NCBI RefSeq assembly: GCF_009708075.1
Contig: NZ_WMBT01000006.1
Coordinates: 1-64,000 of the forward strand
DNA length: 64,000 nt
DNA from: Paracoccus lichenicola
Lineage (GTDB): Bacteria > Pseudomonadota > Alphaproteobacteria > Rhodobacterales > Rhodobacteraceae
Reading direction: 5' to 3'
Position numbers and translations under genes: made by a program. Positions 1 through 64,000 of the stretch are shown here, one piece after another (position 1 is the stretch's first letter; each line of letters begins with the position of its first letter). The notes under the pieces are model-generated. The model searched no databases. It was not told the origin of the DNA and was given only the letters and a program-made list of their open reading frames with translations.

Positions 1-332
1 CGTCCGGCCCCTCCAGCGTTCCCGCCTTCGGTGAAGCGGTATTTACGGAGGAGAAACGGCAGGGGCAAGGAGAAAAATGCGCCTCAGCCGCAACTATCTT
101 TCATCTCTTTGAATTTTCATGAAAAATTTAGTCCCCGGCGCACCCGTGAAAGGATGGACGGCCAGCTTTGGATCAAGCACAAGGCGAATCTTCATCCTGA
201 CCATGGCACGATTCCCACCGGAATCGGCTCTTTACCGTGATCCAGGTGCAGCAGAATCGCTGCATTGCCCATCTTGCAGGCAATGTGGCAGCCCTTGGCG
301 ACGCGCCGGTGACAGTTCCACGACGGTTCAAG
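1..332. other. No gene recognised at the left edge
   Basis: No reading frame in these 332 bases resembles a known protein. Short open frames exist on the plus strand, but their translations are arginine/proline-rich and look like chance frames of GC-rich DNA. The part near 40-130 is less GC-rich than the surroundings. The stretch lies beyond the rpsI terminator and may belong to a gene outside the window. Confidence 0.4.
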
Positions 333-368
333 AACGAAAAAGGCGCGACCCTTGCGGATCGCGCCTTT
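333..368 (-). terminator. Rho-independent terminator of rplM-rpsI
   Basis: On the minus strand a 10-bp perfect stem (AAAGGCGCGA, 339-348, pairing with TCGCGCCTTT, 359-368) with a 10-nt loop is followed by a run of T residues (TTTTTCGTT). It lies about 20 bases past the rpsI stop codon, where a terminator for the ribosomal protein operon is expected. Confidence 0.85.
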
Positions 369-389
369 CGGATGTGCGTGCTGCCGGAC

Positions 390-881
390 TCAGCGCTTCG
401 AGAACTGGAAGCTGCGGCGTGCCTTGGCCTTGCCGTATTTCTTCCGTTCCACGACGCGCGAGTCGCGGGTCAGGAAACCGGCGGCCTTCAGCGCGGCGCG
501 CAGGCTGGGTTCATACAGTTGCAGCGCCTGGCTGATGCCATGCTTCACGGCGCCGGCCTGACCCGACAGGCCGCCGCCCTTGACGGTGGCCTGCACGTCG
601 AACTGGTTGGCCACGCCCGCCACGTCGAACGGCTGGCGCAGGATCATCTGCAGCACGGGCCGGGCGAAGTATTCGGTGATGTCCTTGCCGTTCACCACGA
701 CCTTGCCGGAACCGGGCTTGACCCAGACCCGGGCAACGGCGTCCTTGCGCTTGCCGGTCGCATAGGAACGGCCCAGGCTGTCACGCTGCGCTTCGCGGCG
801 GATGGGGGCATCGGCCACGACGGCGGCGCTGCCCGACACGACGGATTTCAGATCGTCGAGGCTCTTGATGTCTTCGGCCAT
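390..881 (-). CDS. rpsI: 30S ribosomal protein S9
   Basis: Ribosomal protein S9 of the small subunit, whose basic C-terminal tail reaches the P-site tRNA. The 163-residue protein has an alphaproteobacterial N-terminal extension, the S9 body with [17 protein letters not shown] and the canonical end RRSFQFSKR. The start is set at the ATG at 881 (MAEDIKS). A GTG at 887 would add two residues and overlap the rplM stop. It follows rplM with one base between stop and start, the usual L13-S9 pair, and ends at a strong terminator. Confidence 0.95.
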
Positions 882-883
882 AA

Positions 884-1348
884 TCACGCGCTCCGGGTGT
901 TCTTGGCGTTCAGGACCTTCACGTCCAGAACTTCGGGCTGCTGCGCCTCGTGCGGGTGTTCGGTCCCGGCATAGACGCGCAGATGGGTCATCTGCTGCTT
1001 GCCCAGCTTGTTGCGGCTGATCATGCGTTCGACGGCCTTGATCACCACGCGTTCTGGATGGGCGCCTTCCAGCACCTGGCGGGCCGTGCGGTGCTTGATG
1101 CCGCCCGGGTGGCCGGTGTGCCAGTAGTATTTCTTGTCATCGCGCTTGTTGCCGGTCATCTGCACCTTGTCGGCGTTGATGATGATGACGTTGTCGCCCA
1201 TGTCCATGTGCGGGGTGAAGGTCGGCTTGTGCTTGCCGCGCAGGCGGCTGGCGACGATCGTGGCGAGGCGGCCCAGAACGACGCCCTCGGCGTCGATCAG
1301 GATCCACTTCTTCTCGATCTCCGCCGGTTTCGCGGTATAGGTTTTCAT
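884..1348 (-). CDS. rplM: 50S ribosomal protein L13
   Basis: Ribosomal protein L13, an early-assembly protein of the large subunit. The 154-residue product starts [15 protein letters not shown] and contains the family signature around [16 protein letters not shown] and the downstream HTGHPGG. The frame is open further upstream, but the extension does not look like L13 and runs into the promoter, so the start is placed at 1348 behind an AAGGGACG ribosome-binding site. It is first in a two-gene operon with rpsI. Confidence 0.95.
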
Positions 1349-1387
1349 CTTTCGTCCCTTCAGGGTCGTCATAATGCGAGATGGGGG

Positions 1388-1416
1388 TGTATCGGGGATC
1401 GCAGCCGATACGTCAA
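1388..1416 (-). promoter_or_regulatory. Probable housekeeping promoter of rplM-rpsI
   Basis: Reading the minus strand, TTGACG (1416-1411) is followed after exactly 17 bases by GATACA (1393-1388). This is a good match to a sigma-70 promoter as used in alphaproteobacteria. It would start transcription near 1381 and give a leader of about 30 bases. The surrounding bases are AT-rich for this genome. Confidence 0.6.
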
Positions 1417-1464
1417 GCATACGGGATGCAAATATGTCCATTAATAACAATTGCTTGCCATTTA

Positions 1465-1478
1465 GGTATCTAGATACC
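1465..1478. promoter_or_regulatory. Perfect 14-bp palindrome upstream of rplM
   Basis: GGTATCTAGATACC reads identically on both strands. It lies between the thioesterase stop (1482) and the rplM promoter, in an AT-rich patch. A perfect palindrome of this length is unusual here and has the shape of a dimeric regulator site. No trans-acting factor can be named from the sequence. Confidence 0.4.
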
Positions 1479-1481
1479 ACA

Positions 1482-1922
1482 TCATAGCGCGCTGTTTTCC
1501 GGCCTTTTCGGCGGAATCGCGTAGGTCATCGAACAGCGGGCCACCGGATCCCCTGCCCCTTCCGAAAGGATCAGCGCCTCGGCCACGGCCAGGCTGCGGC
1601 CCAGCTTCAGGATCCGGCATTCGGCCAGCAGATCGCGCCCTGCCGCGGGCTTGCGCATGAAGTCGATGGAAGCGTTCGTCGTCACCGCAAGCGCCACCGG
1701 TCCGATCCGCGACAGGATCGCGCAATAGATCGCGATGTCGGCCAGGGCGAAGATCGACGGGCCGCCGACGGTGCCGCCGGGCCGCAGATGCCGGTCGTCC
1801 ACACGCAACCGGGCGACCAGCTTGTCGGGACCGACCGATTCGATGCCGTGATCCCCTGCGGCCTGCGGGAAATCCCTGGCCAGAAAGGCATTCAGCGCCT
1901 GTGCGTCCATCACGATGTCCAT
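1482..1922 (-). CDS. PaaI-family hotdog-fold thioesterase
   Basis: A 146-residue single-domain hotdog protein related to PaaI acyl-CoA thioesterases, which release CoA from acyl- or aryl-CoA in the cytoplasm. The core [20 protein letters not shown] (about residues 45-64) corresponds to the hotdog helix and catalytic region, and the strand after it ([13 protein letters not shown]) is typical. It is divergent from the crotonase-fold gene at 1981 with 58 bases between them, suggesting related acyl-CoA chemistry. The substrate cannot be predicted. An in-frame ATG at residue 5 is an alternative start. Confidence 0.8.
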
Positions 1923-1980
1923 GCTTTTCCTCTTGCCCCTTGCGGCATAGGCTTGCGGTCAAACGGGAGGAGAGATCAAG

Positions 1981-2766
1981 ATGCCGGACCTGATCCTGCG
2001 CCAGGACACCGATCACATCGCGCGGCTGACGCTGAACAGCCCCGCCAACTACAATGCCTTGTCGGCCGAGATGATCGCGGCCCTGACGGATGCCCTTGCC
2101 GATGTCGCGGGGGATCAGGACATTCGCGTGGTCGTGCTGGCTGCCAGCGGCAAGGCCTTCTGCGCGGGCCACGACCTGCGGCAGATGCAGGCCGCGCGGG
2201 ACGGTGCCGACGGCGGGGCTGCGGGTTTTGCCGATCTGTTCGAGACTTGCGCGCGGATGATGCAGATGATCCCCGCCCTGCCGCAGCCGGTGATTGCCGA
2301 GGTCCAGGGAATCGCCACTGCCGCCGGATGCCAGCTGGTCGCCTCTTGCGACATGGCGGTCGCGGCGGAAACCGCGCGCTTTGGCGTCAACGGCGTGAAC
2401 ATCGGCCTGTTCTGCTCGACCCCGATGGTCGCCCTGACCCGTGCCATCCCGCCCAAGGCCGCGTTCGAGATGCTGGTGACGGGCGAGTTCATCGACGCCG
2501 CCCGGGCGCAGCACCTGGGCCTGGTCAGTCGCGTCGTGCCGCCTGAGGATCTGACCGGCACCGCCATGCAGATGGCCGCGACCATCGCCGCCAAGCTGCC
2601 CGCCGCGATCCGCCTGGGCAAGCGCGCCTTCCACGAACAGTTGCGGCTTGGCCTTGCGGAGGCCTATGTTTCGGCGGGCGCCGCGATGTGCCAAAACATC
2701 CTGCTGCCCGACACCGCCGAGGGCATGGCGGCCTTCCTGGACAAGCGCCCGCCAAGCTGGGCCTGA
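1981..2766 (+). CDS. Crotonase-fold protein, ECHDC3-like, lacking hydratase glutamates
   Basis: A 261-residue enoyl-CoA hydratase/isomerase superfamily protein. The CoA-binding and oxyanion-hole segments AFCAGHDLRQ (about residues 60-69) and TAAGCQLVASCDMAVA (about 113-128) are present. The two glutamates that activate water in classical hydratases are absent: the first position reads GCQ rather than GCE, and the later PE motif reads NGVN. This pattern and the GLFCSTP segment resemble the ECHDC3 branch, so simple hydratase activity is doubtful. The ATG follows a strong SD, GGGAGGAG (1965-1972). It may act with the divergent thioesterase. Confidence 0.8.
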   Translation: MPDLILRQDTDHIARLTLNSPANYNALSAEMIAALTDALADVAGDQDIRVVVLAASGKAFCAGHDLRQMQAARDGADGGAAGFADLFETCARMMQMIPALPQPVIAEVQGIATAAGCQLVASCDMAVAAETARFGVNGVNIGLFCSTPMVALTRAIPPKAAFEMLVTGEFIDAARAQHLGLVSRVVPPEDLTGTAMQMAATIAAKLPAAIRLGKRAFHEQLRLGLAEAYVSAGAAMCQNILLPDTAEGMAAFLDKRPPSWA

Positions 2767-2770
2767 TCCC

Positions 2771-2837
2771 TTCACCTTTGTCCAAATATCCTCGGGGGTG
2801 AGGCCGCTTGCGGCCGAGGGGGCTGAAAGCCCCCTGC
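2771..2837. repeat. Dispersed intergenic repeat copy 1, bidirectional terminator-like
   Basis: Reverse-orientation copy of a repeat whose conserved end reads GGATATTT-n-AAAGGTGAA on the other strand (here TTCACCTTTGTCCAAATATCC, split over 2771-2791). It carries two hairpins: GGCCGC/GCGGCC at 2802-2815 and AGGGGGCT/AGCCCCCT at 2817-2835. It separates the convergent genes ending at 2766 and 2849 and probably stops transcription from both sides. Confidence 0.6.
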
Positions 2838-2848
2838 CTCGCTGCCCG

Positions 2849-4252
2849 TCAGCGCGCCGCCAGGGCCTTCACCAGCTCGGTGAAATGCTCGCCGCGCTTC
2901 TCGAAGTTCGGATACTGGTCGAAGCTGGCCGCCGCCGGTGCCAGCAGCACCGTCTCGCCCGGATGGGCCTCGGAAGCGGCGCGGGCAACGGCGGTTTCCA
3001 TGGTTTCGGCGATGTCATAGGGGGTCTGGCCGATTTCCAGCGCGAAATCGCGGGCGGAATGGCCGATCAGATAGGCCTTGGCCACGCGCCCCAGATGGGG
3101 GGCCAGCGCCCCGATGCCGCCTTCCTTCCCCAAGCCTCCGGCGATCCAGCGGATCCGGTCAAAGGCTTGCAGCGCCTTGGCGGCGGCATCGACATTGGTG
3201 GCCTTGGAATCGTTGACGTAACGGACGCCGCCGATCTCGGCCACGGTCTGGCTGCGATGCGGCAGGCCCGCGAAGCTGTGGAACGCGGCCTCGATCTCTC
3301 GCGGCGCAAGGCCAACGGCGCGGCAGGCGGCATAGGCCGCGCAGGCGTTCTGGTGGTTGTGCGCGCCGGGCAGGCCCCGGACCCCGCGCAGGTCGATGGA
3401 GGCCGCCTGCCGCCCCTTGCGGTATTCGGCAAGATGCCCCTTGCGCGCAAAGACCGACCAGGCCGCCCCGTCCAGCTTCGAGCCAGACGAGACGCGGATC
3501 ACCCGGTCGTCGCTCGGCCCCATCGACAGTTGCCCGGCAAGATACAGCCCCTCGATCTCATCGACGCCGATCACCGCGCGGTCCGGCCCGCCTTCGGCGA
3601 ACAGCCGCCGCTTGGCCGCGAAATAGCCCCCCGGGCCGCCGTGGCGGTCCAGGTGGTCGGGCGACAGGTTGGTGAAGACCGCGACATCGGGCGTCAGCGC
3701 GCGGGCCAGTTCGGTCTGGTAGCTGGACAGTTCCAGCACCACGACCTCTCCGTCGATGGCGGGTTCCAGCGACAGCACGCCCGTGCCGATATTGCCGCCC
3801 ATCTGCGTCGGGCGGCCCGATTCGGACAGGATGTGATGGATCAGCGCGGTGGTGGTGGACTTGCCGTTCGACCCCGTCACGGCGATCACGCGGGGGGCGC
3901 GGTCGAAGCCGTCCCAATCCTCGGTCGCGTAGCTGCGGAAGAACAGGCCGATGTCGTTGTCCACCGGGATGCCCAGGGCATAGGCCTTGGCGATCACCGG
4001 GTGGGGCCTTGGGTAAAGATGCGGGATGCCGGGGCTGGTGATCAGGGCCGTGACGCCATGCCAGGCATCGTCGCGGGTCAGGTCAAGGATGGTCAGGCCA
4101 TCCGCCGCAGCCGCCGCGCGCGTGTCGTTGCCGTCGTCCCAGGCGACAACGGTGGCGCCGCCTGCCGCCAGGGCCGCAGCGGTGGCCTTGCCGGAACGTC
4201 CCAAGCCCAGGACAGCGATGGTTTGGCCTTCGACGCCTTGAACCGGAATCAT
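2849..4252 (-). CDS. murD: UDP-N-acetylmuramoyl-L-alanine--D-glutamate ligase
   Basis: Cytoplasmic ATP-dependent ligase adding D-glutamate to UDP-MurNAc-L-Ala in peptidoglycan synthesis. The 467-residue protein has an N-terminal Rossmann domain ([14 protein letters not shown], about residue 11), the Mur ligase ATP loop GSNGKST (127-133), the metal-site region [11 protein letters not shown], and the DSKATN motif of MurD. It is the last gene of the mraZ-to-murD run. A hairpin repeat lies between it and mraY, so its transcript level may differ from upstream genes. The usual next gene, ftsW, is not here. Confidence 0.95.
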
Positions 4253-4267
4253 GAATTGCTCCTGTCA

Positions 4268-4312
4268 AAGCCGGGGGCTTCGCGCCCCCGGACCCCCGCG
4301 GGATATTTGAAG
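4268..4312. repeat. Dispersed intergenic repeat copy 2, between mraY and murD
   Basis: CCGGGGGC (4271-4278) pairs with GCCCCCGG (4284-4291) around a TTCGC loop, followed by CCCCCGCGGGATATTT. This is the same repeat as at five other places in the window, but here it lies inside a cotranscribed run (mraY to murD) rather than at an operon end, so it could reduce read-through into murD. Confidence 0.6.
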
Positions 4313-4325
4313 TCCAATGCAGGCA

Positions 4326-5408
4326 TCAGCGCAGCTTCAGCGTGGCCAGTCCGATCAGCGCCAGGATCAGCGAGATGATCCAGAAACGGATGACGATCTG
4401 CGGCTCGGCCCAGCCTTTCTTCTCGAAGTGGTGGTGGATCGGGGCCATCAGGAAGACGCGGCGGCCGGTGCGCTTGAAATAGGCGACCTGGATGATGACC
4501 GACAGCGCCTCGACCACGAACAGCCCGCCGACGATGGCCAGCACGATCTCGTGCTTGGTGACGACGGCGATGGCGCCAAGCGCGCCGCCCAGGGCGAGGC
4601 TGCCGGTGTCGCCCATGAAGACCGCCGCCGGGGGGGCGTTATACCACAGGAAGCCCAGGCCGCCGCCGATCAGGGCCGAGACGAAGATCAGGATCTCGCC
4701 CGAGCCGGGGACATGGTGGACGCCCAGGTATTCGGTGAAGTCCACCCGGCCCACGGTATAGGCGATGACGCCCAGGGTGCCGGCCGCGATCATCACCGGC
4801 ATGATGGCAAGGCCGTCCAGCCCGTCGGTCAGGTTCACGGCATTGGCGGACCCCACGATCACAAGCATCCCGAAGGGAATGAAGAAGTACCACAGGTTCA
4901 CCAGCACGTCCTTGAAGACAGGCAAGGCGACCTGTCCGCTGAGATCCGCCGGATGCAGCCACATCGCCCAGGCCGAGGCGACAAAGGCCAGGGCCAGGCC
5001 CATCGCCATGCGCTTGCGGCCCGACACGCCCTTGGTGTTCTGCTTGCTGACCTTGGCGTAATCGTCGGCAAATCCGATCGCGGCATAGCCTGCCGTCACC
5101 AGCAGCACGATCCAGACATAGCCGTTGTCCAGCCGCGCCCACAAAAGCGTGGAAAAGAACAGCGCCGACAGGATCAGGATGCCGCCCATCGTGGGCGTGC
5201 CCGCCTTGACGAAATGCCCTTCCGGGCCGTCGTCGCGGATCGGCTGGCCCTTCTTCTGCGTGCGGCGCAGGTAATTGATCAGCGGGCGCCCGAAGATGAA
5301 GCCGAAGATCAGTGCCGTGAAGAAGGCCGCCCCCGCGCGAAAGGTGATATAGCGGAACAGGTTGAAGAGGTCGCCCCCTTCGGACAGGCCGCTGAGCCAA
5401 TAAAGCAT
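4326..5408 (-). CDS. mraY: Phospho-N-acetylmuramoyl-pentapeptide-transferase
   Basis: Integral membrane enzyme that transfers phospho-MurNAc-pentapeptide to undecaprenyl phosphate, making lipid I. The 360-residue protein shows about ten hydrophobic helices, the GTPTMGG motif near residue 71, the Asp-rich loop FADDYAK near 115, [13 protein letters not shown] near 190 and the HHHFEKKGW histidine motif near 325. Length fits the family. The start is 3 bases after the murF stop, so the two are translated together. Confidence 0.96.
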
Positions 5409-5411
5409 CGG

Positions 5412-6794
5412 TTATTCTTTCGTTTGGAATGCAGGCGTTTGCGCCCTGCGGCGCAAGGCGTCAACGACGGTCGAAATCTTCGAGGACTTGGACCCCTTGA
5501 CCAGCACGATGTCGCCGGGGGCCACCAGATCCGCCGCGCAGGCCGCCAGTTCCCCGGCGGTTTCGGCCCAGACCCCGCGCTTGGCGGGCGGCAGCGCGTC
5601 ATGCAGCGCGCGCATCCGGGGACCGGCGCTGTGGACCAGATCGACCTGCGCCATGGCCGGATCGTCGGCCATGTCCCGGTGCATGGCGATCTCGTCCGCA
5701 CCCAGTTCCAGCATGTCGCCCAGGATTGCGACGCGCCGCCCGCCTTGCAGTCCTGCCAGCGTGGCAAGCCCCGCGGACAGGGATGTCGGATTGGCGTTGT
5801 AGGCGTCGTCGATCAGGCGGATGCCCGCCAGATCCTCGACCGCGCCGCGTCCCTGGGGGGGCAGCCAGTCGCCTAGGTGCCTGGCGGCTTCCTTGAGGTC
5901 GGCGCCTGCGGCGGCAAGCGCGGCCAGCACGCCCACCGCGTTCATCGCGAAATGCGCGCCGGTGGTTTGCAAGGTGAAATCAACGGTTTCGCCGCCGATC
6001 CTTGCGCGGCATCCGATGGCGCCGTCCTCGGGCTTGGCCTGGACCAGCTTGGCCTGGCCGTCGCGGCCAAAGCCCATGACAAGCGCGCCCGCGGTATCCG
6101 CGCAGTCGCGCAGGATTTGCGTGACCGGCAGATCCTCGGGGATGATGGCGTGGCCGATGGGTTCCAGACCCTGGAAGATCGACCCCTTTTCGCGGGCGAT
6201 GCCTTCGATGGCCCCAAAGGCCTCAAGATGCGCGGCGGCGACCGTGGTGATCATCGCGACATGGGGGCGGGCCAGGCGCGAGAGCGGCGCGATCTCGCCC
6301 GGGTGGTTCATGCCGATTTCCACAATAGCGAAGTCGGTGTCGCGCGGCATCCGCGCCAGGGTCAGCGGCACGCCCCAGTGGTTGTTGTAGCTGGCCTCGG
6401 CCGCATGGATGCGCCCCTGCCCCGCCAGCGCCGTCCGCGCCATGTCCTTGGTCGAGGTCTTGCCGACCGATCCGGTGATGGCGATGACCTTGCCCGCCAT
6501 GCGCCTGCGCCCGGTGCGGCCCAGGGCCTCAAGGGCGGCCAGCACGTCGGGCACGACCAGCAGCGACGCGGTCGGGACGACCCCATCCGGGATCCGGCTG
6601 ACCAAGGCGGCGCAAGCCCCCTTGTCCAAGGCCTGCGCCACGAAGTCATGTCCGTCGCGCGCGTCCGTCAGTGCGACGAACAGATCGCCCGGCCGGATCG
6701 TGCGGGTGTCGATGGAGACGCCCGTGGCAACCCAATCCCCTTGCGCCTGCCCGCCCGTGGCAGAGGCGGCCTCATCGGCTGTCCAAAGCGTCAT
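5412..6794 (-). CDS. murF: UDP-MurNAc-tripeptide--D-alanyl-D-alanine ligase
   Basis: Adds D-Ala-D-Ala to the UDP-MurNAc tripeptide in the cytoplasm, completing the pentapeptide. The 460-residue protein has a MurF N-terminal domain, the ATP loop GSVGKTSTKD (108-117), the EIGMNHPGEI signature of the central domain and the DDAYNANP motif near residue 320. Its ATG overlaps the murE stop codon (ATGA), indicating translational coupling. Confidence 0.95.
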   Translation of the reverse strand: MTLWTADEAASATGGQAQGDWVATGVSIDTRTIRPGDLFVALTDARDGHDFVAQALDKGACAALVSRIPDGVVPTASLLVVPDVLAALEALGRTGRRRMAGKVIAITGSVGKTSTKDMARTALAGQGRIHAAEASYNNHWGVPLTLARMPRDTDFAIVEIGMNHPGEIAPLSRLARPHVAMITTVAAAHLEAFGAIEGIAREKGSIFQGLEPIGHAIIPEDLPVTQILRDCADTAGALVMGFGRDGQAKLVQAKPEDGAIGCRARIGGETVDFTLQTTGAHFAMNAVGVLAALAAAGADLKEAARHLGDWLPPQGRGAVEDLAGIRLIDDAYNANPTSLSAGLATLAGLQGGRRVAILGDMLELGADEIAMHRDMADDPAMAQVDLVHSAGPRMRALHDALPPAKRGVWAETAGELAACAADLVAPGDIVLVKGSKSSKISTVVDALRRRAQTPAFQTKE

Positions 6795-8290
6795 ATCTTG
6801 CCGTCCAGTGCCGCGACCGCGACGGATGCCTGTTCGGCATCGTCGAAGGGATAGATGTCGTTGCCGATGATCTGGCCGGTCTCGTGCCCCTTGCCGCAGA
6901 TCAGCAGCGCGTCGCCCGGCAGCAGCGCATCGACGCCGCGCAGGATCGCCTCGGCCCGGTCGGCGACCTCGGTGGCATCCGGCCCCGCGCCTTCCATCAC
7001 GGCGGCGCGGATAGCGGCGGGATTTTCGGTCCGGGGATTGTCGTCTGTGACGATCACCACATCGGCAAAGTCGCGCGCGCCCTCGCCCATCAGCGGGCGC
7101 TTGCCCCGGTCGCGGTCGCCGCCCGCGCCGATCACGCAGACGATGCGGCCCATCACGTGCGGGCGCAGCGATTGCAGGGCGGCCACGACCGCGCCGGGCT
7201 TGTGGGCGTAATCGACAAAGACCGTGGCGCCATTCTCGCGCTGCGCCACAAGCTGCATCCGCCCGCGCACGGTGTGCAGGTCCGGCAGGACGCGCAGCAC
7301 GGCATCCGCCGAATCGCCCGCCGCCAGGACAAGGCCCATCGCCGCCAGCACGTTTTCGGCCTGGAAGCCCCCGATCAGCGGCAGGCGGACCATGTGCGGC
7401 TGGCCCATCAACGAGAATCGCAGATCCTGCCCGGTCGCGTCATAGCGTTGCCCCAGGATCCGCAGCATGGCCTCTTCGCGGGTGCCCACGGTCGTGACGG
7501 CCAGCCCGCGGTCGGTGGCGATGTCCAGCATCTGCCGCCCGCGTTCGCCGTCGATGTTGATGACGGCCGCACCGCCGTCCTCCAGGATGTGGTTGAACAA
7601 CAAGGCCTTGGCCGCGAAATATTCGTCAAAGCCCGCGTGGTAATCCAGATGGTCCTGGCTGAAATTGGTGAAGGCCCCGGCCTCGACCCGCACGCCGTCC
7701 AGGCGGCGCTGGTCCAACCCGTGGCTGGACGCCTCCATCGCGGCATGGGTGACGCCCGCTTGCGCGGCTTCGGCCAGAATGCGGTGCAGGGTCAGGGGGT
7801 CGGGCGTGGTGTGGGACAGCTTGGCCTGATAATCGCCCTCGACCCCCATGGTGCCCAGGCTGATCGCCTTGTGCCCCAGATGCTGCCAGATCTGGCGGGT
7901 GAAGCTGGCGACGCTGGTTTTGCCGGATGTTCCGGTGACGGCCACCACATGGTCGGGCTGCGCCTCGAACCACAGGGCGGCGGCGCCGGCCAGGGCGGCG
8001 CGGGGATCCTCGGCGACCACCACGGCGCCGTTCCAGCCGGACAGGGCATCCGCCGCCATCTCGGCGCCCGCGCGGTCGGTCAGGACGGCGCCCGCCCCCA
8101 TCCGCAGGGCATAGGGGATGAATTCCGCCCCATGCAGCGCCGATCCCGGCAGGGCGGCGAACAGATGGCCGGGCTTCACGGTGCGGCTGTCCAGCGACAG
8201 GCCGGTGATGGCCGGGTCGCGCCCGTCCCTTGCCCGCAGCCCAAGCTGCGACAGCGTCTTCGTGCCTTGCCCCACCGTTTCACCCGTCAT
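6791..8290 (-). CDS. murE: UDP-MurNAc-L-alanyl-D-glutamate--2,6-diaminopimelate ligase
   Basis: Adds meso-diaminopimelate to UDP-MurNAc-L-Ala-D-Glu. The 499-residue protein has the ATP loop GTSGKTS (120-126), the central-domain motif NFSQDHLDYHAG, and DNPR (417-420), the diaminopimelate-selecting motif of Gram-negative MurE. Start and stop overlap with ftsI upstream and murF downstream by ATGA junctions. Confidence 0.96.
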   Translation of the reverse strand: MTGETVGQGTKTLSQLGLRARDGRDPAITGLSLDSRTVKPGHLFAALPGSALHGAEFIPYALRMGAGAVLTDRAGAEMAADALSGWNGAVVVAEDPRAALAGAAALWFEAQPDHVVAVTGTSGKTSVASFTRQIWQHLGHKAISLGTMGVEGDYQAKLSHTTPDPLTLHRILAEAAQAGVTHAAMEASSHGLDQRRLDGVRVEAGAFTNFSQDHLDYHAGFDEYFAAKALLFNHILEDGGAAVINIDGERGRQMLDIATDRGLAVTTVGTREEAMLRILGQRYDATGQDLRFSLMGQPHMVRLPLIGGFQAENVLAAMGLVLAAGDSADAVLRVLPDLHTVRGRMQLVAQRENGATVFVDYAHKPGAVVAALQSLRPHVMGRIVCVIGAGGDRDRGKRPLMGEGARDFADVVIVTDDNPRTENPAAIRAAVMEGAGPDATEVADRAEAILRGVDALLPGDALLICGKGHETGQIIGNDIYPFDDAEQASVAVAALDGKI

Positions 8291-10116
8291 TGATTTGCGC
8301 TGACCTTTAGCTCATCGCCCGGTTGCGATTCAACACGGGGGGCGAAGCGCGGGGCGATGACCGGCAGGTTTTCGTCGGTGACGGGTTCCAGGCCCACCAG
8401 CGGGGCCAGGCGGCGGATGATGGCGGAGGCGACGGGGGCGGCGGTGGCGCCGGCCGTGCGGCTTTCCCCGCCGGGACCGGTTACGGACGGTTCGTCCAGC
8501 GTCACGATCATCACGTATTTCGGCGCGCTGGCCGGAAAGACCGATGCGAAGGTCGAGACCACCTTGTTGTCGTAATACCCGCCCGAGGGGCGCGGCTTGT
8601 CGGCGGTGCCGGTCTTGCCCGCGACCTCGTAGCCTTCGACCTCGGCCTGCTTGGCGGTGCCGCGCGTGACGACCTGGCGCAGCATGTCCACCGCGCGGGC
8701 GGCGGCGCGTTCGGACAGGATCCGTTCGCCCTGGGGCCGGGTGCGACCGTGGATCAGCGTGGGCGTGACCTTCACGCCGCCATTGGCGACGGTGGCATAG
8801 GCCGCGGCCAGGTGCAGCGGGCTTGCGGCCAGGCCGTGGCCAAAGGACACGGTGGCGGCGGTCACGGCGGGCCAGCGGGTCGGGACCAGCGGCTTGCCCG
8901 TGGGGGCCTCGACCATCTCGATAGGCAGGGGGTCGAAGAAGCCCAGCTTCTGCAAGAAGGCCTTTTGCCGTTCGACCCCGATCATCTGGGCGATGCGCAC
9001 GGTGCCCACGTTGGACGACTTCACGATCACGTCCGTCGCCGACAGTTGCGGGCCATAGTTGGAAAAATCGTTGATCCGGTACTTGCCGATGCGCATCGGC
9101 GTCGTGGTGTTGATGCCGCTGTTGGGGTTGATGATCTGCAAATCCAGCGCCTGCGCGACGGGGAAGATCTTGAAGGTGGACCCCAGTTCGTACTGCCCCT
9201 GCACCGCGCGGTTGAACAGCGGGCTGTCGGACGGATCGCCCTTCAGCAAGGGGCGGGGGCGGTCGTTCGGGTCGAAATCGGGCAAGGACGCCATGGCCAG
9301 GATCTCGCCCGATTCGATCTCCATCAGGATGCCGGTGGCGCCCTTGGCGCTCATCACCTCCATGCCGGAGGCCAGCACCTGCTCCATCGCGGATTGCACG
9401 GACAGGTCGATGGACAGCTGCAAGGGCGCGCCGTCGTTGGCGGGATCGCGCAGCCAGCCGTCGAAGGCCTTCTCGACGCCCGCCACGCCCAGGACCTCGG
9501 CGCTGTCCACGCCTTCGTTGCCGAAGCCCGACCCGCCCAGGATATGGCTGGCGATGTGGCCGTTGGGATAAACGCGCATCTCGCGCGGGCCGAACAGCAG
9601 GCCCGGCTCGCCGATGTCGTGGACGGCCTGCATCTGTTCGGGCGACATCTTGCGCTTGATCCACATGAACTTGCGGCTGCCGGTGAAGTCGCGCAGCAGC
9701 TTGTCCGCGTCCAGATCGGGAAAGATGCGCGCCAGGTTCCGCGCCGCGCCCACCGGATCGACCATCTGGTGCGGGTGGGCATACAGCGAATGCGTCAAAA
9801 GGTTCGTCGCCAGCACCCGCCCCTGCCGGTCGGTGATGTCCGCGCGCTGCGAGACGATCTGCGCCGACATGACCTCGCTGCGCGGCTCGATCGGATCGGT
9901 CGAGGCCAGCGCGCCCATGCGCACCCCCACCGTCCCGAAGCCCAGGACGAACAGGCTGGCCATCAGCGCCAGCCGCCCCTCGGCCCGGCGGCGGGCCTTG
10001 TCCTGGATCGCCTCGTGGCGCAGGCGGCGGTTCTCGGCCTCGATGGCGTCAGGGTTCTCGCCACGCTCTCGGGCGCGGAGGATCCGGGCCAGGGGACGCA
10101 AGGGGATGCGGATCAT
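8287..10116 (-). CDS. ftsI: Division-specific peptidoglycan transpeptidase (PBP3)
   Basis: Septal class B penicillin-binding protein cross-linking new peptidoglycan at the division site. The 609-residue protein has a basic cytoplasmic tail, one membrane anchor (about 48-66), a PBP dimerisation domain and a transpeptidase domain with STFK (313-316, catalytic Ser), SSN (367-369) and KTGT (501-504). The frame is open much further upstream through ftsL, so the start was placed at 10116 (MIRIPLRP), 5 bases after the ftsL stop. Confidence 0.95.
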   Translation of the reverse strand: MIRIPLRPLARILRARERGENPDAIEAENRRLRHEAIQDKARRRAEGRLALMASLFVLGFGTVGVRMGALASTDPIEPRSEVMSAQIVSQRADITDRQGRVLATNLLTHSLYAHPHQMVDPVGAARNLARIFPDLDADKLLRDFTGSRKFMWIKRKMSPEQMQAVHDIGEPGLLFGPREMRVYPNGHIASHILGGSGFGNEGVDSAEVLGVAGVEKAFDGWLRDPANDGAPLQLSIDLSVQSAMEQVLASGMEVMSAKGATGILMEIESGEILAMASLPDFDPNDRPRPLLKGDPSDSPLFNRAVQGQYELGSTFKIFPVAQALDLQIINPNSGINTTTPMRIGKYRINDFSNYGPQLSATDVIVKSSNVGTVRIAQMIGVERQKAFLQKLGFFDPLPIEMVEAPTGKPLVPTRWPAVTAATVSFGHGLAASPLHLAAAYATVANGGVKVTPTLIHGRTRPQGERILSERAAARAVDMLRQVVTRGTAKQAEVEGYEVAGKTGTADKPRPSGGYYDNKVVSTFASVFPASAPKYVMIVTLDEPSVTGPGGESRTAGATAAPVASAIIRRLAPLVGLEPVTDENLPVIAPRFAPRVESQPGDELKVSANQ

Positions 10117-10121
10117 GACGG

Positions 10122-10472
10122 TCACTCCTGCGGGGCGGCGGGGTTGCCGGAAGATTCGGATGCGACTTCGGGTTGCGGCGCGGGGGGCTTGGGATAGTCG
10201 ATATGGCCCAGATCCATCACCTGCCCCGCCTCGCGTGGGATCAGTTGCAGCCGGTCGAAGTTCAGGTCCACCAGTTCCCGCAACCGGTCGGGACGGTTGA
10301 GATAGGCCCATTCGGCGCGCAGCACGCCCAGATCCTCGCGCAACTGGGCGATCTCGCGCTGGACCTGGCTCATCTCGCCCAAGGCAGCCTGGGTGCGGTA
10401 GTTCTCGCGGTAAGCCCAGAAGGCCAGGCCCATGACCAGAAGCGCGCAGGCGAGATAGGTCAGGGGACGCAT
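10122..10472 (-). CDS. ftsL: Cell division protein FtsL
   Basis: Small bitopic division protein of 116 residues that partners FtsB to activate septal wall synthesis. It begins [19 protein letters not shown], a single membrane helix with a very short cytoplasmic end, then a coiled coil (about 30-60, EMSQVQREIAQLREDLGVL) and a proline-rich tail. Its ATG shares one base with the rsmH stop (TGATG). The partner FtsB is at 16012 in this window. Identity rests on topology, length and position, since FtsL is poorly conserved. Confidence 0.88.
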   Translation of the reverse strand: MRPLTYLACALLVMGLAFWAYRENYRTQAALGEMSQVQREIAQLREDLGVLRAEWAYLNRPDRLRELVDLNFDRLQLIPREAGQVMDLGHIDYPKPPAPQPEVASESSGNPAAPQE

Positions 10473-11437
10473 CAATGGCCCCCCTTCGGCAGGCGCGGCA
10501 TGGCCAGTGCATCGGCATCGACCGCAGCCGCAGGCGCGTCGGTGCGGATCGCCACGCGCAGCAGGGCGGACCGGGCGCGGGGGTTGGCGGACTCCTCTTC
10601 GGGGTCGGGACCGATGGCGCGGCGGAAGGGCATGGTGAAGGCCGCGGGCGCCATGTCCTGCACGGGGGCATAGCGGCTGCCCCCGCCCGCGCTGTTCGAC
10701 CGGGCCTGCATGAACCGCTTGACGATGCGGTCCTCCAGCGAATGAAAGCTGACAACGGCCAGCTTGCCGCCGGGCTTCAGGGCGCGCTCGGCGGCGGAGA
10801 GGCCATCGACCAGCTGGCGGAATTCGTCGTTCACCCAGATGCGGACCGCCTGGAAGCTGCGGGTGGCGGGGTGGCTTTGCCCGGGCTTGGGGCGCGGCAG
10901 GCACCCGGCCACGACCTCGGCCAGCTGCGCCGTGCGGGTCAGCGGGCGGGCGGCGACGATGGCGCGGGCGATGCGGCGGGCGGCGCGTTCCTCGCCGTAA
11001 TGATAAAGGACATCGGCGATCACCGCTTCCTCGGCCGTGTTCAGCAGGTCGGCGGCCGACGGCCCCGCCTGTTCCATCCGCATGTCCAAGGGTCCGTCGC
11101 GCAGAAAGGAAAAGCCGCGTTCCGCCAGATCCAGCTGCATCGAGCTGACGCCCAGATCCAGCACCACGCCGTCCAGCGATTCGCCCGCAAGTTGATCAAG
11201 GTCGGAAAACGTCCCCTCGACCAGCCGCAGCCGGTCGCCGTATTCGCCCGCCCAAGGCATGGCCATGTCGAAGACCAGCGGGTCGCGGTCCACGCCGATC
11301 ACCCGGTCGGCGCCTGCCGCCAGCAGGCCCCGGGAATAGCCCCCCGCCCCGAAGGTGCCGTCCAGCCAGACGCCGGAAACCGGGGCAACCGCGCGAAGCA
11401 GCGGGGCAAGCAGGACGGGGACATGCGATTCGGCCAT
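10472..11437 (-). CDS. rsmH: 16S rRNA (cytosine-1402-N4) methyltransferase
   Basis: SAM-dependent methyltransferase for C1402 of 16S rRNA, formerly MraW. The 321-residue protein has the SAM-binding stretch [14 protein letters not shown] (about 26-39), [13 protein letters not shown] near 118 and the C-terminal [12 protein letters not shown] motif. It sits between mraZ (3-base gap) and ftsL, the standard order. Confidence 0.96.
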
Positions 11438-11440
11438 GGC

Positions 11441-11953
11441 CTAGCCCTCGTCCACCTGGTCCAGGAAGGACCGGGGATCGAATTCGGGACCGTGCCGGGC
11501 GGTGAAATCCTCCAGCGCGGTAACATCCTTGGGCCGCGAATCGGGGTGATAAACCTGGATGTAATCGCCGCGCGATTCGAAGATCGTCTCGGATCCTTCA
11601 CTAAAGCCCAGCTTTTCGCGCAATTTCTGGGGCAGCACCAGGCGGCCCTCCTTGTCGATTTCCAGATCGGTGGACTGGCCGTTCATCAGCACTTCCAGCC
11701 AGCGGCGCTCGGGCGAGCCGCGCGTCAGCTTGTCGATCTGGGCGTCGATTTCCTCGATGGCCTCGATGCTGTAAAGCTCGATCCAGTTCCACCAGTCGGG
11801 ACCGTACACGGCCACCAGCTGCGTGCGTCCGGTGTTGGCGGTGGCAAAGGCAGGATCGCCGGCATCGAACACGCGCCGCAGCCGGGCGGGGATCGACATC
11901 CGACCCTTGCCATCGACCTTGACGGATTCAGTGCCTCTGAACTTCCGCGTCAC
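11441..11953 (-). CDS. mraZ: Transcriptional regulator MraZ
   Basis: DNA-binding protein with two tandem SpoVT/AbrB-like domains that controls the dcw cluster in other bacteria. The 170-residue product starts with GTG (MTRKFRGTES) and has KVDGKGRMSIPARLR (about 12-26) and the second copy IDKEGRLVLPQKLREKLG near 100-117. It lies at the head of the wall/division operon, downstream of a long leader containing a terminator, so its expression depends on read-through of that structure. Confidence 0.94.
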   Translation of the reverse strand: MTRKFRGTESVKVDGKGRMSIPARLRRVFDAGDPAFATANTGRTQLVAVYGPDWWNWIELYSIEAIEEIDAQIDKLTRGSPERRWLEVLMNGQSTDLEIDKEGRLVLPQKLREKLGFSEGSETIFESRGDYIQVYHPDSRPKDVTALEDFTARHGPEFDPRSFLDQVDEG

Positions 11954-11974
11954 CCTTGGCCTGCCTCACTGCCG

Positions 11975-11996
11975 CTCTTTCGCCCGCCCGAAAGAG
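11975..11996. promoter_or_regulatory. 8-bp hairpin in the mraZ 5' leader
   Basis: CTCTTTCG (11975-11982) and CGAAAGAG (11989-11996) form a perfect inverted repeat around six bases, ending 21 bases before the mraZ GTG. It follows the terminator stem at 12001-12034 so closely that the terminator's T-rich tail (CTTTCTCTTTC) is also one arm of this hairpin. The two structures may therefore compete. This is inference from the sequence. Confidence 0.45.
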
Positions 11997-12034
11997 AAAG
12001 GGCGGACCGGGCCGCTGCCACTGCCCGATCCGCC
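11985..12034 (-). terminator. Terminator in the mraZ leader, likely 3' end of an UpsM-like sRNA
   Basis: On the minus strand GGCGGATCGGGC (12034-12023) pairs with GCCCGGTCCGCC (12012-12001): 12 bp with one G-U pair and a 10-nt loop. A CTTTCTCTTTC tract follows. It stands about 35-50 bases before mraZ. In R. sphaeroides the abundant sRNA UpsM is the 5' part of the dcw leader and ends at exactly such a terminator. Confidence 0.7.
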
Positions 12035-12230
12035 GCCCTCGTTCCCCGTCCGGCCCCTTTTTTGGGGTCTGTCCCTGTCACGCGCCACCTGGGGGAGGTG
12101 CTGCTCGCGCGTGCGGGCGCTTATTTGGAAAACGGATGCCTGTATGAAAGCCTGCTCGCCTGGGGGGTCTTGATGCCCCTTCGCTGCCCGTCTTCGTGAT
12201 CTGGTTGTGGCACGGGAATTCATGGGAAGC
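11985..12230 (-). ncRNA. upsM: Candidate UpsM-like sRNA in the dcw leader
   Basis: UpsM of R. sphaeroides is an sRNA of roughly 200 nt from the extended 5' leader of the dcw cluster, ending at a Rho-independent terminator just before mraZ. Here the non-coding minus-strand stretch before mraZ ends in a matching terminator (12001-12034), and no protein is recognised in it. The 3' end is supported by sequence. The 5' end is only a guess from the known length, since no convincing promoter was identified near 12230-12260. Primary-sequence homology to UpsM was not tested. Confidence 0.5.
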
Positions 12231-12560
12231 AACGGTATTCTTCGCCAAGCGGTGAAACCAAAGCGCGAACGGCGGAATGTCGCATATTTGCCATTTGCCT
12301 GTTTCGACTCGGGAAAAGCCCCATGCCTGGGGATTTCGCCCCATGAAACCACCAGATCTGGAGAATTAACTTTTGTTATTTTGCGTGCCGTGAACCGGCG
12401 CCGCCCGGGTCAGGCAAGATGACCTGTTGCCACTTATCCACAGAAAACTGGGGCTGCGGATTTATCGCTCACAGGGCTTCACGCCGCTGCGATTTGGCCG
12501 GAAACGGATGGCACCCCGCCAAATCCCTGCATTCCCGTTCATTCCCAAGCCGTTTCGATT
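12231..12560. other. Non-coding region between mraZ leader and mrp
   Basis: About 330 bases without a recognisable gene. It contains an AT-rich patch (12361-12390) that may hold the dcw promoter on the minus strand, and the consensus DnaA-box sequence listed separately. Short open frames on both strands show no protein-like composition. Confidence 0.4.
12434..12442 (+). promoter_or_regulatory. Consensus DnaA box
   Basis: TTATCCACA is a perfect match to the strong DnaA-binding 9-mer. It lies in the non-coding gap between the division cluster and mrp. No second clear box was seen close by, so an origin of replication is not suggested. It could be a DnaA-regulated promoter element or chance. 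Confidence 0.4.
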
Positions 12561-13649
12561 TCAGGCCACGCCGTCCCGGATCAGGCGTGCTGCAAGCCGG
12601 GCATAGGCCTGGACCGTCGCGCCCTCTCCCAAGGCGACCGGACGGCCCGAATCGCCCGCAAGCCGCACGTCCAGTTCCAGCGGCAGCTCGCCCAGGAACG
12701 GCAGGCCCAGCTGCGCCGCCTCGGCCGCGACGCCGCCATGGCCGAACAGATGCGCCTCGTGCCCGCAGTTGGGACAGACATAGGTGGACATGTTCTCGAT
12801 CAGGCCCAGCACCGGGGTCTTCAGCTTGTTGAACATGTCGATGGCCCGGCGGGCATCCAGCAGTGCCACGTCCTGGGGCGTGGACACGATGACCGCCCCC
12901 GTCACGGCGGCCTTCTGGCACAGGCTCAGCTGCACGTCGCCGGTGCCGGGCGGCAGGTCGATCAGCAGCACGTCCAGCTCTCCCCAGTTCACCTGCTGCA
13001 GCATCTGCTGCATCGCGCCCATCAGCATGGGACCGCGCCAGACCACCGCCTCGCCTTCCTTCAGCATCAGGCCGATGGACATGACGGTGACGCCATGGGC
13101 GTGCAGCGGCTCGATATGCTGGCCGTCGGGGCTGGCGGGGCGGCCCGAGATCCCCATCATGCGCGGCTGCGAGGGGCCATAGATGTCGGCGTCCAGCAGC
13201 CCGACCTTGCGCCCGGCCCGCGCCAGGGCCACCGCGAGGTTCGAGGTCACGGTCGATTTGCCCACGCCGCCCTTGCCCGAGCCGATGGCGACGATGTTCC
13301 TGACGCCCGGGATCGCCTGCGGTCCCGCCTGCCCGGTCGGATGCCGCCCGATCTGCAACGAGGGCGCCGCACCGGACGTTCGCACGGCCTCGGACTGCTT
13401 GCCGGCGGGGGCGGTCATGACGATCTGGACCCTGGACACGCCCGGCAGCGCCTCGAGCCGGCGCTTCGCCTCGGCCTCGACGGGCGCAAGGCTGCGCGCG
13501 ACGGCGGCGTCCGCGACCTCCAGCACGAATCTGACCGTGCCTTCGTCCACGGTGAAAGCGCGCACCAGATCGGCCTTTTCCAGCGTCCGCCCGTCCGGCA
13601 GCACGATATCAGAGATTGCCCTTAGGGCAGCTTCACGGTTCACGGACAT
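12561..13649 (-). CDS. mrp: Mrp/ApbC family iron-sulfur carrier P-loop ATPase
   Basis: A 362-residue Mrp/NBP35 protein that holds and transfers Fe-S clusters to apo-proteins in the cytoplasm. It has an N-terminal MIP18/DUF59 domain (about 1-85), a variable linker, the deviant Walker A loop GKGGVGKST (125-133) and the CPNC pair ([11 protein letters not shown]) that bridges a cluster between subunits. It is transcribed away from the DUF1127 gene and towards the dcw leader. Confidence 0.93.
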
Positions 13650-13987
13650 GTCAGGCCTGTTCTTGCAACGTCAGCGCCAACATGGTCCAACGCGGCCCCC
13701 GCATCAACCACCCGCCGCAATTTGCGGCACCGGGCCACCGGCGTTGTGTCCCTCGCCCATTTTTGCAGCGCGGCGTGATCGCTAACGCCGTTTGGCCGTC
13801 ACATTTTTGTCATAGATTGCAGGACACAAGCGGCAGGTTGCCGCGCCAGTCATGCGATTGCTGCATGGCAGCATTCCCGAATGATCCATTGTGCAGCCGC
13901 AGCATTAGCGCCATCTTGGGTCCATCGAAACAGCGCAAGGCCAATCCGGGTCAGCGCAGATGCCAGACGCCGAAAAGGAAACACATC
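13650..13987. other. Intergenic region between mrp and the DUF1127 gene
   Basis: This 338-base gap separates two divergent genes and must hold both promoters. In R. sphaeroides the equivalent DUF1127-CcsR transcript is driven by the heat-shock-type factors RpoHI and RpoHII. I looked for a matching motif and found no convincing -35/-10 pair. A T-rich stretch at 13800-13825 is the least GC-rich part. No gene was recognised. Confidence 0.4.
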
Positions 13988-14212
13988 ATGGCTGCCATCG
14001 CCAACACCCACAACGCCGCTGCCGCTACCGGCTTCGCTGGCCGTCTGATGGCTGCGATCCAGCACATGCAGGAAAACCGCGCCCGCCGCGTGATCTATCG
14101 CCAGACGGTTCGCGAACTGAACGCCCTGACCAGCCGCGATCTGGCGGACCTGGGCATCAACCGCGCGATGATCGGTCGCCTGGCCCACGAAGCGGCCTGG
14201 GGCACGAAATAA
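13988..14212 (+). CDS. DUF1127 small RNA-binding protein, CcaF1-like
   Basis: A 74-residue basic protein with a DUF1127 domain (about 30-66: RRVIYRQTVRELNALTSRDL, then ADLGINRAMI) after an Ala-rich N-terminus. The ATG follows an AAAAGGAAAC ribosome-binding site. In R. sphaeroides the DUF1127 protein CcaF1 is co-transcribed with the CcsR1-4 small RNAs, binds RNA and influences sRNA maturation and turnover. Here the gene is directly followed, 10 bases after its stop, by 14 CcsR-like hairpins. The functional assignment is by family and context. Confidence 0.85.
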   Translation: MAAIANTHNAAAATGFAGRLMAAIQHMQENRARRVIYRQTVRELNALTSRDLADLGINRAMIGRLAHEAAWGTK

Positions 14213-14382
14213 GAATAAGCTATTCCGCCCCACCCTCCTCCCAGGGGCCGGAACGGGCGGCATCCTCACTCCTCCTCCCAGAGGATGCCGCCGAAACAGC
14301 GCAGGAACCCTTTCTCCTCCCTGGGGTTTCAGCGACAGGCGGCGACCCCTCCTCCTCCCTCGGGGTCGCCGCACACGAAACA

Positions 14383-14402
14383 TAGCCGCCCCATTTGCGG
14401 CA
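14383..14402 (+). repeat. Linker hairpin repeat, copy 1
   Basis: TAGCCGCC-n-TTTGCGGCA forms a short GCCGC/GCGGC stem between the fourth and fifth cuckoo hairpins. Near-identical linkers recur at 14490-14509 and 14671-14690. It lacks the CCUCCUCCC loop and may be a spacer or processing signal. Confidence 0.55.
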
Positions 14403-14489
14403 ACGAGATACGGCCCGTCCTCTCCTCCCCTCGGGCAGGGCCGTTTGCGGTGAAGCCTTTCCTCCTCCCCGGCTGAACCGCACCCCACA

Positions 14490-14663
14490 TAGCCGCCTCA
14501 TTTGCGGCACCTGATGCGACGGACCTCTCCTCCTCCCATGGTCCGCTCGTTGGCGGCAACGGCCCTCCTCCTCCCTGGCCTTGCCGCACCCCATACGCGG
14601 CCCCTCCCTCCTCCCTGGGCCAGCGTTACGCGGCGGCGCCCTCCTCCTCCCTGGCGCCGCCGC
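14490..14663 (+). repeat. Four-hairpin module, copy A of a tandem duplication
   Basis: A linker hairpin followed by cuckoo hairpins 7-10. The same order, with nearly the same bases, repeats at 14671-14844. Shared landmarks include GATGCGACGGACC, GGTCCGCTCGTTGGCGGCAA, ACGCGGCCC and CGGCGGCGCC. Differences fall mainly in loops and in paired compensating changes. Confidence 0.8.
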
Positions 14664-14670
14664 CCCTCCA

Positions 14671-14844
14671 TAGCCGCCTTGTTCGCGGCACCCTGATGCG
14701 ACGGACCCCTCCTCCCATTGGTCCGCTCGTTGGCGGCAACGGCCCTCCTCCTCCCTGGCCGTGCCGCACCCCAAACGCGGCCCCCCCTCCTCCCTGGGCC
14801 AGCGTTCCGCGGCGGCGCCCCTCCTCCTCCCTGGGCGCCGCCGC
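14671..14844 (+). repeat. Four-hairpin module, copy B of a tandem duplication
   Basis: Second copy of the linker plus four hairpins (11-14). Compared with copy A, the last stem has gained one C on the 5' arm and one G on the 3' arm, so it lengthens without losing pairing, as expected for selection on structure. Confidence 0.8.
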
Positions 14845-14852
14845 TTTTCGTT
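14809..14852 (+). terminator. Rho-independent terminator formed by the last cuckoo hairpin
   Basis: GCGGCGGCGCCC (14809-14820) pairs with GGGCGCCGCCGC (14833-14844), a perfect 12-bp stem with a CTCCTCCTCCCT loop, followed at once by TTTTCGTTT. The fourteenth cuckoo hairpin therefore also ends the DUF1127-array transcript. Confidence 0.85.
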
Positions 14853-14907
14853 TGCAGCCCCGGAACCTGGCGATTCGCCTCGCGTTGAGAGGCGAAAGGG
14901 GATGGAC

Positions 14908-15126
14908 ATGAGCAAATTCCGCGTGGGCACGGCCGTCGAATGGGACTGGGGCAAGGGCACCGCCACCGGCACTATCACCGAATCCTTCACCGAACCGGTC
15001 GAACGCACCATCAAGGGCGCCACGATCAAGCGGAACGCCGATCCCGAAAACCCCGCCTACCTGATCGAACAGGACGACGGCGACCGGGTGCTGAAAAGCC
15101 ATTCCGAACTGCGCAAGGCGACTTGA
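14908..15126 (+). CDS. Small Tudor-like (DUF2945) protein
   Basis: A 72-residue protein starting MSKFRVGTAVEWDWGKGTAT and ending in LKSHSELRKAT, matching the DUF2945 / hypervirulence-associated Tudor-domain family: a small beta-barrel with the signature GxxVxWxWGxG at its start and HxSELRK near its end. Function in bacteria is unknown. The start at 14908 is preferred to an in-frame ATG at 14902 because the AAAGGGG site lies 6 bases before it. It sits just beyond the cuckoo terminator and needs its own promoter. Confidence 0.75.
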   Translation: MSKFRVGTAVEWDWGKGTATGTITESFTEPVERTIKGATIKRNADPENPAYLIEQDDGDRVLKSHSELRKAT

Positions 15127-15164
15127 GGCTTTCGCCGACCTGTGGCGCGGGCTAAGGGCGGCTC

Positions 15165-15944
15165 ATGCTCAGCTATCAACATGCCTATCACGCGGGAAAC
15201 CTGGCCGACCTGCACAAGCACGCGCTGCTGGCCGCCGCGCTGGATTACCTGACGCGCAAGGACAAGCCCTTGTCCTATCTGGAAACCCATGCCGGGCGGG
15301 GCCTCTATTCCCTGGACGGGGCCGAGGCCGCGAAAACGGGAGAGGCGCGCGCGGGCATCCGGCGGGCCGAGGCCGAGGGCTGGCTGCTCCCCGATCACCC
15401 GCTGCTGGCGGCCCTGGCGCAAGTCCGCCGCAGTCATGGCCCATCCGCCTATCCCGGATCGCCGCTGATCGCCGCGCATTTCCTGCGCCGGGGCGATTCC
15501 GCGCATCTGGCCGAACTGCATCCCGCCGAACACGAGGCGCTGACCCATGTCGCGGGCTTTGCCACGCTGCACCGTCAGGACGGCTTCCAGATGGCGCAGG
15601 CGGTCTGCCCGCCGACCCCCCGGCGCGGGTTGATCCTGATCGACCCCAGCTACGAGGTGAAATCCGACTATGCCGTGATCCCGCGCCAGATCGGGCTGAT
15701 CGCGCGCAAATGGAACGTCGGCGTCATTGCGCTGTGGTATCCGATCCTGCCTGACGCCCGCCACGCGCCGATGCTGGACGCGCTGATGACCGCCCATCCC
15801 GAGGCCCTGCGGTCCGAGGTGGCGTTTGCCCCCGCCCGTCCCGGCCATTCCATGACCGGATCGGGCCTATGGGTGCTGAACGCCCCCTTCGGCCTGGCCG
15901 GGGAAGCCGCGCGGCTCGAGGCGATCTTCCGCCGCAACGCCTGA
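15165..15944 (+). CDS. rlmJ: 23S rRNA (adenine-2030-N6) methyltransferase
   Basis: A 259-residue RlmJ methyltransferase using SAM to modify A2030 of 23S rRNA. Family hallmarks are the N-terminal MLSYQHAYHAGNLADLHKH, the SAM-site region LETHAGRGLY (about 45-54) and the catalytic segment LIDPSYEVK (about 158-166), which corresponds to the DPP-like motif IV. Length fits. It stands alone between the DUF2945 gene and ftsB. Confidence 0.92.
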   Translation: MLSYQHAYHAGNLADLHKHALLAAALDYLTRKDKPLSYLETHAGRGLYSLDGAEAAKTGEARAGIRRAEAEGWLLPDHPLLAALAQVRRSHGPSAYPGSPLIAAHFLRRGDSAHLAELHPAEHEALTHVAGFATLHRQDGFQMAQAVCPPTPRRGLILIDPSYEVKSDYAVIPRQIGLIARKWNVGVIALWYPILPDARHAPMLDALMTAHPEALRSEVAFAPARPGHSMTGSGLWVLNAPFGLAGEAARLEAIFRRNA

Positions 15945-16011
15945 TCCGGGGGATTCCCCTGCCCTTGCCGCTGTGGCATGATCCGCCCCACCAACCAGAA
16001 CGGCCCGTTCC

Positions 16012-16305
16012 ATGTCGCAGCGTCTTTCCCTCAGCGCCACCATTCTTCTGGCCCTTGCCGTGGCCCTGGGCGTCTATTTCGCCTTTGCCGCCGTGCAGGG
16101 ACCCTCGGGCATCCTGCGCCGCATCCAGATCGAGGCCGAGACGGCCGAACTGACCCTCCAGCGCGACACGCTGAAGGCCGAGGTGCAGCAGATGCAGAAC
16201 CTGACCCGGCGGATGTCGGACGAATACCTGGACCTCGACCTGCTGGACGAACAGGCCCGACAGGTCCTGGGCGTCCTGCGCGCGGACGAGGTGATCCTGC
16301 GCTGA
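16012..16305 (+). CDS. ftsB: Septum formation initiator FtsB
   Basis: A 97-residue bitopic protein with a membrane helix at about 8-27 (SATILLALAVALGVYFAF), a leucine-zipper-like coiled coil (about 35-70) and the DIVIC/FtsB core DEYLDLDLLDEQARQVLG. FtsB joins FtsL (10122-10472 here) and FtsQ to license septal wall synthesis. It lies just upstream of the pyruvate dehydrogenase genes, its usual place in Rhodobacteraceae. Confidence 0.88.
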   Translation: MSQRLSLSATILLALAVALGVYFAFAAVQGPSGILRRIQIEAETAELTLQRDTLKAEVQQMQNLTRRMSDEYLDLDLLDEQARQVLGVLRADEVILR

Positions 16306-16364
16306 CCCGCCGTCAGGCTGTCGCCACGTTCGCGGATTGCACCCCCTATCCCGATGCGCTACGC

Positions 16365-16384
16365 ATAGTTTAACGCTGAACTAT
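16365..16384. promoter_or_regulatory. Inverted repeat before pdhA, candidate operator
   Basis: ATAGTT (16365-16370) and AACTAT (16379-16384) are perfect inverted half-sites separated by eight bases. They lie 31 bases before the pdhA ATG, downstream of a weak TTGCAC-17-TACGCA promoter candidate (from 16337). The position suits a repressor site for the pyruvate dehydrogenase operon. The regulator is unknown. Confidence 0.35.
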
Positions 16385-16414
16385 CCCGACCGCGCTTTGA
16401 GGAGGACCCCCCGC

Positions 16415-17464
16415 ATGGCCAGGAAGCCTGCCCCCGCAGCCGAAACGCAATCCCCCGATACCCCGTCCAACGTGTCCCGGGACGAGCTGCTGCAATATTA
16501 CCGCGACATGCTGCTGATCCGCCGGTTCGAGGAAAAGGCAGGCCAGCTTTACGGCATGGGCCTGATCGGCGGCTTCTGCCACCTGTACATCGGCCAGGAA
16601 GCGGTTGTCGTGGGCCTGGAGGCGACCACCAAGGAAGGCGACAAGCGCATCACCAGCTATCGCGACCACGGCCACATGCTGGCCTGCGGCATGGAAGCGC
16701 GCGGCGTGATGGCCGAACTGACGGGCCGCGAGGGGGGATACTCCAAGGGCAAGGGCGGTTCGATGCACATGTTCAGCCGCGAAAAGCATTTCTACGGCGG
16801 CCATGGCATCGTCGCGGCCCAGGTGCCGCTGGGCGCGGGCCTGGCCTTCGCCGACAAGTACCTTGGCAACGACAACGTGACCTTCGCCTATTTCGGCGAC
16901 GGCGCGGCCAACCAGGGCCAGGTCTACGAGACCTACAACATGGCCATGATCTGGGAATTGCCGGTCATCTTCGTGATCGAGAACAACCAGTATGCCATGG
17001 GCACCTCGATGAAGCGGTCCACGCGGTCCACCACGCTGTATGGCCGGGGCGAGGCCTTCGGCATCCCGGGCGAACAGGTGGACGGCATGGACGTGCTGGC
17101 CGTGAAGGCCGCGGGCGAAAAGGCCGTGGCCCACTGCCGCGCGGGCAAGGGGCCTTATATCCTCGAGGTGATGACCTACCGCTATCGCGGCCACTCGATG
17201 TCGGACCCCGCGAAATACCGCACCCGCGAGGAAGTGCAGAAGATGCGCGACGAACGCGACGCCATCGAACATGTGCGCGAACTGCTGCTGCAAGGCCGCC
17301 ACGCGACCGAGGACGACCTGAAGGCCATCGACAAGGACATCAAGGACATCGTGAACGATTCCGCCGAATTCGCCAAGGAAAGCCCCGAGCCTGCCCTGGA
17401 GGAACTGTGGACCGACATTTACGCCGAGGACCTGCCCCAGGGCAGCGCCGAAGAACACGCCTGA
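16415..17464 (+). CDS. pdhA: Pyruvate dehydrogenase E1 component alpha subunit
   Basis: Thiamine-diphosphate-binding half of the E1 heterotetramer that decarboxylates pyruvate. The 349-residue protein has the conserved SYRDHGHMLA and GGHGIVAAQVPLGAGLAFA segments, the GDGAANQGQVYE ThDP/Mg motif followed by ENNQYAMGTS, and the phosphorylation-loop-like YRYRGHSMSDPAKYRTREE. The frame is open upstream, but the ATG at 16415 follows a strong GAGGAGGA site and starts a normal N-terminus. It is first of pdhA-pdhB-pdhC, 15 bases before pdhB. Confidence 0.96.
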   Translation: MARKPAPAAETQSPDTPSNVSRDELLQYYRDMLLIRRFEEKAGQLYGMGLIGGFCHLYIGQEAVVVGLEATTKEGDKRITSYRDHGHMLACGMEARGVMAELTGREGGYSKGKGGSMHMFSREKHFYGGHGIVAAQVPLGAGLAFADKYLGNDNVTFAYFGDGAANQGQVYETYNMAMIWELPVIFVIENNQYAMGTSMKRSTRSTTLYGRGEAFGIPGEQVDGMDVLAVKAAGEKAVAHCRAGKGPYILEVMTYRYRGHSMSDPAKYRTREEVQKMRDERDAIEHVRELLLQGRHATEDDLKAIDKDIKDIVNDSAEFAKESPEPALEELWTDIYAEDLPQGSAEEHA

Positions 17465-17479
17465 GGGAGGGTTGAACAA

Positions 17480-18865
17480 ATGGCTACCGAAATCCTGATG
17501 CCCGCCCTGTCCCCGACGATGGAGGAAGGCACCCTGGCGAAATGGTTGAAGAAGGAAGGCGACGCGGTGAAATCCGGCGACATCATCGCCGAGATCGAGA
17601 CCGACAAGGCCACGATGGAATTCGAGGCGGTGGATGAAGGCATCCTGGGCAAGATCCTGATCGCCGAAGGATCCCAGGGCGTGAAGGTGAACACCCCCAT
17701 CGCCGTGCTGGTCGCCGAAGGCGAATCCGCCGACGACGTGAAGGCGGACAGCAAGCCCGCGCAGGTGCAGGCCCCCTCGACCGCGGAAGGACCAGACGAC
17801 AAGGGGCAGCCGGGCCAATCCGCCGTCGAAGCCGTCAGGACCCCCGAACCCGACCGCAGCCCCGACTGGCCGGAAGGCACCAAGATGAAGACCATGACCG
17901 TGCGGGAAGCCCTGCGCGAAGCCATGGCCGAGGAGATGGAGCGCGACGAGACCGTCTTCCTGATGGGCGAGGAAGTGGGCGAATACCAGGGCGCCTACAA
18001 GATCAGCCAGGGCCTGCTGGACCGCTTCGGGCCGCGCCGCGTGGTCGATACGCCCATCAGCGAAATGGGCTTCGCCGGCATCGGCACGGGTGCCGCGTTG
18101 GCGGGCCTGCGTCCCATCGTCGAATTCATGACCTTCAACTTCGCCATGCAGGCGATGGACCACATCATCAACTCGGCCGCCAAGACCCTTTACATGTCGG
18201 GCGGCCAGATGGGTTGCCCCATCGTCTTCCGCGGCCCGAACGGCGCCGCCGCCCGCGTGGCGGCCCAGCACAGCCAGGATTATGCGGCCTGGTATGCCTC
18301 GGTTCCCGGGTTGAAGGTTGTGATGCCCTATTCGGCGGCGGACGCCAAGGGCCTGATGAAGCAGGCGATCCGCGACCCGAACCCGGTGATCTTCCTGGAA
18401 AACGAGATCCTTTACGGCCGCTCGTTCGAGGTGCCGGACCTGCCCGACTTCACCATCCCCTTCGGCAAGGCCCGCATTGCGCGTCAGGGCAAGGACGTGA
18501 CGATCATCAGCTTCGGCATCGGCATGGCCCATGCCCTGGAAGCCGCCGACACGCTGGCCAAGGACGGGATCGAGGCCGAGGTGATCGACCTGCGCACCCT
18601 GCGCCCGATCGACTATGCCACGATCATCGACTCGGTCAAGAAGACCAACCGCTGCGTGACGGTCGAGGAAGGCTTTCCCGTGGGGTCCATCGGCAACCAC
18701 CTGTCGGCCCATATCATGGAAAACGCCTTCGATTACCTGGACGCGCCCGTGATCAACTGCACCGGCAAGGACGTGCCCATGCCCTATGCCGCCAACCTTG
18801 AAAAGCACGCGCTGATCACGCCCGCCGAGGTCGTGGAAGCCGTGAAAAAAGTCACCTATCGCTAA
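17480..18865 (+). CDS. pdhB: Pyruvate dehydrogenase E1 beta subunit with N-terminal lipoyl domain
   Basis: The 461-residue protein fuses a biotinyl/lipoyl domain (about 1-80, lipoylated Lys in [17 protein letters not shown]) through a charged linker to a full E1 beta subunit (from about residue 135, [20 protein letters not shown]). This fusion is known in alphaproteobacterial PDH operons and supplies an extra swinging arm. The beta part has [33 protein letters not shown] and the C-terminal transketolase domain. The lipoyl domain is almost identical to that of pdhC next to it. Confidence 0.96.
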
Positions 18866-18877
18866 GGGGAACGCGTC

Positions 18878-20224
18878 ATGCCGACAGAAATCCTGATGCC
18901 CGCGCTGTCCCCCACCATGGAGGAAGGGACGCTGGCCAAATGGCTGGTCAAGGAAGGCGACACGGTCAAGTCCGGCGACATCATCGCCGAGATCGAGACC
19001 GACAAGGCCACGATGGAATTCGAGGCCGTCGATGAAGGCACCATCGGCAAGCTGCTGGTGACCGAAGGCAGCGCGGGGGTCAAGGTCAACACCCCCATCG
19101 CCGTCCTGCTGGAGGAAGGCGAGGATGCCTCCGCTGCGTCCAGCCCGGCACCCGCCAAGGCCGCAGCCGCGCCTGCCGCCGAGGAAAGGGCCGCCGCCGA
19201 AAAGGGCTATGGCGGTCCCATCGGCGCGCCCATCGCAGGCGACGCCGCCCCGGCAAAACCCGCGCCCGCCCCGGTCCAAGCTCAAGGCGACCGCATCTTC
19301 GCATCCCCCCTTGCCCGCCGCATTGCCGCCGAAAAGGGCATCGACCTGTCCGCCATCACCGGCACCGGCCCGCGCGGCCGGATCGTCAAGGCCGACGTCG
19401 AAGGCGCGAAACCCGGCGCGGCCAAGCCTGCCCCGGCTCCCGTCGCCGCCGCACCATCCGCTGCTCCGGCCCCCGCCGCCGCGCAGGCCCCCAAGGCGCC
19501 CTCCGCCGACGCGATCCTGAAAATGTATGCCGACCGCGAAACGACCGAGGTTCCACTGGACGGGATGCGCCGCACCATCGCCGCCCGCCTGTCCGAGGCC
19601 AAGCAGACCATCCCGCATTTCTACCTGCGCCGCTCGGCCAGGCTGGACACGCTGATGGACTTTCGCGCCATGCTGAACAAGCAGCTCGAATCGCGGGGCG
19701 TGAAGCTTTCGGTCAACGACTTCATCATCAAGGCCTGCGCGCTGGCCCTGCAACAGGTGCCCGACGCCAACGCCGTCTGGGCGGGCGACCGCATCCTGAA
19801 GCTGAAGCCCTCGGACGTGGCGGTGGCCGTCGCTATCGAAGGGGGCCTGTTCACCCCCGTCCTGAAGGACGCGCACCAGAAGACCCTGTCGGCCCTGTCG
19901 GCCGAGATGAAGGATCTGGCAAGCCGCGCCAAGTCGAAGAAGCTCGCCCCCCACGAATACCAGGGCGGCAGCTTCGCGATCAGTAACCTCGGCATGTTCG
20001 GGATCGAGAACTTCGACGCGGTCATCAACCCGCCCCACGGCGCGATCCTGGCCGTCGGCGCAGGCATCCCGACCCCCGTGGTGGAAAATGGCGAAGTGGT
20101 GGTGCGCAACGTCATGTCCATGACCCTGTCGGTCGATCACCGCGTCATCGACGGCGCCTTGGGCGCGCAACTGCTGGAAGCCATCGTCACCCATCTGGAA
20201 AACCCGGTGGGAATGCTGGCCTGA
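18878..20224 (+). CDS. pdhC: Dihydrolipoamide acetyltransferase E2 of pyruvate dehydrogenase
   Basis: Core E2 enzyme passing the acetyl group from lipoamide to CoA. The 448-residue protein has one lipoyl domain (about 1-80), an Ala/Pro linker, a peripheral-subunit-binding domain (about 145-180: [20 protein letters not shown]) and the acetyltransferase domain ending near the C-terminus with the catalytic [13 protein letters not shown] (about 420). It lies 12 bases after pdhB. No E3 gene follows; the operon ends at a repeat-type terminator. Confidence 0.96.
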
Positions 20225-20284
20225 TCACGCCGGACGCTTGAACGAAGGGACGTCCTCAAGGCGCCCTTCCTGCATCTTTGCCTT

Positions 20285-20340
20285 GGAAAAATATCCCGCA
20301 GGGGGTCCGGGGGACGCGAAGTCCCCCGGCGCTCGCGGGA
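20285..20340. repeat. Dispersed intergenic repeat copy 3, at convergent gene ends
   Basis: AAAATATCCCGCAGGGGG followed by the perfect stem CCGGGGGAC (20307-20315) / GTCCCCCGG (20321-20329) with a GCGAA loop. It lies between the ends of pdhC (20224) and the RND pump gene (20350) and probably terminates both. Confidence 0.6.
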
Positions 20341-20349
20341 CGCAAAAAC

Positions 20350-23300
20350 CTACTCCGCCGCCTGCCGGGGCTGGTTCAGCCCCACTCGCCGCCCCACCCA
20401 GCCGGTCAACCGCCCCTGCCCGCCGTGGATCAGCGAAAACAGCGCCGGCACGAACAGCAGCGACAGCACGGTGGACAAAAGCAGCCCCCCGATCACCGCG
20501 ATCGCCATCGGCGCGCGGAACTCGCCGCCCTCGCCGGTCGCCAGGGCCGAGGGGATCATGCCCGCGCTCATGGCGATGGTGGTCATGACGATGGGGCGGG
20601 CGCGCTTGTGGACGGCGTCCAGGATGGCGTCGCGTTTCGCTACGCCGCGCTCGATGGCCGACAGCGCGAATTCCACAAGCATGATGGAATTCTTGGTGAC
20701 GATCCCCATCAGCATCAGGAAGCCGATCACCACTGCCATGCTGATGGAATTGCCCGTGACGAACAGCGCCAGGATCGCGCCGCCGATGGCAAGCGGCAGC
20801 GACAGCAGGATCGACACCGGCGTGATGAAGTTGTGGAACAGCAGCACCAGCACGACATAGACCAGCATCACCCCCGCGCCCATGGCGGTGCCGAAGGCGC
20901 CGAAGACCTCGCTCATGATCTCGGCGTCGCCCGAGGGCTGGATGCGGGTGCCGGGCGGCAGTTCGATCCGTCCCTGCAAGGCGGCCACCTGCGCGCTGAC
21001 GGGGCCAAGCAACTGCCCGTCGGCCAGGTTGGCGCTGACCGTGGTCTGGAACTGGCGGTCGTATCGCCCGATCTCGGTCGCGCCCGCCGACAGGCTGACA
21101 TCGGCCACGGCCCCCAGCGGCACCTGCCCTTGGGTCGAATTGACCCGCAGGTTCTGCACCGTGACCAGATCGGCGCGGGCATCGGCATTCAGCCGCACGA
21201 CGATGGGGATCTGTTCGTCGCCCGCATTGAACTTGGCGAGGTTCGCTTCGACATCGCCCAAGGTGGCCACCCGCAGCGTGGTCGCCATGTCGCTGGCCGA
21301 GACGCCCAGTTGCGCCGCCACGTCCGCGCGCGGCGTGATCTGGATTTCGGGCCGTTGCAGGCTGGCCGTGGTGGTGACGCTTTCCAGCGACGCCAGCCCC
21401 GACATGGCGGCGGCCAGGCGTTCGGCGGCCAGCGCCGCGCCGTCCTCGGTCGTGCCCAGGACGTTGATGGTCAGGTCGTTCTGGCCGTTCTCGTTCTGGA
21501 AGTTGATGCGCATGTCGGGCGTATCCGCCAGACGGGCCTTCAGATCCTCCTCCAGCACGAACTGGGATCGTTCGCGCGTTTCCTTCTTGCCATAGTTGAT
21601 CATCGCCCGCGCCTCGGTCACGTCGGAACCGTCGCTGTAGACGAAGACCGACTGCACCTCGGGCACCTCGTCAATCTGCGCGGACAGGCGGCGGGCGGCG
21701 TCCTCGGTCTCGGCGATGGTGGCGCCGGGGGGCAACTCGACCTCGATCTGGCTGCGGCCGATGTCCGAGACGGGGATGAACTCGGTGGGCAGCAGGGTTG
21801 CCGAATAGATGGAGGCGGCAAAGATCCCCAGGCCGGTCAGCAGCGTCAAGCCGCGATGGCGCATGGTCCAGCCGACGATGCGCATCAGGTTGCGCATCAC
21901 GAAACCGTCGCGCTGCTCGGTCCCATGCACCGTGCCGCGCATCAGATAGGCCGCCATCATCGGCGTGATGATCCGCGCCACCAGCAGCGAGAACAGGACC
22001 GATACCGCCACCGTCAGCCCGAACTGCTTGAAATACTGCCCCGGGATGCCGCCCATGAAGCTGACCGGGGCAAAGACCGCGACGATGGAAAAGCTGATCG
22101 CGATCACCGTCAGCCCGATCTCGTTGGCGGCTTCCTCGCTGGCCTCGTAAGGGGGCACGCCCATGCCGATGTGGCGGACGATGTTCTCGATTTCCACGAT
22201 GGCGTCATCGACCAGGATGCCGGTGACAAGGGTGATGCCCAGCAGGCTGATGCCGTTGAGCGTGAAGCCCAGCCAATCCATCACGAAGAATGTCGGGATG
22301 ATCGACAAGGGCAGCGCCACGGCAGCCACCAGCGTGGCGCGCCAGTTGCGCAGGAACAGGAAGACCACGACCACCGCCAGGGCCGCGCCTTCGTACAGCG
22401 TTTCCATCGCGCTGTGATAGCTGGCCTCGGTATAGGTCGTCGCGTCGTCGATCAGGGTGATGCGGGCGTTCGGGTAACGCTCGCCGATCTGCGCCAGGCG
22501 TTCCTTGGCCGCGTCGCCCGCCGCGAGATCCGAGGCGCCGGTGGTGCGGTAGATGCCGAAGGCCACGACCGGCTGGCCGTCCAGCAGGGCGAAGCTGCGT
22601 TCCTCGGCCGGGCCGTCGAGGACCGCGCCCAACTGGTCCAGCCGGATCGTGCGGCCATTGGCGATGGTGATCGGCGCCCCGGCCAGTTGCTCCACGCTGT
22701 CGGCCGCGCCCAGGGTTCGGATGGAATATTCGCGTCCCGCCAGATCGCCGCGCCCGCCGCCCAGGTCGATGTTGCGCGCTCGCAACTGGTTCGACACATC
22801 CGCCGCCGTCAGGCCATGCGCCAGCAGCCGGTCGGGATCCAGGTCCACCTTGATCTCTCGCGCGGCCCCGCCGATGCGGGTGGTCTGGCCGACGCCATCG
22901 ACGGTGGACAGTTCCCGTCCGATCACGTCGTCCACGAACTTGGACAGCGATTCGATGGATTGGGTCGGGTCGCTGACGGCATAGGTCAGGATCGGCATCC
23001 CCGTCACGTCCAGCCGCCGCACCAGCGGCTCGCTGATGCTTTCGGGCAGTTGCTGGCGGACGTTGGACACCGCGTCCTTGATGTCGTTCACGGCCCGGTC
23101 GCTGTCGGTCTCCAGCTCGAATTCGACCACGATCTGCGCCGTGCTGTCGGTGGCGGTCGCCGTGATGTGGCGCACCCCGGTGACGGAGGCGATGCTGTCC
23201 TCGACCGGCTGGATCACCTGCGTGGTCAGTTCCGACGGCGCGGCGCCCGGCTGGTCGATGGTGACCTGCACGATGGGCAGGTCGATATTGGGCATCGCCG

Positions 23301-23403
23301 TGACCGGCAGGCGGGTGAAGCTGTAAAGGCCGACGATCACCAGCACCAGAAAGACGGCGATGGGCGGGACCGGATGGCGGATCGACAGGGTGGAAAAGTT
23401 CAT
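20350..23403 (-). CDS. RND (HAE1-type) multidrug efflux transporter
   Basis: Proton-driven inner-membrane efflux pump of 1017 residues. It has the N-terminal helix beginning MNFSTLSIRHPVPPIAVFL, two large periplasmic loops, twelve predicted helices and the helix-4 acidic pair in GILVDDAIVEIENI that carries protons. The start at 23403 overlaps the stop of the adaptor gene (ATGA), so the upstream open extension is not used. An outer-membrane channel gene is not adjacent. The substrate is unknown. Confidence 0.92.
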   Translation of the reverse strand: MNFSTLSIRHPVPPIAVFLVLVIVGLYSFTRLPVTAMPNIDLPIVQVTIDQPGAAPSELTTQVIQPVEDSIASVTGVRHITATATDSTAQIVVEFELETDSDRAVNDIKDAVSNVRQQLPESISEPLVRRLDVTGMPILTYAVSDPTQSIESLSKFVDDVIGRELSTVDGVGQTTRIGGAAREIKVDLDPDRLLAHGLTAADVSNQLRARNIDLGGGRGDLAGREYSIRTLGAADSVEQLAGAPITIANGRTIRLDQLGAVLDGPAEERSFALLDGQPVVAFGIYRTTGASDLAAGDAAKERLAQIGERYPNARITLIDDATTYTEASYHSAMETLYEGAALAVVVVFLFLRNWRATLVAAVALPLSIIPTFFVMDWLGFTLNGISLLGITLVTGILVDDAIVEIENIVRHIGMGVPPYEASEEAANEIGLTVIAISFSIVAVFAPVSFMGGIPGQYFKQFGLTVAVSVLFSLLVARIITPMMAAYLMRGTVHGTEQRDGFVMRNLMRIVGWTMRHRGLTLLTGLGIFAASIYSATLLPTEFIPVSDIGRSQIEVELPPGATIAETEDAARRLSAQIDEVPEVQSVFVYSDGSDVTEARAMINYGKKETRERSQFVLEEDLKARLADTPDMRINFQNENGQNDLTINVLGTTEDGAALAAERLAAAMSGLASLESVTTTASLQRPEIQITPRADVAAQLGVSASDMATTLRVATLGDVEANLAKFNAGDEQIPIVVRLNADARADLVTVQNLRVNSTQGQVPLGAVADVSLSAGATEIGRYDRQFQTTVSANLADGQLLGPVSAQVAALQGRIELPPGTRIQPSGDAEIMSEVFGAFGTAMGAGVMLVYVVLVLLFHNFITPVSILLSLPLAIGGAILALFVTGNSISMAVVIGFLMLMGIVTKNSIMLVEFALSAIERGVAKRDAILDAVHKRARPIVMTTIAMSAGMIPSALATGEGGEFRAPMAIAVIGGLLLSTVLSLLFVPALFSLIHGGQGRLTGWVGRRVGLNQPRQAAE

Positions 23404-24566
23404 GGTCCCGCCCCCGATGCCGCGACGGGGCGGACCTGGTCGCCGGTGCGGAAGAACGCGCCCGACCGGGCGATGACGGGTTCGCCGGGGGCGAGGCCCT
23501 CGACGATCTCGCGCCGTCCGTCCCACAGCAGGCCCGCCCGAACGGGGCGGGTGTCCACCGTGCCATCCTTGACGACCTGCACGCGTTCGCCGCTGTCATC
23601 CGCCAGGACCGCCCCCGCGGGAACCGTCACCGCCTGCCGCCGGTCGGTGACGACCCACCCGCTGGCGAATTGACCGATCCTGATCCCTTCGCCCCTGTCC
23701 AGGCTGATCCGCATCACCCCCAGCCGTGTCACCGGATCGACGGCTGCCGGAACCAGCCGCACCCGTCCCGGCACCGCGCCCGCGCCTGCCACGGTGATTT
23801 CGGCCGGGTCGCCGACCTTCAGGCGGCCAAGCGCGGTTTCGATCACCTCGGCCGACATTTCCACCGCGCCGTCGGCCAGCAGGACGAACAGCGGATCCCC
23901 GCCGCCGCCCGCCAAGGCGCCCAGTTCCGCGTTGCGTGTCACCACCACCCCCGCCACCGGGGCGATGATGGCGGCGCGATCCAGATCCAGCTGCGCGATC
24001 CGACGCGCGGCCTCGGCCTGGGCCAGGGCGGCGCGGGCCACGGCCAGCCCGTCGGCGGCGGATGCCGCCTGGGCGCGGGCATTGGCCTCGGCGGCCACGG
24101 CGTCGTCCAGGGCGGATTGGGATACGGTGCCCCCCTGGCGCAACTGGCGCACCCGTTCCAGGGTGGTCCGGGCCTGCGTCAGCAGGGCGGCCGCGCTGTC
24201 GATGGTGCTTTGCGCCTGGCCCACGCCCGCCTCGGCCCGCAGGTATTCGGCGCGGGCCTGTTCCAGTTGGGCGGCCAGCGTGTCGGTGGACAGGCGGGCC
24301 AGAACCTGGCCCTTGGCCACGCTGTCGCCCGCCTCGGCCAGGATGTCGGTGATCTCATGGCCCGAGACCTGGGGAAAGACCTGCACAAGCTGGCGCGCGA
24401 CGATGCTGCCCGACACGGGGACGCGGGCCTGGACCTCGGTCACGGCGGCGGCCTCGACCGTGACCGAGGGGGCGAGGGGCGCGCGGGCCTCGGACGCGGC
24501 TGCGGGTTCGTTGGCCGACGCGGCCAGCGGCATCATCAAGGCAAGAAGGATCGGAACGATACGCAT
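23400..24566 (-). CDS. RND efflux periplasmic adaptor (HlyD/MFP family)
   Basis: A 388-residue membrane-fusion protein linking the RND pump to an outer-membrane channel. It has a signal peptide (MRIVPILLALMMPLAASANE), a beta-barrel/lipoyl segment (GHEITDILAEAGDSVAKGQV, near 90-110), a long coiled-coil hairpin (about 120-200) and the second lipoyl half (IIAPVAGVVV). It is translationally coupled to the pump gene. No local regulator gene was found next to the pair. Confidence 0.9.
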   Translation of the reverse strand: MRIVPILLALMMPLAASANEPAAASEARAPLAPSVTVEAAAVTEVQARVPVSGSIVARQLVQVFPQVSGHEITDILAEAGDSVAKGQVLARLSTDTLAAQLEQARAEYLRAEAGVGQAQSTIDSAAALLTQARTTLERVRQLRQGGTVSQSALDDAVAAEANARAQAASAADGLAVARAALAQAEAARRIAQLDLDRAAIIAPVAGVVVTRNAELGALAGGGGDPLFVLLADGAVEMSAEVIETALGRLKVGDPAEITVAGAGAVPGRVRLVPAAVDPVTRLGVMRISLDRGEGIRIGQFASGWVVTDRRQAVTVPAGAVLADDSGERVQVVKDGTVDTRPVRAGLLWDGRREIVEGLAPGEPVIARSGAFFRTGDQVRPVAASGAGP

Positions 24567-24644
24567 GTGTCAGCCGCCATGATGACCCCGGGATGCAACA
24601 TAGTTGCTGAAGCGGGCGGCAACAACGCGCCCGTTTGCCGCTGC

Positions 24645-25415
24645 CTAGAAGTTGACCGCCACGCCCGGCAGGTTCAGTTCCGTGATCAGGTCGCGCAGTT
24701 CCTGCCGCGCGGCGATGTTCGACATGGACAGCTGTTCGGTGCCGATGTCCTTCAGATCCAGCAGGGTCAGCCCGCGCGGGAACAGTTCGCGGAAGATGAC
24801 GCGTTCCGAAAACCCCGGCGCCACGCGAAAGCCGATGCGTTTGGACAGCGCTTCCAGCGCGCCGCCGACCTTGCGCTTGTTGTGCATCGCCTGGGTGCCC
24901 AACCGGTTGCGCAGCACCAGCCAGTCGATCGGTCCCGCCCCCGCCTGCGCCCGCATCTGCCGCGCGGCCCAGACCATCTCGGCATAGATCGAGGGTCCCT
25001 GGATCTTGCCCTCTGGCGACAGGCGGGCCAGCAGGTCGAAATCGACGAAGCTGTCGTTCATCGGCGTGATCAGCGTGTCGGCCAGGGTATGGGCCATCTG
25101 GCTCAGCCTGGTATGCGAACCGGGGCAGTCCAGCAGGATGAAGTCGCAGGTCTTCTCCAGGTCGGTCAGGGCGGGCGTCAGCGGGTCGCTGCCCTCGCCC
25201 ATGGCGCCGATCACGGGCATGGGCAGGTCCAGCCCCTCGCGCGCGGCGAAATGGGCGCGGTTTTCCAGATACCGGCCGAAACTGCGCTGGCGCACGTCCA
25301 GATCCAGCCCGCCCACGCGGTGGCCCATGCGCACAAGGGCGGTCGCCACATGCATCGAGGTGGTGGACTTGCCCGACCCGCCCTTTTCGTTGCCCACAAC
25401 GATGATATGCGCCAC
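24645..25415 (-). CDS. mipZ: Division-plane positioning ATPase MipZ
   Basis: A ParA-like P-loop ATPase that forms a polar gradient with ParB and inhibits FtsZ, placing the division site at mid-cell in alphaproteobacteria. The 256-residue protein starts with GTG (MAHIIVVG) and has the deviant Walker A GNEKGGSGKST (8-18), GLDLDVRQRSFGRYLENR (about 38-55) and DFILLDCPGSHTRLS (about 96-110), all MipZ hallmarks. It is monocistronic between the efflux adaptor and the DMT exporter. Confidence 0.92.
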   Translation of the reverse strand: MAHIIVVGNEKGGSGKSTTSMHVATALVRMGHRVGGLDLDVRQRSFGRYLENRAHFAAREGLDLPMPVIGAMGEGSDPLTPALTDLEKTCDFILLDCPGSHTRLSQMAHTLADTLITPMNDSFVDFDLLARLSPEGKIQGPSIYAEMVWAARQMRAQAGAGPIDWLVLRNRLGTQAMHNKRKVGGALEALSKRIGFRVAPGFSERVIFRELFPRGLTLLDLKDIGTEQLSMSNIAARQELRDLITELNLPGVAVNF

Positions 25416-25493
25416 GAAGCCGCCCCTTGCCGTCCCTTGTCCGGGGCGAAGCCTAAAGGGGGCACGGGGCGAAGAAAAGCGCCGCCGCGCCCA

Positions 25494-26414
25494 TCAGGCC
25501 GCGCGCACCGGACCGCGCGCCGGTTCGTCCGATTTCAGCAGCAAGGCCAGCGCCCCCAGGATGGCCACGATGCCGGGCAGCACCATCACGCCCGGCAACC
25601 CTTGGCCCAGGGCGGCCTCCAACCCGATCACCCACAGCGGCGTCAGATAGGTATAGGCCATGACCTTGGCGGCGGGCAGGCGCAGCGCCGCATATTGCAC
25701 CAGCATCGTGCTGAAGGCGCTGGCGAAGACCGCCACATAGAAGATGGTGATCCAGACGATGGCGGGCAGCGCCCCCCAGGCCGTCGCCGTCAGCGCGCCC
25801 CATCCCCAGACCGCCGTCAGCATCCCGCCCGCGACCAGCGTGCCGAGGGAGGAGATCAGCGGCCCCTCGCCCCGGTTCAGCTTGCGGACCAGCGGCGTGT
25901 AAAGGGCGTGCAGCGCGCAGCCCATGACATAGATCGCCTCGCCCCGCCCGATCTCCAGCCGCAAAAGCGCCGCCGGATCGCCGCGAAAGATCACCCACAG
26001 CGCCCCCGCCCCGCCCAGGGCCAGCGCCAGGGCCAGATGCCCGGTCATCCGCTGCCGCAGAAGCAGCCAGGCAAAGCCCGCCGCCATGACCGGCGTCAGG
26101 GTAAAGACCGCGCTGGCGGCCACGGCGGGGGCGGTCTTCAGCCCCTCGAACATCAGCACGAAATAGCCCGCGAAGGCCGCGCCCAGCAGAAGGTAGCGCC
26201 AAGGCGATTCCAGCAGCGCGCGCGGCCTGCCCCGGCCGGGCACCAGGGCCGCGATCCCGGCCAGAACGCCCGCCGCGATGACGAAGCGCGCTACCGTGAT
26301 CGCCGCCGGGTCGATCAGGTTCGCGGCGCGCACCCCCAGCGAGAACGACCCGGCCACAAGGGCCGAGAACAGCCCCATCGCGGCATGGCCGCGCAGGGCA
26401 TCGGTCCGGGTCAT
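25494..26414 (-). CDS. EamA/DMT-family transporter
   Basis: A 306-residue inner-membrane protein with about ten hydrophobic helices arranged as two EamA repeats (about 10-145 and 160-295), typical of drug/metabolite exporters. Its ATG overlaps the stop of the peroxidase-related gene (ATGA), so the two are expressed together. The substrate cannot be inferred. Confidence 0.85.
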   Translation of the reverse strand: MTRTDALRGHAAMGLFSALVAGSFSLGVRAANLIDPAAITVARFVIAAGVLAGIAALVPGRGRPRALLESPWRYLLLGAAFAGYFVLMFEGLKTAPAVAASAVFTLTPVMAAGFAWLLLRQRMTGHLALALALGGAGALWVIFRGDPAALLRLEIGRGEAIYVMGCALHALYTPLVRKLNRGEGPLISSLGTLVAGGMLTAVWGWGALTATAWGALPAIVWITIFYVAVFASAFSTMLVQYAALRLPAAKVMAYTYLTPLWVIGLEAALGQGLPGVMVLPGIVAILGALALLLKSDEPARGPVRAA

Positions 26415-26995
26415 TGCGAAACCGGCGCTTGGCGGCCCAGCATGTAGAATTCGTCGTTGGCGCGGAAATCTCCGGCATTGGCCATCCGGTTCGACATGCC
26501 GAAAAAGGCCGCGATGGCGCCGATGTCCCAGATCTCGTCCGCGTCAAACCCCGCGTCGCGCAGCGCCTGATGATCCGCATCGGCGATCTGATGGGCCGCA
26601 ACCGTCACCTTCTCGGCATAGGCCAGCATGGCGCGCTGCCGGTCGGTCAGATCCGCCTTGCGCCAATTGACCGCCACCTGGTCGGCGATCAGCGGGTTCT
26701 TGGCCCGGATGCGCAGGATCGCGCCATGGGCCACCACGCAATACTGGCAGTTGTTGATGCCGCTGACCGCGACCACGATCATCTCGCGTTCCGCCTTGGT
26801 CAGGCCGGTGTCCTTCTCCATCAGCGCCTGGTGATAGGCGAAGAAGGCGCGGAATTCGTCGGGCCGGTGGGCCAGCGCCAGAAAGACATTGGGCACGAAG
26901 CCGGATTTCTCGGCCACGGTGGCAATGGCCTCGCGCATGTCGTCGGGCAGGGTTTCCAGATCGGGCACGGCAAAGCGGCTGATGGGATGGGTCAT
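26411..26995 (-). CDS. Peroxidase-related carboxymuconolactone decarboxylase-like protein
   Basis: A 194-residue AhpD-fold protein of the uncharacterised peroxidase-related family. The redox motif NNCQYCVVAHGA (about 83-94) supplies the CxxC pair and the nearby histidine of alkylhydroperoxidase-type sites. The start at 26995 (MTHPISRFAVPD) follows an AGGAGGAACCC site; the open frame further upstream overlaps the LysR gene end and is not used. It is coupled to a DMT exporter, hinting at a shared response to a reactive compound. Confidence 0.82.
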   Translation of the reverse strand: MTHPISRFAVPDLETLPDDMREAIATVAEKSGFVPNVFLALAHRPDEFRAFFAYHQALMEKDTGLTKAEREMIVVAVSGINNCQYCVVAHGAILRIRAKNPLIADQVAVNWRKADLTDRQRAMLAYAEKVTVAAHQIADADHQALRDAGFDADEIWDIGAIAAFFGMSNRMANAGDFRANDEFYMLGRQAPVSQ

Positions 26996-27050
26996 GGCGG
27001 GTTCCTCCTGCCGCGCAGCTTGGCCTGCGGCTTGCAGGCTGTGAAGGGGG

Positions 27051-27896
27051 TCAGGCGCCCCGCAGCGCGGTGACGGCCGCCTGGACCTTGGGCGAACGGT
27101 GCAGATCGACATGCGTGACCAGCCACAGCCGCGATTCCCATTCGGGCAGGGCCATCACCTCGACCAGCCCTTCGGCGCGCGACGGCGACAGGGGACCGAT
27201 GGCAAGGCCCGCGCGGATCACCGCCTCGCGCGCGGCCTCGTCATTGGCGGTCAGCACGATCCGGGCCGGGTCGATCCTGCCGTGCAGCCAGCGCATCAGC
27301 GGCGCATTGCGCGCCTGCGGTCCCAGCAGCGCCAGCGGATGCGCGGCGATGTCCGTCACCGCGCCATGCGCCGCGATGTATTCGGGCGCGGCATAGACCG
27401 GATGCCGCAGCGTTCCCATGGGACGCACGACGTAATCCGGCTCGGACGGCTGGCTGCCCGCGCGGATCGCCACATGCGCCTCGCCCGCGTCCAGGCGGAA
27501 CAGGCGCACGTCGGTGACATAGTTGACCCGCAGCCCCGGATGCCGGCGCATCAGCCGGATCAGCCGGGGCATCACCACATCGGCCAGTTCCGGCAAGGAT
27601 GTCACGACCAGCTCGCCCTCGATCCGGTCGCCCCCGCCCGCGATCTGCGAGGCCAGCTGGGCAAAGCGTTCGTCGGCCTCGCCCGCGACCTTCAGCATGG
27701 CCTGACCCGCCTCGGTCAGGGCATAGCCGCGCGGATGGCGCTGGAACAGCTTGACGCCCAACTGCGCCTCCAGCCCGTCGATGCGGCGGATCACGGTGGC
27801 GTGGTGGACGCCCAGCGTTTCGGCCGCGGCACTGACCGTGCCGCTGCGCGCCACGGCCAGCGCGATGCGAAGATCGTCCCAACTGTCGAAATTCAT
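27051..27896 (-). CDS. LysR-family transcriptional regulator
   Basis: A 281-residue LysR protein with an N-terminal winged helix-turn-helix (SGTVSAAAETLGVHHATVIR, about 17-36) and a LysR substrate-binding domain (about 90-280). The ATG at 27896 follows GGGGATGCAC; a second ATG two codons earlier (27902) is possible. It is divergent from the azoreductase gene with about 100 bases between, so it may control that gene and itself. The inducer is unknown. Confidence 0.87.
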   Translation of the reverse strand: MNFDSWDDLRIALAVARSGTVSAAAETLGVHHATVIRRIDGLEAQLGVKLFQRHPRGYALTEAGQAMLKVAGEADERFAQLASQIAGGGDRIEGELVVTSLPELADVVMPRLIRLMRRHPGLRVNYVTDVRLFRLDAGEAHVAIRAGSQPSEPDYVVRPMGTLRHPVYAAPEYIAAHGAVTDIAAHPLALLGPQARNAPLMRWLHGRIDPARIVLTANDEAAREAVIRAGLAIGPLSPSRAEGLVEVMALPEWESRLWLVTHVDLHRSPKVQAAVTALRGA

Positions 27897-27994
27897 GTGC
27901 ATCCCCGCACAGAGACTGCGCGTTTATCGCCATTCCGTTCGCCGGGGCATAGCCCTAAATCATCACCAACGCACCAAACCCGAACGGACCTGCC

Positions 27995-28582
27995 ATGAAC
28001 ATCCTGCATATCGACAGCGCCATCACCGGCGATGCCTCGGTCTCGCGCAAGCTGACGGCCGACATCGTGGCCAAGCTGACCGCCGCCAACCCCGAGGCGA
28101 GCGTCACCTATCGCGACCTGAACGAGGGCGTGCCCGCCATCGACACCGACTGGTTCGCCGCCGTCCGCATGGCCCCCGAAAACCCCACGCCCGAACAGCA
28201 GCGCCTGATCGACATCTCGGACGCCTACCTGGCCGAGGTTCAGGCCGCCGACGTTCTGGTGATCGGGCTGCCCGTCTATAACTTCACCCTGCCGGCGCAG
28301 GTGAAGAACTGGCTGGACCAGATTGCGCGGGCCGGAAAATCTTTCCGCTATACCGCCGAGGGTCCCGAGGGCCTGCTGAAAGGCAACCGCGCCATCATCG
28401 CCTATAGCGCGGCGGGCACGCCGATGGGGTCGGAATTCGACCATGCCTCGGGCTATCTCCGCTTCATGCTGGGTTTCCTGGGGATCACCGACGTGGACTT
28501 CGTGGCCGCCGACCGCCTGGCCATGGACCGCGAGGCGGGCCTGGCCCGCGCGCAAGAGGCGCTGGAAAACCTGGCCGCCTGA
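27995..28582 (+). CDS. azoR: FMN-dependent NADH-azoreductase
   Basis: A 195-residue flavodoxin-like enzyme that reduces quinones and azo compounds with NADH. It has the N-terminal MNILHIDSAITGDASVSRKL phosphate-binding loop and the signature GLPVYNFTLPAQVKNWLDQI (about 88-107) and YSAAGTPMGSEFDH. Length and motifs fit AzoR. It is divergent from a LysR gene and ends at a terminator hairpin. Confidence 0.9.
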   Translation: MNILHIDSAITGDASVSRKLTADIVAKLTAANPEASVTYRDLNEGVPAIDTDWFAAVRMAPENPTPEQQRLIDISDAYLAEVQAADVLVIGLPVYNFTLPAQVKNWLDQIARAGKSFRYTAEGPEGLLKGNRAIIAYSAAGTPMGSEFDHASGYLRFMLGFLGITDVDFVAADRLAMDREAGLARAQEALENLAA

Positions 28583-28594
28583 AGCTGCGATATT

Positions 28595-28631
28595 GCAGGG
28601 CCGCCACAAGGCCGGCCCTGCCTTGTGTTTT
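28595..28631 (+). terminator. Rho-independent terminator of azoR
   Basis: GCAGGGCCG (28595-28603) pairs with CGGCCCTGC (28613-28621) around nine bases, followed by CTTGTGTTTTAA. It starts 13 bases after the azoR stop. Confidence 0.7.
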
Positions 28632-28671
28632 AACGATTACCGCGTGGCGGCGATTTACGAGTTGGTGATAC

Positions 28672-28705
28672 ATATCCGATAAGGTTCGGACACCGAAACG
28701 GATAT
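28672..28705. promoter_or_regulatory. Long interrupted dyad directly before the TonB-C-like gene
   Basis: ATATCCG (28672-28678) pairs with CGGATAT (28699-28705), and within it TTCGG (28685-28689) pairs with CCGAA (28693-28697). The dyad ends four bases before the ATG at 28710, where a Shine-Dalgarno would normally lie, and no clear one is seen. It could be an operator or an RNA hairpin limiting translation. Confidence 0.4.
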
Positions 28706-28709
28706 CACC

Positions 28710-29105
28710 ATGTTTTCCAGATTTCTTGCCGCCATCGCGATTTTGCTTGCCGTCACCCTGGCCATGCCCGTGACGGTGCAGGCGCAAGGCCCCTCGGTCG
28801 CCCAGGCTCCGCAGAATGCGCGCCAATGGAACGCGATGCTCCGGCAGGAAATCCGGCGCTCGTTGCGCCGCTCCGACACCGCGCTGAACACGACGGGCGG
28901 CAACGCGCGCAGGTCGGGCGCCGTGGCCCTGATCATCACGCGCGACGGGCGCGTTTCGGATGTCGTGATCCTGCGGTCCAAGGGCAAGGCGATGGATGCG
29001 GCCTATGTCCGCAGCTTCTCGAACATGCGGCTGCCGCCTTTCAGCCCGGACATGCAGGGCGATGCCATCACCGTATCCTTTGAAATCGGTGTGAAGCCGG
29101 GGTGA
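28710..29105 (+). CDS. Exported TonB C-terminal-domain-like protein
   Basis: A 131-residue protein with a signal peptide (MFSRFLAAIAILLAVTLAMP, cleavage near AQA at about 28) and a TonB C-terminal-like fold (about 55-131): GAVALIITRDGRVSDVVIL, then AAYVRSFSNMRLPPFSPDM and a final strand. It lacks the membrane anchor and proline-rich spacer of a true TonB, so it is a soluble periplasmic relative of unknown role. The next gene is a diverged paralogue whose ATG overlaps this stop. Confidence 0.75.
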   Translation: MFSRFLAAIAILLAVTLAMPVTVQAQGPSVAQAPQNARQWNAMLRQEIRRSLRRSDTALNTTGGNARRSGAVALIITRDGRVSDVVILRSKGKAMDAAYVRSFSNMRLPPFSPDMQGDAITVSFEIGVKPG

Positions 29106-29536
29106 TGGCGATGCCTGTTCCAAGAAATCGCGCTATTCCGCCGATGCTGGCCTTGCTGACCATGCTTGCATGTCTCGGCCTCACCCTGCCTGCCACGGGA
29201 CCGGCCCTTGCCCAAGGCACATCCTTCGGCAAGGTGGAACGTGAAAGACCGACGGACAGGCAGGAATGAGCGTCCTTGCTGCACCGGAATCTCCTCCGAC
29301 AGATCCATGTCGGCGGCGTGGAGGAGGGCACGCCCCCTCATCAGGTGATCGCCAGGTTGACCGTCACGCCCGGGGGAGAGATCACCGACATCAGGCTTGA
29401 ACGCGCCTCTGCATATCCTCAAGTGAACCAGGCCGTTCTTCGCGTCATTCGCAACGCCCAGAAACAACCGCCCTTCACTCCGGACATGCCCGACCGGCCG
29501 CTGGAATTCCGCTTGCCGGTGAACATCAAGCCGTGA
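29105..29536 (+). pseudogene. TonB-C-like paralogue interrupted by an in-frame TGA
   Basis: In a single reading frame, 29105 encodes a signal peptide (PPMLALLTMLACLGLTLPAT) and a mature start (GTSFGKVERERPTDRQE), then TGA at 29267-29269, then ASLLHRNLLRQIH and a full TonB-C-like domain (QVIARLTVTPGGEITDIRL to PVNIKP) ending at 29536. Aligned with the upstream paralogue (ARQWNAMLRQ), the stop falls on its tryptophan, as a TGG-to-TGA change would give. The rest of the frame is intact, so the change is recent, a sequencing error, or read through. Without read-through only a 54-residue exported peptide is made. Confidence 0.7.
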
Positions 29537-29698
29537 TGACCCACGGCCCGCGTTGACTCGCGGGCCATTCTTTTGTATCAGCCCCTGGATTCCCGGAAGG
29601 ACTGTCCCTTCCGGTCCCCGTCCATCACGGGGATCGCCCCCCGTCAGCGCGTCGCGCCCACGGGGGCCAACCTGTTTTGGACCGAAGGAGGCCCGGCG

Positions 29699-31195
29699 AT
29701 GTTCGAGAACCTTTCCGACCGTTTGGGCGGCGTCTTCGACCGGCTGACCAAGCAGGGGGCGCTGACCGAGGACGACGTGACCGCCGCCATGCGCGAGGTC
29801 CGCGTGGCCCTGCTGGAGGCTGACGTTTCCCTGCCGGTGGCGCGCAACTTCGTCAAGGCCGTCACGCAGAAGGCCACCGGGTCTGCCGTCACCAAGTCGA
29901 TCACCCCGGGCCAGCAGGTCGTCAAGATCGTCCATGACGAGCTGATCAGGACCCTGCAAGGCGAGGATGCGCCCGACGCGCTGCGCATCGACAACCCGCC
30001 CGCGCCGATCCTGATGGTCGGCCTGCAAGGGTCCGGCAAGACCACAACCACCGCGAAGCTGGCCCTGCGCCTCAAGGAGCGCGAGAAGAAGCGCGTGCTG
30101 ATGGCGTCGCTCGACACCAACCGCCCGGCGGCGATGGAGCAGCTTGCGATCCTGGGCCAACAGATCGGCGTCGATACCCTGCCCATCGTGCCGGGCCAGA
30201 CCGCCCCGCAGATCGCGAGCCGCGCGAAACAGCAGGCGGCGCTTGGCGGCTATGACGTGGTGATGCTGGACACCGCCGGGCGTCTGCACATCGACCAGGC
30301 CCTGATGGATGAGGTCCAGGCCGTCCGCGACATCGCGCAGCCGCGCGAAACGCTGCTGGTCGTCGATGGCCTGACCGGCCAGGACGCCGTGAACGTCGCG
30401 ACCGAGTTCGACGGCAAGGTCGGCATCTCGGGGGTGGTGCTGACGCGGATGGACGGCGACGGGCGCGGCGGCGCGGCCCTGTCGATGCGCGCCGTCACCG
30501 GCAAGCCGATCCGCTTCGTGGGCCTTGGCGAAAAGATGGACGCGCTGGAAACCTTCGACGCGCAGCGCGTCGCGGGCCGGATCCTTGGGATGGGCGACAT
30601 CGTGGCCCTGGTCGAGAAGGCCCAGCAGGTGCTGGAGGTCGAGCAGGCCGAGCGCATGATGAAGCGGTTCCAGAAGGGGCTGTTCAACATGAACGACCTG
30701 AAAGGCCAGCTGGAACAGATGCAGAAGATGGGCGGGATGCAGTCCATCATGGGCATGATGCCCGGCATGGCCAAGATGGCCAAGCAGGCCGAGGCCGCGG
30801 GCATGGACGACCGCGCCATCGCCCGGCAGATCGCGCTGATCAATTCCATGACGAAAAAGGAACGCGCCAATCCCGACATGCTGCAGGCCAGCCGCAAGAA
30901 GCGGATCGCGGCGGGCGCGGGCATGGAGGTGTCGGAACTGAACAAGCTGCTGAAGATGCAGAAGCAGATGGCCGATACGATGAAGAAGCTGGGCAAGATG
31001 GGCAAGGGCGGGATGCTGAAGCAGGCCATGCGCGCCATGACCGGCAAGGGCGGCGGGCTGCCCGACATGGAAAACTTCGACCCCGCCAAGATGGCCGAGG
31101 CGCAGAAGATGCTGCAGGATCCGCGCGGCCTGGGCGGCCAACTGGGCAAGGCCGGTCTGCCCGGCGGCTTGTCGGGGCTGTTCGGGAAGAAATGA
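29699..31195 (+). CDS. ffh: Signal recognition particle protein Ffh
   Basis: GTPase that binds signal sequences with 4.5S RNA and delivers ribosomes to FtsY. The 498-residue protein has the N domain (about 1-90), the GTPase loop GLQGSGKTTTTAKL (108-121), DTAGRLHID near 190, TRMDGDGRGGAALS near 250 and a Met-rich M domain (about 330-470) with a Gly/Lys-rich tail. The start at 29699 (MFENLSDR) follows GAAGGAGG. It overlaps the chorismate mutase start at its 3' end. Confidence 0.97.
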   Translation: MFENLSDRLGGVFDRLTKQGALTEDDVTAAMREVRVALLEADVSLPVARNFVKAVTQKATGSAVTKSITPGQQVVKIVHDELIRTLQGEDAPDALRIDNPPAPILMVGLQGSGKTTTTAKLALRLKEREKKRVLMASLDTNRPAAMEQLAILGQQIGVDTLPIVPGQTAPQIASRAKQQAALGGYDVVMLDTAGRLHIDQALMDEVQAVRDIAQPRETLLVVDGLTGQDAVNVATEFDGKVGISGVVLTRMDGDGRGGAALSMRAVTGKPIRFVGLGEKMDALETFDAQRVAGRILGMGDIVALVEKAQQVLEVEQAERMMKRFQKGLFNMNDLKGQLEQMQKMGGMQSIMGMMPGMAKMAKQAEAAGMDDRAIARQIALINSMTKKERANPDMLQASRKKRIAAGAGMEVSELNKLLKMQKQMADTMKKLGKMGKGGMLKQAMRAMTGKGGGLPDMENFDPAKMAEAQKMLQDPRGLGGQLGKAGLPGGLSGLFGKK

Positions 31196-31512
31196 TGGAC
31201 GCCGCCACAGATAACGCGACCGATCCCGTCGCCCGCGCGGCAGACCTGCTGCGCGACCACCGCGCCAGCATCGACCGGCTGGACGCGATCCTGGTCTATA
31301 CGCTGGCCGAACGCTTCAAGCACACCCAATCCGTCGGCCGTCTCAAGGCCCGACACGATCTTCCGCCGTCCGACCCTGCCCGCGAAGCGCAGCAGATCGA
31401 GCGGCTGGAACGCCTCGCGCGCGAGGCCGACCTGGACCCGGACTTCGCGCGCAAACTGCTGAACTTCGTGATCGCCGAAGTGATCCGGCATCACGAAACC
31501 TTCCAATCCTGA
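31192..31512 (+). CDS. AroQ-type chorismate mutase
   Basis: A 106-residue all-helical AroQ-class chorismate mutase, converting chorismate to prephenate for Phe/Tyr synthesis. The first helix SIDRLDAILVYTLAERFKHT (24-43) carries the conserved Arg and the following VGRLKARHDLPPSDPAREAQ carries Lys and Arg active-site residues. Its ATG overlaps the ffh stop (ATGATG, a second ATG at 31195). The ffh-chorismate mutase-rpsP order is typical of Rhodobacteraceae. Confidence 0.88.
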   Translation: MMDAATDNATDPVARAADLLRDHRASIDRLDAILVYTLAERFKHTQSVGRLKARHDLPPSDPAREAQQIERLERLAREADLDPDFARKLLNFVIAEVIRHHETFQS

Positions 31513-31554
31513 GGGGCGCCTGCCCCGCACCCGCCATTCACAAGGAGAATCCCA

Positions 31555-31911
31555 ATGGCAACGAAAATCCGTCTGGCCCGTGGCGGCAGCAAGAAGCGCC
31601 CGCATTACGCCATCGTCGTGTCCGACTCGCGGATGCCGCGCGACGGCCGCTTTCTGGAAAAGCTGGGCACCTACAACCCGCTGCTGGCGAAAGACAGCGA
31701 AGACCGCATCAAGCTGGACCTGGACCGCGCCAAGCATTGGCTGGACCAAGGCGCGCAGCCGACCGACCGCGTGGCCCGCTTCCTGGAAGCCGCGGGCGTC
31801 CGTGAAAAGGCCACGCGCGCCAACATGAAGAAGGCCGAGCCGGGCAAGAAAGCCACCGCCCGCGCCGCGGAAAAGGTCGCGAAAGCCGCCGCCCCCGCCG
31901 AGGCCGAATAA
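31555..31911 (+). CDS. rpsP: 30S ribosomal protein S16
   Basis: Small-subunit protein S16. The 118-residue product begins [20 protein letters not shown], includes [20 protein letters not shown] and has an Ala/Lys-rich C-terminal extension common in alphaproteobacteria. An AAGGAGA site precedes the ATG. A terminator hairpin directly follows, so S16 can be made in excess over RimM/TrmD. Confidence 0.96.
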
Positions 31912-31918
31912 TCACGAC

Positions 31919-31942
31919 GGGCGGGGGCAACCCCGCCCTTTT
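31919..31942 (+). terminator. Terminator between rpsP and rimM
   Basis: GGGCGGGG (31919-31926) pairs with CCCCGCCC (31931-31938) around GCAA, followed by TTTT. It lies 8 bases past the rpsP stop and 17 before the rimM ATG, and probably acts as a partial terminator that lowers rimM-trmD expression. Confidence 0.65.
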
Positions 31943-31958
31943 CCATCAAGGGGACCGC

Positions 31959-32459
31959 ATGTCACAAGACCGCATCTGCGTGGGCGCGATCGCCGGGGCC
32001 TTCGGGGTCGGTGGCGAGGTGCGGCTGAAAAGCTTTTGTGCCGAGCCTGCGGACATCGCGAAATACACCCCCCTGACGACCGAGGACGGCACCCGCAGCT
32101 TTACCGTCAAGCTGACCCGCCCCGTCACCGGCGGCCTGGGCGCGCGCCTGTCGGGCGTGGCGACGCGGGAAGATGCCGAGGCGCTGCGCGGCACGACCCT
32201 GTGGGCGCCGCGCGCCGCTCTGCCCTCGTTGCCCGACGACGAATTCTATCACGCCGACCTGATCGGGCTGGAGGTCGTTGATCCCGGCGGCGCCGTCCTG
32301 GGCCGGGTCCGCGCGATCTTCGACCACGGCGCGGGCGACATCCTGGAGGTCGTGGGCACCAAGGACGTGCTGCTGCTGCCCTTCACCCGTGCCGTCGTGC
32401 CCACCGTCGATCTGACGGCGCGCCGTATCGTCGCCGACCCCCCTGCCACCGATGAGTGA
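31959..32459 (+). CDS. rimM: 16S rRNA processing protein RimM
   Basis: Assembly factor for the 30S head that binds S19. The 166-residue protein has the N-terminal beta-barrel ([20 protein letters not shown], about 6-25) and the PRC-barrel C-terminal half ([10 protein letters not shown], then [16 protein letters not shown] near 128-143). It overlaps the trmD start by 8 bases, showing translational coupling. Confidence 0.95.
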
Positions 32460-33324
32460 CCAGCCCAAGTCCCACGGCCGCTTGTCCATCACCCCCAGCC
32501 TGCGCCCGCGCGAGCTGATGGCGGAACCGCAGGTGCAAGGCGCCTGGACCGCCAGCATCGTCACCCTGTTCCCCGAGGCCTTTCCCGGCATCCTGGGCCT
32601 GTCGCTGACCGGCAAGGCGCTGGCTCAGGGGCTGTGGAACCTGCGCACCATCCCCCTGCGCGACTTCGGCATCGGCCGCCACCGCAACGTCGATGACACG
32701 CCCGCGGGCGGCGGCGCGGGCATGGTGATCCGCGCCGACGTGATGGACGCCGCCCTGCGCGAAGCCCGGCAAGGCCTGCCCCGCCCGGTGATCTACATGT
32801 CCCCGCGCGGTACCCCCCTGACGCAAGCCCGCGCCCGCGACCTGGCGGGGGGCAACGGCGTCACCCTGATCTGCGGCCGGTTCGAGGGCGTGGACCAGCG
32901 GGTGCTGGACGCCCACGACATCGAGGAAATCAGCATCGGCGATTATGTCCTGACGGGCGGAGAGATCGCCGCTCAGGTCTTGATCGACGCGACGGTTCGC
33001 CTTATACCGCGCGTGCTGGGGAATCACGACTCTCTGGCCGAGGAATCCTTTTCCATCGGCAACAGGGGGCTTCTGGAAGCCCCCCAGTTCACGAAGCCCG
33101 CCCAATGGGAAGGCCGCGAGATACCGGAGGTTCTGCTGTCCGGCAATCACGCGGCCATTCATCGTTGGAGGGCCGGTGAGGCCGAAAGGCTGACCAAGCA
33201 ACGCCGCCCCGACCTGTGGCGGGCATACCAGGACGGTATGGACCCGGCAAAGGACCGACAGCTCTCGGGCGCATCAGACCAATCGCGGAACCACCGCGAG
33301 CATGACAAGGAACCCAGGCGATGA
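32452..33324 (+). CDS. trmD: tRNA (guanine-37-N1) methyltransferase
   Basis: SPOUT-class enzyme methylating G37 of tRNAs to prevent frameshifting. The 290-residue protein has an N-terminal extension of about 30 residues before the usual start ([15 protein letters not shown]), then [31 protein letters not shown] and the knot segment [12 protein letters not shown] start nearer the core is possible, but 32452 is the coupled ATG overlapping rimM. Its stop overlaps the rplS ATG (ATGA). Confidence 0.95.
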
Positions 33325-33704
33325 ACCTGATCGCAGAACTCGAAGCCGAGCAGATTGCCTCGCTCGGCAAGACCATCCCGGACTTCAAGGCCGGCGACAC
33401 CATCCGTGTCGGCTACAAGGTGACCGAAGGCACGCGGTCGCGCGTCCAGATGTACGAAGGCGTGTGCATCGCGCGCAAGGGCGGCGCCACCATCGCGGCC
33501 AGCTTCACCGTGCGCAAGATCAGCTTTGGCGAAGGCGTGGAACGCGTGTTCCCGCTCTATTCGACCAACATCGATTCGATCGAGGTCGTGCGCCGCGGCA
33601 AGGTCCGCCGCGCCAAGCTGTATTACCTGCGCGACCGTCGCGGCAAGTCGGCCCGTATCGTCGAGAAAACCAACTATCGCCCGCTGTCCGACGCGAAAGC
33701 CTGA
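33321..33704 (+). CDS. rplS: 50S ribosomal protein L19
   Basis: Large-subunit protein L19 at the 30S-50S interface. The 127-residue protein contains [40 protein letters not shown] and the basic end [20 protein letters not shown]. It is coupled to trmD by ATGA and followed by rpmE. Confidence 0.97.
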
Positions 33705-33715
33705 GGGATCATCCG

Positions 33716-33937
33716 ATGAGAAAAGACATTCATCCCGATTACCACGCCATCGAGATCAAGATGACCGACGGCACCACCTACCAGACCCGCTCGACCTGGG
33801 GTTCGGAAGGCCAGACCATGACGCTGGACATCGACCCGACCGTGCATCCGGCCTGGACCGGCGGTTCGGCCAAGCTGATGGACACCGGCGGCCGCGTGTC
33901 GAAGTTCAAGTCGAAATACGCGGGCCTCGGCTTCTAA
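33716..33937 (+). CDS. rpmE: 50S ribosomal protein L31
   Basis: A 73-residue L31 of the long alphaproteobacterial type, beginning [20 protein letters not shown] and ending [11 protein letters not shown]. The zinc-binding cysteines of the C+ form are absent, so this is the zinc-free (C-) form. It lies 11 bases after rplS and ends at a strong terminator. Confidence 0.94.
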
Positions 33938-33959
33938 ACAGCCCTGCCCCGAAATCGCG

Positions 33960-33987
33960 AAACGCCGCCCCGACCGGGCGGCGTTTT
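33960..33987 (+). terminator. Rho-independent terminator of the ffh-rpmE operon
   Basis: AACGCCGCCC (33961-33970) pairs with GGGCGGCGTT (33976-33985) with a five-base loop, and the T run continues to 33987. It lies about 23 bases after the rpmE stop. Confidence 0.88.
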
Positions 33988-34004
33988 GCGTTGCAGGGTA
34001 GAAT

Positions 34005-34060
34005 GGGGGCGCTGCCCCCGTCCCTGCGGGACTCCCCCGGGATATTTCGACAAAGGTGAA
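34005..34060. repeat. Dispersed intergenic repeat copy 4
   Basis: GGGGGCGCTGCCCCC hairpin, then GTCCCTGCGGGACTCCCCC and the conserved end GGGATATTTCGACAAAGGTGAA. It lies between the convergent ends of rpmE and the ethylmalonyl-CoA mutase gene, which stops at 34069. Confidence 0.6.
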
Positions 34061-34068
34061 TGGCAGCG

Positions 34069-36027
34069 TCAAGCCGCCTCGACGCTTGGCTCGACCAGGG
34101 CCACGATGTCCATCATGATCGCGTTCAACTGGAAATCCTTGGGCGTATAGACCCGCGCCACCCCCATCGCCTGCAACCGGGCCGCGTCCTCGTCGGGGAT
34201 GATGCCGCCCACGATCACCGGGACATGATCCAGGCCCGCCGCGCGGATGCGGGCCATCAGATCCTCGATCAGCGGCAGGTGGCTGCCCGACAGGATCGAC
34301 AGGCCCACGACATGGGCGCCTTCCTCGGCCGCGCGGGCCACGATCTGCTCGGGCGTCAGGCGGATGCCTTCATAGGTGATGTCCATGCCGCAGTCCCGCG
34401 CGCGGAAGGCGATCTGTTCGGCGCCGTTGGAATGGCCGTCCAGGCCCGGCTTGCCCACCACGAACTTCAGCCGCCGTCCCAGGCGGGCGCTGACGGCATC
34501 GACGGCCTCGCGGATCTCCTCCAGCCCCTCGGTGCGGTTCGACGGATTGGCCGACACGCCGGTCGGGCCGCGGTATTCGCCATGCACCTGCCGCATCACG
34601 CCCGCCCATTCGCCGGTGGTGGCGCCTGCCTTGGCCGCCGCGATGGAATGGGGCATGACGTTTTCCCCCCGCCGCGCCGCGTCGCGCAGCGCGCCAAGGG
34701 CCAACTGCACCGCGCCTTCGTCCCGCGCCGCCCGCCACGCCTGCAACCGGGCGATCTGGTCCTGTTCCACCGCAGGATCCACGACCATGATCCCGCCGTC
34801 GCCCGCCGTCAGGGGCGAAGGCTCGCCCCCCTGCCAGCGGTTCACGCCCACCACGACGGTTTCGTTCGTCTCGATCCGTCCCAGCCGTTCGGCGTTCGAT
34901 TCGACCAGCCGCGCCTTCATGTAGTCGATGGCGGCGATCGCCCCGCCCATGTCGTCCAGCAGGCGCAACTCGTCGCGCGCGCCCTGCTTCAGTTCCTCGA
35001 CCTTGGCCGCGATCACGGGGTTGCCGTCGAACAGGTCGCCGTATTCCAGCAGGTCCGTTTCATAGGCCAGGATCTGCTGCATCCGCAGCGACCATTGCTG
35101 GTCCCAGGGGCGCGGCAGGCCCAGGGCCTCGTTCCAGGCAGGCAACTGCACGGCTCGTGCCCGCGCGTTTTTCGACAGCGTGACGGCCAGCATCTCCAGC
35201 AGGATGCGGTACACGTTGTTTTCGGGCTGCTGTTCGGTCAGCCCCAAGCTGTTGACCTGCACGCCATAACGGAAGCGGCGGTATTTCTCATCCGCGATGC
35301 CGTAGCGGTCGCGCGTGATCTCGTTCCACAGTTCCGTGAACGCCCGCATCTTGCACATCTCGGTGACGAAGCGGATGCCCGCGTTCACGAAGAAGCTGAT
35401 GCGGCCCACCATTTCGGGGAAGGTATCGGACGGAACCTTGCCCTTCAGGTCGTCCAGCACGGCGATGGCGGTGGCCAACGCATAGGCCAGTTCCTGCTGC
35501 GGCGTGGCGCCGGCTTCCTGCAAGTGATAGGAACAGACGTTCATCGGGTTCCACTTGGGCAGGTGTTCCCGCGTATAGGCCGCCACGTCCGTGATCATCG
35601 CCAAGGACGGCTTGGGCGGGCAGATATAGGTGCCGCGCGACAGGTATTCCTTGATCAGGTCGTTCTGGACGGTGCCTTGCAGCTTGGCGATGTCCGCGCC
35701 CTGCTCCTCGGCCACGGCGATATACAGCGACAGCAGCCAAGGGGCCGTCGCGTTGATCGTCATCGAGGTGTTCATCTGTTCCAGCGGGATGCCGTCGAAC
35801 AGCGTGCGCATGTCGCCCAGATGGCAGACGGGCACGCCGACCTTGCCGACCTCGCCCCGCGCCAGCACGTGGTCGCTGTCGTATCCGGTCTGCGTGGGCA
35901 GGTCGAAGGCCACCGACAGGCCCGTCTGCCCCTTGGCCAGGTTGCCGCGATACAGCGCGTTCGATTTCTCGGCCGTGGAATGACCCGCATAGGTGCGGAA
36001 CAGCCAGGGTTTGTCCTTCTGCGCCAT
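34069..36027 (-). CDS. ecm: Ethylmalonyl-CoA mutase (B12-dependent)
   Basis: Coenzyme-B12 mutase converting (2R)-ethylmalonyl-CoA to methylsuccinyl-CoA in acetyl-CoA assimilation. The 652-residue protein is a single-chain acyl-CoA mutase: a TIM-barrel part (RTYAGHSTAEKSNALYR near 11, FDLPTQTGYDSDH near 41) and a C-terminal B12-binding domain with GLDGHSNGAE (D and H of the base-off motif) and SGSHLPLIEDLM. Length and divergence from crotonyl-CoA carboxylase/reductase favour Ecm (formerly MeaA) over methylmalonyl-CoA mutase. The start is MAQKDKPW after GCGAGGCG. Confidence 0.9.
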   Translation of the reverse strand: MAQKDKPWLFRTYAGHSTAEKSNALYRGNLAKGQTGLSVAFDLPTQTGYDSDHVLARGEVGKVGVPVCHLGDMRTLFDGIPLEQMNTSMTINATAPWLLSLYIAVAEEQGADIAKLQGTVQNDLIKEYLSRGTYICPPKPSLAMITDVAAYTREHLPKWNPMNVCSYHLQEAGATPQQELAYALATAIAVLDDLKGKVPSDTFPEMVGRISFFVNAGIRFVTEMCKMRAFTELWNEITRDRYGIADEKYRRFRYGVQVNSLGLTEQQPENNVYRILLEMLAVTLSKNARARAVQLPAWNEALGLPRPWDQQWSLRMQQILAYETDLLEYGDLFDGNPVIAAKVEELKQGARDELRLLDDMGGAIAAIDYMKARLVESNAERLGRIETNETVVVGVNRWQGGEPSPLTAGDGGIMVVDPAVEQDQIARLQAWRAARDEGAVQLALGALRDAARRGENVMPHSIAAAKAGATTGEWAGVMRQVHGEYRGPTGVSANPSNRTEGLEEIREAVDAVSARLGRRLKFVVGKPGLDGHSNGAEQIAFRARDCGMDITYEGIRLTPEQIVARAAEEGAHVVGLSILSGSHLPLIEDLMARIRAAGLDHVPVIVGGIIPDEDAARLQAMGVARVYTPKDFQLNAIMMDIVALVEPSVEAA

Positions 36028-36102
36028 CGTCGCCTCGCAACAATATTTCTGACAAAAAAGCGATACCGAAACAAACATGCGCCGTCAATTCGCCGCAGTG
36101 CG

Positions 36103-36166
36103 GCAACGGCACGCAAACGTCGGACATTTTATTGCCGGTTGCAGTCCGAAGTTGTTGCAATCTTGC
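36103..36166. promoter_or_regulatory. Clustered TTGC/GCAA half-sites in the ecm-ccr divergent promoter
   Basis: The 208-base gap between ecm and ccr contains GCAA at 36103-36106 and 36113-36116, then TTGC at 36132-36135, 36139-36142, 36155-36158 and 36163-36166. The first and second groups are inverted to one another. Acetyl-CoA assimilation genes in actinobacteria and alphaproteobacteria are controlled by RamB/ScfR/CcrR-type regulators, so this could be an operator. No consensus was verified. Confidence 0.35.
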
Positions 36167-36235
36167 GCGGTCATCATTTACCTCTGGAACCGGACAGCGG
36201 CGATTCTGCGCCGCAGCAGATGACAGGAGACATTG

Positions 36236-37528
36236 ATGGCCCTAGATGCCCCCACCCCGATTGCCCCCTATGACGCCCCCGTCAAGGATCTGTACGACAT
36301 CGGAGAGATGCCGCCCCTGGGCCATGTGCCGGCAAGGATGCACGCCTGGGCGATCCGCCGCGAACGCCAGGGCGAGCCTGACAAGGCCATGCAGCTCGAG
36401 GTCGTGGAAACCCCCAGCATCGACAGCAACGAGGTGCTGGTCCTGGTGATGGCGGCGGGCGTCAACTACAACGGCATCTGGGCGGGTCTCGGGATACCCG
36501 TCAGCATGTTCGACGTGCACAAGCAGCCTTATCACATCGCCGGGTCGGACGCCTCGGGGATCGTCTGGGCGGTGGGCGACAAGGTGAAACGCTGGAAAGT
36601 CGGCGACGAGGTCGTGGTCCATTGCAACCAGGACGACGGCGACGACGAGGAATGCAACGGCGGCGACCCGATGTATTCGCCCACGCAGCGCATCTGGGGA
36701 TACGAGACGCCCGACGGCAGCTTCGCCCAGTTCACCCGCGTCCAGTCCCAGCAGCTGATGCCCCGCCCCAAGCACCTGACATGGGAGGAATCGGCCTGCT
36801 ATACCCTGACGCTGGCCACTGCATACCGGATGCTGTTCGGGCACGAGCCGCACGAGTTGAAGCCCGGCATGAACGTGCTGGTCTGGGGCGCGTCCGGGGG
36901 CCTCGGGTCCTATGCGATCCAGCTGATCAACGCGGCGGGCGGCAACGCCATCGGCGTCATCTCCGAGGAGGACAAGCGCGACTTCGTGATGGGCCTGGGC
37001 GCCAAGGGCGTCATCAACCGCAAGGAATTCAATTGCTGGGGGCAGCTGCCCACCGTGAACACCCCCGAATACAAGGACTGGTTCAACGAGGTCCGCAAGT
37101 TCGGCAAGGCCATCTGGGACATCACCGGCAAGGGCAACAACGTCGACATCGTCTTCGAACACCCGGGCGAGGCCACTTTCCCGGTCAGCACCTTCGTCTG
37201 CAAGAAGGGCGGCATGGTGGTGATCTGCGCAGGCACCACGGGTTTCAACTGCACCTTCGACGTGCGCTATCTGTGGATGCACCAGAAGCGCATCCAGGGG
37301 TCGCATTTCGCGCATCTGAAGCAGGCGTCGGCGGCCAACAGGCTGATGCTGGAACGCCGCCTGGATCCCTGCATGTCCGAGGTGTTTCCCTGGGCGGAAA
37401 TCCCGGCGGCCCACGTCAAGATGATGAGGAACCAGCACAAGCCCGGCAACATGTCGGTGCTGGTCCAGGCGCCCACGACCGGGCTGCGCACCTTCGAGGA
37501 CGCGCTCGAAGCCGGTCGCAGGATCTGA
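36236..37528 (+). CDS. ccr: Crotonyl-CoA carboxylase/reductase
   Basis: Key enzyme of the ethylmalonyl-CoA pathway, reductively carboxylating crotonyl-CoA with NADPH and CO2 to ethylmalonyl-CoA. The 430-residue MDR-superfamily protein has GVNYNGIWAGLGIPVSMFD, the NADP fold LVWGASGGLGSYAIQL (about 219-234) and the Ccr-specific insertions CNQDDGDDEECNGGDPMYS and HPGEATFPVS. The ATG at 36236 follows AGGAG; a TTG one codon earlier is not preferred. Together with the divergent ecm it shows that acetate or C2/C4 substrates are assimilated without the glyoxylate bypass or alongside it. Confidence 0.96.
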   Translation: MALDAPTPIAPYDAPVKDLYDIGEMPPLGHVPARMHAWAIRRERQGEPDKAMQLEVVETPSIDSNEVLVLVMAAGVNYNGIWAGLGIPVSMFDVHKQPYHIAGSDASGIVWAVGDKVKRWKVGDEVVVHCNQDDGDDEECNGGDPMYSPTQRIWGYETPDGSFAQFTRVQSQQLMPRPKHLTWEESACYTLTLATAYRMLFGHEPHELKPGMNVLVWGASGGLGSYAIQLINAAGGNAIGVISEEDKRDFVMGLGAKGVINRKEFNCWGQLPTVNTPEYKDWFNEVRKFGKAIWDITGKGNNVDIVFEHPGEATFPVSTFVCKKGGMVVICAGTTGFNCTFDVRYLWMHQKRIQGSHFAHLKQASAANRLMLERRLDPCMSEVFPWAEIPAAHVKMMRNQHKPGNMSVLVQAPTTGLRTFEDALEAGRRI

Positions 37529-37541
37529 CGCGCCGCGGCAA

Positions 37542-37580
37542 GGGACGGGACTGCCCGGCGGGCGGTCCTTGTCCCGTCAA
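37542..37580 (+). terminator. Hairpin after ccr, probable terminator
   Basis: GACGGGAC (37544-37551) pairs with GTCCCGTC (37571-37578), with an inner CCCG/CGGG stem. There is no T run, so termination may need Rho or rely on the structure alone. Confidence 0.35.
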
Positions 37581-37599
37581 GGCCGCGCGACAGGCCGCG

Positions 37600-37803
37600 T
37601 CAGATCCGGGCCTCTCGCTGGTCGATCGTGCGGCATTTCCATTCCCGCACGGTTTCATGGGGGTGGGCGTCAATCCATTCGGCAATCTGTTGCTGGCCAT
37701 GCACCATGCAGGCCATCAGGTTCGTCTCGACAAAGAGCAGCGCGCGGTCCTGGCACCTGTCAGGATCGGTGGACAGGCAACTGACAAACAGCAATTCGAT
37801 CAT
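37600..37803 (-). CDS. Small four-cysteine protein, paralogue 1
   Basis: A 67-residue protein of unknown function starting MIELLFVSC after an AAAGGA site. Cysteines at 9, 17, 32 and 57 match those in the neighbouring paralogue (37978-38184), with shared features MIEL-FV-C, DP-RC, LLF and WKCR. There is no signal peptide or membrane segment. The even number and spacing of cysteines suggest disulfides or metal binding. I do not recognise a named family. Confidence 0.7.
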   Translation of the reverse strand: MIELLFVSCLSTDPDRCQDRALLFVETNLMACMVHGQQQIAEWIDAHPHETVREWKCRTIDQREARI

Positions 37804-37977
37804 CGGATCATCCTTTCCCGTCTTCGGTTCGACCTCCCGTCAATGAAGGTAGGGGATGATTCTCATGACGGCGTGATTCCCGCGTGAATCCGCGCCGTGA
37901 TGCAGGAAGGGCAGCACAATTGGACAAGGGCCGGACCGATCTGGCGCGGCTTTGATCAGGATGACGACCGCTTCGGT

Positions 37978-38184
37978 TCAGATCGGAATGTCGGTCTGTT
38001 CCGCGCGGCGGCATTTCCAGGTTTTCACCTGATCGCGGGGATGGGTCTCGACCCATCGGGCCAGTTCGTTCTGGCCTTCCAACATGCAGGTGAAAAGGCC
38101 GTTCTGTTCCTCGAACAGCAGGCTGTGTTCGGTGCAGCGTTGCGGGTCGGCGATCAGGCAGGTGACAAAGAACAACTCGATCAT
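37978..38184 (-). CDS. Small four-cysteine protein, paralogue 2
   Basis: A 68-residue paralogue of the gene at 37600, starting MIELFFVTCLIADPQRC after AAAGGAA. Cysteines at 9, 17, 33 and 58 are conserved, as are LLFEE, the ETHP/DAHP turn and the WKCR end. An upstream in-frame start would add 15 basic residues but lacks the paralogue similarity. The two genes are in tandem, same strand, about 170 bases apart, and look like an old duplication. Function is unknown. Confidence 0.7.
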   Translation of the reverse strand: MIELFFVTCLIADPQRCTEHSLLFEEQNGLFTCMLEGQNELARWVETHPRDQVKTWKCRRAEQTDIPI

Positions 38185-38273
38185 CGCGCGTTCCTTTCGA
38201 CGATCCTTCATACACGCATGGGCGGGCAAAAAGTTGCATGGGCAATCGCCGCGCCGCGCGTTAGAGGGGTGGA

Positions 38274-39797
38274 ATGACCGCCCCCGCCCCCACCCTGTCC
38301 CCCGACCAGGCTGAAGCCTGGGACGCCCTGGCCGAGGCCTTCGGCGCGAACGGCATCGACCTGATCGCCCGGGACCTGGCCCCGCCGCAGCCCGGCAAGG
38401 GCCGGGTCATGGCGGTGATCGGCAAGGCCGGATCGGGTAAGACGCTGCTGTTGTCGCGGATCACCAAGGCCCTGCGCGAGGCGGGGGTCGAGATCGTCAG
38501 CGGCGATTACGAAGGCCGCCGCCGCAAGGACCGGCGCAGCGTGGCGATCCTGGCGCCGACGAACAAGGCGGCCTTCGTGCTGCGGATGCGCGGCGTGCCC
38601 GCGACGACGATCCACCGGATCCTTTACACCCCCGTCTATGATCCCGAATACGAAAAGCTGGCGGAATGGCTGTCCGGCACCGGCGACCGGCCCGCGGTCG
38701 AGGGGATGACGGACATCGCCCTGGACCGGGCCAAGTCATTTTATGACCAGCACACCTCCATTCCAGGCGCCCTGGCGGCGGCGGGCCTGCGCGGATCGGA
38801 TTTCATCCGCGGCTGGAAACGGCGCGAGGATGCGCTGGATGTGGGGCTGATCGACGAGGCGTCCATGCTGGATGAAAAGCAGCTCGAGGATCTGCGCGAG
38901 ATCTTTCCGCTGCTGGTGCTGTTCGGCGACCCCGCGCAGTTGGCCCCCGTGGGCCAGTCGGGCGAGATGGTGTTCGACAAGCTGGCCCCGTCGCAGCGTC
39001 TGGTCCTGAACCGGATTCATCGCCAGGCCGACGACAGCCCGATCCTGGATCTGGCCCATGCGCTGTCCGACGACGCGCTGTCCTTCGAGGGCTTTGAAAG
39101 CCTGATCCGCAAGGCGGCGCGAGGCGACGACCGGGTGGTCTGGGCGGAACGGGTGGAAAGCGACCTGATGGCGCGCAGCCCGGTCTTGGTCTGGCGCAAT
39201 GCCACCCGGATCCGGCTGATCCACGCCTTCCGTGCGGCCTATGGCGCGCCGGGCGACGCGCTGCTGCCCGGAGAGCCGCTGATCTGCGACGGGCTGGAAC
39301 TGCCGCTGAAGCACCGCAAGAAGCGCATCGACCTGGAAGCGCGCGGGCTGATCAAGGGCGCGCAGGTGGTTTACCTCGGCCCCGGCCGAAAGCCCGGCTT
39401 TTCGCGCCTGCACGTGATCGGGGCCGAGGATCCGCGCCTGTCGGCGGCCAGCATCGTCAAGATCGAACTGCCGGACGAGGACGAACCCTTCATTCCCTTT
39501 GCCGCCCGCATGGGCGCGACCTTCCTGCACGGCGCGGCGGTGACGATCCACAAGGCGCAAGGCTCGCAATGGCCCGATGTGCAGGTCTTTGGTCCAGACA
39601 TCGCGGCGGCCGCCTGGTCCAACCGGTCCGAGGCGGGGATCCCCCTGTGGAAGCGGCTGGCCTATGTCGCGATCACGCGGGCGCAGGAACGGCTGCTGTG
39701 GGTGACCAAGGCGCGGCTGGCCCGGCCATCGGCGCCACTGGGGACGGACGACCTGGACGTGCAGGTCGCCATGGAACTGGCGGCCGAGGAGGATTAG
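38274..39797 (+). CDS. RecD-like ATP-dependent DNA helicase
   Basis: A 507-residue superfamily 1 helicase related to RecD2/PIF1-type proteins. It has Walker A GKAGSGKT (50-57), motif Ia region ILAPTNKAAFVLRM (about 94-107), Walker B/motif II LIDEASML (about 196-203), motif III LFGDPAQLAPVGQ and, near the C-terminus, the UvrD_C_2 motif AVTIHKAQGSQWPDV followed by YVAITRAQERLLWVT. It lacks the long N-terminal part of RecD2. No recB/recC neighbours are present, so it acts alone. The role is probably DNA repair or replication restart. Confidence 0.88.
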   Translation: MTAPAPTLSPDQAEAWDALAEAFGANGIDLIARDLAPPQPGKGRVMAVIGKAGSGKTLLLSRITKALREAGVEIVSGDYEGRRRKDRRSVAILAPTNKAAFVLRMRGVPATTIHRILYTPVYDPEYEKLAEWLSGTGDRPAVEGMTDIALDRAKSFYDQHTSIPGALAAAGLRGSDFIRGWKRREDALDVGLIDEASMLDEKQLEDLREIFPLLVLFGDPAQLAPVGQSGEMVFDKLAPSQRLVLNRIHRQADDSPILDLAHALSDDALSFEGFESLIRKAARGDDRVVWAERVESDLMARSPVLVWRNATRIRLIHAFRAAYGAPGDALLPGEPLICDGLELPLKHRKKRIDLEARGLIKGAQVVYLGPGRKPGFSRLHVIGAEDPRLSAASIVKIELPDEDEPFIPFAARMGATFLHGAAVTIHKAQGSQWPDVQVFGPDIAAAAWSNRSEAGIPLWKRLAYVAITRAQERLLWVTKARLARPSAPLGTDDLDVQVAMELAAEED

Positions 39798-39807
39798 CGT
39801 CCCGCGG

Positions 39808-39862
39808 TGGCCGGGGGCGCTTCGCCCCCCGGACCCCCCGAGGATATTTAGGCAAAGGTGAA
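39808..39862. repeat. Dispersed intergenic repeat copy 5
   Basis: CCGGGGGCG (39811-39819) and CGCCCCCCGG (39823-39832) form a hairpin with a short loop, followed by ACCCCCCGAGGATATTTAGGC and AAAGGTGAA. It lies between the convergent ends of the helicase gene and the EcsC gene. Confidence 0.6.
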
Positions 39863-39866
39863 AGAG

Positions 39867-40655
39867 TCAGCGTGCCGCCCTGCGATGGTCCAGGCGGTCG
39901 ATGGAGAGGCGCAGCGCCTCGATCAGGGCCTCTTTCGGGATGCCGGTTTCGTGCGACAGCCGGATGATGCCGAAATGGACGCGGGCCAGTTCCTGGTAAT
40001 ACCGCGTGAAGGTGTAGTTGATCGACGCGCCCACCACGGCGCCGAAGATGGGCGCGGCCTGGGCGGCCAGTTTCTGGCCCATCGACACCGACAGGCGCGG
40101 CGCGACCTTGCTGATGAGGCCCTGCACCGTCTGGCCCGTGACCGACATGCGCGCGGCCAGCAGGCCCAGGTCGGTCGCGTCATCCTCGGCCATCGGGCCT
40201 GCGGCGGCGAAGATGCGCAGGCATTCCATCCGCACCTCCTCGCTGTCGGGATCGAGGCCGTGTTCCACGGCGATGTCCAGCATGGCGCGCAGCAGCAGCG
40301 TGATCGTGAAGGGCAGCTCGATCATGGCGCCCGCGAAGCCGCCCACGCCCCCCGCCGCCCCGCTGACGGTCGAGGCCATGCGGTTGAACCAGTCCCCCCG
40401 GTCGCGCACCATCTTGCGCGAGGTGGTGGCCGCCGCGAAGGCCCGGTTCAGCGCCGCGCGGGTGATGCGGTCCATCCGGTTGCGCACGAAGCCGGGCAGC
40501 TTTTCGATCAACCCCTCGGCGCTGTTGCCGACGACCGACATGATCTCCATCCCCAACCCGCCGGCATCCAGGTATCGCCGCGCCAGACGGTCGATCTGGG
40601 CGTGGACGGAAGGGTCATTGATCGGCGGAAGCACCAGTTGCGGATTGGTCGGCAT
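39867..40655 (-). CDS. EcsC family protein
   Basis: A 262-residue EcsC-domain protein. The core has a hydrophobic glycine-rich segment (VSGAAGGVGGFAGAMIELPF, about 97-116) followed by helices containing HGLDPDSEEVRMECLRIFA, then KVAPRLSVSMGQKLAAQAAP and YYQELARVHFGIIRL. Proteins of this family are associated with membranes, but their molecular function is not established. Its start lies inside the end of the upstream GNAT gene (41-base overlap), so the two are coupled. Confidence 0.85.
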   Translation of the reverse strand: MPTNPQLVLPPINDPSVHAQIDRLARRYLDAGGLGMEIMSVVGNSAEGLIEKLPGFVRNRMDRITRAALNRAFAAATTSRKMVRDRGDWFNRMASTVSGAAGGVGGFAGAMIELPFTITLLLRAMLDIAVEHGLDPDSEEVRMECLRIFAAAGPMAEDDATDLGLLAARMSVTGQTVQGLISKVAPRLSVSMGQKLAAQAAPIFGAVVGASINYTFTRYYQELARVHFGIIRLSHETGIPKEALIEALRLSIDRLDHRRAAR

Positions 40656-41217
40656 CGCTATCCTCTTTCGGGTGATCGACCGTGACGCAGGCCGACAGGT
40701 CCTTGGCGCCGCGCGATATTCCTGCCGCAGCGGGCAGCGTTTCGCGCGTCACCGGTCCCGCCACGTCAACCCAGGCCCCGGGCCGAAGTTCCAGCCCCAG
40801 CACGCGCGCGGGGTTGGTGGGCGGCGGCATGACGACATCGTCCAGCCGCGCAAAGCCGAAGCGGCCGTAATAGGGCGCGTCCCCTACCAGCAGCACCCGG
40901 TCCCAGCCAAGCTTGCGGGCGCGGGCCAGGCTGTCGCGCATCAAAAGGCCGCCCAGGCCCTCGCCCTGGGCGGTCGGATGGACGGCGATCGGTCCCAGCA
41001 GCAGCACCGGCCGGCCCCCCACGCGCACCGGCCAGAAGCGGATCGCGGCCAGCAGGATGCCGTCGGCGCGCAGCACCAAGCACAGGTCGGCCACCTTGGG
41101 CACCCCGTCCCGCAACCGATAGGACGACAGCGCGGTCCGCCCCGGCGCGAAGCACAGGTCGTAAAGCGCCTCGACCTCGGGTTCGTCGGCGGGCGTTTCG
41201 GGGCAGATCTCGTACAT
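40615..41217 (-). CDS. GNAT family N-acetyltransferase
   Basis: A 200-residue protein with a GNAT domain in the first 165 residues: MYEICPETPADEPEVEALYD, beta-4 LLLGPIAVHPTAQGEGLGGL (the acetyl-CoA pyrophosphate loop QGxGxG/A, about 77-96) and VLLVGDAPYYGRFGF, which marks the YhbS-like subgroup. The last 40 residues are hydrophilic and overlap the EcsC gene. The substrate is unknown. It is divergent from the flavin reductase gene. Confidence 0.85.
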   Translation of the reverse strand: MYEICPETPADEPEVEALYDLCFAPGRTALSSYRLRDGVPKVADLCLVLRADGILLAAIRFWPVRVGGRPVLLLGPIAVHPTAQGEGLGGLLMRDSLARARKLGWDRVLLVGDAPYYGRFGFARLDDVVMPPPTNPARVLGLELRPGAWVDVAGPVTRETLPAAAGISRGAKDLSACVTVDHPKEDSDADQSATGASADQ

Positions 41218-41340
41218 CGCGCCTCCTGTCCTATGGGCGGGCCTTAGCATGGGCTTGCCGGTGATGAAACATCCCGGGGCATTGCGGCGCGGCGCGGCAG
41301 ATGGCAGGTTGTGCGCGCATGAACCCACAGGAGGCCCGCG

Positions 41341-41943
41341 ATGTTCTACCGCCCCGAAAACGGCCACGGGCTGCCCCACAACCCCTTCAACGCCATCGTC
41401 GCGCCGCGCCCCATCGGCTGGATTTCCACGCGCGGATCCCAGGGCGACAACCTCGCGCCCTATTCGTTCTTCAACGCGGTCGCTTACGTGCCGCCGCAGG
41501 TGATGTTCGCGTCCACCAGCGCCAAGCCGGATCGCAACGGCACCAAGGACAGCGTGGCGCAGATCATCGAATCGGGCGTCTTTTGCGTCAACATCGCCAC
41601 GGGCGACCTGCGCGATCAGGTGAACGCCAGTTCCGCCCCCCTGCCCGCCGGCACCGACGAGTTCCAGGCCTGCGGCATCGCCGCCGCGGAATGCGAGACC
41701 ATCGCCTGCCCGCGCGTGGCGGGCGCCGCCGCCGCGCTGGAATGCCGGATGACCCGCGTCCTGCCCCTGGCGGGCGAGGCGAATTACGTCGTCTTCGGCG
41801 TGGTGACGGGGGTGCATCTCCGCGACGATTGCGTGGTGGACGGCCGCTTCGACCCGCGCGCGGCGGGCGGCTGGCTGGCGCGGCTTGGCTACAAGGATTA
41901 TTGCGCCGTCACCGAGTTGTTCCAGATGGACCGCCCCGTATGA
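41341..41943 (+). CDS. Flavin reductase-like (DIM6/NTAB) FMN-binding protein
   Basis: A 200-residue split-barrel FMN-binding protein of the flavin reductase-like family. Typical segments are [14 protein letters not shown] (about 19-32) with the flavin-phosphate contacts, [20 protein letters not shown] (about 37-56) and VNIATGDL. These enzymes reduce flavin or act as small oxidoreductases; the partner is unknown. Its stop overlaps the apt start (ATGA). Confidence 0.87.
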
Positions 41944-42473
41944 GTTTGAACGTCAAGAACTATATCCGAACCATCGCCGATTTCCCGCACGAAGGGATCC
42001 TGTTCCGCGACGTGACCACGCTGTTCGCGGACGCGCGCGGCTTCCGCATCGCGGTGGATCAACTGCTGGCCCCCTATGCGGGCGCGCGGATCGACAAGGT
42101 CGTGGGGTTGGAGGCGCGCGGCTTCATCCTGGGCGGCGCGGTCGCGCATCAGCTCTCCACCGGCTTTGTCCCGATCCGCAAGAAGGGCAAGCTGCCGGGT
42201 GCGGTGATTTCCCAAGCCTATCAGCTGGAATACGGCGAGGCCGTGGTCGAGGTCCATGACGACGCCTTGAAACCGGGCGAGCGGGTGCTGATCGTGGACG
42301 ACCTGCTGGCGACGGGCGGAACAGCTGCGGCGGGGATCAGTCTGTGCGAAAGGCTGGGGGCGAAGGTGGTGGGCTGTGCGTTTGTCATCGACCTGCCGGA
42401 TTTGGGCGGACGAAGGGTGCTGGAAGGGTTGGGGCATGAGGTTCATGTCTTGTGCGGGTTCGAGGGGGAATGA
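41940..42473 (+). CDS. apt: Adenine phosphoribosyltransferase
   Basis: Purine salvage enzyme making AMP from adenine and PRPP. The 177-residue protein has the Apt N-terminus ([20 protein letters not shown], 8-27), [11 protein letters not shown] and the PRPP-binding loop [14 protein letters not shown] (116-129). The start at 41940 is coupled to the flavin reductase gene by an ATGA overlap. Length matches the family. Confidence 0.96.
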
Positions 42474-42514
42474 CCTGTTCGACCTTAAGTCCGTGATGAG
42501 AGCAAACGCTCAAA

Positions 42515-43042
42515 TCAGGCTTTATCAAGCTTTGCCAGAAGACTAGTGAGGTTGTCGAATGACGCTTTTAGCTCCTCTAAGGTGTCTTTCGTGAGTTGGT
42601 GCTTGAAGGCTTCCAAACCCATTTTTAGTCTTTGTGCTGCCAAATTCCTCTGGGGATTTTTGTCTCCCAACATTTTTGCAATTTCTTCTGTCTTACTGAT
42701 GGCAGAATTAATCGTTTGGGTTAATCCAGATCTAAAATTTTCCTTTAGATCATCATCTTGTATAAGATGATGGAGAAATACGTGTATTACCCCCATTTCC
42801 AGCGCCAGATCAATTTGAAGACCAAGTGTTGTTATCTTAACCGCTTCCCTAGAATCGCGGGCAGTGAAATACGCATTTATATTCGCAACTATGGCACCAA
42901 GAGCGATACCCAGTATCGTCCCGGACAATGCCTTTTGGTTGCTTCCAAGTTCTCGGAAGAAGCCACCTCCCCCCATGACTATGAAAACCGCTAAAGCACA
43001 AACACCCAAGAGAAATAGCAACCAAGCAAGACGCATATTCAT
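42515..43042 (-). CDS. AT-rich membrane protein of unknown function
   Basis: A 175-residue protein, MNMRLAWLLF onward, with two membrane helices (about 6-24 and 38-59) and a helical soluble domain of about 110 residues with HLIQDDDLKENFRSGLTQTI and a Lys/Leu-rich end. I recognise no family. Its DNA is far less GC-rich than all neighbours (about 38% G+C by hand count in 42661-42720) and uses A/T-ending codons, so it was probably acquired. It starts five bases after the FAD oxidase stop (43048), has no obvious Shine-Dalgarno, and ends 41 bases from the convergent apt stop. No integrase, repeats or att-like ends were seen. Confidence 0.7.
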   Translation of the reverse strand: MNMRLAWLLFLLGVCALAVFIVMGGGGFFRELGSNQKALSGTILGIALGAIVANINAYFTARDSREAVKITTLGLQIDLALEMGVIHVFLHHLIQDDDLKENFRSGLTQTINSAISKTEEIAKMLGDKNPQRNLAAQRLKMGLEAFKHQLTKDTLEELKASFDNLTSLLAKLDKA

Positions 43043-43047
43043 CGCTA

Positions 43048-44448
43048 TTAACCTAATATGACGCCCGGATTCATGATCCCCGCCGGGTCCAGCGCGTCCT
43101 TGATCGCGCGCATCGCGGCCAGCCGCGCGGGATCGCCCCATTCGGCCAGCTCCGCCGCCTTCAGCCGCCCGACCCCGTGTTCCGCCGAGAACGACCCGCC
43201 GCGCGCCACGACCATCTCGTGCACCGCCCGCGACAGGGCACGCCGAACCCCGTCATAGGCGTCGCGGGTCTTCCCCTGGACCGGGAACAGGTTGAAATGC
43301 AGGTTGCCGTCGCCCAGGTGGCCGAAGCAATTGATGCGCAGGTCCGCCATGCCCGCCAGCACCGCGCTGCAATCGCGGATGAAGCGGGCGATTTCCGACA
43401 GGGGCAGGCTGATGTCGTGGCTGGCGATGGCGCCGATGTGGCGGTTGGCTTCGGGGATGGTTTCGCGGATGGCCCACAGATCGGCGGCCTGCTGGCCGGA
43501 CCGGGCGATCACGCCGTCGTGGACCAGGCCCGCCTCGGCGGCGTCCGTGAACAGGCCCTCAAGGGCGGCGTCGGCGGAAAGGCCGGAAGGCAGGCCAACC
43601 TCGATCAGGACCAGCCAGTCGGGGCAATCGGCGAAGGGTTGGCGCAGGTCGGGGAAGGCCGCGTCCAGGAAGCGCAGCCCCTCGCCCGAGATCAGCTCGA
43701 AGGCCGTCACGCCGCCCGCCATCCGGGCCTGCGCCAGCGACAGCAGGGTCAGCGCGGCCTCGGGCGATTCCACGACCAGCATGGCGACTCCGATTTCGGC
43801 AGGCACCGGGGCCAGCACCAGGGAGGCGGCGGTGATGATGCCCAACGTGCCCTCGGCCCCGATCAGCAGGTCGCGGATGTCGTAGCCGGTGTTGTCCTTT
43901 CGCAGGCGCTTGAGGTCATGCATGACCTGGCCCTGCGGCAAGACGGCCTCGACCCCCAGGCACAGGGCGCGAGCGTTGCCGTAGCGCAGCACGTTCACCC
44001 CGCCCGCATTGGTGGCCAAGACGCCCCCCAACTGCGCCGTTCCGCCCGAGGCCAGCGCCAGGGGGAACTGCCGCCCGACCTTGGCTGCGGCATCGCGCAC
44101 CTGGTGCAGGGTGGCGCCCGCCTCGGCCACGATCACGCCTTCCTCGGGGTAAACCGCGCGGATGGCGGTCATCCGTTCCAGCGACAGCAGCAGGGGCATG
44201 GTGCCATCAGACATCACCTGCCCGCCCACCAGGCCCGTGCCGCCGCCGCGCGGGACGATGGGCACGCCCGCATTGGCGCAGGCGCGGACCACCGCCGCGA
44301 CCTCCTCGACCGTGCGGGGGGCCGCGACCAGGCCCGCCCGGCCCTTGTAGCGGCCGCGCGGTTCTTCCAGATAGGCAGGGCCGATCTCCCGCAGCACGCC
44401 GAGGGGCAGCAGGGGGGCAAGGGCATCGGTGGCGTCGTTCAGCATCAT
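43048..44448 (-). CDS. FAD-binding oxidase (GlcD/D-2-hydroxyacid dehydrogenase type)
   Basis: A 466-residue VAO-family flavoprotein. The PCMH FAD domain (about 35-220) has PRTVEEVAAVVRAC, VPRGGGTGLVGGQV (about 62-75) and GGVLATNAGGVNVLRYGN, and the C-terminal FAD-oxidase domain has NCFGHLGDGNLHFN and EHGVGRLK. It oxidises a D-2-hydroxyacid such as D-lactate, glycolate or D-2-hydroxyglutarate; the exact substrate is open. A second ATG one codon later (44445) fits the AAGGGGA site slightly better. It is downstream of a GNAT gene in the same direction. Confidence 0.88.
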   Translation of the reverse strand: MMLNDATDALAPLLPLGVLREIGPAYLEEPRGRYKGRAGLVAAPRTVEEVAAVVRACANAGVPIVPRGGGTGLVGGQVMSDGTMPLLLSLERMTAIRAVYPEEGVIVAEAGATLHQVRDAAAKVGRQFPLALASGGTAQLGGVLATNAGGVNVLRYGNARALCLGVEAVLPQGQVMHDLKRLRKDNTGYDIRDLLIGAEGTLGIITAASLVLAPVPAEIGVAMLVVESPEAALTLLSLAQARMAGGVTAFELISGEGLRFLDAAFPDLRQPFADCPDWLVLIEVGLPSGLSADAALEGLFTDAAEAGLVHDGVIARSGQQAADLWAIRETIPEANRHIGAIASHDISLPLSEIARFIRDCSAVLAGMADLRINCFGHLGDGNLHFNLFPVQGKTRDAYDGVRRALSRAVHEMVVARGGSFSAEHGVGRLKAAELAEWGDPARLAAMRAIKDALDPAGIMNPGVILG

Positions 44449-44454
44449 TTCCCC

Positions 44455-45036
44455 TTACCGGGCGTCGGTTCGGCCGCGCCGGTCGCTGCGCAGGTTGGCG
44501 TAAAGCACGTGGTTGCGCCACCGCCCGTCGATCTGAAGATAGCTTTGGGCGACGCCCTCGTACTTGAAGCCCGACTTTTCCAGCACCCCGCGGGATGCCG
44601 CGTTTTCCGGCAGGCAGGCGGCCTCGATCCGCGACAGGTCCAAGGCGGTGAAGGCGTGGTGGACCAGCACCCCGATGGCTTCGCGCATGTAGCCCTGGCG
44701 GGCGAAGTCCTGGCCGATCCAATAGCCGATGGTGCCCGATTGCGCGGGGCCGCGGCGGATGTTGTCCAGCGTGATCGCGCCCAGCAGCACGCCGTCGCGG
44801 CGCACCAGGAACAAGGGCAGCGCGGTGCCGCCCCGGCTGGCGCGGGCCGCCCAATAGACACGGTTGACGAAGCTCTTGCGCGTCAGGTGGTCGGGCGACC
44901 AGACGGGCTCCCACGGCGTCAGGAAGTCGCGGCTGGACTGGCGCAGCGACACCCAGGCGTGGAAATCCGTATGGGCAGGCAGGCGCAGCACGATCCGTTC
45001 GGTTTCCAACCTGACGGGTCGCGGGCGCAGGAACAT
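44455..45036 (-). CDS. RimJ/RimL-type N-acetyltransferase
   Basis: A 193-residue GNAT protein of the RimJ/RimL branch, which acetylates N-terminal amines of ribosomal or other proteins. It shows RLETERIVLRLPAHTDFHAW at the start, IGYWIGQDFARQGYMREAIG (about 101-120, including the acetyl-CoA loop) and the LPENAASRGVLEKSGFKYEG motif (about 143-162). Its start shares one base with the M16 peptidase stop. Confidence 0.87.
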   Translation of the reverse strand: MFLRPRPVRLETERIVLRLPAHTDFHAWVSLRQSSRDFLTPWEPVWSPDHLTRKSFVNRVYWAARASRGGTALPLFLVRRDGVLLGAITLDNIRRGPAQSGTIGYWIGQDFARQGYMREAIGVLVHHAFTALDLSRIEAACLPENAASRGVLEKSGFKYEGVAQSYLQIDGRWRNHVLYANLRSDRRGRTDAR

Positions 45037-46310
45037 CAGGCGGCGAGCCGTTCGGCCAGGGCGCCCAACGCAGGTGCGGCCTTGACGGGGCCGTAAAGCG
45101 CCAGCGCGGGCCGGGCCTGCCCGATCAGGGTTTCGGCATGGGCGCGCACCTCGGTCACGGTGACGGCGGCGATGCGGTCCGCGACCTCGGCGGCGTCGGG
45201 CACCCGGCCCCAGATCGCCAGGGTCCGCGCCATGCGCTCGGCCTGGGCGGACGGGCTTTCCAGCGACATCAGCAGGCTGGCGCGCAGCTGCGCCTTGGCA
45301 CGGGCGACCTCGGCCTCGGACATGTCGGTTGCGGCGCGCTTCATCTCGTCGATGGTCAGGTTCGACAGGTCGGCCACGTCATCGGCCCCGGTGCCGGCAT
45401 AGATGGTCAGCATCCCGGTATCGTCGTGAAAGCCCGACTGGGCAAAGATCGTGTAGCACAGCCCCCGCTCCTCTCGGATCTTCTGGAACAGGCGGGACGA
45501 CATGCCCCCGCCCAGGGCCGAGGAGAAAATCTGCGCGGCATAGAAATCGTCCGCCAGATAGCCCGGCCCTTCCAGCGCCAGGGCGAAATGCGCCTGTTCC
45601 AGCCGCTTGACCTTGCGGGTTTCCAGGCCCTGCCAGCGCGCGGCCTCTCTCGGGGCTTGCGCGATGGGGGCCAGATGGCCGAAGGCGCGTTCGGCCAGGC
45701 GCACGATGCGGTCGCGATCGACGGCCCCTGCCGCAGCCACGATCATCTGGCCGGGACCATAGTTTTCGGCAACGAAGCCCGCGAGATCCGCGCGGCCGAA
45801 GCTGCTGACGCGTTCCGCCGGACCCAGGATGGTGCGGCCCATCGGCTGGTTCGGATAGGCGGCCTCTTGCAGCCAGTCGAAGATGATGTCGTCGGGCGTG
45901 TCCATCGACTGCCCGATTTCCTGCAGGATCACGCCGCGCTCGACCTCGATCTCGCGTTCGTCGAAGACCGGGTTCAGCACGATGTCGGACATCACGTCGA
46001 AGGCCAGATCGACATCACCCTCCAGCACGCGGACGTAATAGGCCGTCGCGTCGCGCGAGGTATAGGCGTTGATATAGCCGCCCACATCCTCGATGGCTTC
46101 CGCGATCTGCAGGGCGGTGCGGGTCGCGGTGCCCTTGAAGGCCATGTGCTCCAGGAAATGCGCGATGCCGTTCTGTTCCGGGCGTTCGTTGCGCCCGCCT
46201 GCGTTGACCCAGATGCCCAGGGCGGTGGAATGCAGCCCCGGCATCAGGCGCGTGGCGATGCGCAAACCGTTGGGCAGGGTCGTGACGTGCAGGTTGGGGT
46301 CTTGGTTCAC
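45036..46310 (-). CDS. M16 family zinc peptidase
   Basis: A 424-residue M16B peptidase resembling the beta subunit of mitochondrial processing peptidase. The inverted zinc motif HFLEH (51-55) with the distal glutamate E131 (VERGVILQEIG) is intact, so this should be catalytic. The C-terminal half has the glycine-rich GGGMSSRLFQKIREERGLCY typical of the family. It starts with GTG, and this start overlaps the thrC stop (GTGA). In Rhodobacteraceae it commonly follows thrC. Confidence 0.92.
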   Translation of the reverse strand: MNQDPNLHVTTLPNGLRIATRLMPGLHSTALGIWVNAGGRNERPEQNGIAHFLEHMAFKGTATRTALQIAEAIEDVGGYINAYTSRDATAYYVRVLEGDVDLAFDVMSDIVLNPVFDEREIEVERGVILQEIGQSMDTPDDIIFDWLQEAAYPNQPMGRTILGPAERVSSFGRADLAGFVAENYGPGQMIVAAAGAVDRDRIVRLAERAFGHLAPIAQAPREAARWQGLETRKVKRLEQAHFALALEGPGYLADDFYAAQIFSSALGGGMSSRLFQKIREERGLCYTIFAQSGFHDDTGMLTIYAGTGADDVADLSNLTIDEMKRAATDMSEAEVARAKAQLRASLLMSLESPSAQAERMARTLAIWGRVPDAAEVADRIAAVTVTEVRAHAETLIGQARPALALYGPVKAAPALGALAERLAA

Positions 46311-47689
46311 TGGGTTCTCCGGTCAAGGATCAGCGACTTAAGCCCCGACACGTCGTTTTCAACCCGCGTGACGCGTTCCGGCAGGTCGAACAGGGTCTGC
46401 ATGTGCGGCGGCAGAGGGGGACGGATGCCGATGGCGGCTTCCACCGCGTCGGGGAACTTGGCCGGATGGGCGGTCGCCAGCGTCACCATGGGCACGCCGG
46501 GTTCGACGTGCCGGCGCGCGACGGCCACGCCGATGGCGCTGTGGGGGCAGAGGATTTCGCCCGTCTCGTGGCGGATGGTGCGGATCATCGCCAAGGTTTC
46601 ATCCTCGGACACGCGGCCCGACAGGTAGTGCTCGCGCAGGGCCTGCAGCGCGCCCTGGCTGATGGTGAAGCCGCCCGCTTTCAGCTCGTTCATCAGTTGC
46701 CCGATGGCCCCCGCATCCCCGCCATAGGCCCCATACAGCGCGCGTTCGAAGTTGGAGCTGACCTGGATGTCCATCGACGGGCTGATGGACGGCTCGACCG
46801 TGCCCACCCGGTATTCGCCGGTGGTCAGTGCGCGGTGCAGGATGTCGTTCTGGTTCGTCGCCACGATCAGCCGCCGGATCGGCAGGCCCATGGCGCGGGC
46901 GACGGACCCCGCGAAGATGTCGCCGAAATTGCCGGTCGGCACGGTGAAGTCCGTCGGGCGCATCCCCAGGCTGGCGACGGCGGTGAAGTAATAGACGATC
47001 TGCGCCACCACGCGCGCCCAGTTGATGCTGTTGACGCCCGCAAGCCCCACGGTGTCGCGGAAGGCGTGGTCGTTGAACAGATCCTTCAGCCGCGCCTGGC
47101 AGTCGTCGAAATGCCCGGTCACGGCCAGCGCGTGGACGTTGGCCGCGTCGGGTGTGGTCATCTGGCGGCGCTGAACCTCGGACACGCGGCCATGGGGGAA
47201 CATGATGAACACGTCCACGTTGTCGATGCCCTTGAAGGCCTCGATGGCCGCGGACCCCGTATCGCCCGAGGTCGCGCCGACGATGGTGATGCGCTGGCCG
47301 GACCGCTTCAACGCAATCTCGAACAGCTGCGCGATCAGCTGCATCGCGAAGTCCTTGAAGGCCAGGGTCGGGCCGTGGAACAGCTCCAGCAGGTGATGGC
47401 CGGGGGCAAGCTGGCGCAAGGGGGCCTTGGCCGCGTGTTCGATCCGGGCATAGGCGCGGTCGATGGCGCCGCGCAGTTCCTCGTCGGTGAAACTGTCGCC
47501 GGTAAAGGGGCGGATGACGCGGAAGGCCACGTCCTCGTAGGACGACCCGTCCAGGTCGTGCAGCGCCGAGAATGCCGGGATCGTCTCGGGCAGGTATAAT
47601 CCGCCGTCGCGGGCCAGCCCCGACAGCATCGCCCCTTCAAAATCCAGCACCGGGGCCTTTCCCCGCGTCGAGACGTAGCGCATCCGCAT
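46307..47689 (-). CDS. thrC: Threonine synthase
   Basis: PLP enzyme converting O-phosphohomoserine to threonine. The 460-residue protein has RYVSTRGKAPVLDFEGAMLS at the start, the PLP lysine in GPTLAFKDFA (K112), GATSGDTGSAA and HALAVTGHFDDCQ, and fits the longer class of threonine synthases. ATG codons at 47689 and 47683 are both possible. It lies between surf1 (4 bases upstream) and the M16 gene. Confidence 0.95.
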   Translation of the reverse strand: MRMRYVSTRGKAPVLDFEGAMLSGLARDGGLYLPETIPAFSALHDLDGSSYEDVAFRVIRPFTGDSFTDEELRGAIDRAYARIEHAAKAPLRQLAPGHHLLELFHGPTLAFKDFAMQLIAQLFEIALKRSGQRITIVGATSGDTGSAAIEAFKGIDNVDVFIMFPHGRVSEVQRRQMTTPDAANVHALAVTGHFDDCQARLKDLFNDHAFRDTVGLAGVNSINWARVVAQIVYYFTAVASLGMRPTDFTVPTGNFGDIFAGSVARAMGLPIRRLIVATNQNDILHRALTTGEYRVGTVEPSISPSMDIQVSSNFERALYGAYGGDAGAIGQLMNELKAGGFTISQGALQALREHYLSGRVSEDETLAMIRTIRHETGEILCPHSAIGVAVARRHVEPGVPMVTLATAHPAKFPDAVEAAIGIRPPLPPHMQTLFDLPERVTRVENDVSGLKSLILDRRTQ

Positions 47690-47693
47690 TCCT

Positions 47694-48365
47694 TCAGTAT
47701 TTCCGCTGCCTGATACGCCAGATCAGGCCGACTGTCATCCCTGCCCAGGTCGCCGCGATCAGGAACCATTGCACGGCATAGGACAGGTGGTTGTTGGGGA
47801 TTCCCTCGATGGCCACCGGGATCGGCTCGATCCCCTGCGCGTCGCCCTCGACGAAGCTGGCGACGACCAGGATCGGTTCGGTGTCCAAGACCCGCGCCAT
47901 GGCGGGCACGTCGCGGGCGAACCAGATGTTCTCGTCCAGGTTCGGCTCGGGCGTGGCGCTGCCCTTTTCGTCGGGCCAATGCAGGTTGCCGCGCACGGTC
48001 AGGCGCACGGGCGGGCGTTCGGCATGGCGCAACTCCTGCGGGACGAATCCCCGGTCCAGCAGGATCGCGCGGCCGTCGTCGGTGACGAAGCGCGACACGA
48101 TTTGGTAGCCGCCGCCCTGTTCCCTGGTGCCCGACAGCACGTCGATCTCGGTCCCGGTGGTGGTGCCGCTGACGGTCACGGGCAGGTATTTCATCGACGG
48201 ATCGACCGTGGCGGGCAAGGGCACGGGTGCGGCCTCGATGCTGGCCTGGATTTCGGCCAGCATCCCTTCCTTCCACTCCATCCGGCGCAGCTGCCACAGG
48301 CCAAGCTGGACCAGGATGGCGCAGCCGACGATGCCGAGGATCAGGGGAAACAGGATGCGGCGCAT
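47694..48365 (-). CDS. SURF1 family cytochrome oxidase assembly protein
   Basis: A 223-residue SURF1/Shy1 protein that helps insert heme a into subunit I of aa3 oxidase. It has membrane helices at each end (about 4-22 and 198-216), the N-terminal LGLWQLRRMEWKEGMLAEI and the periplasmic core with VDPSMKYLPVTVSGT and LLDRGFVP. It sits beyond the ctaE terminator, next to the cta operon it serves. Confidence 0.9.
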   Translation of the reverse strand: MRRILFPLILGIVGCAILVQLGLWQLRRMEWKEGMLAEIQASIEAAPVPLPATVDPSMKYLPVTVSGTTTGTEIDVLSGTREQGGGYQIVSRFVTDDGRAILLDRGFVPQELRHAERPPVRLTVRGNLHWPDEKGSATPEPNLDENIWFARDVPAMARVLDTEPILVVASFVEGDAQGIEPIPVAIEGIPNNHLSYAVQWFLIAATWAGMTVGLIWRIRQRKY

Positions 48366-48385
48366 GAAGATAAAGCCAGTCGCAA

Positions 48386-48415
48386 AGAAAAACGCGCGGG
48401 GCCATCCCCGCGCGT
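48386..48415 (-). terminator. Rho-independent terminator of the cta operon
   Basis: On the minus strand ACGCGCGGGG (48415-48406) pairs with CCCCGCGCGT (48401-48392) around four bases, then runs into TTTTCTTT. It lies 23 bases after the ctaE stop and before surf1, so surf1 needs read-through or its own promoter. Confidence 0.85.
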
Positions 48416-48437
48416 CGCATGTCGGACCCTGCGGGGA

Positions 48438-49268
48438 TCAGCTGCCCCAGACATAGACCACGGCGAACAGGAACAGCCAGACCACATCGACGAAGTGCCA
48501 GTACCAGGCCGCGGCCTCGAAGCCGATATGCTTGTCCTGGTCCATCTGGCCGTTCATCAGGCGCAGCAGGCAGACGGCCAGGAAAATGGTCCCGATGATG
48601 ACGTGAACGCCATGGAAGCCCGTGGCCAGATAAAAGGCGCTGGCATAGGCGGTATCGGCCAGACCGAAGGCCGCATGGCTGTATTCGTAGGCCTGCAGGA
48701 TCGAGAAGACGACGCCCAGGATCACCGCCACGATCAGGCCGTTGATGGTGGTCTTGCGGTCGTTGTCATGCACCAGCGCATGGTGCGCCCAGGTCACGGC
48801 CACACCCGACAACAGCAGGATCAGCGTGTTGATGAAGGGCAGGTGCCAGGGGTCGAAGGTCACGATCCCCTCGGGCGGCCAGACGCCGTCCTTGATGGGG
48901 CTTTCCGGTCCCATCGGATACAGCGCCTGCTTGATGAAGTTCCAGAACCAGGCGGTGAAGAACATCACCTCGGAGATGATGAACAGGATGAAGCCGTATT
49001 GCAGGCCGATCCGCACCACGGGGGTGTGGTCGCCCGCCTGGCTTTCGCGGACCACGTCGGCCCACCAGCTGTACATCACGTAAAGGACGCCGGCGAAGCC
49101 GATCAGGAACAGCCAGGGGCCGTTGACCGGGATGCCCAGCAGGTGGACTTCGTCCGCGTGCATCCAGCCCACCGCGCCATACAGCATCAGGAAGGCCGAG
49201 ATCGCTGCGACGAAGGGCCAGATCGACGGCGGAAGGATGTGGTAATCGTGGTTCTTTGCGTGCGCCAT
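48438..49268 (-). CDS. ctaE: Cytochrome c oxidase subunit III
   Basis: Seven-helix subunit of aa3-type oxidase. The 276-residue protein starts [19 protein letters not shown], has [18 protein letters not shown] with the conserved acidic/aromatic residues, [20 protein letters not shown] and the end [20 protein letters not shown]. The open frame reaches further upstream, but the ATG at 49268 gives the normal N-terminus. Last gene of ctaC-ctaB-small ORF-ctaG-ctaE. Confidence 0.97.
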
Positions 49269-49296
49269 GAGCTGTCCCCGTCGGCTCCTTCTGTGT

Positions 49297-49872
49297 TCAG
49301 TTGACGTTGGCGGCCGGGGCGGCGTCAAGCGCCGCCTGTTTCGGCTCGGTCCGGTGGAAGGTATAGGACAGGGTGATGTCCCTGATCCAGGACGCGTCGC
49401 GGTCGCCCACCAGCTCGGGATCGACGAAGAAGCTGACCGGCATCTCGATCCGCTCGCCGGGCTGCAAGGTCTGCTCGGTGAAGCAGAAGCATTCGATCTT
49501 GTCGAAGTAATAGCCCGCCACTTCCGGCGCGACGTTATAGCTGGCCGTGCCCGTCACGGCCACGTCGGAATTGTTCACGGCCTCGTAGAAGGCAAGGCCC
49601 GTTTCGCCGATCTTCAGCTCCATGCTGGTCTGCATCGGCCGGAACGTCCAGTCGAGGTTCGGATCCACATTGGCGTCGAAGCGGACGCGGATCACCTCGT
49701 CCAAGACCGTGTCCGACCCTGTCTGCGACACCTGCGTGGTGCCGCCATAGCCGGTGACGCGGCAGAACCAGTCATAGAAGGGCACGGCGGCCCAGGCCAG
49801 CGCGCCCATGGTCAGGACGACCGCGACCAGGGCGGTGACGGTCTTGCCCTCGGGCGACATGCGGCGGCTCAT
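49297..49872 (-). CDS. ctaG: Cytochrome c oxidase assembly protein CtaG (Cox11)
   Basis: Copper chaperone for the CuB site of oxidase subunit I. The 191-residue protein has one N-terminal membrane helix (about 10-30), the [18 protein letters not shown] segment and the copper-binding [12 protein letters not shown] (CxC) near residue 122, then the [11 protein letters not shown] motif. The ATG at 49872 overlaps the stop of the small ORF (ATGA). Confidence 0.96.
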
Positions 49873-50069
49873 CGGGCGGCCTCCGGCTGCTCGGGCGGCA
49901 GGACGGACACGCGGGGCTGGTGGTCGAAGGCCTCCATCATGTCGCCCTGCTGGACCTTCACGACCGTCAGGCCGAAGACCAGCGCGACGAAACACGCCAG
50001 GACGGCGGCCAGGCCGACATTGCGCGACCGGCGGCGGCGGTGGATCTCGTGTTCGGCGTTCAAGGGCAT
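49869..50069 (-). CDS. Small membrane protein of the cta operon (CoxF-like)
   Basis: A 66-residue protein with a basic start ([17 protein letters not shown]), one membrane helix (about 19-38, [20 protein letters not shown]) and a short outer tail. A small ORF of this type lies between ctaB and ctaG in Paracoccus and Rhodobacter cta operons. Its role in oxidase assembly is not established. The start at 50069 shares one base with the ctaB stop (TGATG); the longer frame from 50084 would overlap ctaB more deeply. Confidence 0.75.
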
Positions 50070-50986
50070 CACCACGTCCCCCACAGGTTCTGAGCCAGCA
50101 ACGCGACGAAATGCAGGAACAGGTAATAAAGCGACAGCTTGAAGACACGCCTTTCCACGGCATAGCCGTCGGCGAGTGCCGCATCCTCGGACCGGCGCAG
50201 GATCTGCCAGCCGCCATGGATGAACAGCGCGTTCAGCACGACCGACGCCGCAAGATAGATCGGTCCGCCGACCGATGTCAGCCCCAGCCAGATCGCGAAG
50301 GGCGCCAGCACCAGCGTATAGGCGAAGATGTGGCGGCGCGTCGCGGGGCGGCCATGGGTGACGGTCAGCATCGGCACCTGGGCCTCGTGATAGTCCGACT
50401 TCATGAACAGCGCCAGCGCCCAGAAATGCGGCGGCGTCCAGAAGAAGATCAGCGCGAACATCAGAAGCGATTCGATGCTGATGCCACCGGTGGCGCAGGC
50501 CCAGCCGATCATCGGGGGGAAAGCGCCCGCCGCGCCGCCGATCACGATGTTCTGCGGCGTCCAGCGTTTCAGCCAGATCGTATAGACGACGGCATAGAAG
50601 AAGATCGTGAAGGCCAGGAAACCCGCCGCGAACCAGTTCGCCGCCAGTCCCAGCATCATCACCGCGAATCCCGCCAGGATCAGGCCCAGCGACAGCGCGG
50701 CATTGCCGTCGATCCGGCCTGCCGGGATCGGACGGCCTTGCGTGCGCCGCATCACCGCATCGATGTCGGCGTCATACCACATGTTCAGCGCACCCGAGGC
50801 CCCGCCGCCAAGCGCGATGAACAGGACCGAGCAGAAGGCGATGAACGGATGCACATCGACCGGCGCGACCCACAGGCCCACGAAGGCCGTGAAGACGACC
50901 AGCGACATCACCCGCGGCTTGAGCAGCGCGACGAAGTCGCGGAACTCGGCCTCGGGGGCGCCTTCATAGGTGTTGATGTCGGTCAT
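50069..50986 (-). CDS. ctaB: Protoheme IX farnesyltransferase (heme O synthase)
   Basis: Membrane prenyltransferase making heme O, the precursor of heme A, for aa3 oxidase. The 305-residue protein has [20 protein letters not shown], the Asp-rich prenyl-diphosphate motif [20 protein letters not shown] (about 89-108) and [14 protein letters not shown], with about nine helices. The ATG at 50986 (MTDINTYEG) is chosen over the longer open frame. It lies 37 bases after ctaC. Confidence 0.96.
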
Positions 50987-51023
50987 GTCGTCCGTCTGGC
51001 TTTCTGGCTGGTCCGGGCGCCGG

Positions 51024-51926
51024 TCACTCGGCCCGGGCCACCTGAACGTCGGTTGCGGCCGTTGCGGCGGCGGTTTCCGCGGCCCCCTCCAGGGTGCCGC
51101 CCTGTTCGGCGACCCAGGCGGCATAAACCTCGGGGCTGACCGCCTTCACGACGATCGGCATGTAGGCGTGGTTGATGCCGCACAGTTCGCTGCACTGGCC
51201 GAAATAGACGCCTTCCTGTTCCACGTTGAACCAGGCCTGCGCGATCCGGCCCGGAACGGCGTCCTGCTTGACGGCGAAGGCAGGGATGGTCCAGCTGTGG
51301 ATCACGTCGTTGGCGGTCATCTGCATCAGCACGGTCTGGCCCACGGGCACGACCACGGCATTGTCGGTGGCCAGCAGGTATTCATCCTCGGAATAGCCGT
51401 AATCGGCCAGCTCTTCCTTGGTCAGCATGATCGAATCGAAGCTGATGCCGCTTTCCGGGTATTCGTAGGACCAGTACCACTGGTTGCCGATGGCCTTGAT
51501 CACCACGTCGGGGTCGGCGGGCATTTCCTGCTGGCGGAACAGCAAGGGCAGCGAAAAGGCGCCGATGGTCACCAGGATCAGCACCGGCACCAGCGTCCAG
51601 CCGATCTCCAGCGGAGTGTTGTGCGTGAACCTGGCGGGAACCGGGTTCGAGCGGCTGTTGTAGCGCAGGATCACCGCCAGCAGCAGCAGGCAGACGAAGA
51701 CCGTGACGACGGTGATGATGATCAGCACGAAATGGTCCAGCCACTGCTGGTCGCGCGCCAGTTCCGTCGCGGCGGGCTGGAAGTTCACGCCCCTGGGTTC
51801 CGGCTTGCCGATCGTGGGAAGCTCGCCCAGAACGTCCTGCGCCAAGGCAGAGCTGGCTATCATTCCCGCTGTCGCAAGCCCGGAAGCTGCCGCGACCCCA
51901 CGGCGAATCATCGCTATTGCCATCAT
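51024..51926 (-). CDS. ctaC: Cytochrome c oxidase subunit II
   Basis: Subunit carrying the CuA centre that accepts electrons from cytochrome c. The 300-residue precursor has a signal peptide (about 1-29, ending SALAQ), two membrane helices, the aromatic segment [12 protein letters not shown] and the CuA ligand motif [12 protein letters not shown] (C245, C249, H253, M256). Two adjacent ATG codons (51926, 51923) could start it. First gene of the operon, divergent from tldD. Confidence 0.97.
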
Positions 51927-52086
51927 TCCATCCCGTTATCCTGACGCGGCCGCGCGACCGCAGGCGCCCGAGGGCGGCCCTTTTCCTTTAACAATCCCTG
52001 TTCTATGACCATATCTCGACCCCACGGGCAAGTGATACATAAGCCTGCCTTCGCAAAATCCCGGCATCGCGCCGCCGTTTCGGAAG

Positions 52087-53520
<1,434 letters not shown>

Positions 53521-53587
53521 GGGGCCGCTAACCGGTTGTTAACGCCTTCGGGGTAATGCTGATTCCCGGACAAGGGCCGGAGGCAGC

Positions 53588-54706
53588 ATGGATACCGGGC
53601 ATCTTCCTTTCGACAGGCGCAGCCAGGCGGACGACGACCTGACGGTGCTGCGGCTGATCCGGTCGCGCCGGGTGGGTCCTACGACCTATCACCGGCTGAT
53701 CGCCGAACACGGCAGCGCGCGGGCAGCCTTAGACGCCCTGCCCGCCATCGCGGCGGCGGCAGGCATTGCCGATTATGAGGCCTGCCCCGAAGGCGTGGCG
53801 GCGGCGGAACTGGCGGCAGGGCGCAAGGTCGGCGCCCGGCTGATCCGCTGCGATTCGCCGCTTTACCCGGCGGCGCTGCGCGAGATCGACGGCGCCCCGC
53901 CGATCCTCTGGGTGCGCGGCGATCCCGCCTGGCTGTCGAAGAACCCGGTGGCGGTGATCGGGGCGCGCAACGCCTCATCCTTGGGCCTGCGCATGGCGCG
54001 CGGCATGGCGGCGGGGTTGGGAGAAGCGGGACACACCGTCGTGGCGGGCCTGGCGCGGGGCATCGACACCGCCGCCCATAACGCCGCCCTGCCCACGGGC
54101 ACCATCGCCGTGATGGCGGGGGGCGTCGATGTGATCTATCCGGCGGAAAACGTCATCCTGGCCGCGCAGATCGCGGAAAAGGGCGTGCTGGTGTCCGAAC
54201 AGCCGCCCGGAACCGAACCGCAGGCCCGCCATTTCCCGACCCGCAACCGCATCGTGTCCGGCCTGTCCCTGGCCGTGGTGGTGATCGAGGCCGCGCACCG
54301 GTCCGGCACCCTGATCACCGCCAAGAACGCCCTGGACCAGGGACGAGAGGTCATGGCCGTGCCGGGCCATCCGATGGATGCCCGCGCCTCGGGCTGCAAC
54401 CAGCTGATCCGCGACGGCGCGGTGCTGGTGCGCAATTCGGCCGATGTCTGCACAGCGCTTGGCCGCGAGACCGAACCCGTGGGCATGGCCGAGGCACCCC
54501 CTGTTCCCCTCGCCCGCCCCCAACCGGTCGAGACCGGGGAAATCGAGGCGCGGATCCTGTCGCGGCTCGGCCCCTCGCCCTCGGATGAAAACGACGTGAT
54601 CCGCGACTTGGGCCTGCCTGCCGCTGCAGCCAGTGCCGCGATCCTGTCGCTGGAATTGCAGGGACGTTTGCTGCGCGTGCCGGGCGGACGGCTGGCGCTT
54701 GGCTGA
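53588..54706 (+). CDS. dprA: DNA-processing protein DprA
   Basis: RecA loader that protects incoming single-stranded DNA during natural transformation. The 372-residue protein has an N-terminal SAM-like part, the Rossmann core (about 95-300) with VAVIGARNASSLGLRMARGM, VAGLARGIDTAAHNAAL and the winged-helix tail (about 310-372). The ATG follows CCGGAGGC. It precedes topA, a frequent pairing. Confidence 0.94.
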   Translation: MDTGHLPFDRRSQADDDLTVLRLIRSRRVGPTTYHRLIAEHGSARAALDALPAIAAAAGIADYEACPEGVAAAELAAGRKVGARLIRCDSPLYPAALREIDGAPPILWVRGDPAWLSKNPVAVIGARNASSLGLRMARGMAAGLGEAGHTVVAGLARGIDTAAHNAALPTGTIAVMAGGVDVIYPAENVILAAQIAEKGVLVSEQPPGTEPQARHFPTRNRIVSGLSLAVVVIEAAHRSGTLITAKNALDQGREVMAVPGHPMDARASGCNQLIRDGAVLVRNSADVCTALGRETEPVGMAEAPPVPLARPQPVETGEIEARILSRLGPSPSDENDVIRDLGLPAAAASAAILSLELQGRLLRVPGGRLALG

Positions 54707-54738
54707 GGGCGGCACGGGCGGCGGGTGATTTCGCCCGG

Positions 54739-54767
54739 TTGACACTGGCAGGCACCGCACCCATCTT
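54739..54767 (+). promoter_or_regulatory. Probable promoter of topA
   Basis: A perfect TTGACA (54739-54744) is followed after 17 bases by CATCTT (54762-54767), about 33 bases before the topA ATG. The -35 is ideal and the -10 weak. Confidence 0.45.
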
Positions 54768-54800
54768 GCCGCCCCATTGCAAGGTGCGCCCCGAGGTAAC

Positions 54801-57497
54801 ATGCCCGTCGTCGTCGTCGAATCCCCGGCCAAGGCCAAGACCATCGAAAAATACCTCGGCGGCGACTATCGCGTGCTGGCCTCGTTCGGCCATGTCCGCG
54901 ACCTGCCGCCCAAGGACGGCAGCGTCGATCCGAACGACGATTTCGCCATGAAATGGGAGGTCGCGGCAGACAGCAAGAAGCACCTCAAGGCCATCAAGGA
55001 CGCGCTGAAGGACGACCAGAACCTGATTCTGGCCACCGACCCCGACCGCGAAGGCGAGGCGATTTCCTGGCACCTGCTGGAAGCCCTGTCCCCTGCCCTG
55101 AAGAAGGGCGCCGGGGTCAGCCGCGTCACCTTCAACGCCATCACCAAGGCCGCCGTGACCGAGGCGATGGCCCATCCCCGCCAGATCGACCAGCCGCTGG
55201 TCGATGCCTATCTGGCGCGCCGCGCGCTGGATTACCTGGTGGGCTTCAACCTGTCGCCGGTCCTGTGGCGCAAGCTGCCGGGCGCGAAATCGGCGGGCCG
55301 CGTGCAATCGGTCTGCCTGCGCCTGATCGTGGACCGGGAAATGGAGATCGAGGCCTTCAAGGCCCGCGAATACTGGTCGGTCCATGCGCGCCTGGCCACC
55401 CCGGGCGGGGCGGAATACGACGCGCAGCTTGTCTCGCTGGCCGGGTCCAAGCTGGACCGGTTCGACCTGCCTGACGCCGAAAAGGCCGCGATGGCCGTCA
55501 GCGCGGTCGCCAGCCGCGACCTGGGCGTGACGGGCGTCACCGCCAAGCCCGCGACCCGCAACCCCTGGCCGCCCTTCATGACCTCGACCCTGCAACAGGA
55601 AGCGTCGCGCAAGCTGGGCATGGGCGCCAAGGCCTGCATGTCGGCGGCGCAGCGCCTGTACGAGGCCGGGTTGATCACCTACATGCGGACCGACGGCATC
55701 GACATGGCGCCCGAGGCCGTCCATGCCGCCCGCGACGCGATCCGCGCCAAATTCGGCGACAATTACGTCCCGAAAAGCCCGCGCATGTACAAGAACAAGG
55801 CCAAGAACGCGCAGGAGGCGCATGAATGCATCCGCCCGACCGACATGATGCTGTCGCCCGATCGGCTGAAGGTTTCGGCGGAGGACCAGCGCAAGCTTTA
55901 CGACCTGATCTGGAAGCGGACCATCGCCAGCCAGATGGAAGCCGCGCGGATGGAACGCACCACCGTGGACATCGCCAGCCCCGACAACCAGGTGGGCCTG
56001 CGCGCCACCGGACAGGTGATGCTGTTCGACGGCTTCCTGCGCGTCTATGACCAGGGCCGCGACGACGAGGACGGCGAGGACAGCGCCCGCCTGCCCGCGA
56101 TCAAGGAAGGCGAGGCAGCGAAGCTGGTGGGCCAAGCTTTCGAGGCCGAGTTCGCCAAGGCCCGCGAAAAGGACGATCCGGTCCCCTCTGCCCCCGCAGG
56201 CCAGCGCGCCGCCCCCGGCCTTTTGCTGAACGACAGCGCCGCCGTGGCCGCCCGCCAGCATTTCACCCAGCCGCCCCCCCGCTATACCGAGGCCACGCTG
56301 GTCAAGCGCATGGAGGAACTGGGCATCGGCCGCCCCTCCACCTATGCCAGCATCGTCACCACGATCCAGGACCGCGAATACGTCCGCAAGGACAAGAACC
56401 GCCTGATCCCCGAGGACAAGGGGCGACTGGTCACGGTGTTCCTGACCAAATACTTCCCGCGCTATGTCAGCTATGACTTCACGGCGGATCTGGAAAATGA
56501 ACTGGACGAGATCAGCGCCGGCGACCTGCTGTGGCGCGAGGTCCTGGCACGGTTCTGGAAGGATTTCTCGAAGGCGCTCGAAGGCACGTCGGAACTGCGC
56601 ATCACCGAGGTTCTGGACGCCATCGACGACGCGCTTTCCCCGCATCTTTACCCGCCGCGCGCCGATGGGGGCGATCCGCGCGAGTGTCCGTTGTGCGGCA
56701 AGGGGCGGCTGAACTTGAAGACCGCGCGGTCGGGCGGGGCCTTCATCGGCTGCACGAACTATCCCGAATGCCGCTATACCCGCCCGATCTCCGCGCCCGA
56801 TGGCGAGGACGCCGTGGGCGACCGCATCCTGGGCCATGACAACGGCGATCCGATCAGCCTCAAGACCGGGCGCTTCGGTCCCTATGTCCAGCGGGGCGAG
56901 GCGACCGAGGACAATCCCAAACCCGCCCGGTCCTCGATCCCCAAGGGCTGGAACCCGGCCACGCTGGATCTGGAAAAGGCGGTGCAGTTGCTGTCACTGC
57001 CGCGCCCCATCGGACCGCACCCCGAGGATGGCGCGTTGATCGAGGCCGGACTTGGCCGCTTCGGTCCCTATGTGAAGCACGGGTCGAAATACGCGAACCT
57101 GCCCGATGCGGACGAGGTCTTCACCATCGGCATGAACCGCGCGGTCGAGGTTCTGGCCGCCAAGCAGACGCGCGGGCGCGCAGCCGCTGCGGCGCCCCTG
57201 CGCGAATTGGGCGATCATCCCGACGGCGGCGCGATCCAGGTGATGAGCGGGCGCTATGGCCCCTATGTCAAATGGGACAAGGTGAACGCCACCCTGCCGC
57301 GTGACGTGACCCCCGAGGATCTGACGGTCGAACAGGCGCTCGAGTTGATCGCGGCCAAGGCGGGCAAGTCGCCTGTCAGGAAGAAGGCCGCGCCCAAGGC
57401 CAAGGCCGCGACCCTGGCAAAGAAACCGGCAGCGAAGAAAACCGCGGCGAAAAAGGCCTTGCCCAAGAAGGCCGTGAAAAAGGCAGCCGAAGCCTAG
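54801..57497 (+). CDS. topA: DNA topoisomerase I
   Basis: Type IA topoisomerase relaxing negative supercoils. The 898-residue protein has the TOPRIM domain (MPVVVVESPAKAKTIEKYLG onwards, with TDPDREGEAISWH), the catalytic tyrosine Y294 in GLITYMRTDGID, one four-cysteine zinc finger (CPLCGKGRL ... GCTNYPECRY), three GRFGPYV-type C-terminal repeats and a long Lys/Ala tail that binds DNA. The start is at MPVVVV; an upstream in-frame start adds eight unconserved residues. Confidence 0.97.
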   Translation: MPVVVVESPAKAKTIEKYLGGDYRVLASFGHVRDLPPKDGSVDPNDDFAMKWEVAADSKKHLKAIKDALKDDQNLILATDPDREGEAISWHLLEALSPALKKGAGVSRVTFNAITKAAVTEAMAHPRQIDQPLVDAYLARRALDYLVGFNLSPVLWRKLPGAKSAGRVQSVCLRLIVDREMEIEAFKAREYWSVHARLATPGGAEYDAQLVSLAGSKLDRFDLPDAEKAAMAVSAVASRDLGVTGVTAKPATRNPWPPFMTSTLQQEASRKLGMGAKACMSAAQRLYEAGLITYMRTDGIDMAPEAVHAARDAIRAKFGDNYVPKSPRMYKNKAKNAQEAHECIRPTDMMLSPDRLKVSAEDQRKLYDLIWKRTIASQMEAARMERTTVDIASPDNQVGLRATGQVMLFDGFLRVYDQGRDDEDGEDSARLPAIKEGEAAKLVGQAFEAEFAKAREKDDPVPSAPAGQRAAPGLLLNDSAAVAARQHFTQPPPRYTEATLVKRMEELGIGRPSTYASIVTTIQDREYVRKDKNRLIPEDKGRLVTVFLTKYFPRYVSYDFTADLENELDEISAGDLLWREVLARFWKDFSKALEGTSELRITEVLDAIDDALSPHLYPPRADGGDPRECPLCGKGRLNLKTARSGGAFIGCTNYPECRYTRPISAPDGEDAVGDRILGHDNGDPISLKTGRFGPYVQRGEATEDNPKPARSSIPKGWNPATLDLEKAVQLLSLPRPIGPHPEDGALIEAGLGRFGPYVKHGSKYANLPDADEVFTIGMNRAVEVLAAKQTRGRAAAAAPLRELGDHPDGGAIQVMSGRYGPYVKWDKVNATLPRDVTPEDLTVEQALELIAAKAGKSPVRKKAAPKAKAATLAKKPAAKKTAAKKALPKKAVKKAAEA

Positions 57498-57631
57498 TCC
57501 CGGCCGCGTTGGGACAGGCGGGCTGTCGCAGTCGCCGCGGCAGCTTGCCTGCCATGCTCATGCGGACCTGGCCCCGTTGCACGGGCCCTGGCCTTGGGGC
57601 CGTCGGGATGCCGCCACGCTGCACCGCCGCA

Positions 57632-57660
57632 TTGACTTGCCGCAGCACGCAAGCGACAAA
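57632..57660 (+). promoter_or_regulatory. Possible promoter of the CoA-transferase genes
   Basis: TTGACT (57632-57637) with 17 bases to GACAAA (57655-57660), ending about 31 bases before the scoA ATG. The -10 is poor. The spacer contains GCACGCAAGCG, which resembles GCACGCAAACG in the ecm-ccr gap. Confidence 0.3.
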
Positions 57661-57691
57661 TTCGCAGCAAGGTCATTTTGGGGGAGGGACG

Positions 57692-58396
57692 ATGAAAAAG
57701 GTCTATGCCACGGCAGCCGAGGCACTGGAGGGGTTGCTGCATGACGGGATGATCATCGCGGCGGGGGGCTTTGGCCTTTGCGGCATCCCCGAGCTGCTGA
57801 TCGCCGCCATCCGCGACGCGGGCACCAGGGATCTGACGGTCGCCAGCAACAACTGCGGCGTCGATGACTTCGGCCTGGGGATCCTGCTGCAAACGCGGCA
57901 GATCAGGAAGATGATCTCGTCCTATGTCGGCGAGAACGCCGAGTTCATGCGCCAGTATCTGTCCGGCGAGCTGGAGCTGGAGTTCAACCCGCAGGGCACG
58001 CTGGCCGAACGGATGCGCGCGGGCGGCAGCGGCATCCCCGGGTTCTACACCAAGACCGGGGTGGGCACCGTCATCGCCGAGGGCAAGGAAGTGAAGAATT
58101 TCGACGGTCAGGACTATATCCTGGAACGCGGCATCGTCGCGGATCTGTCCATCGTCAAGGCCTGGAAGGCCGACGACACCGGCAACCTGGTGTTCCGCAA
58201 GACCGCCCGCAACTTCAACCCGCCCGCCGCCATGTGCGGCAAGGTTTGCGTGGCCGAGGTCGAGGAGATCGTCCCGCGCGGGTCGCTGGACCCCGACGGG
58301 ATCCACCTGCCCGGCATCTATGTGCATCGGATCGTCCAGGGGCAGCACGAAAAGCGCATCGAACAGCGCACGGTTCGGAAGAGGGAGACTGCCTGA
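57692..58396 (+). CDS. scoA: 3-oxoacid CoA-transferase subunit A
   Basis: Alpha subunit of succinyl-CoA:3-ketoacid (acetoacetate) CoA-transferase, activating acetoacetate in ketone-body or PHB breakdown. The 234-residue protein has the glycine-rich CoA motif AAGGFGLCGIPELLI (23-37), SNNCGVDDFGLGILL and GIPGFYTKTGVGT. The ATG follows GGGGGAGGG. The stop overlaps the scoB ATG by one base. Confidence 0.94.
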   Translation: MKKVYATAAEALEGLLHDGMIIAAGGFGLCGIPELLIAAIRDAGTRDLTVASNNCGVDDFGLGILLQTRQIRKMISSYVGENAEFMRQYLSGELELEFNPQGTLAERMRAGGSGIPGFYTKTGVGTVIAEGKEVKNFDGQDYILERGIVADLSIVKAWKADDTGNLVFRKTARNFNPPAAMCGKVCVAEVEEIVPRGSLDPDGIHLPGIYVHRIVQGQHEKRIEQRTVRKRETA

Positions 58397-59022
58397 TGGC
58401 GTGGGACAGGAACCAGATGGCCGCGCGGGCGGCGCAGGAACTGGAAGACGGGATGTACGTGAACCTCGGCATCGGGATCCCGACGCTGGTCGCCAATTAC
58501 GTGGGCGACAAGGACATCACCCTGCAATCGGAAAACGGGATGCTGGGGATGGGACCGTTTCCGTATGAGGGCGAGGAAGACCCGGATCTCATCAACGCGG
58601 GCAAGCAGACCATCACCGAACTGGACCGCACCGCCTATTTCGACAGCGCGACCAGCTTCGGCATGATCCGCGGCGGCAAGATCGCCGCCGCCATCCTGGG
58701 CGCGATGGAGGTGGCCGAGAACGGCGATCTGGCGAACTGGATGATCCCGGGCAAGCTGGTCAAGGGCATGGGCGGCGCCATGGACCTGGTCGCGGGCGTG
58801 GGCCGGGTGATCGTGGTCATGGACCACACCAACAAGGCGGGCGAATCCAAGGTCCTGCGCGAATGCACCCTGCCCCTGACCGGCAAGGGCGTGGTGGACC
58901 GCATCATCACCAATCTGGGCGTTCTGGACGTGGTGCCGGGGGGCCTGCGCATCGTCGAATGCGCGGACGGCGTGACCGAGCAGGAACTGCGCGCCGCGAC
59001 CGAGGCGACGATCGTTTCCTAA
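58396..59022 (+). CDS. scoB: 3-oxoacid CoA-transferase subunit B
   Basis: Catalytic beta subunit of the same enzyme. The 208-residue protein contains the glutamate that forms the CoA thioester in QSENGMLGMG (E46), NLGIGIPTLVANYV and the C-terminal TDLGV-like ITNLGVLDVVPGGLRIVE. It is followed by a perfect terminator. Confidence 0.95.
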   Translation: MAWDRNQMAARAAQELEDGMYVNLGIGIPTLVANYVGDKDITLQSENGMLGMGPFPYEGEEDPDLINAGKQTITELDRTAYFDSATSFGMIRGGKIAAAILGAMEVAENGDLANWMIPGKLVKGMGGAMDLVAGVGRVIVVMDHTNKAGESKVLRECTLPLTGKGVVDRIITNLGVLDVVPGGLRIVECADGVTEQELRAATEATIVS

Positions 59023-59102
59023 CCTGTCGTACAATGGAAATGTCGGCGGGGGCCTTGCCCCCCGTCGCCGTTTCGGCGGGGCCTGCCGGCCCTTCTCGAC
59101 TG

Positions 59103-59125
59103 AAAAAGGTCCACTGGACCTTTTT
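59103..59125 (+). terminator. Rho-independent terminator of scoAB
   Basis: AAAAAGGTCC (59103-59112) pairs with GGACCTTTTT (59116-59125) around three bases. The symmetric A and T runs let it work on both strands. It starts about 80 bases after the scoB stop. Confidence 0.85.
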
Positions 59126-59139
59126 CCGGGCGTCTCGAA

Positions 59140-59170
59140 GCCCCAGGATATTTGGATAAAGGTGAATGGC
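59140..59170 (+). repeat. Dispersed intergenic repeat copy 6, tail forms a ribosome-binding site
   Basis: CCCCAGGATATTTGGATAAA then GGTGAATGGC, the conserved end of the repeat, runs directly into an ATG at 59171. Its AAAGGTG lies six bases before that ATG, so the repeat end supplies the Shine-Dalgarno of the next gene. Confidence 0.55.
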
Positions 59171-59743
59171 ATGACTGCCGACCAGATCGCCGCGTTGTTC
59201 ACCCGCACCGACGGGACGTTTCTGTGCGCCCGCTGGGGGCGGCCGGTGGCGCCGGTGATCTTTGGGCTGGCCGATGAAAGCCTGGACATCTTCCGCGGCG
59301 CGATCCGGGCGGGTTTTGCCCATGCCCGGCATCCGCTGACGGACGCCGACCCCGAGATGGGCGCGAACCTGATGCTGTTCTTCGTGCGCGACTGGCCGGA
59401 TCTGGCCGGCATTCCCGACCTGGACCGGCTGACCGACGCGCCCGGCCTGCCCGACCGGCTGGCCCGCACTGACGCCGATCAATACCGCATGTTCCGCTTT
59501 GACCCCGACGGCGGCATCCGTGCCTGCCTGGGTTTCCTGCGCATGGGGGGCCGGCTGGCCGACAGCCATCCGGGGCAACTGGCCGAGGCGCTGTTCATGC
59601 GCTGCGCGCTGACCTTCGCGCGCGACATCGCGCCCTCGGCCCCCGTGGCGGCGCTGATCCGGGCGGCTTATGATCCGGTCCTGCCGGTCGCGGCCACCGA
59701 TCCGGCCCATGCCCTGCGGCTGGCGGCAAGGATGGGCGCATGA
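59171..59743 (+). CDS. Protein of unknown function upstream of ybgC
   Basis: A 190-residue soluble protein starting MTADQIAALFTRTDGTFLCA, followed by RWGRPVAPVIFGLADESLDI, with MGANLMLFFVRDW in the middle and GGIRACLGFLRMGG further on. No membrane segment or signal peptide is seen. I do not recognise a named family. A GTG at 59162 could add three residues, but the ATG fits the AAAGGTG site. Its stop overlaps the ybgC start (ATGA), tying it to the tol operon. Confidence 0.7.
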   Translation: MTADQIAALFTRTDGTFLCARWGRPVAPVIFGLADESLDIFRGAIRAGFAHARHPLTDADPEMGANLMLFFVRDWPDLAGIPDLDRLTDAPGLPDRLARTDADQYRMFRFDPDGGIRACLGFLRMGGRLADSHPGQLAEALFMRCALTFARDIAPSAPVAALIRAAYDPVLPVAATDPAHALRLAARMGA

Positions 59744-60132
59744 CACATCGGCTGCCCGTTCGTGTTTATTACGAGGACACCGACCTTGCCGGGATCGTTT
59801 ACTATGCGAACTACCTGAAATTCATCGAACGCGGCCGGTCGGAATGGCTGCGCGCGCTTGGCATCGACCAGGTGGCGCTGAAGGCCGGCGGCCATGTCTT
59901 CGCCGTCCGCCGCATCGAGGCCGATTACCTGCGCCCCGCCCGCTTCGACGACCTGCTGTCGGTGGAAACGGCGCTTTCGCAGATGACCGCCGCGCGGATC
60001 GTGGTGGACCAGACCGTCCGCCGCGGCCCCGACCTGCTGTTCACGGCCCGGGTGACGCTGGCCTGCCTGGACGGCGCGGGCCGCCCGGCGCGGCTGCCGA
60101 AAGGCCTGGCACAGGCCCTGGCAACGGGGTGA
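59740..60132 (+). CDS. ybgC: Tol-Pal-associated acyl-CoA thioesterase YbgC
   Basis: Hotdog-fold thioesterase encoded at the head of tol-pal operons. The 130-residue protein has the 4-hydroxybenzoyl-CoA-thioesterase-like active site in YYEDTDLAGIVYYANYLKFI (10-29, catalytic Asp in DTD) and ERGRSEWLRALG. Length fits. tolQ follows after about 145 bases. Confidence 0.93.
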   Translation: MTHRLPVRVYYEDTDLAGIVYYANYLKFIERGRSEWLRALGIDQVALKAGGHVFAVRRIEADYLRPARFDDLLSVETALSQMTAARIVVDQTVRRGPDLLFTARVTLACLDGAGRPARLPKGLAQALATG

Positions 60133-60277
60133 GGCGCGGGGGCCGCACTGTTTGAAAGTGACGGCATTGTGTTGCGGCAAGGGGCTGCAACCTGTGCCAG
60201 GAAGGCGCTAGAAGGCCTGCAAACCGACCGGACCACCGGTTGGATCCGCAATGGATCACGACGAAAAGGCAGTGACG

Positions 60278-60970
60278 ATGGAACCGATCCAGGCCGCGCA
60301 GGCCCTTGATTTCTCGCTGATGGCGCTGTTCGCGCGCGCCTCGCTGACGGTGCAGGTGGTGATGGTGCTGCTGATCATCGCCTCGGTCTGGGCCTGGGCG
60401 ATCATCATCCAGAAATTCCTGGCCTTCGCGCAGGCCCGGCGCGAGGCCGCGCGCTTTGACCGCAGCTTCTGGTCGGGCGAGCCGCTGGACGACCTTTATG
60501 ACCGGCTGGGCGAACGCCCCTCGGGCGCGTCGGAACGCATCTTCGCGGCGGGCATGACCGAATGGCGGCGCAGCCACCGCGACGACGGGGCGCTGATCCC
60601 CGGCGGCACGGCCCGCATCGACCGCGCCATGAACGTCGCCATCCAGCGCGAGGAATCGCGGCTGTTCCGGGGCCTGTCGTTCTTGGCAACGGTAGGGTCC
60701 ACCGCGCCCTTCATCGGGCTGTTCGGCACCGTCTGGGGCATCAAGACCGCGTTCGAGGGCATCGCCATGTCCCAGGATACCAGCCTGGCCGTCGTGGCCC
60801 CCGGCATCGCCGAGGCGCTGCTGGCGACCGCCCTGGGCCTCTTGGCCGCGATCCCGGCGGTGGTGTTCTACAACAAGCTGTCGGGCGACGCCGAGCGCGT
60901 GACCGGCAACTGGGAAGCGTTCGCCGACGAATTCTCGACCCTGCTGTCGCGCCAGATGGACGAGGCATAG
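60278..60970 (+). CDS. tolQ: Tol-Pal system protein TolQ
   Basis: Inner-membrane motor subunit that with TolR uses the proton gradient to energise TolA. The 230-residue protein has three membrane helices (about 24-43, 135-155, 170-190), with FLATVGSTAPFIGLFGTVWG and EALLATALGLLAAIPAVVFY as signature segments. The start at 60278 follows AAAAGG; an ATG at 60251 would add nine polar residues. Confidence 0.94.
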   Translation: MEPIQAAQALDFSLMALFARASLTVQVVMVLLIIASVWAWAIIIQKFLAFAQARREAARFDRSFWSGEPLDDLYDRLGERPSGASERIFAAGMTEWRRSHRDDGALIPGGTARIDRAMNVAIQREESRLFRGLSFLATVGSTAPFIGLFGTVWGIKTAFEGIAMSQDTSLAVVAPGIAEALLATALGLLAAIPAVVFYNKLSGDAERVTGNWEAFADEFSTLLSRQMDEA

Positions 60971-61426
60971 ATGTCGGGCGCCGTCGTCAAGCGGGTCAGC
61001 CGCAAGGGCCGGGGCCGGCGCCGCAACGCGCCGATGTCGGAAATCAACGTCACGCCCTTCGTGGACGTGATGCTGGTGCTGCTGGTGATCTTCATGGTGG
61101 CAGCACCCCTGATGACGGCGGGCGTGCCCCTGAACCTGCCGCAGACCGCCGCCACCGCCATGCCCACGGAACCCGAGGAACCGCTGGTGATCTCGATCCC
61201 TGCCGATGGCGAGGTCACGCTGATGGACGCGCCGGTGGCGCCCGACCAGATCGTCACGCGGTTGCGCGAAATCCTGGCGGGCCGTGAAAGCCAGCGGGTG
61301 TTTTTGCGCGCGGACGGGGCGATCCCCTATGCCCGCGTGGTGCAGGTGATGGGCGCGCTGAACGCGGCAGGCTTGTCGGACATCGTGCTGGTGACGGATA
61401 CCGGCGGTCCCAGGATGGACGGCTGA
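60971..61426 (+). CDS. tolR: Tol-Pal system protein TolR
   Basis: A 151-residue bitopic ExbD-family protein with a basic N-terminus, the motif SEINVTPFVDVMLVLLVIFM (about 24-43) carrying the proton-path aspartate, and a periplasmic domain ending DIVLVTDTGG. It follows tolQ with no gap. Confidence 0.95.
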   Translation: MSGAVVKRVSRKGRGRRRNAPMSEINVTPFVDVMLVLLVIFMVAAPLMTAGVPLNLPQTAATAMPTEPEEPLVISIPADGEVTLMDAPVAPDQIVTRLREILAGRESQRVFLRADGAIPYARVVQVMGALNAAGLSDIVLVTDTGGPRMDG

Positions 61427-61430
61427 GGAC

Positions 61431-63284
61431 ATGGAGGACCGCGAGGGCCGCATCGGGTGGTGGGTTTCGGGAACGGCGCATGGCGCGCTGATCCTGTGGG
61501 CGGTCCTGGGCGGGGTGTTCTTGCGCCCGCAGCCCTCGACCCCGCTGCGCACGACCGAGGTGGCCACCATCAGCGGCGCCGAGTTCGAGGCGCTTGCCGC
61601 CGCCTCTCGCGGCGCGGGTCCGGTGGGGCGCGATGCGACGGCGGTGGCTGCGATGCCCGCGCCTGCGGTGGACGAGGACGCCGCGCAGGCGCCCGCCGCC
61701 GCCAGCCTGCCGGATGCTGCCGAATCGGCGCAGGATCTGGCGCAGCCGGACCGGCCCGAGGCGCGGCCGGACCTGTCCGATTTCGCCCGCCCCGACCCGG
61801 TGGCGGTGGCAACCGACCTCGGCGTCCCTGCCGGAAACCAGACTGCCGATGATGCGGCGCCCCTGCCGACGGCTGATGCGGGCGCACCTGCGGCCGATGC
61901 TCGGCCCGCCCGGCCCGAGGCGCCACCTGCCGATGCCTCGGCTGCGCCCCGGTCGGAACTGGCGCTTGACCGCTCGGCCCTGCCGCGGCTTCGCCCCGAG
62001 GGTCTGGTCGAACAGCGCAACGCCCGCCTTGCCCGGCAGGCGGCCGAGCGCCAGGCCGCGGCAGAGGCCGCGCGCGCTGCCGAAGAAGCAGCGGCTGCGG
62101 CTGCGGAAGAAGCAGAGGAGCGCCGCCTGACGGCCGAGCGCGCGGCAGCCGAGGAAGCCCGCCGGGCCGAACGGGCCGCGGCGGAAGAAGCCGAACGGCA
62201 GGCGGAGGCGGAGCAACAGGCCGAGGCGGAACGGGAGGAAGCTGCCGAGCGGCGAGAGGCTGCGGCACGCCGCGAAGCCGCCGAACGCGAGGCCGAGGAG
62301 CGTCGGGAAGCCGAGGCCCAGGCCGAGGAAGAACGACGCGCGGCAGAGACCGAACGCGAGGCCGAGGAAGAACGCCGGGCAGCCGAAGCCCGCGCTGCCG
62401 AAGAAGCAGCGGAACGCGAGCGGGCCGAGGCCGAACGCCGTGAGGCCGAAGCGCAGGCGGCCGAGCGCCGCGCCGAAGAAGAACGGCAGGCGGAAGCCGA
62501 ACGCGAGGCCGAGGAAGAACGCCAGGCAGCGGAAGCCCGCCAGGCCGAGGAGGAGCGCCGCGCCGCCGCCGAGGCGGCTGAACGGGAGGCCGAGGAACGC
62601 CGCGCCGCTGCCGAACGCGAAGCTGCCGAACGCGAGGCCGCAGCCGAAGCGGCGCGCCAGCAGGCCCTGGCGGATGCGCTGCGCGAGGCGCAGGACGGCA
62701 GCGCCGGGGCCGAGGGCACGGACACCGCCTCGACGGGTGACGCGGTGGGCGGCGACAGCCAGATGATCGACGGCGGGTCGGGGGCCTCGGCCGCGCAGGA
62801 TCCGCTGGCGGCGGCGCTTGCGGGCGCGATGTCGGGCGGTGCGGCAACGAACGACGCGGGGACCGACGCGGGCGGGTTCGTGGAACCGATGCAGCTTGCG
62901 CCGTCACCCATCCGCCCGACGCCGCTGGAGGGCATCGACATGTCCAGCCTGTCCGAGGCGCAGCCCTTGTCGCTGGCCGAAAAGGACGCCTTCCGCACGG
63001 CCCTGCGCCAGTGCTGGAACGAAGGCGCGCTGTCGGTCGAGGCTTCGCGGATGTCGGTCTCGGTCGGCTTCAGCATGACCGCCGATGGCAGGCCCATCGA
63101 GACCAGCCTGCGGATCGCCGATTACCGCGGCGGATCGGAAGGCGGCGCCCGGCACGCCTTCGAGGTCGCGCGGCGGGCGATCATGATGTGCGGCGGCGCG
63201 GGCTTTCCCCTGCCCATGGACAAATACGGCCGTTGGCGCGATGTGGTGGTCGAGTTTCGCCCCGACGGGATCGGATTTGACTGA
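61431..63284 (+). CDS. tolA: Tol-Pal system protein TolA
   Basis: Inner-membrane protein spanning the periplasm to Pal and TolB. The 617 residues comprise a membrane anchor (about 9-29), a Pro/Ala/Asp-rich region (about 30-190), a very long Ala-Glu-Arg coiled coil (about 195-420, built from AEEERRAAE-like repeats) and a C-terminal domain (about 510-617) with RQCWNEGALSVEASRMSVSV and an invariant cysteine pair (CWN ... MMCGG). It is longer than E. coli TolA. Confidence 0.92.
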   Translation: MEDREGRIGWWVSGTAHGALILWAVLGGVFLRPQPSTPLRTTEVATISGAEFEALAAASRGAGPVGRDATAVAAMPAPAVDEDAAQAPAAASLPDAAESAQDLAQPDRPEARPDLSDFARPDPVAVATDLGVPAGNQTADDAAPLPTADAGAPAADARPARPEAPPADASAAPRSELALDRSALPRLRPEGLVEQRNARLARQAAERQAAAEAARAAEEAAAAAAEEAEERRLTAERAAAEEARRAERAAAEEAERQAEAEQQAEAEREEAAERREAAARREAAEREAEERREAEAQAEEERRAAETEREAEEERRAAEARAAEEAAERERAEAERREAEAQAAERRAEEERQAEAEREAEEERQAAEARQAEEERRAAAEAAEREAEERRAAAEREAAEREAAAEAARQQALADALREAQDGSAGAEGTDTASTGDAVGGDSQMIDGGSGASAAQDPLAAALAGAMSGGAATNDAGTDAGGFVEPMQLAPSPIRPTPLEGIDMSSLSEAQPLSLAEKDAFRTALRQCWNEGALSVEASRMSVSVGFSMTADGRPIETSLRIADYRGGSEGGARHAFEVARRAIMMCGGAGFPLPMDKYGRWRDVVVEFRPDGIGFD

Positions 63285-63285
63285 C

Positions 63286-63303
63286 GCCGGGCCAAGGCCC
63301 GGC
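63286..63303 (+). promoter_or_regulatory. Hairpin between tolA and tolB
   Basis: GCCGGGCC (63286-63293) pairs with GGCCCGGC (63296-63303) around two bases. There is no T run, so it is more likely an RNA-stability or pausing element than a terminator. Confidence 0.35.
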
Positions 63304-63329
63304 CCGGTCGCAAGGATGATGAGGACCTG

Positions 63330-64000
63330 ATGCTTCGGACGTTGACTTTGACCCTGTCGATGGCGCTTGCCGCCGCAATGGTGCCCGCCCTGCCCGCCCT
63401 GGCGCAGGACGGTCCCCTGAAGATCGAGATCACCGACGGCGTGACCGAGCCGATGGCCATCGCCATCCCGGCCTTTCACGGCGATGCCGCCGTCGCCCAG
63501 CAGATCCGCGACGTGGTGGCCGCCGACCTGACCGGCACCGGCCTGTTCCGGGAAATCGGGGCGCAGGTCGCGGGCGCCGGCAGCTTTGGCGAGGCCATCG
63601 CCTATGAGGATTGGCGTGCGGTCAGCGCGCAGGCGCTGGTGTCTGCCGAGGTGACGCAGGCGGGTGACGCGATCAGCGTCAAGTTCCGGCTGTATGACGT
63701 TTACGCGGGCCAGGCGCAGGGCGACGGGATGCAGTTCGACGCCCGCGCCAGCGACTGGCGGCGGGCCGCGCACAAGATCGCCGACCAGATCTATGCCCGC
63801 CTGACCGGGGAACAGCCCTATTTCGACAGCCGCGTGGCCTTTGTCCAGGAAACCGGGCCGAAGGACGCGCGGATCAAGCGCATCGGCGTGATGGATTACG
63901 ACGGCCAGAACATCCTGTGGATGACCGACAGTTCGTCGCTGGTGCTGGCGCCGCAGTTTTCCCGCGACGGGCGGCGGCTGGTTTACACCAGCTTCGACAG
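63330..64000 (+). CDS. tolB: Tol-Pal system beta-propeller protein TolB (cut by window end)
   Basis: Periplasmic partner of Pal. The visible 223 residues include a signal peptide (MLRTLTLTLSMALAAAMVPA, cleavage near ALAQ), the N-terminal TolB domain (about 28-160) and the start of the propeller, with IKRIGVMDYDGQN and PQFSRDGRRLVYTSF. The ATG at 63330 follows GATGAGGA. The gene runs off the right edge. Confidence 0.94.
   Translation, partial: MLRTLTLTLSMALAAAMVPALPALAQDGPLKIEITDGVTEPMAIAIPAFHGDAAVAQQIRDVVAADLTGTGLFREIGAQVAGAGSFGEAIAYEDWRAVSAQALVSAEVTQAGDAISVKFRLYDVYAGQAQGDGMQFDARASDWRRAAHKIADQIYARLTGEQPYFDSRVAFVQETGPKDARIKRIGVMDYDGQNILWMTDSSSLVLAPQFSRDGRRLVYTSFD

Follow-up and report, generated by a model that had tools for sequence, protein, structure and literature searches.

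The locus behind a short DUF1127 gene of Paracoccus lichenicola raises three questions: what unit its long run of hairpins is built from, whether the size of the run is out of the ordinary, and what may control it. They were addressed in the window, the whole stretch of 64,000 nucleotides that was analysed, and in relatives from the genus and the family Rhodobacteraceae. The run is a real and conserved CcsR-type array of ordinary size, and a conserved operator may tie it to the storage of PHB. The anatomy, the structure and the conservation of the array and of the operator were established in this analysis, as was the presence of a phaR gene. The gene and the array are composed as follows.

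13988-14212, + strand: DUF1127 gene of 74 aa, ccaF1-like (PF06568, E 2.5e-11, 43.6 bits, cut-off 23.3)
14223-14292, + strand: CcsR-type pair 1 (hairpins 1-2), from folds and an RF02791 match at 14219-14296 (42.2 bits, E 1.5e-8)
14300-14372, + strand: CcsR-type pair 2 (hairpins 3-4), RF02791 match at 14299-14377 (32.1 bits)
14384-14401, + strand: motif-less linker hairpin X1, from the fold
14410-14482, + strand: CcsR-type pair 3 (hairpins 5-6), RF02791 match at 14406-14486 (26.1 bits, E 8.5e-4)
14491-14508, + strand: motif-less linker hairpin X2, from the fold
14516-14587, + strand: CcsR-type pair 4 (hairpins 7-8), within an ar14 match at 14511-14631 (52.2 bits, E 3e-8), without a CcsR1 match of its own, paired by the A/B alternation
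14595-14663, + strand: CcsR-type pair 5 (hairpins 9-10), RF02791 match at 14588-14668 (31.3 bits)
14672-14689, + strand: motif-less linker hairpin X3, from the fold
14698-14767, + strand: CcsR-type pair 6 (hairpins 11-12), near-copy of pair 4 (69-nt repeat, 96%), within an ar14 match at 14693-14810 (43 bits), without a CcsR1 match of its own
14774-14844, + strand: CcsR-type pair 7 (hairpins 13-14), near-copy of pair 5 (40-nt repeat, 95%), RF02791 match at 14768-14849 (32.8 bits)
14809-14853, + strand: probable terminator, formed by the last hairpin and TTTTCGTTT, from the sequence and from comparable T-rich tails seen by eye

Fourteen successive hairpins were found on the + strand between 14223 and 14844, each with CTCCTCCC in its loop. 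The DUF1127 gene lies on the same strand directly 5' of the array, and the first stem starts 10 bases after its stop codon. A preliminary description of this DNA had counted 14 hairpins at this place and had divided their loops into 12 with the full motif and two with a variant; the motif count, the folds and the open reading frame at 13988-14212 bear out both statements. The full motif CCUCCUCCC was present in 12 of the 14 hairpins and CUCCUCCC in all of them, and two of the 14 copies of CTCCTCCC have a T in place of the leading C. The 12 copies of CCTCCTCCC in the window all lie within 14234-14831 on the + strand, where chance would give a mean of 0.95 and a maximum of 4 for the window (100 dinucleotide shuffles). 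Genome-wide, CTCCTCCC occurs 53 times in 3.7 Mb, and since the 39 sites outside the array are not clustered, a second array is absent from the genome.

When the array was folded with the motif held open, all 14 motifs were placed in hairpin loops. When all 656 nt of the array were left to fold freely, the motifs were unpaired with a mean probability of 0.97-1.00. The minimum free energy was -309.9, compared to -241.6 +/- 7.1 for 100 shuffles (z -9.6). Arms of the same hairpin paired with a mean of -20.2 kcal/mol and swapped arms with -11.0, and none of 10000 permutations equalled the observed value, in a test that is tilted somewhat toward the own arms because the borders were set by each hairpin's own fold. 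The mean identity of arms between different hairpins was 43%. The loop is constant, and the stems change as complementary pairs, i.e. they covary. Hairpin 6 has an internal loop. Three motif-less hairpins stand between pairs (14384-14401, 14491-14508 and 14672-14689); the preliminary description did not contain these, nor the pairwise unit, nor the operator upstream that is treated below. The spacing from hairpin to hairpin is 36-70 nt. A coding repeat was ruled out by the many spacings that are not divisible by 3 and by the covarying arms. The internal repeats, one of 69 nt with 96% identity between pairs 4 and 6 and one of 40 nt with 95% identity between pairs 5 and 7, give pairs 4-5 and 6-7 the appearance of a block that was duplicated recently.

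The unit of the array was sought in the order of its hairpins. When the hairpins were typed by their 3' arm, with a rule formulated after inspection of this array, a strict ABABABABABABAB was obtained. The same typing was applied to the Paracoccus set, which started from 75 loci (two of them from MAGs not labelled Paracoccus, and several genomes contributing two loci); L072 had no array, ten duplicates with the same type string and spacing were dropped, and 65 distinct arrays were kept. In these, 512 of 574 neighbours alternated between A and B, against one half expected from composition alone. The spacing from A to B was 38.1 +/- 2.0 nt (n 286), whereas from B to A it was 51.8 +/- 13.7 nt (n 226) with two modes near 40 and 68. 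An even number of hairpins was found in 52 of the 65 arrays. The mostly even numbers, the alternation and the 38-nt spacing within the pair indicate that the two-hairpin RNA, not the single hairpin, is the copied unit. Most of the longer linkers (81 of the 99 distinct ones in the Paracoccus set) contain the motif-less hairpin X, AGCCGC-N-GCGGC, with a paired change to GCCAC/GTGGC in two of them (L064 and L137). Among the remaining 18, some have different small hairpins and four have a mutated loop motif. Hairpin X is possibly a site for processing or for a protein.

A two-hairpin unit is also what covariance models recognise. RS0680a, a CcsR RNA of R. sphaeroides, has two stem-loops (PMC3927594), and the Rfam model CcsR1 (RF02791) spans 83 nt with two hairpins that have CCUCCUCCC loops. 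CcsR1 and ar14 matched the array repeatedly with E values from 1.5e-8 to 8.5e-4, all below the curated cut-offs. Five full-length matches to CcsR1 (1-83) fell on pairs 1, 2, 3, 5 and 7, in agreement with a two-hairpin unit of about 80 nt, and the best of them reached 42.2 bits against a gathering cut-off of 65.3. Pairs 4 and 6 were covered by the three-hairpin model ar14 (RF02344), with a best match of 52.2 bits against 58.8. At its curated thresholds Rfam gave nothing within the array; the matches came from the search by E-value, which also gave 6C, Scr3202 and rpfG in or near the array at chance level (E 0.12-0.6). The repeated matches, although below the cut-offs, support the earlier assignment to cuckoo/CcsR-type RNAs behind a DUF1127 gene, and the covariance search that had been named as its check scored five of the seven pairs with CcsR1 and found the other two inside ar14 matches. 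The array should therefore be read as seven tandem CcsR-type two-hairpin units. This alters a comparison made earlier, in which 14 hairpins were set against the four RNAs of R. sphaeroides and a 3.5-fold expansion was claimed: since a CcsR RNA contains two hairpins, the ratio is seven units to four.

CcsR1-4 and ccaF1 of R. sphaeroides share with the array the DUF1127 gene followed by tandem two-hairpin RNAs, the CCUCCUCCC loops, an RpoH-like promoter, which is predicted for the array, and a T-rich tail after the last hairpin. The Paracoccus array differs in its seven pairs instead of four and in its motif-less linker hairpins. With the cuckoo RNA family and the CIN1 locus, as these are described, the array has in common adjacent hairpins with a constant loop and free stems and the association with DUF1127. 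The family is described as having "2 - 4 hairpins" (PMC4504443), whereas the array has 14 in one run and would fit that description only after cleavage of its transcript into pairs. NfeR1/alpha-r14 of Sinorhizobium (RF02344) likewise has CCUCCUCCC loops; the accounts of it give three hairpins, an RpoD-type promoter and predicted targets that are mostly ABC transport systems, whereas the Paracoccus array stands behind DUF1127.

The size of the array, which had been thought unusual, was compared with that of its relatives. At least three motifs in a row were found in 120 of 125 genomes of the genus Paracoccus, in a search whose reversed-pattern control also matched in some genomes (up to 8), probably because C-rich loops fit the reversed pattern too. 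Array sizes in the 65 distinct Paracoccus arrays ranged from 3 to 20 hairpins with 12 and 10 the commonest, and arrays of 8-14 hairpins prevailed in the genus sample. Fourteen or more hairpins were present in eight of the 65 (seven with 14 and one with 20), and 13, 14 and 26 motifs were counted at other loci of the family. The suggestion of an unusual size was thus not upheld, and 14 hairpins, or seven pairs, is an ordinary number among the relatives. The array itself is one among many. The unit that multiplies is the two-hairpin RNA, and arrays of a size common in the genus exceed the two to four hairpins by which the family has been described.

Beyond the genus, the motif triple was found in 144 of the 394 family genomes sampled. 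RF02791 matched at E<=0.001 in 324 of the 394 and over its cut-off in only 17. A match below the cut-off also appeared in one of 14 control genomes, Thermus composti, so the weak matches to this model are not all specific. At L143 (429-1598, minus strand of the locus) 26 motifs stood in one run and 24 passed the strict stem filter; its repeating spacing of about 42, 47 and 51 suggests a three-hairpin unit in that genome. The second-best RF02791 match in the family (L182, genome G174) had 14 motifs forming seven pairs. Four other genomes of the same genus had four to five pairs per run, with one array broken over contigs among the genus's five.

Over the segment that matched, the DUF1127 protein shows 96% identity to its P. 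shandongensis counterpart and 93% to the one from P. fontiphilus. Of 67 array records from the family, duplicates counted, 63 had a DUF1127 gene no more than 700 nt upstream; L141, L144, L149 and L204 had arrays without a DUF1127 match upstream. The palindrome described below was nevertheless present upstream, and closer by, at L141 (10 motifs) and L204 (6 motifs). No array was found within 3 kb around the two other DUF1127 genes of the P. lichenicola genome. Downstream, a gene for a small Hva1_TUDOR protein (14902-15126) follows directly after the array and then a gene for an RlmJ-type methyltransferase (15165-15944), and upstream a gene for an NUBPL/Mrp-type ATPase lies on the opposite strand. 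T-rich tails after the last hairpin were also seen by eye in L031, L058, L079 and L080. A generic terminator scan gave 2 hits against 1.1 expected, no more than chance would.

The control of the array was approached with an alignment of 17 upstream sequences and with searches for the palindromes, which gave the following features.

13859-13873, no strand assigned: palindrome site 1, TGCTGCATGGCAGCA, with the core CTGC-N3-GCAG at 13861-13871; operator-like, fitting the PhaR consensus
13889-13917, + strand: predicted RpoH-like promoter, TTG at 13889-13891 and CCATCTT at 13911-13917, invariant or at least 90% conserved in the alignment
13891-13902, no strand assigned: site 2, GTGC-N4-GCAG, beginning 30 bp after site 1 and completing the double-site pattern

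The near-invariant parts of the alignment were site 1, TTGTG from 13889 and CCATCTT. With 13913 taken as A-12, the TTG occupies -36 to -34 and a T stands at -9, in agreement with the promoter rules of RpoHI and RpoHII (TTG at -35, A-12 and T-9; PMC3441632). A promoter of the RpoHI/RpoHII type has been reported for ccaF1-CcsR of R. sphaeroides (PMC10253847). A generic sigma70 scan of the DNA found no promoter. The double palindrome, CTGC-N3-GCAG followed 30 bp on by GTGC-N4-GCAG, straddles the -35 of the predicted promoter. The core of site 1 matches the binding sequence of R. sphaeroides PhaR, which is quoted as CTGC-N3-GCAG (PMC12542648).

Site 1 is conserved at this place. Of 44 Paracoccus-set loci, 40 had CTGCNNNGCAG in the 200 nt before DUF1127, compared with 0-3 for any other 200-nt bin, and three of the four loci without the strict site carry CCGC there. 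The loci from the rest of the family were not a random sample, as they came from 30 of the 144 genomes with the motif triple and from the 30 best of the 324 with RF02791. Eleven were dropped (nine repeats of one genome, the window itself and one repeated locus), which left 57 arrays at 56 loci, and one array with insufficient upstream DNA was excluded, giving n = 56. In 29 of these 56 the strict site 1 lay 300-450 nt before the first hairpin motif (control windows 0-2), and with one T/C or A/G change allowed it did so in 49 (control windows 1-9). Of 50 other family arrays with site 1, 46 had site 2 after it, at 30-31 bp in 41 of the 46. In the Paracoccus set it followed in 28 of 43 loci, one of the 15 others having been anchored on another upstream site, and TTGTG was retained in 42 of the 43.

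The double-site pattern occurs at five places in the genome and its reversed control at none. One of the five is the promoter of a phasin-like gene that neighbours phaR, and its two sites show the same distance of 30 bp. Three further places with the pattern were examined for open frames. The phasin match of this gene in Pfam is slightly under the cut-off (24.5 against 24.9 bits), and phaR itself is present with 96.9 bits to PF07879. The S. meliloti promoters of phaP1 and phaP2 have two copies of the PhaR site flanking the -35, and the PhaR motif of that species has a symmetric R-N-Y spacer (PMC12542648). The spacer of site 1 at the array is ATG, which does not have this symmetry, and ATG or ATA was found in 28 of 30 strict copies from the family loci. 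Site 2 of the array has a spacer of 4 bp, whereas both sites of the phasin promoter have 3 bp. This near-fixed asymmetric spacer and the longer spacer of site 2 make it possible that another factor binds TGC-N3-GCA. Exact or one-mismatch copies of the 15-mer are present elsewhere in the genome at C56:53429, C56:130851 and C56:99928 (L283, L284 and L285), and in L283 it precedes an ORF of 74 aa that is DUF1127-like by eye and has no Pfam match.

A small RNA under PhaR has a precedent. MmgR of Sinorhizobium meliloti is described as repressed by PhaR (AniA), with a PhaR-like site at its promoter and overproduction in a phaR mutant (PMC12542648), whereas PhaR control of the Paracoccus array is predicted from its sites alone. 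That PhaR controls the array promoter appears to us about as probable as the opposite. In a rival reading PHB plays no part, and the palindrome serves another regulator or is an upstream promoter element; we regard this as quite possible while rather doubting it. The almost fixed AT(G/A) spacer, unlike the sites at the phasin promoter of the same genome, would suit such a regulator, as would the absence of site 2 from about a third of the Paracoccus-set loci and the position of the exact copies at C56:53429 and C56:130851 beside genes of unknown or other function. Against it stand the fit to the quoted R. sphaeroides consensus and the same layout of two sites 30 bp apart at the phasin promoter beside phaR.

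Taken together, the most likely reading of the locus is a cluster of anti-Shine-Dalgarno RNAs gated by stress and by PHB, with the binding of PhaR predicted. An RpoH-type stress promoter would be gated by a PhaR-like repressor on the two sites straddling the -35. One transcript would encode the small RNA-binding DUF1127 protein, followed by the seven tandem two-hairpin RNAs of the CcsR type, and its last hairpin would double as terminator. RNase E, aided by the DUF1127 protein, would cut the linkers and give short RNAs, whose exposed CUCCUCCC loops may pair with Shine-Dalgarno sites of the GGGAGGAG type and block translation. Among the predicted targets are mRNAs that serve the uptake and breakdown of carbon compounds. 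With PHB accumulating, PhaR would come off the operator and the level of the RNAs would increase. Co-transcription, dependence on RpoH and processing by RNase E and CcaF1 are carried over here, by analogy, from R. sphaeroides, where processing of CcsR by RNase E, trimming by PNPase and a part of the DUF1127 protein are reported (PMC10253847, PMC7866481). The whole account, a DUF1127-CcsR (CIN1) operon with a PhaR-gated RpoH-type promoter and seven CcsR-type RNAs that block Shine-Dalgarno sites, seems probable to us. Its extension to the family, in which the operon would belong to the PhaR regulon and the multi-copy anti-Shine-Dalgarno RNA would be released only when stress and a full carbon store coincide, shutting carbon uptake and breakdown, we place just short of an even chance.

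The possible targets were searched with GGGAGGAG, the complement of the array loop, with perfect complementarity only. Genome-wide, 11 copies stand 3-12 nt ahead of an ATG, against 2 for the backwards pattern. One of the 11 is the opposite strand of the array and one starts a frame of 14 codons; the other nine start ORFs with lengths between 57 and at least 501 codons. Pfam matches that exceed the cut-off were obtained for seven of the nine (DcaP/porin, AMP-binding enzyme, CoA-transferase III, periplasmic binding protein, glucuronate isomerase, DctP and enoyl-CoA hydratase), among them two solute-binding proteins, and two have no Pfam match. AAGGAGG served for comparison, with 62 sites, of which 30 loci were taken and ORFs obtained for 29. 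Any strong Shine-Dalgarno sequence contains much of GGGAGGAG, and no functional enrichment is claimed for the GGGAGGAG genes. The predicted targets resemble those predicted for NfeR1, in which transporters abound, and accord with the part that CcsR plays in metabolism.

The repetition of one loop also admits readings in which the RNAs do not act on particular mRNAs. If the number of hairpins were itself selected, anti-Shine-Dalgarno decoys would flood the cell and broadly damp translation under stress. The constant loop with free stems suits this, as do the prevalence of 8-14 hairpins in the genus sample and the family array with 26 motifs; but sizes from 3 to 20 in the 65 Paracoccus arrays are what drift by unequal crossing-over of near-identical blocks would give, and perfect complements before an ATG are few, with nine ORFs. 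We consider selection on number unlikely, and a dose effect of array size, as proposed in the preliminary description, possible. CsrB-type protein sponges are multi-hairpin RNAs with one repeated loop motif, GGA. The array has the repeated loop motif in common with them, but its loop is C-rich. By analogy to CsrB and CsrA, the loops could titrate the DUF1127 protein encoded on their own transcript, or a different protein that binds C-rich RNA, instead of pairing with mRNAs, and one loop sequence with free stems across many hairpins is what is expected of a repeated protein-binding site. CcaF1 is reported to bind RNA, and its level to alter the maturation of CcsR (PMC10253847, PMC8307010). Yet an mRNA target of the CcsR RNAs, flhR, is described (PMC8307010), the loop is the complement of the Shine-Dalgarno sequence, and arrays without a DUF1127 match exist (L141, L144, L149 and L204), so that titration of a protein also appears improbable. 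Hardly credible is a decaying repeat of little function. Variable copy number and near-identical block duplications would fit it, but none of the 10000 permutations matched the arm complementarity, the motif run is present in 120 of 125 genus genomes, and the operator and DUF1127 are conserved alongside. By this conservation that reading is already largely refuted.

A literature search found no publication on a PhaR-like operator at the promoter of a DUF1127 array and none evidently pairing PhaR with this locus. It likewise found none on DUF1127-linked sRNAs in Paracoccus or on tandem-hairpin DUF1127 sRNAs in Rhodobacteraceae; Reinkensmeier and Giegerich 2015, Gruetzner 2021 and Billenkamp 2015 may say more. 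A conserved operator that fits the PhaR consensus on the array promoter across the family is a possible new link between carbon storage and this RNA. If PhaR binds, a long-studied stress RNA cluster would also be an output of carbon storage, and such control would suit the reported effect of CcsR on C1 metabolism and pyruvate dehydrogenase.

Extra DUF1127 copies with short arrays of five hairpins were observed in L034, L036-L039, L042 and L052, which are from Paracoccus and one Alphaproteobacteria MAG. These arrays have 3-5 exact motifs and a common spacing layout of 96-99, 40, 36-39 and 35-38. P. acridae has three DUF1127 loci. In the window, the sole match over a curated Rfam cut-off was the ffh sRNA (RF01793) at 29623-29674, with 62 bits.
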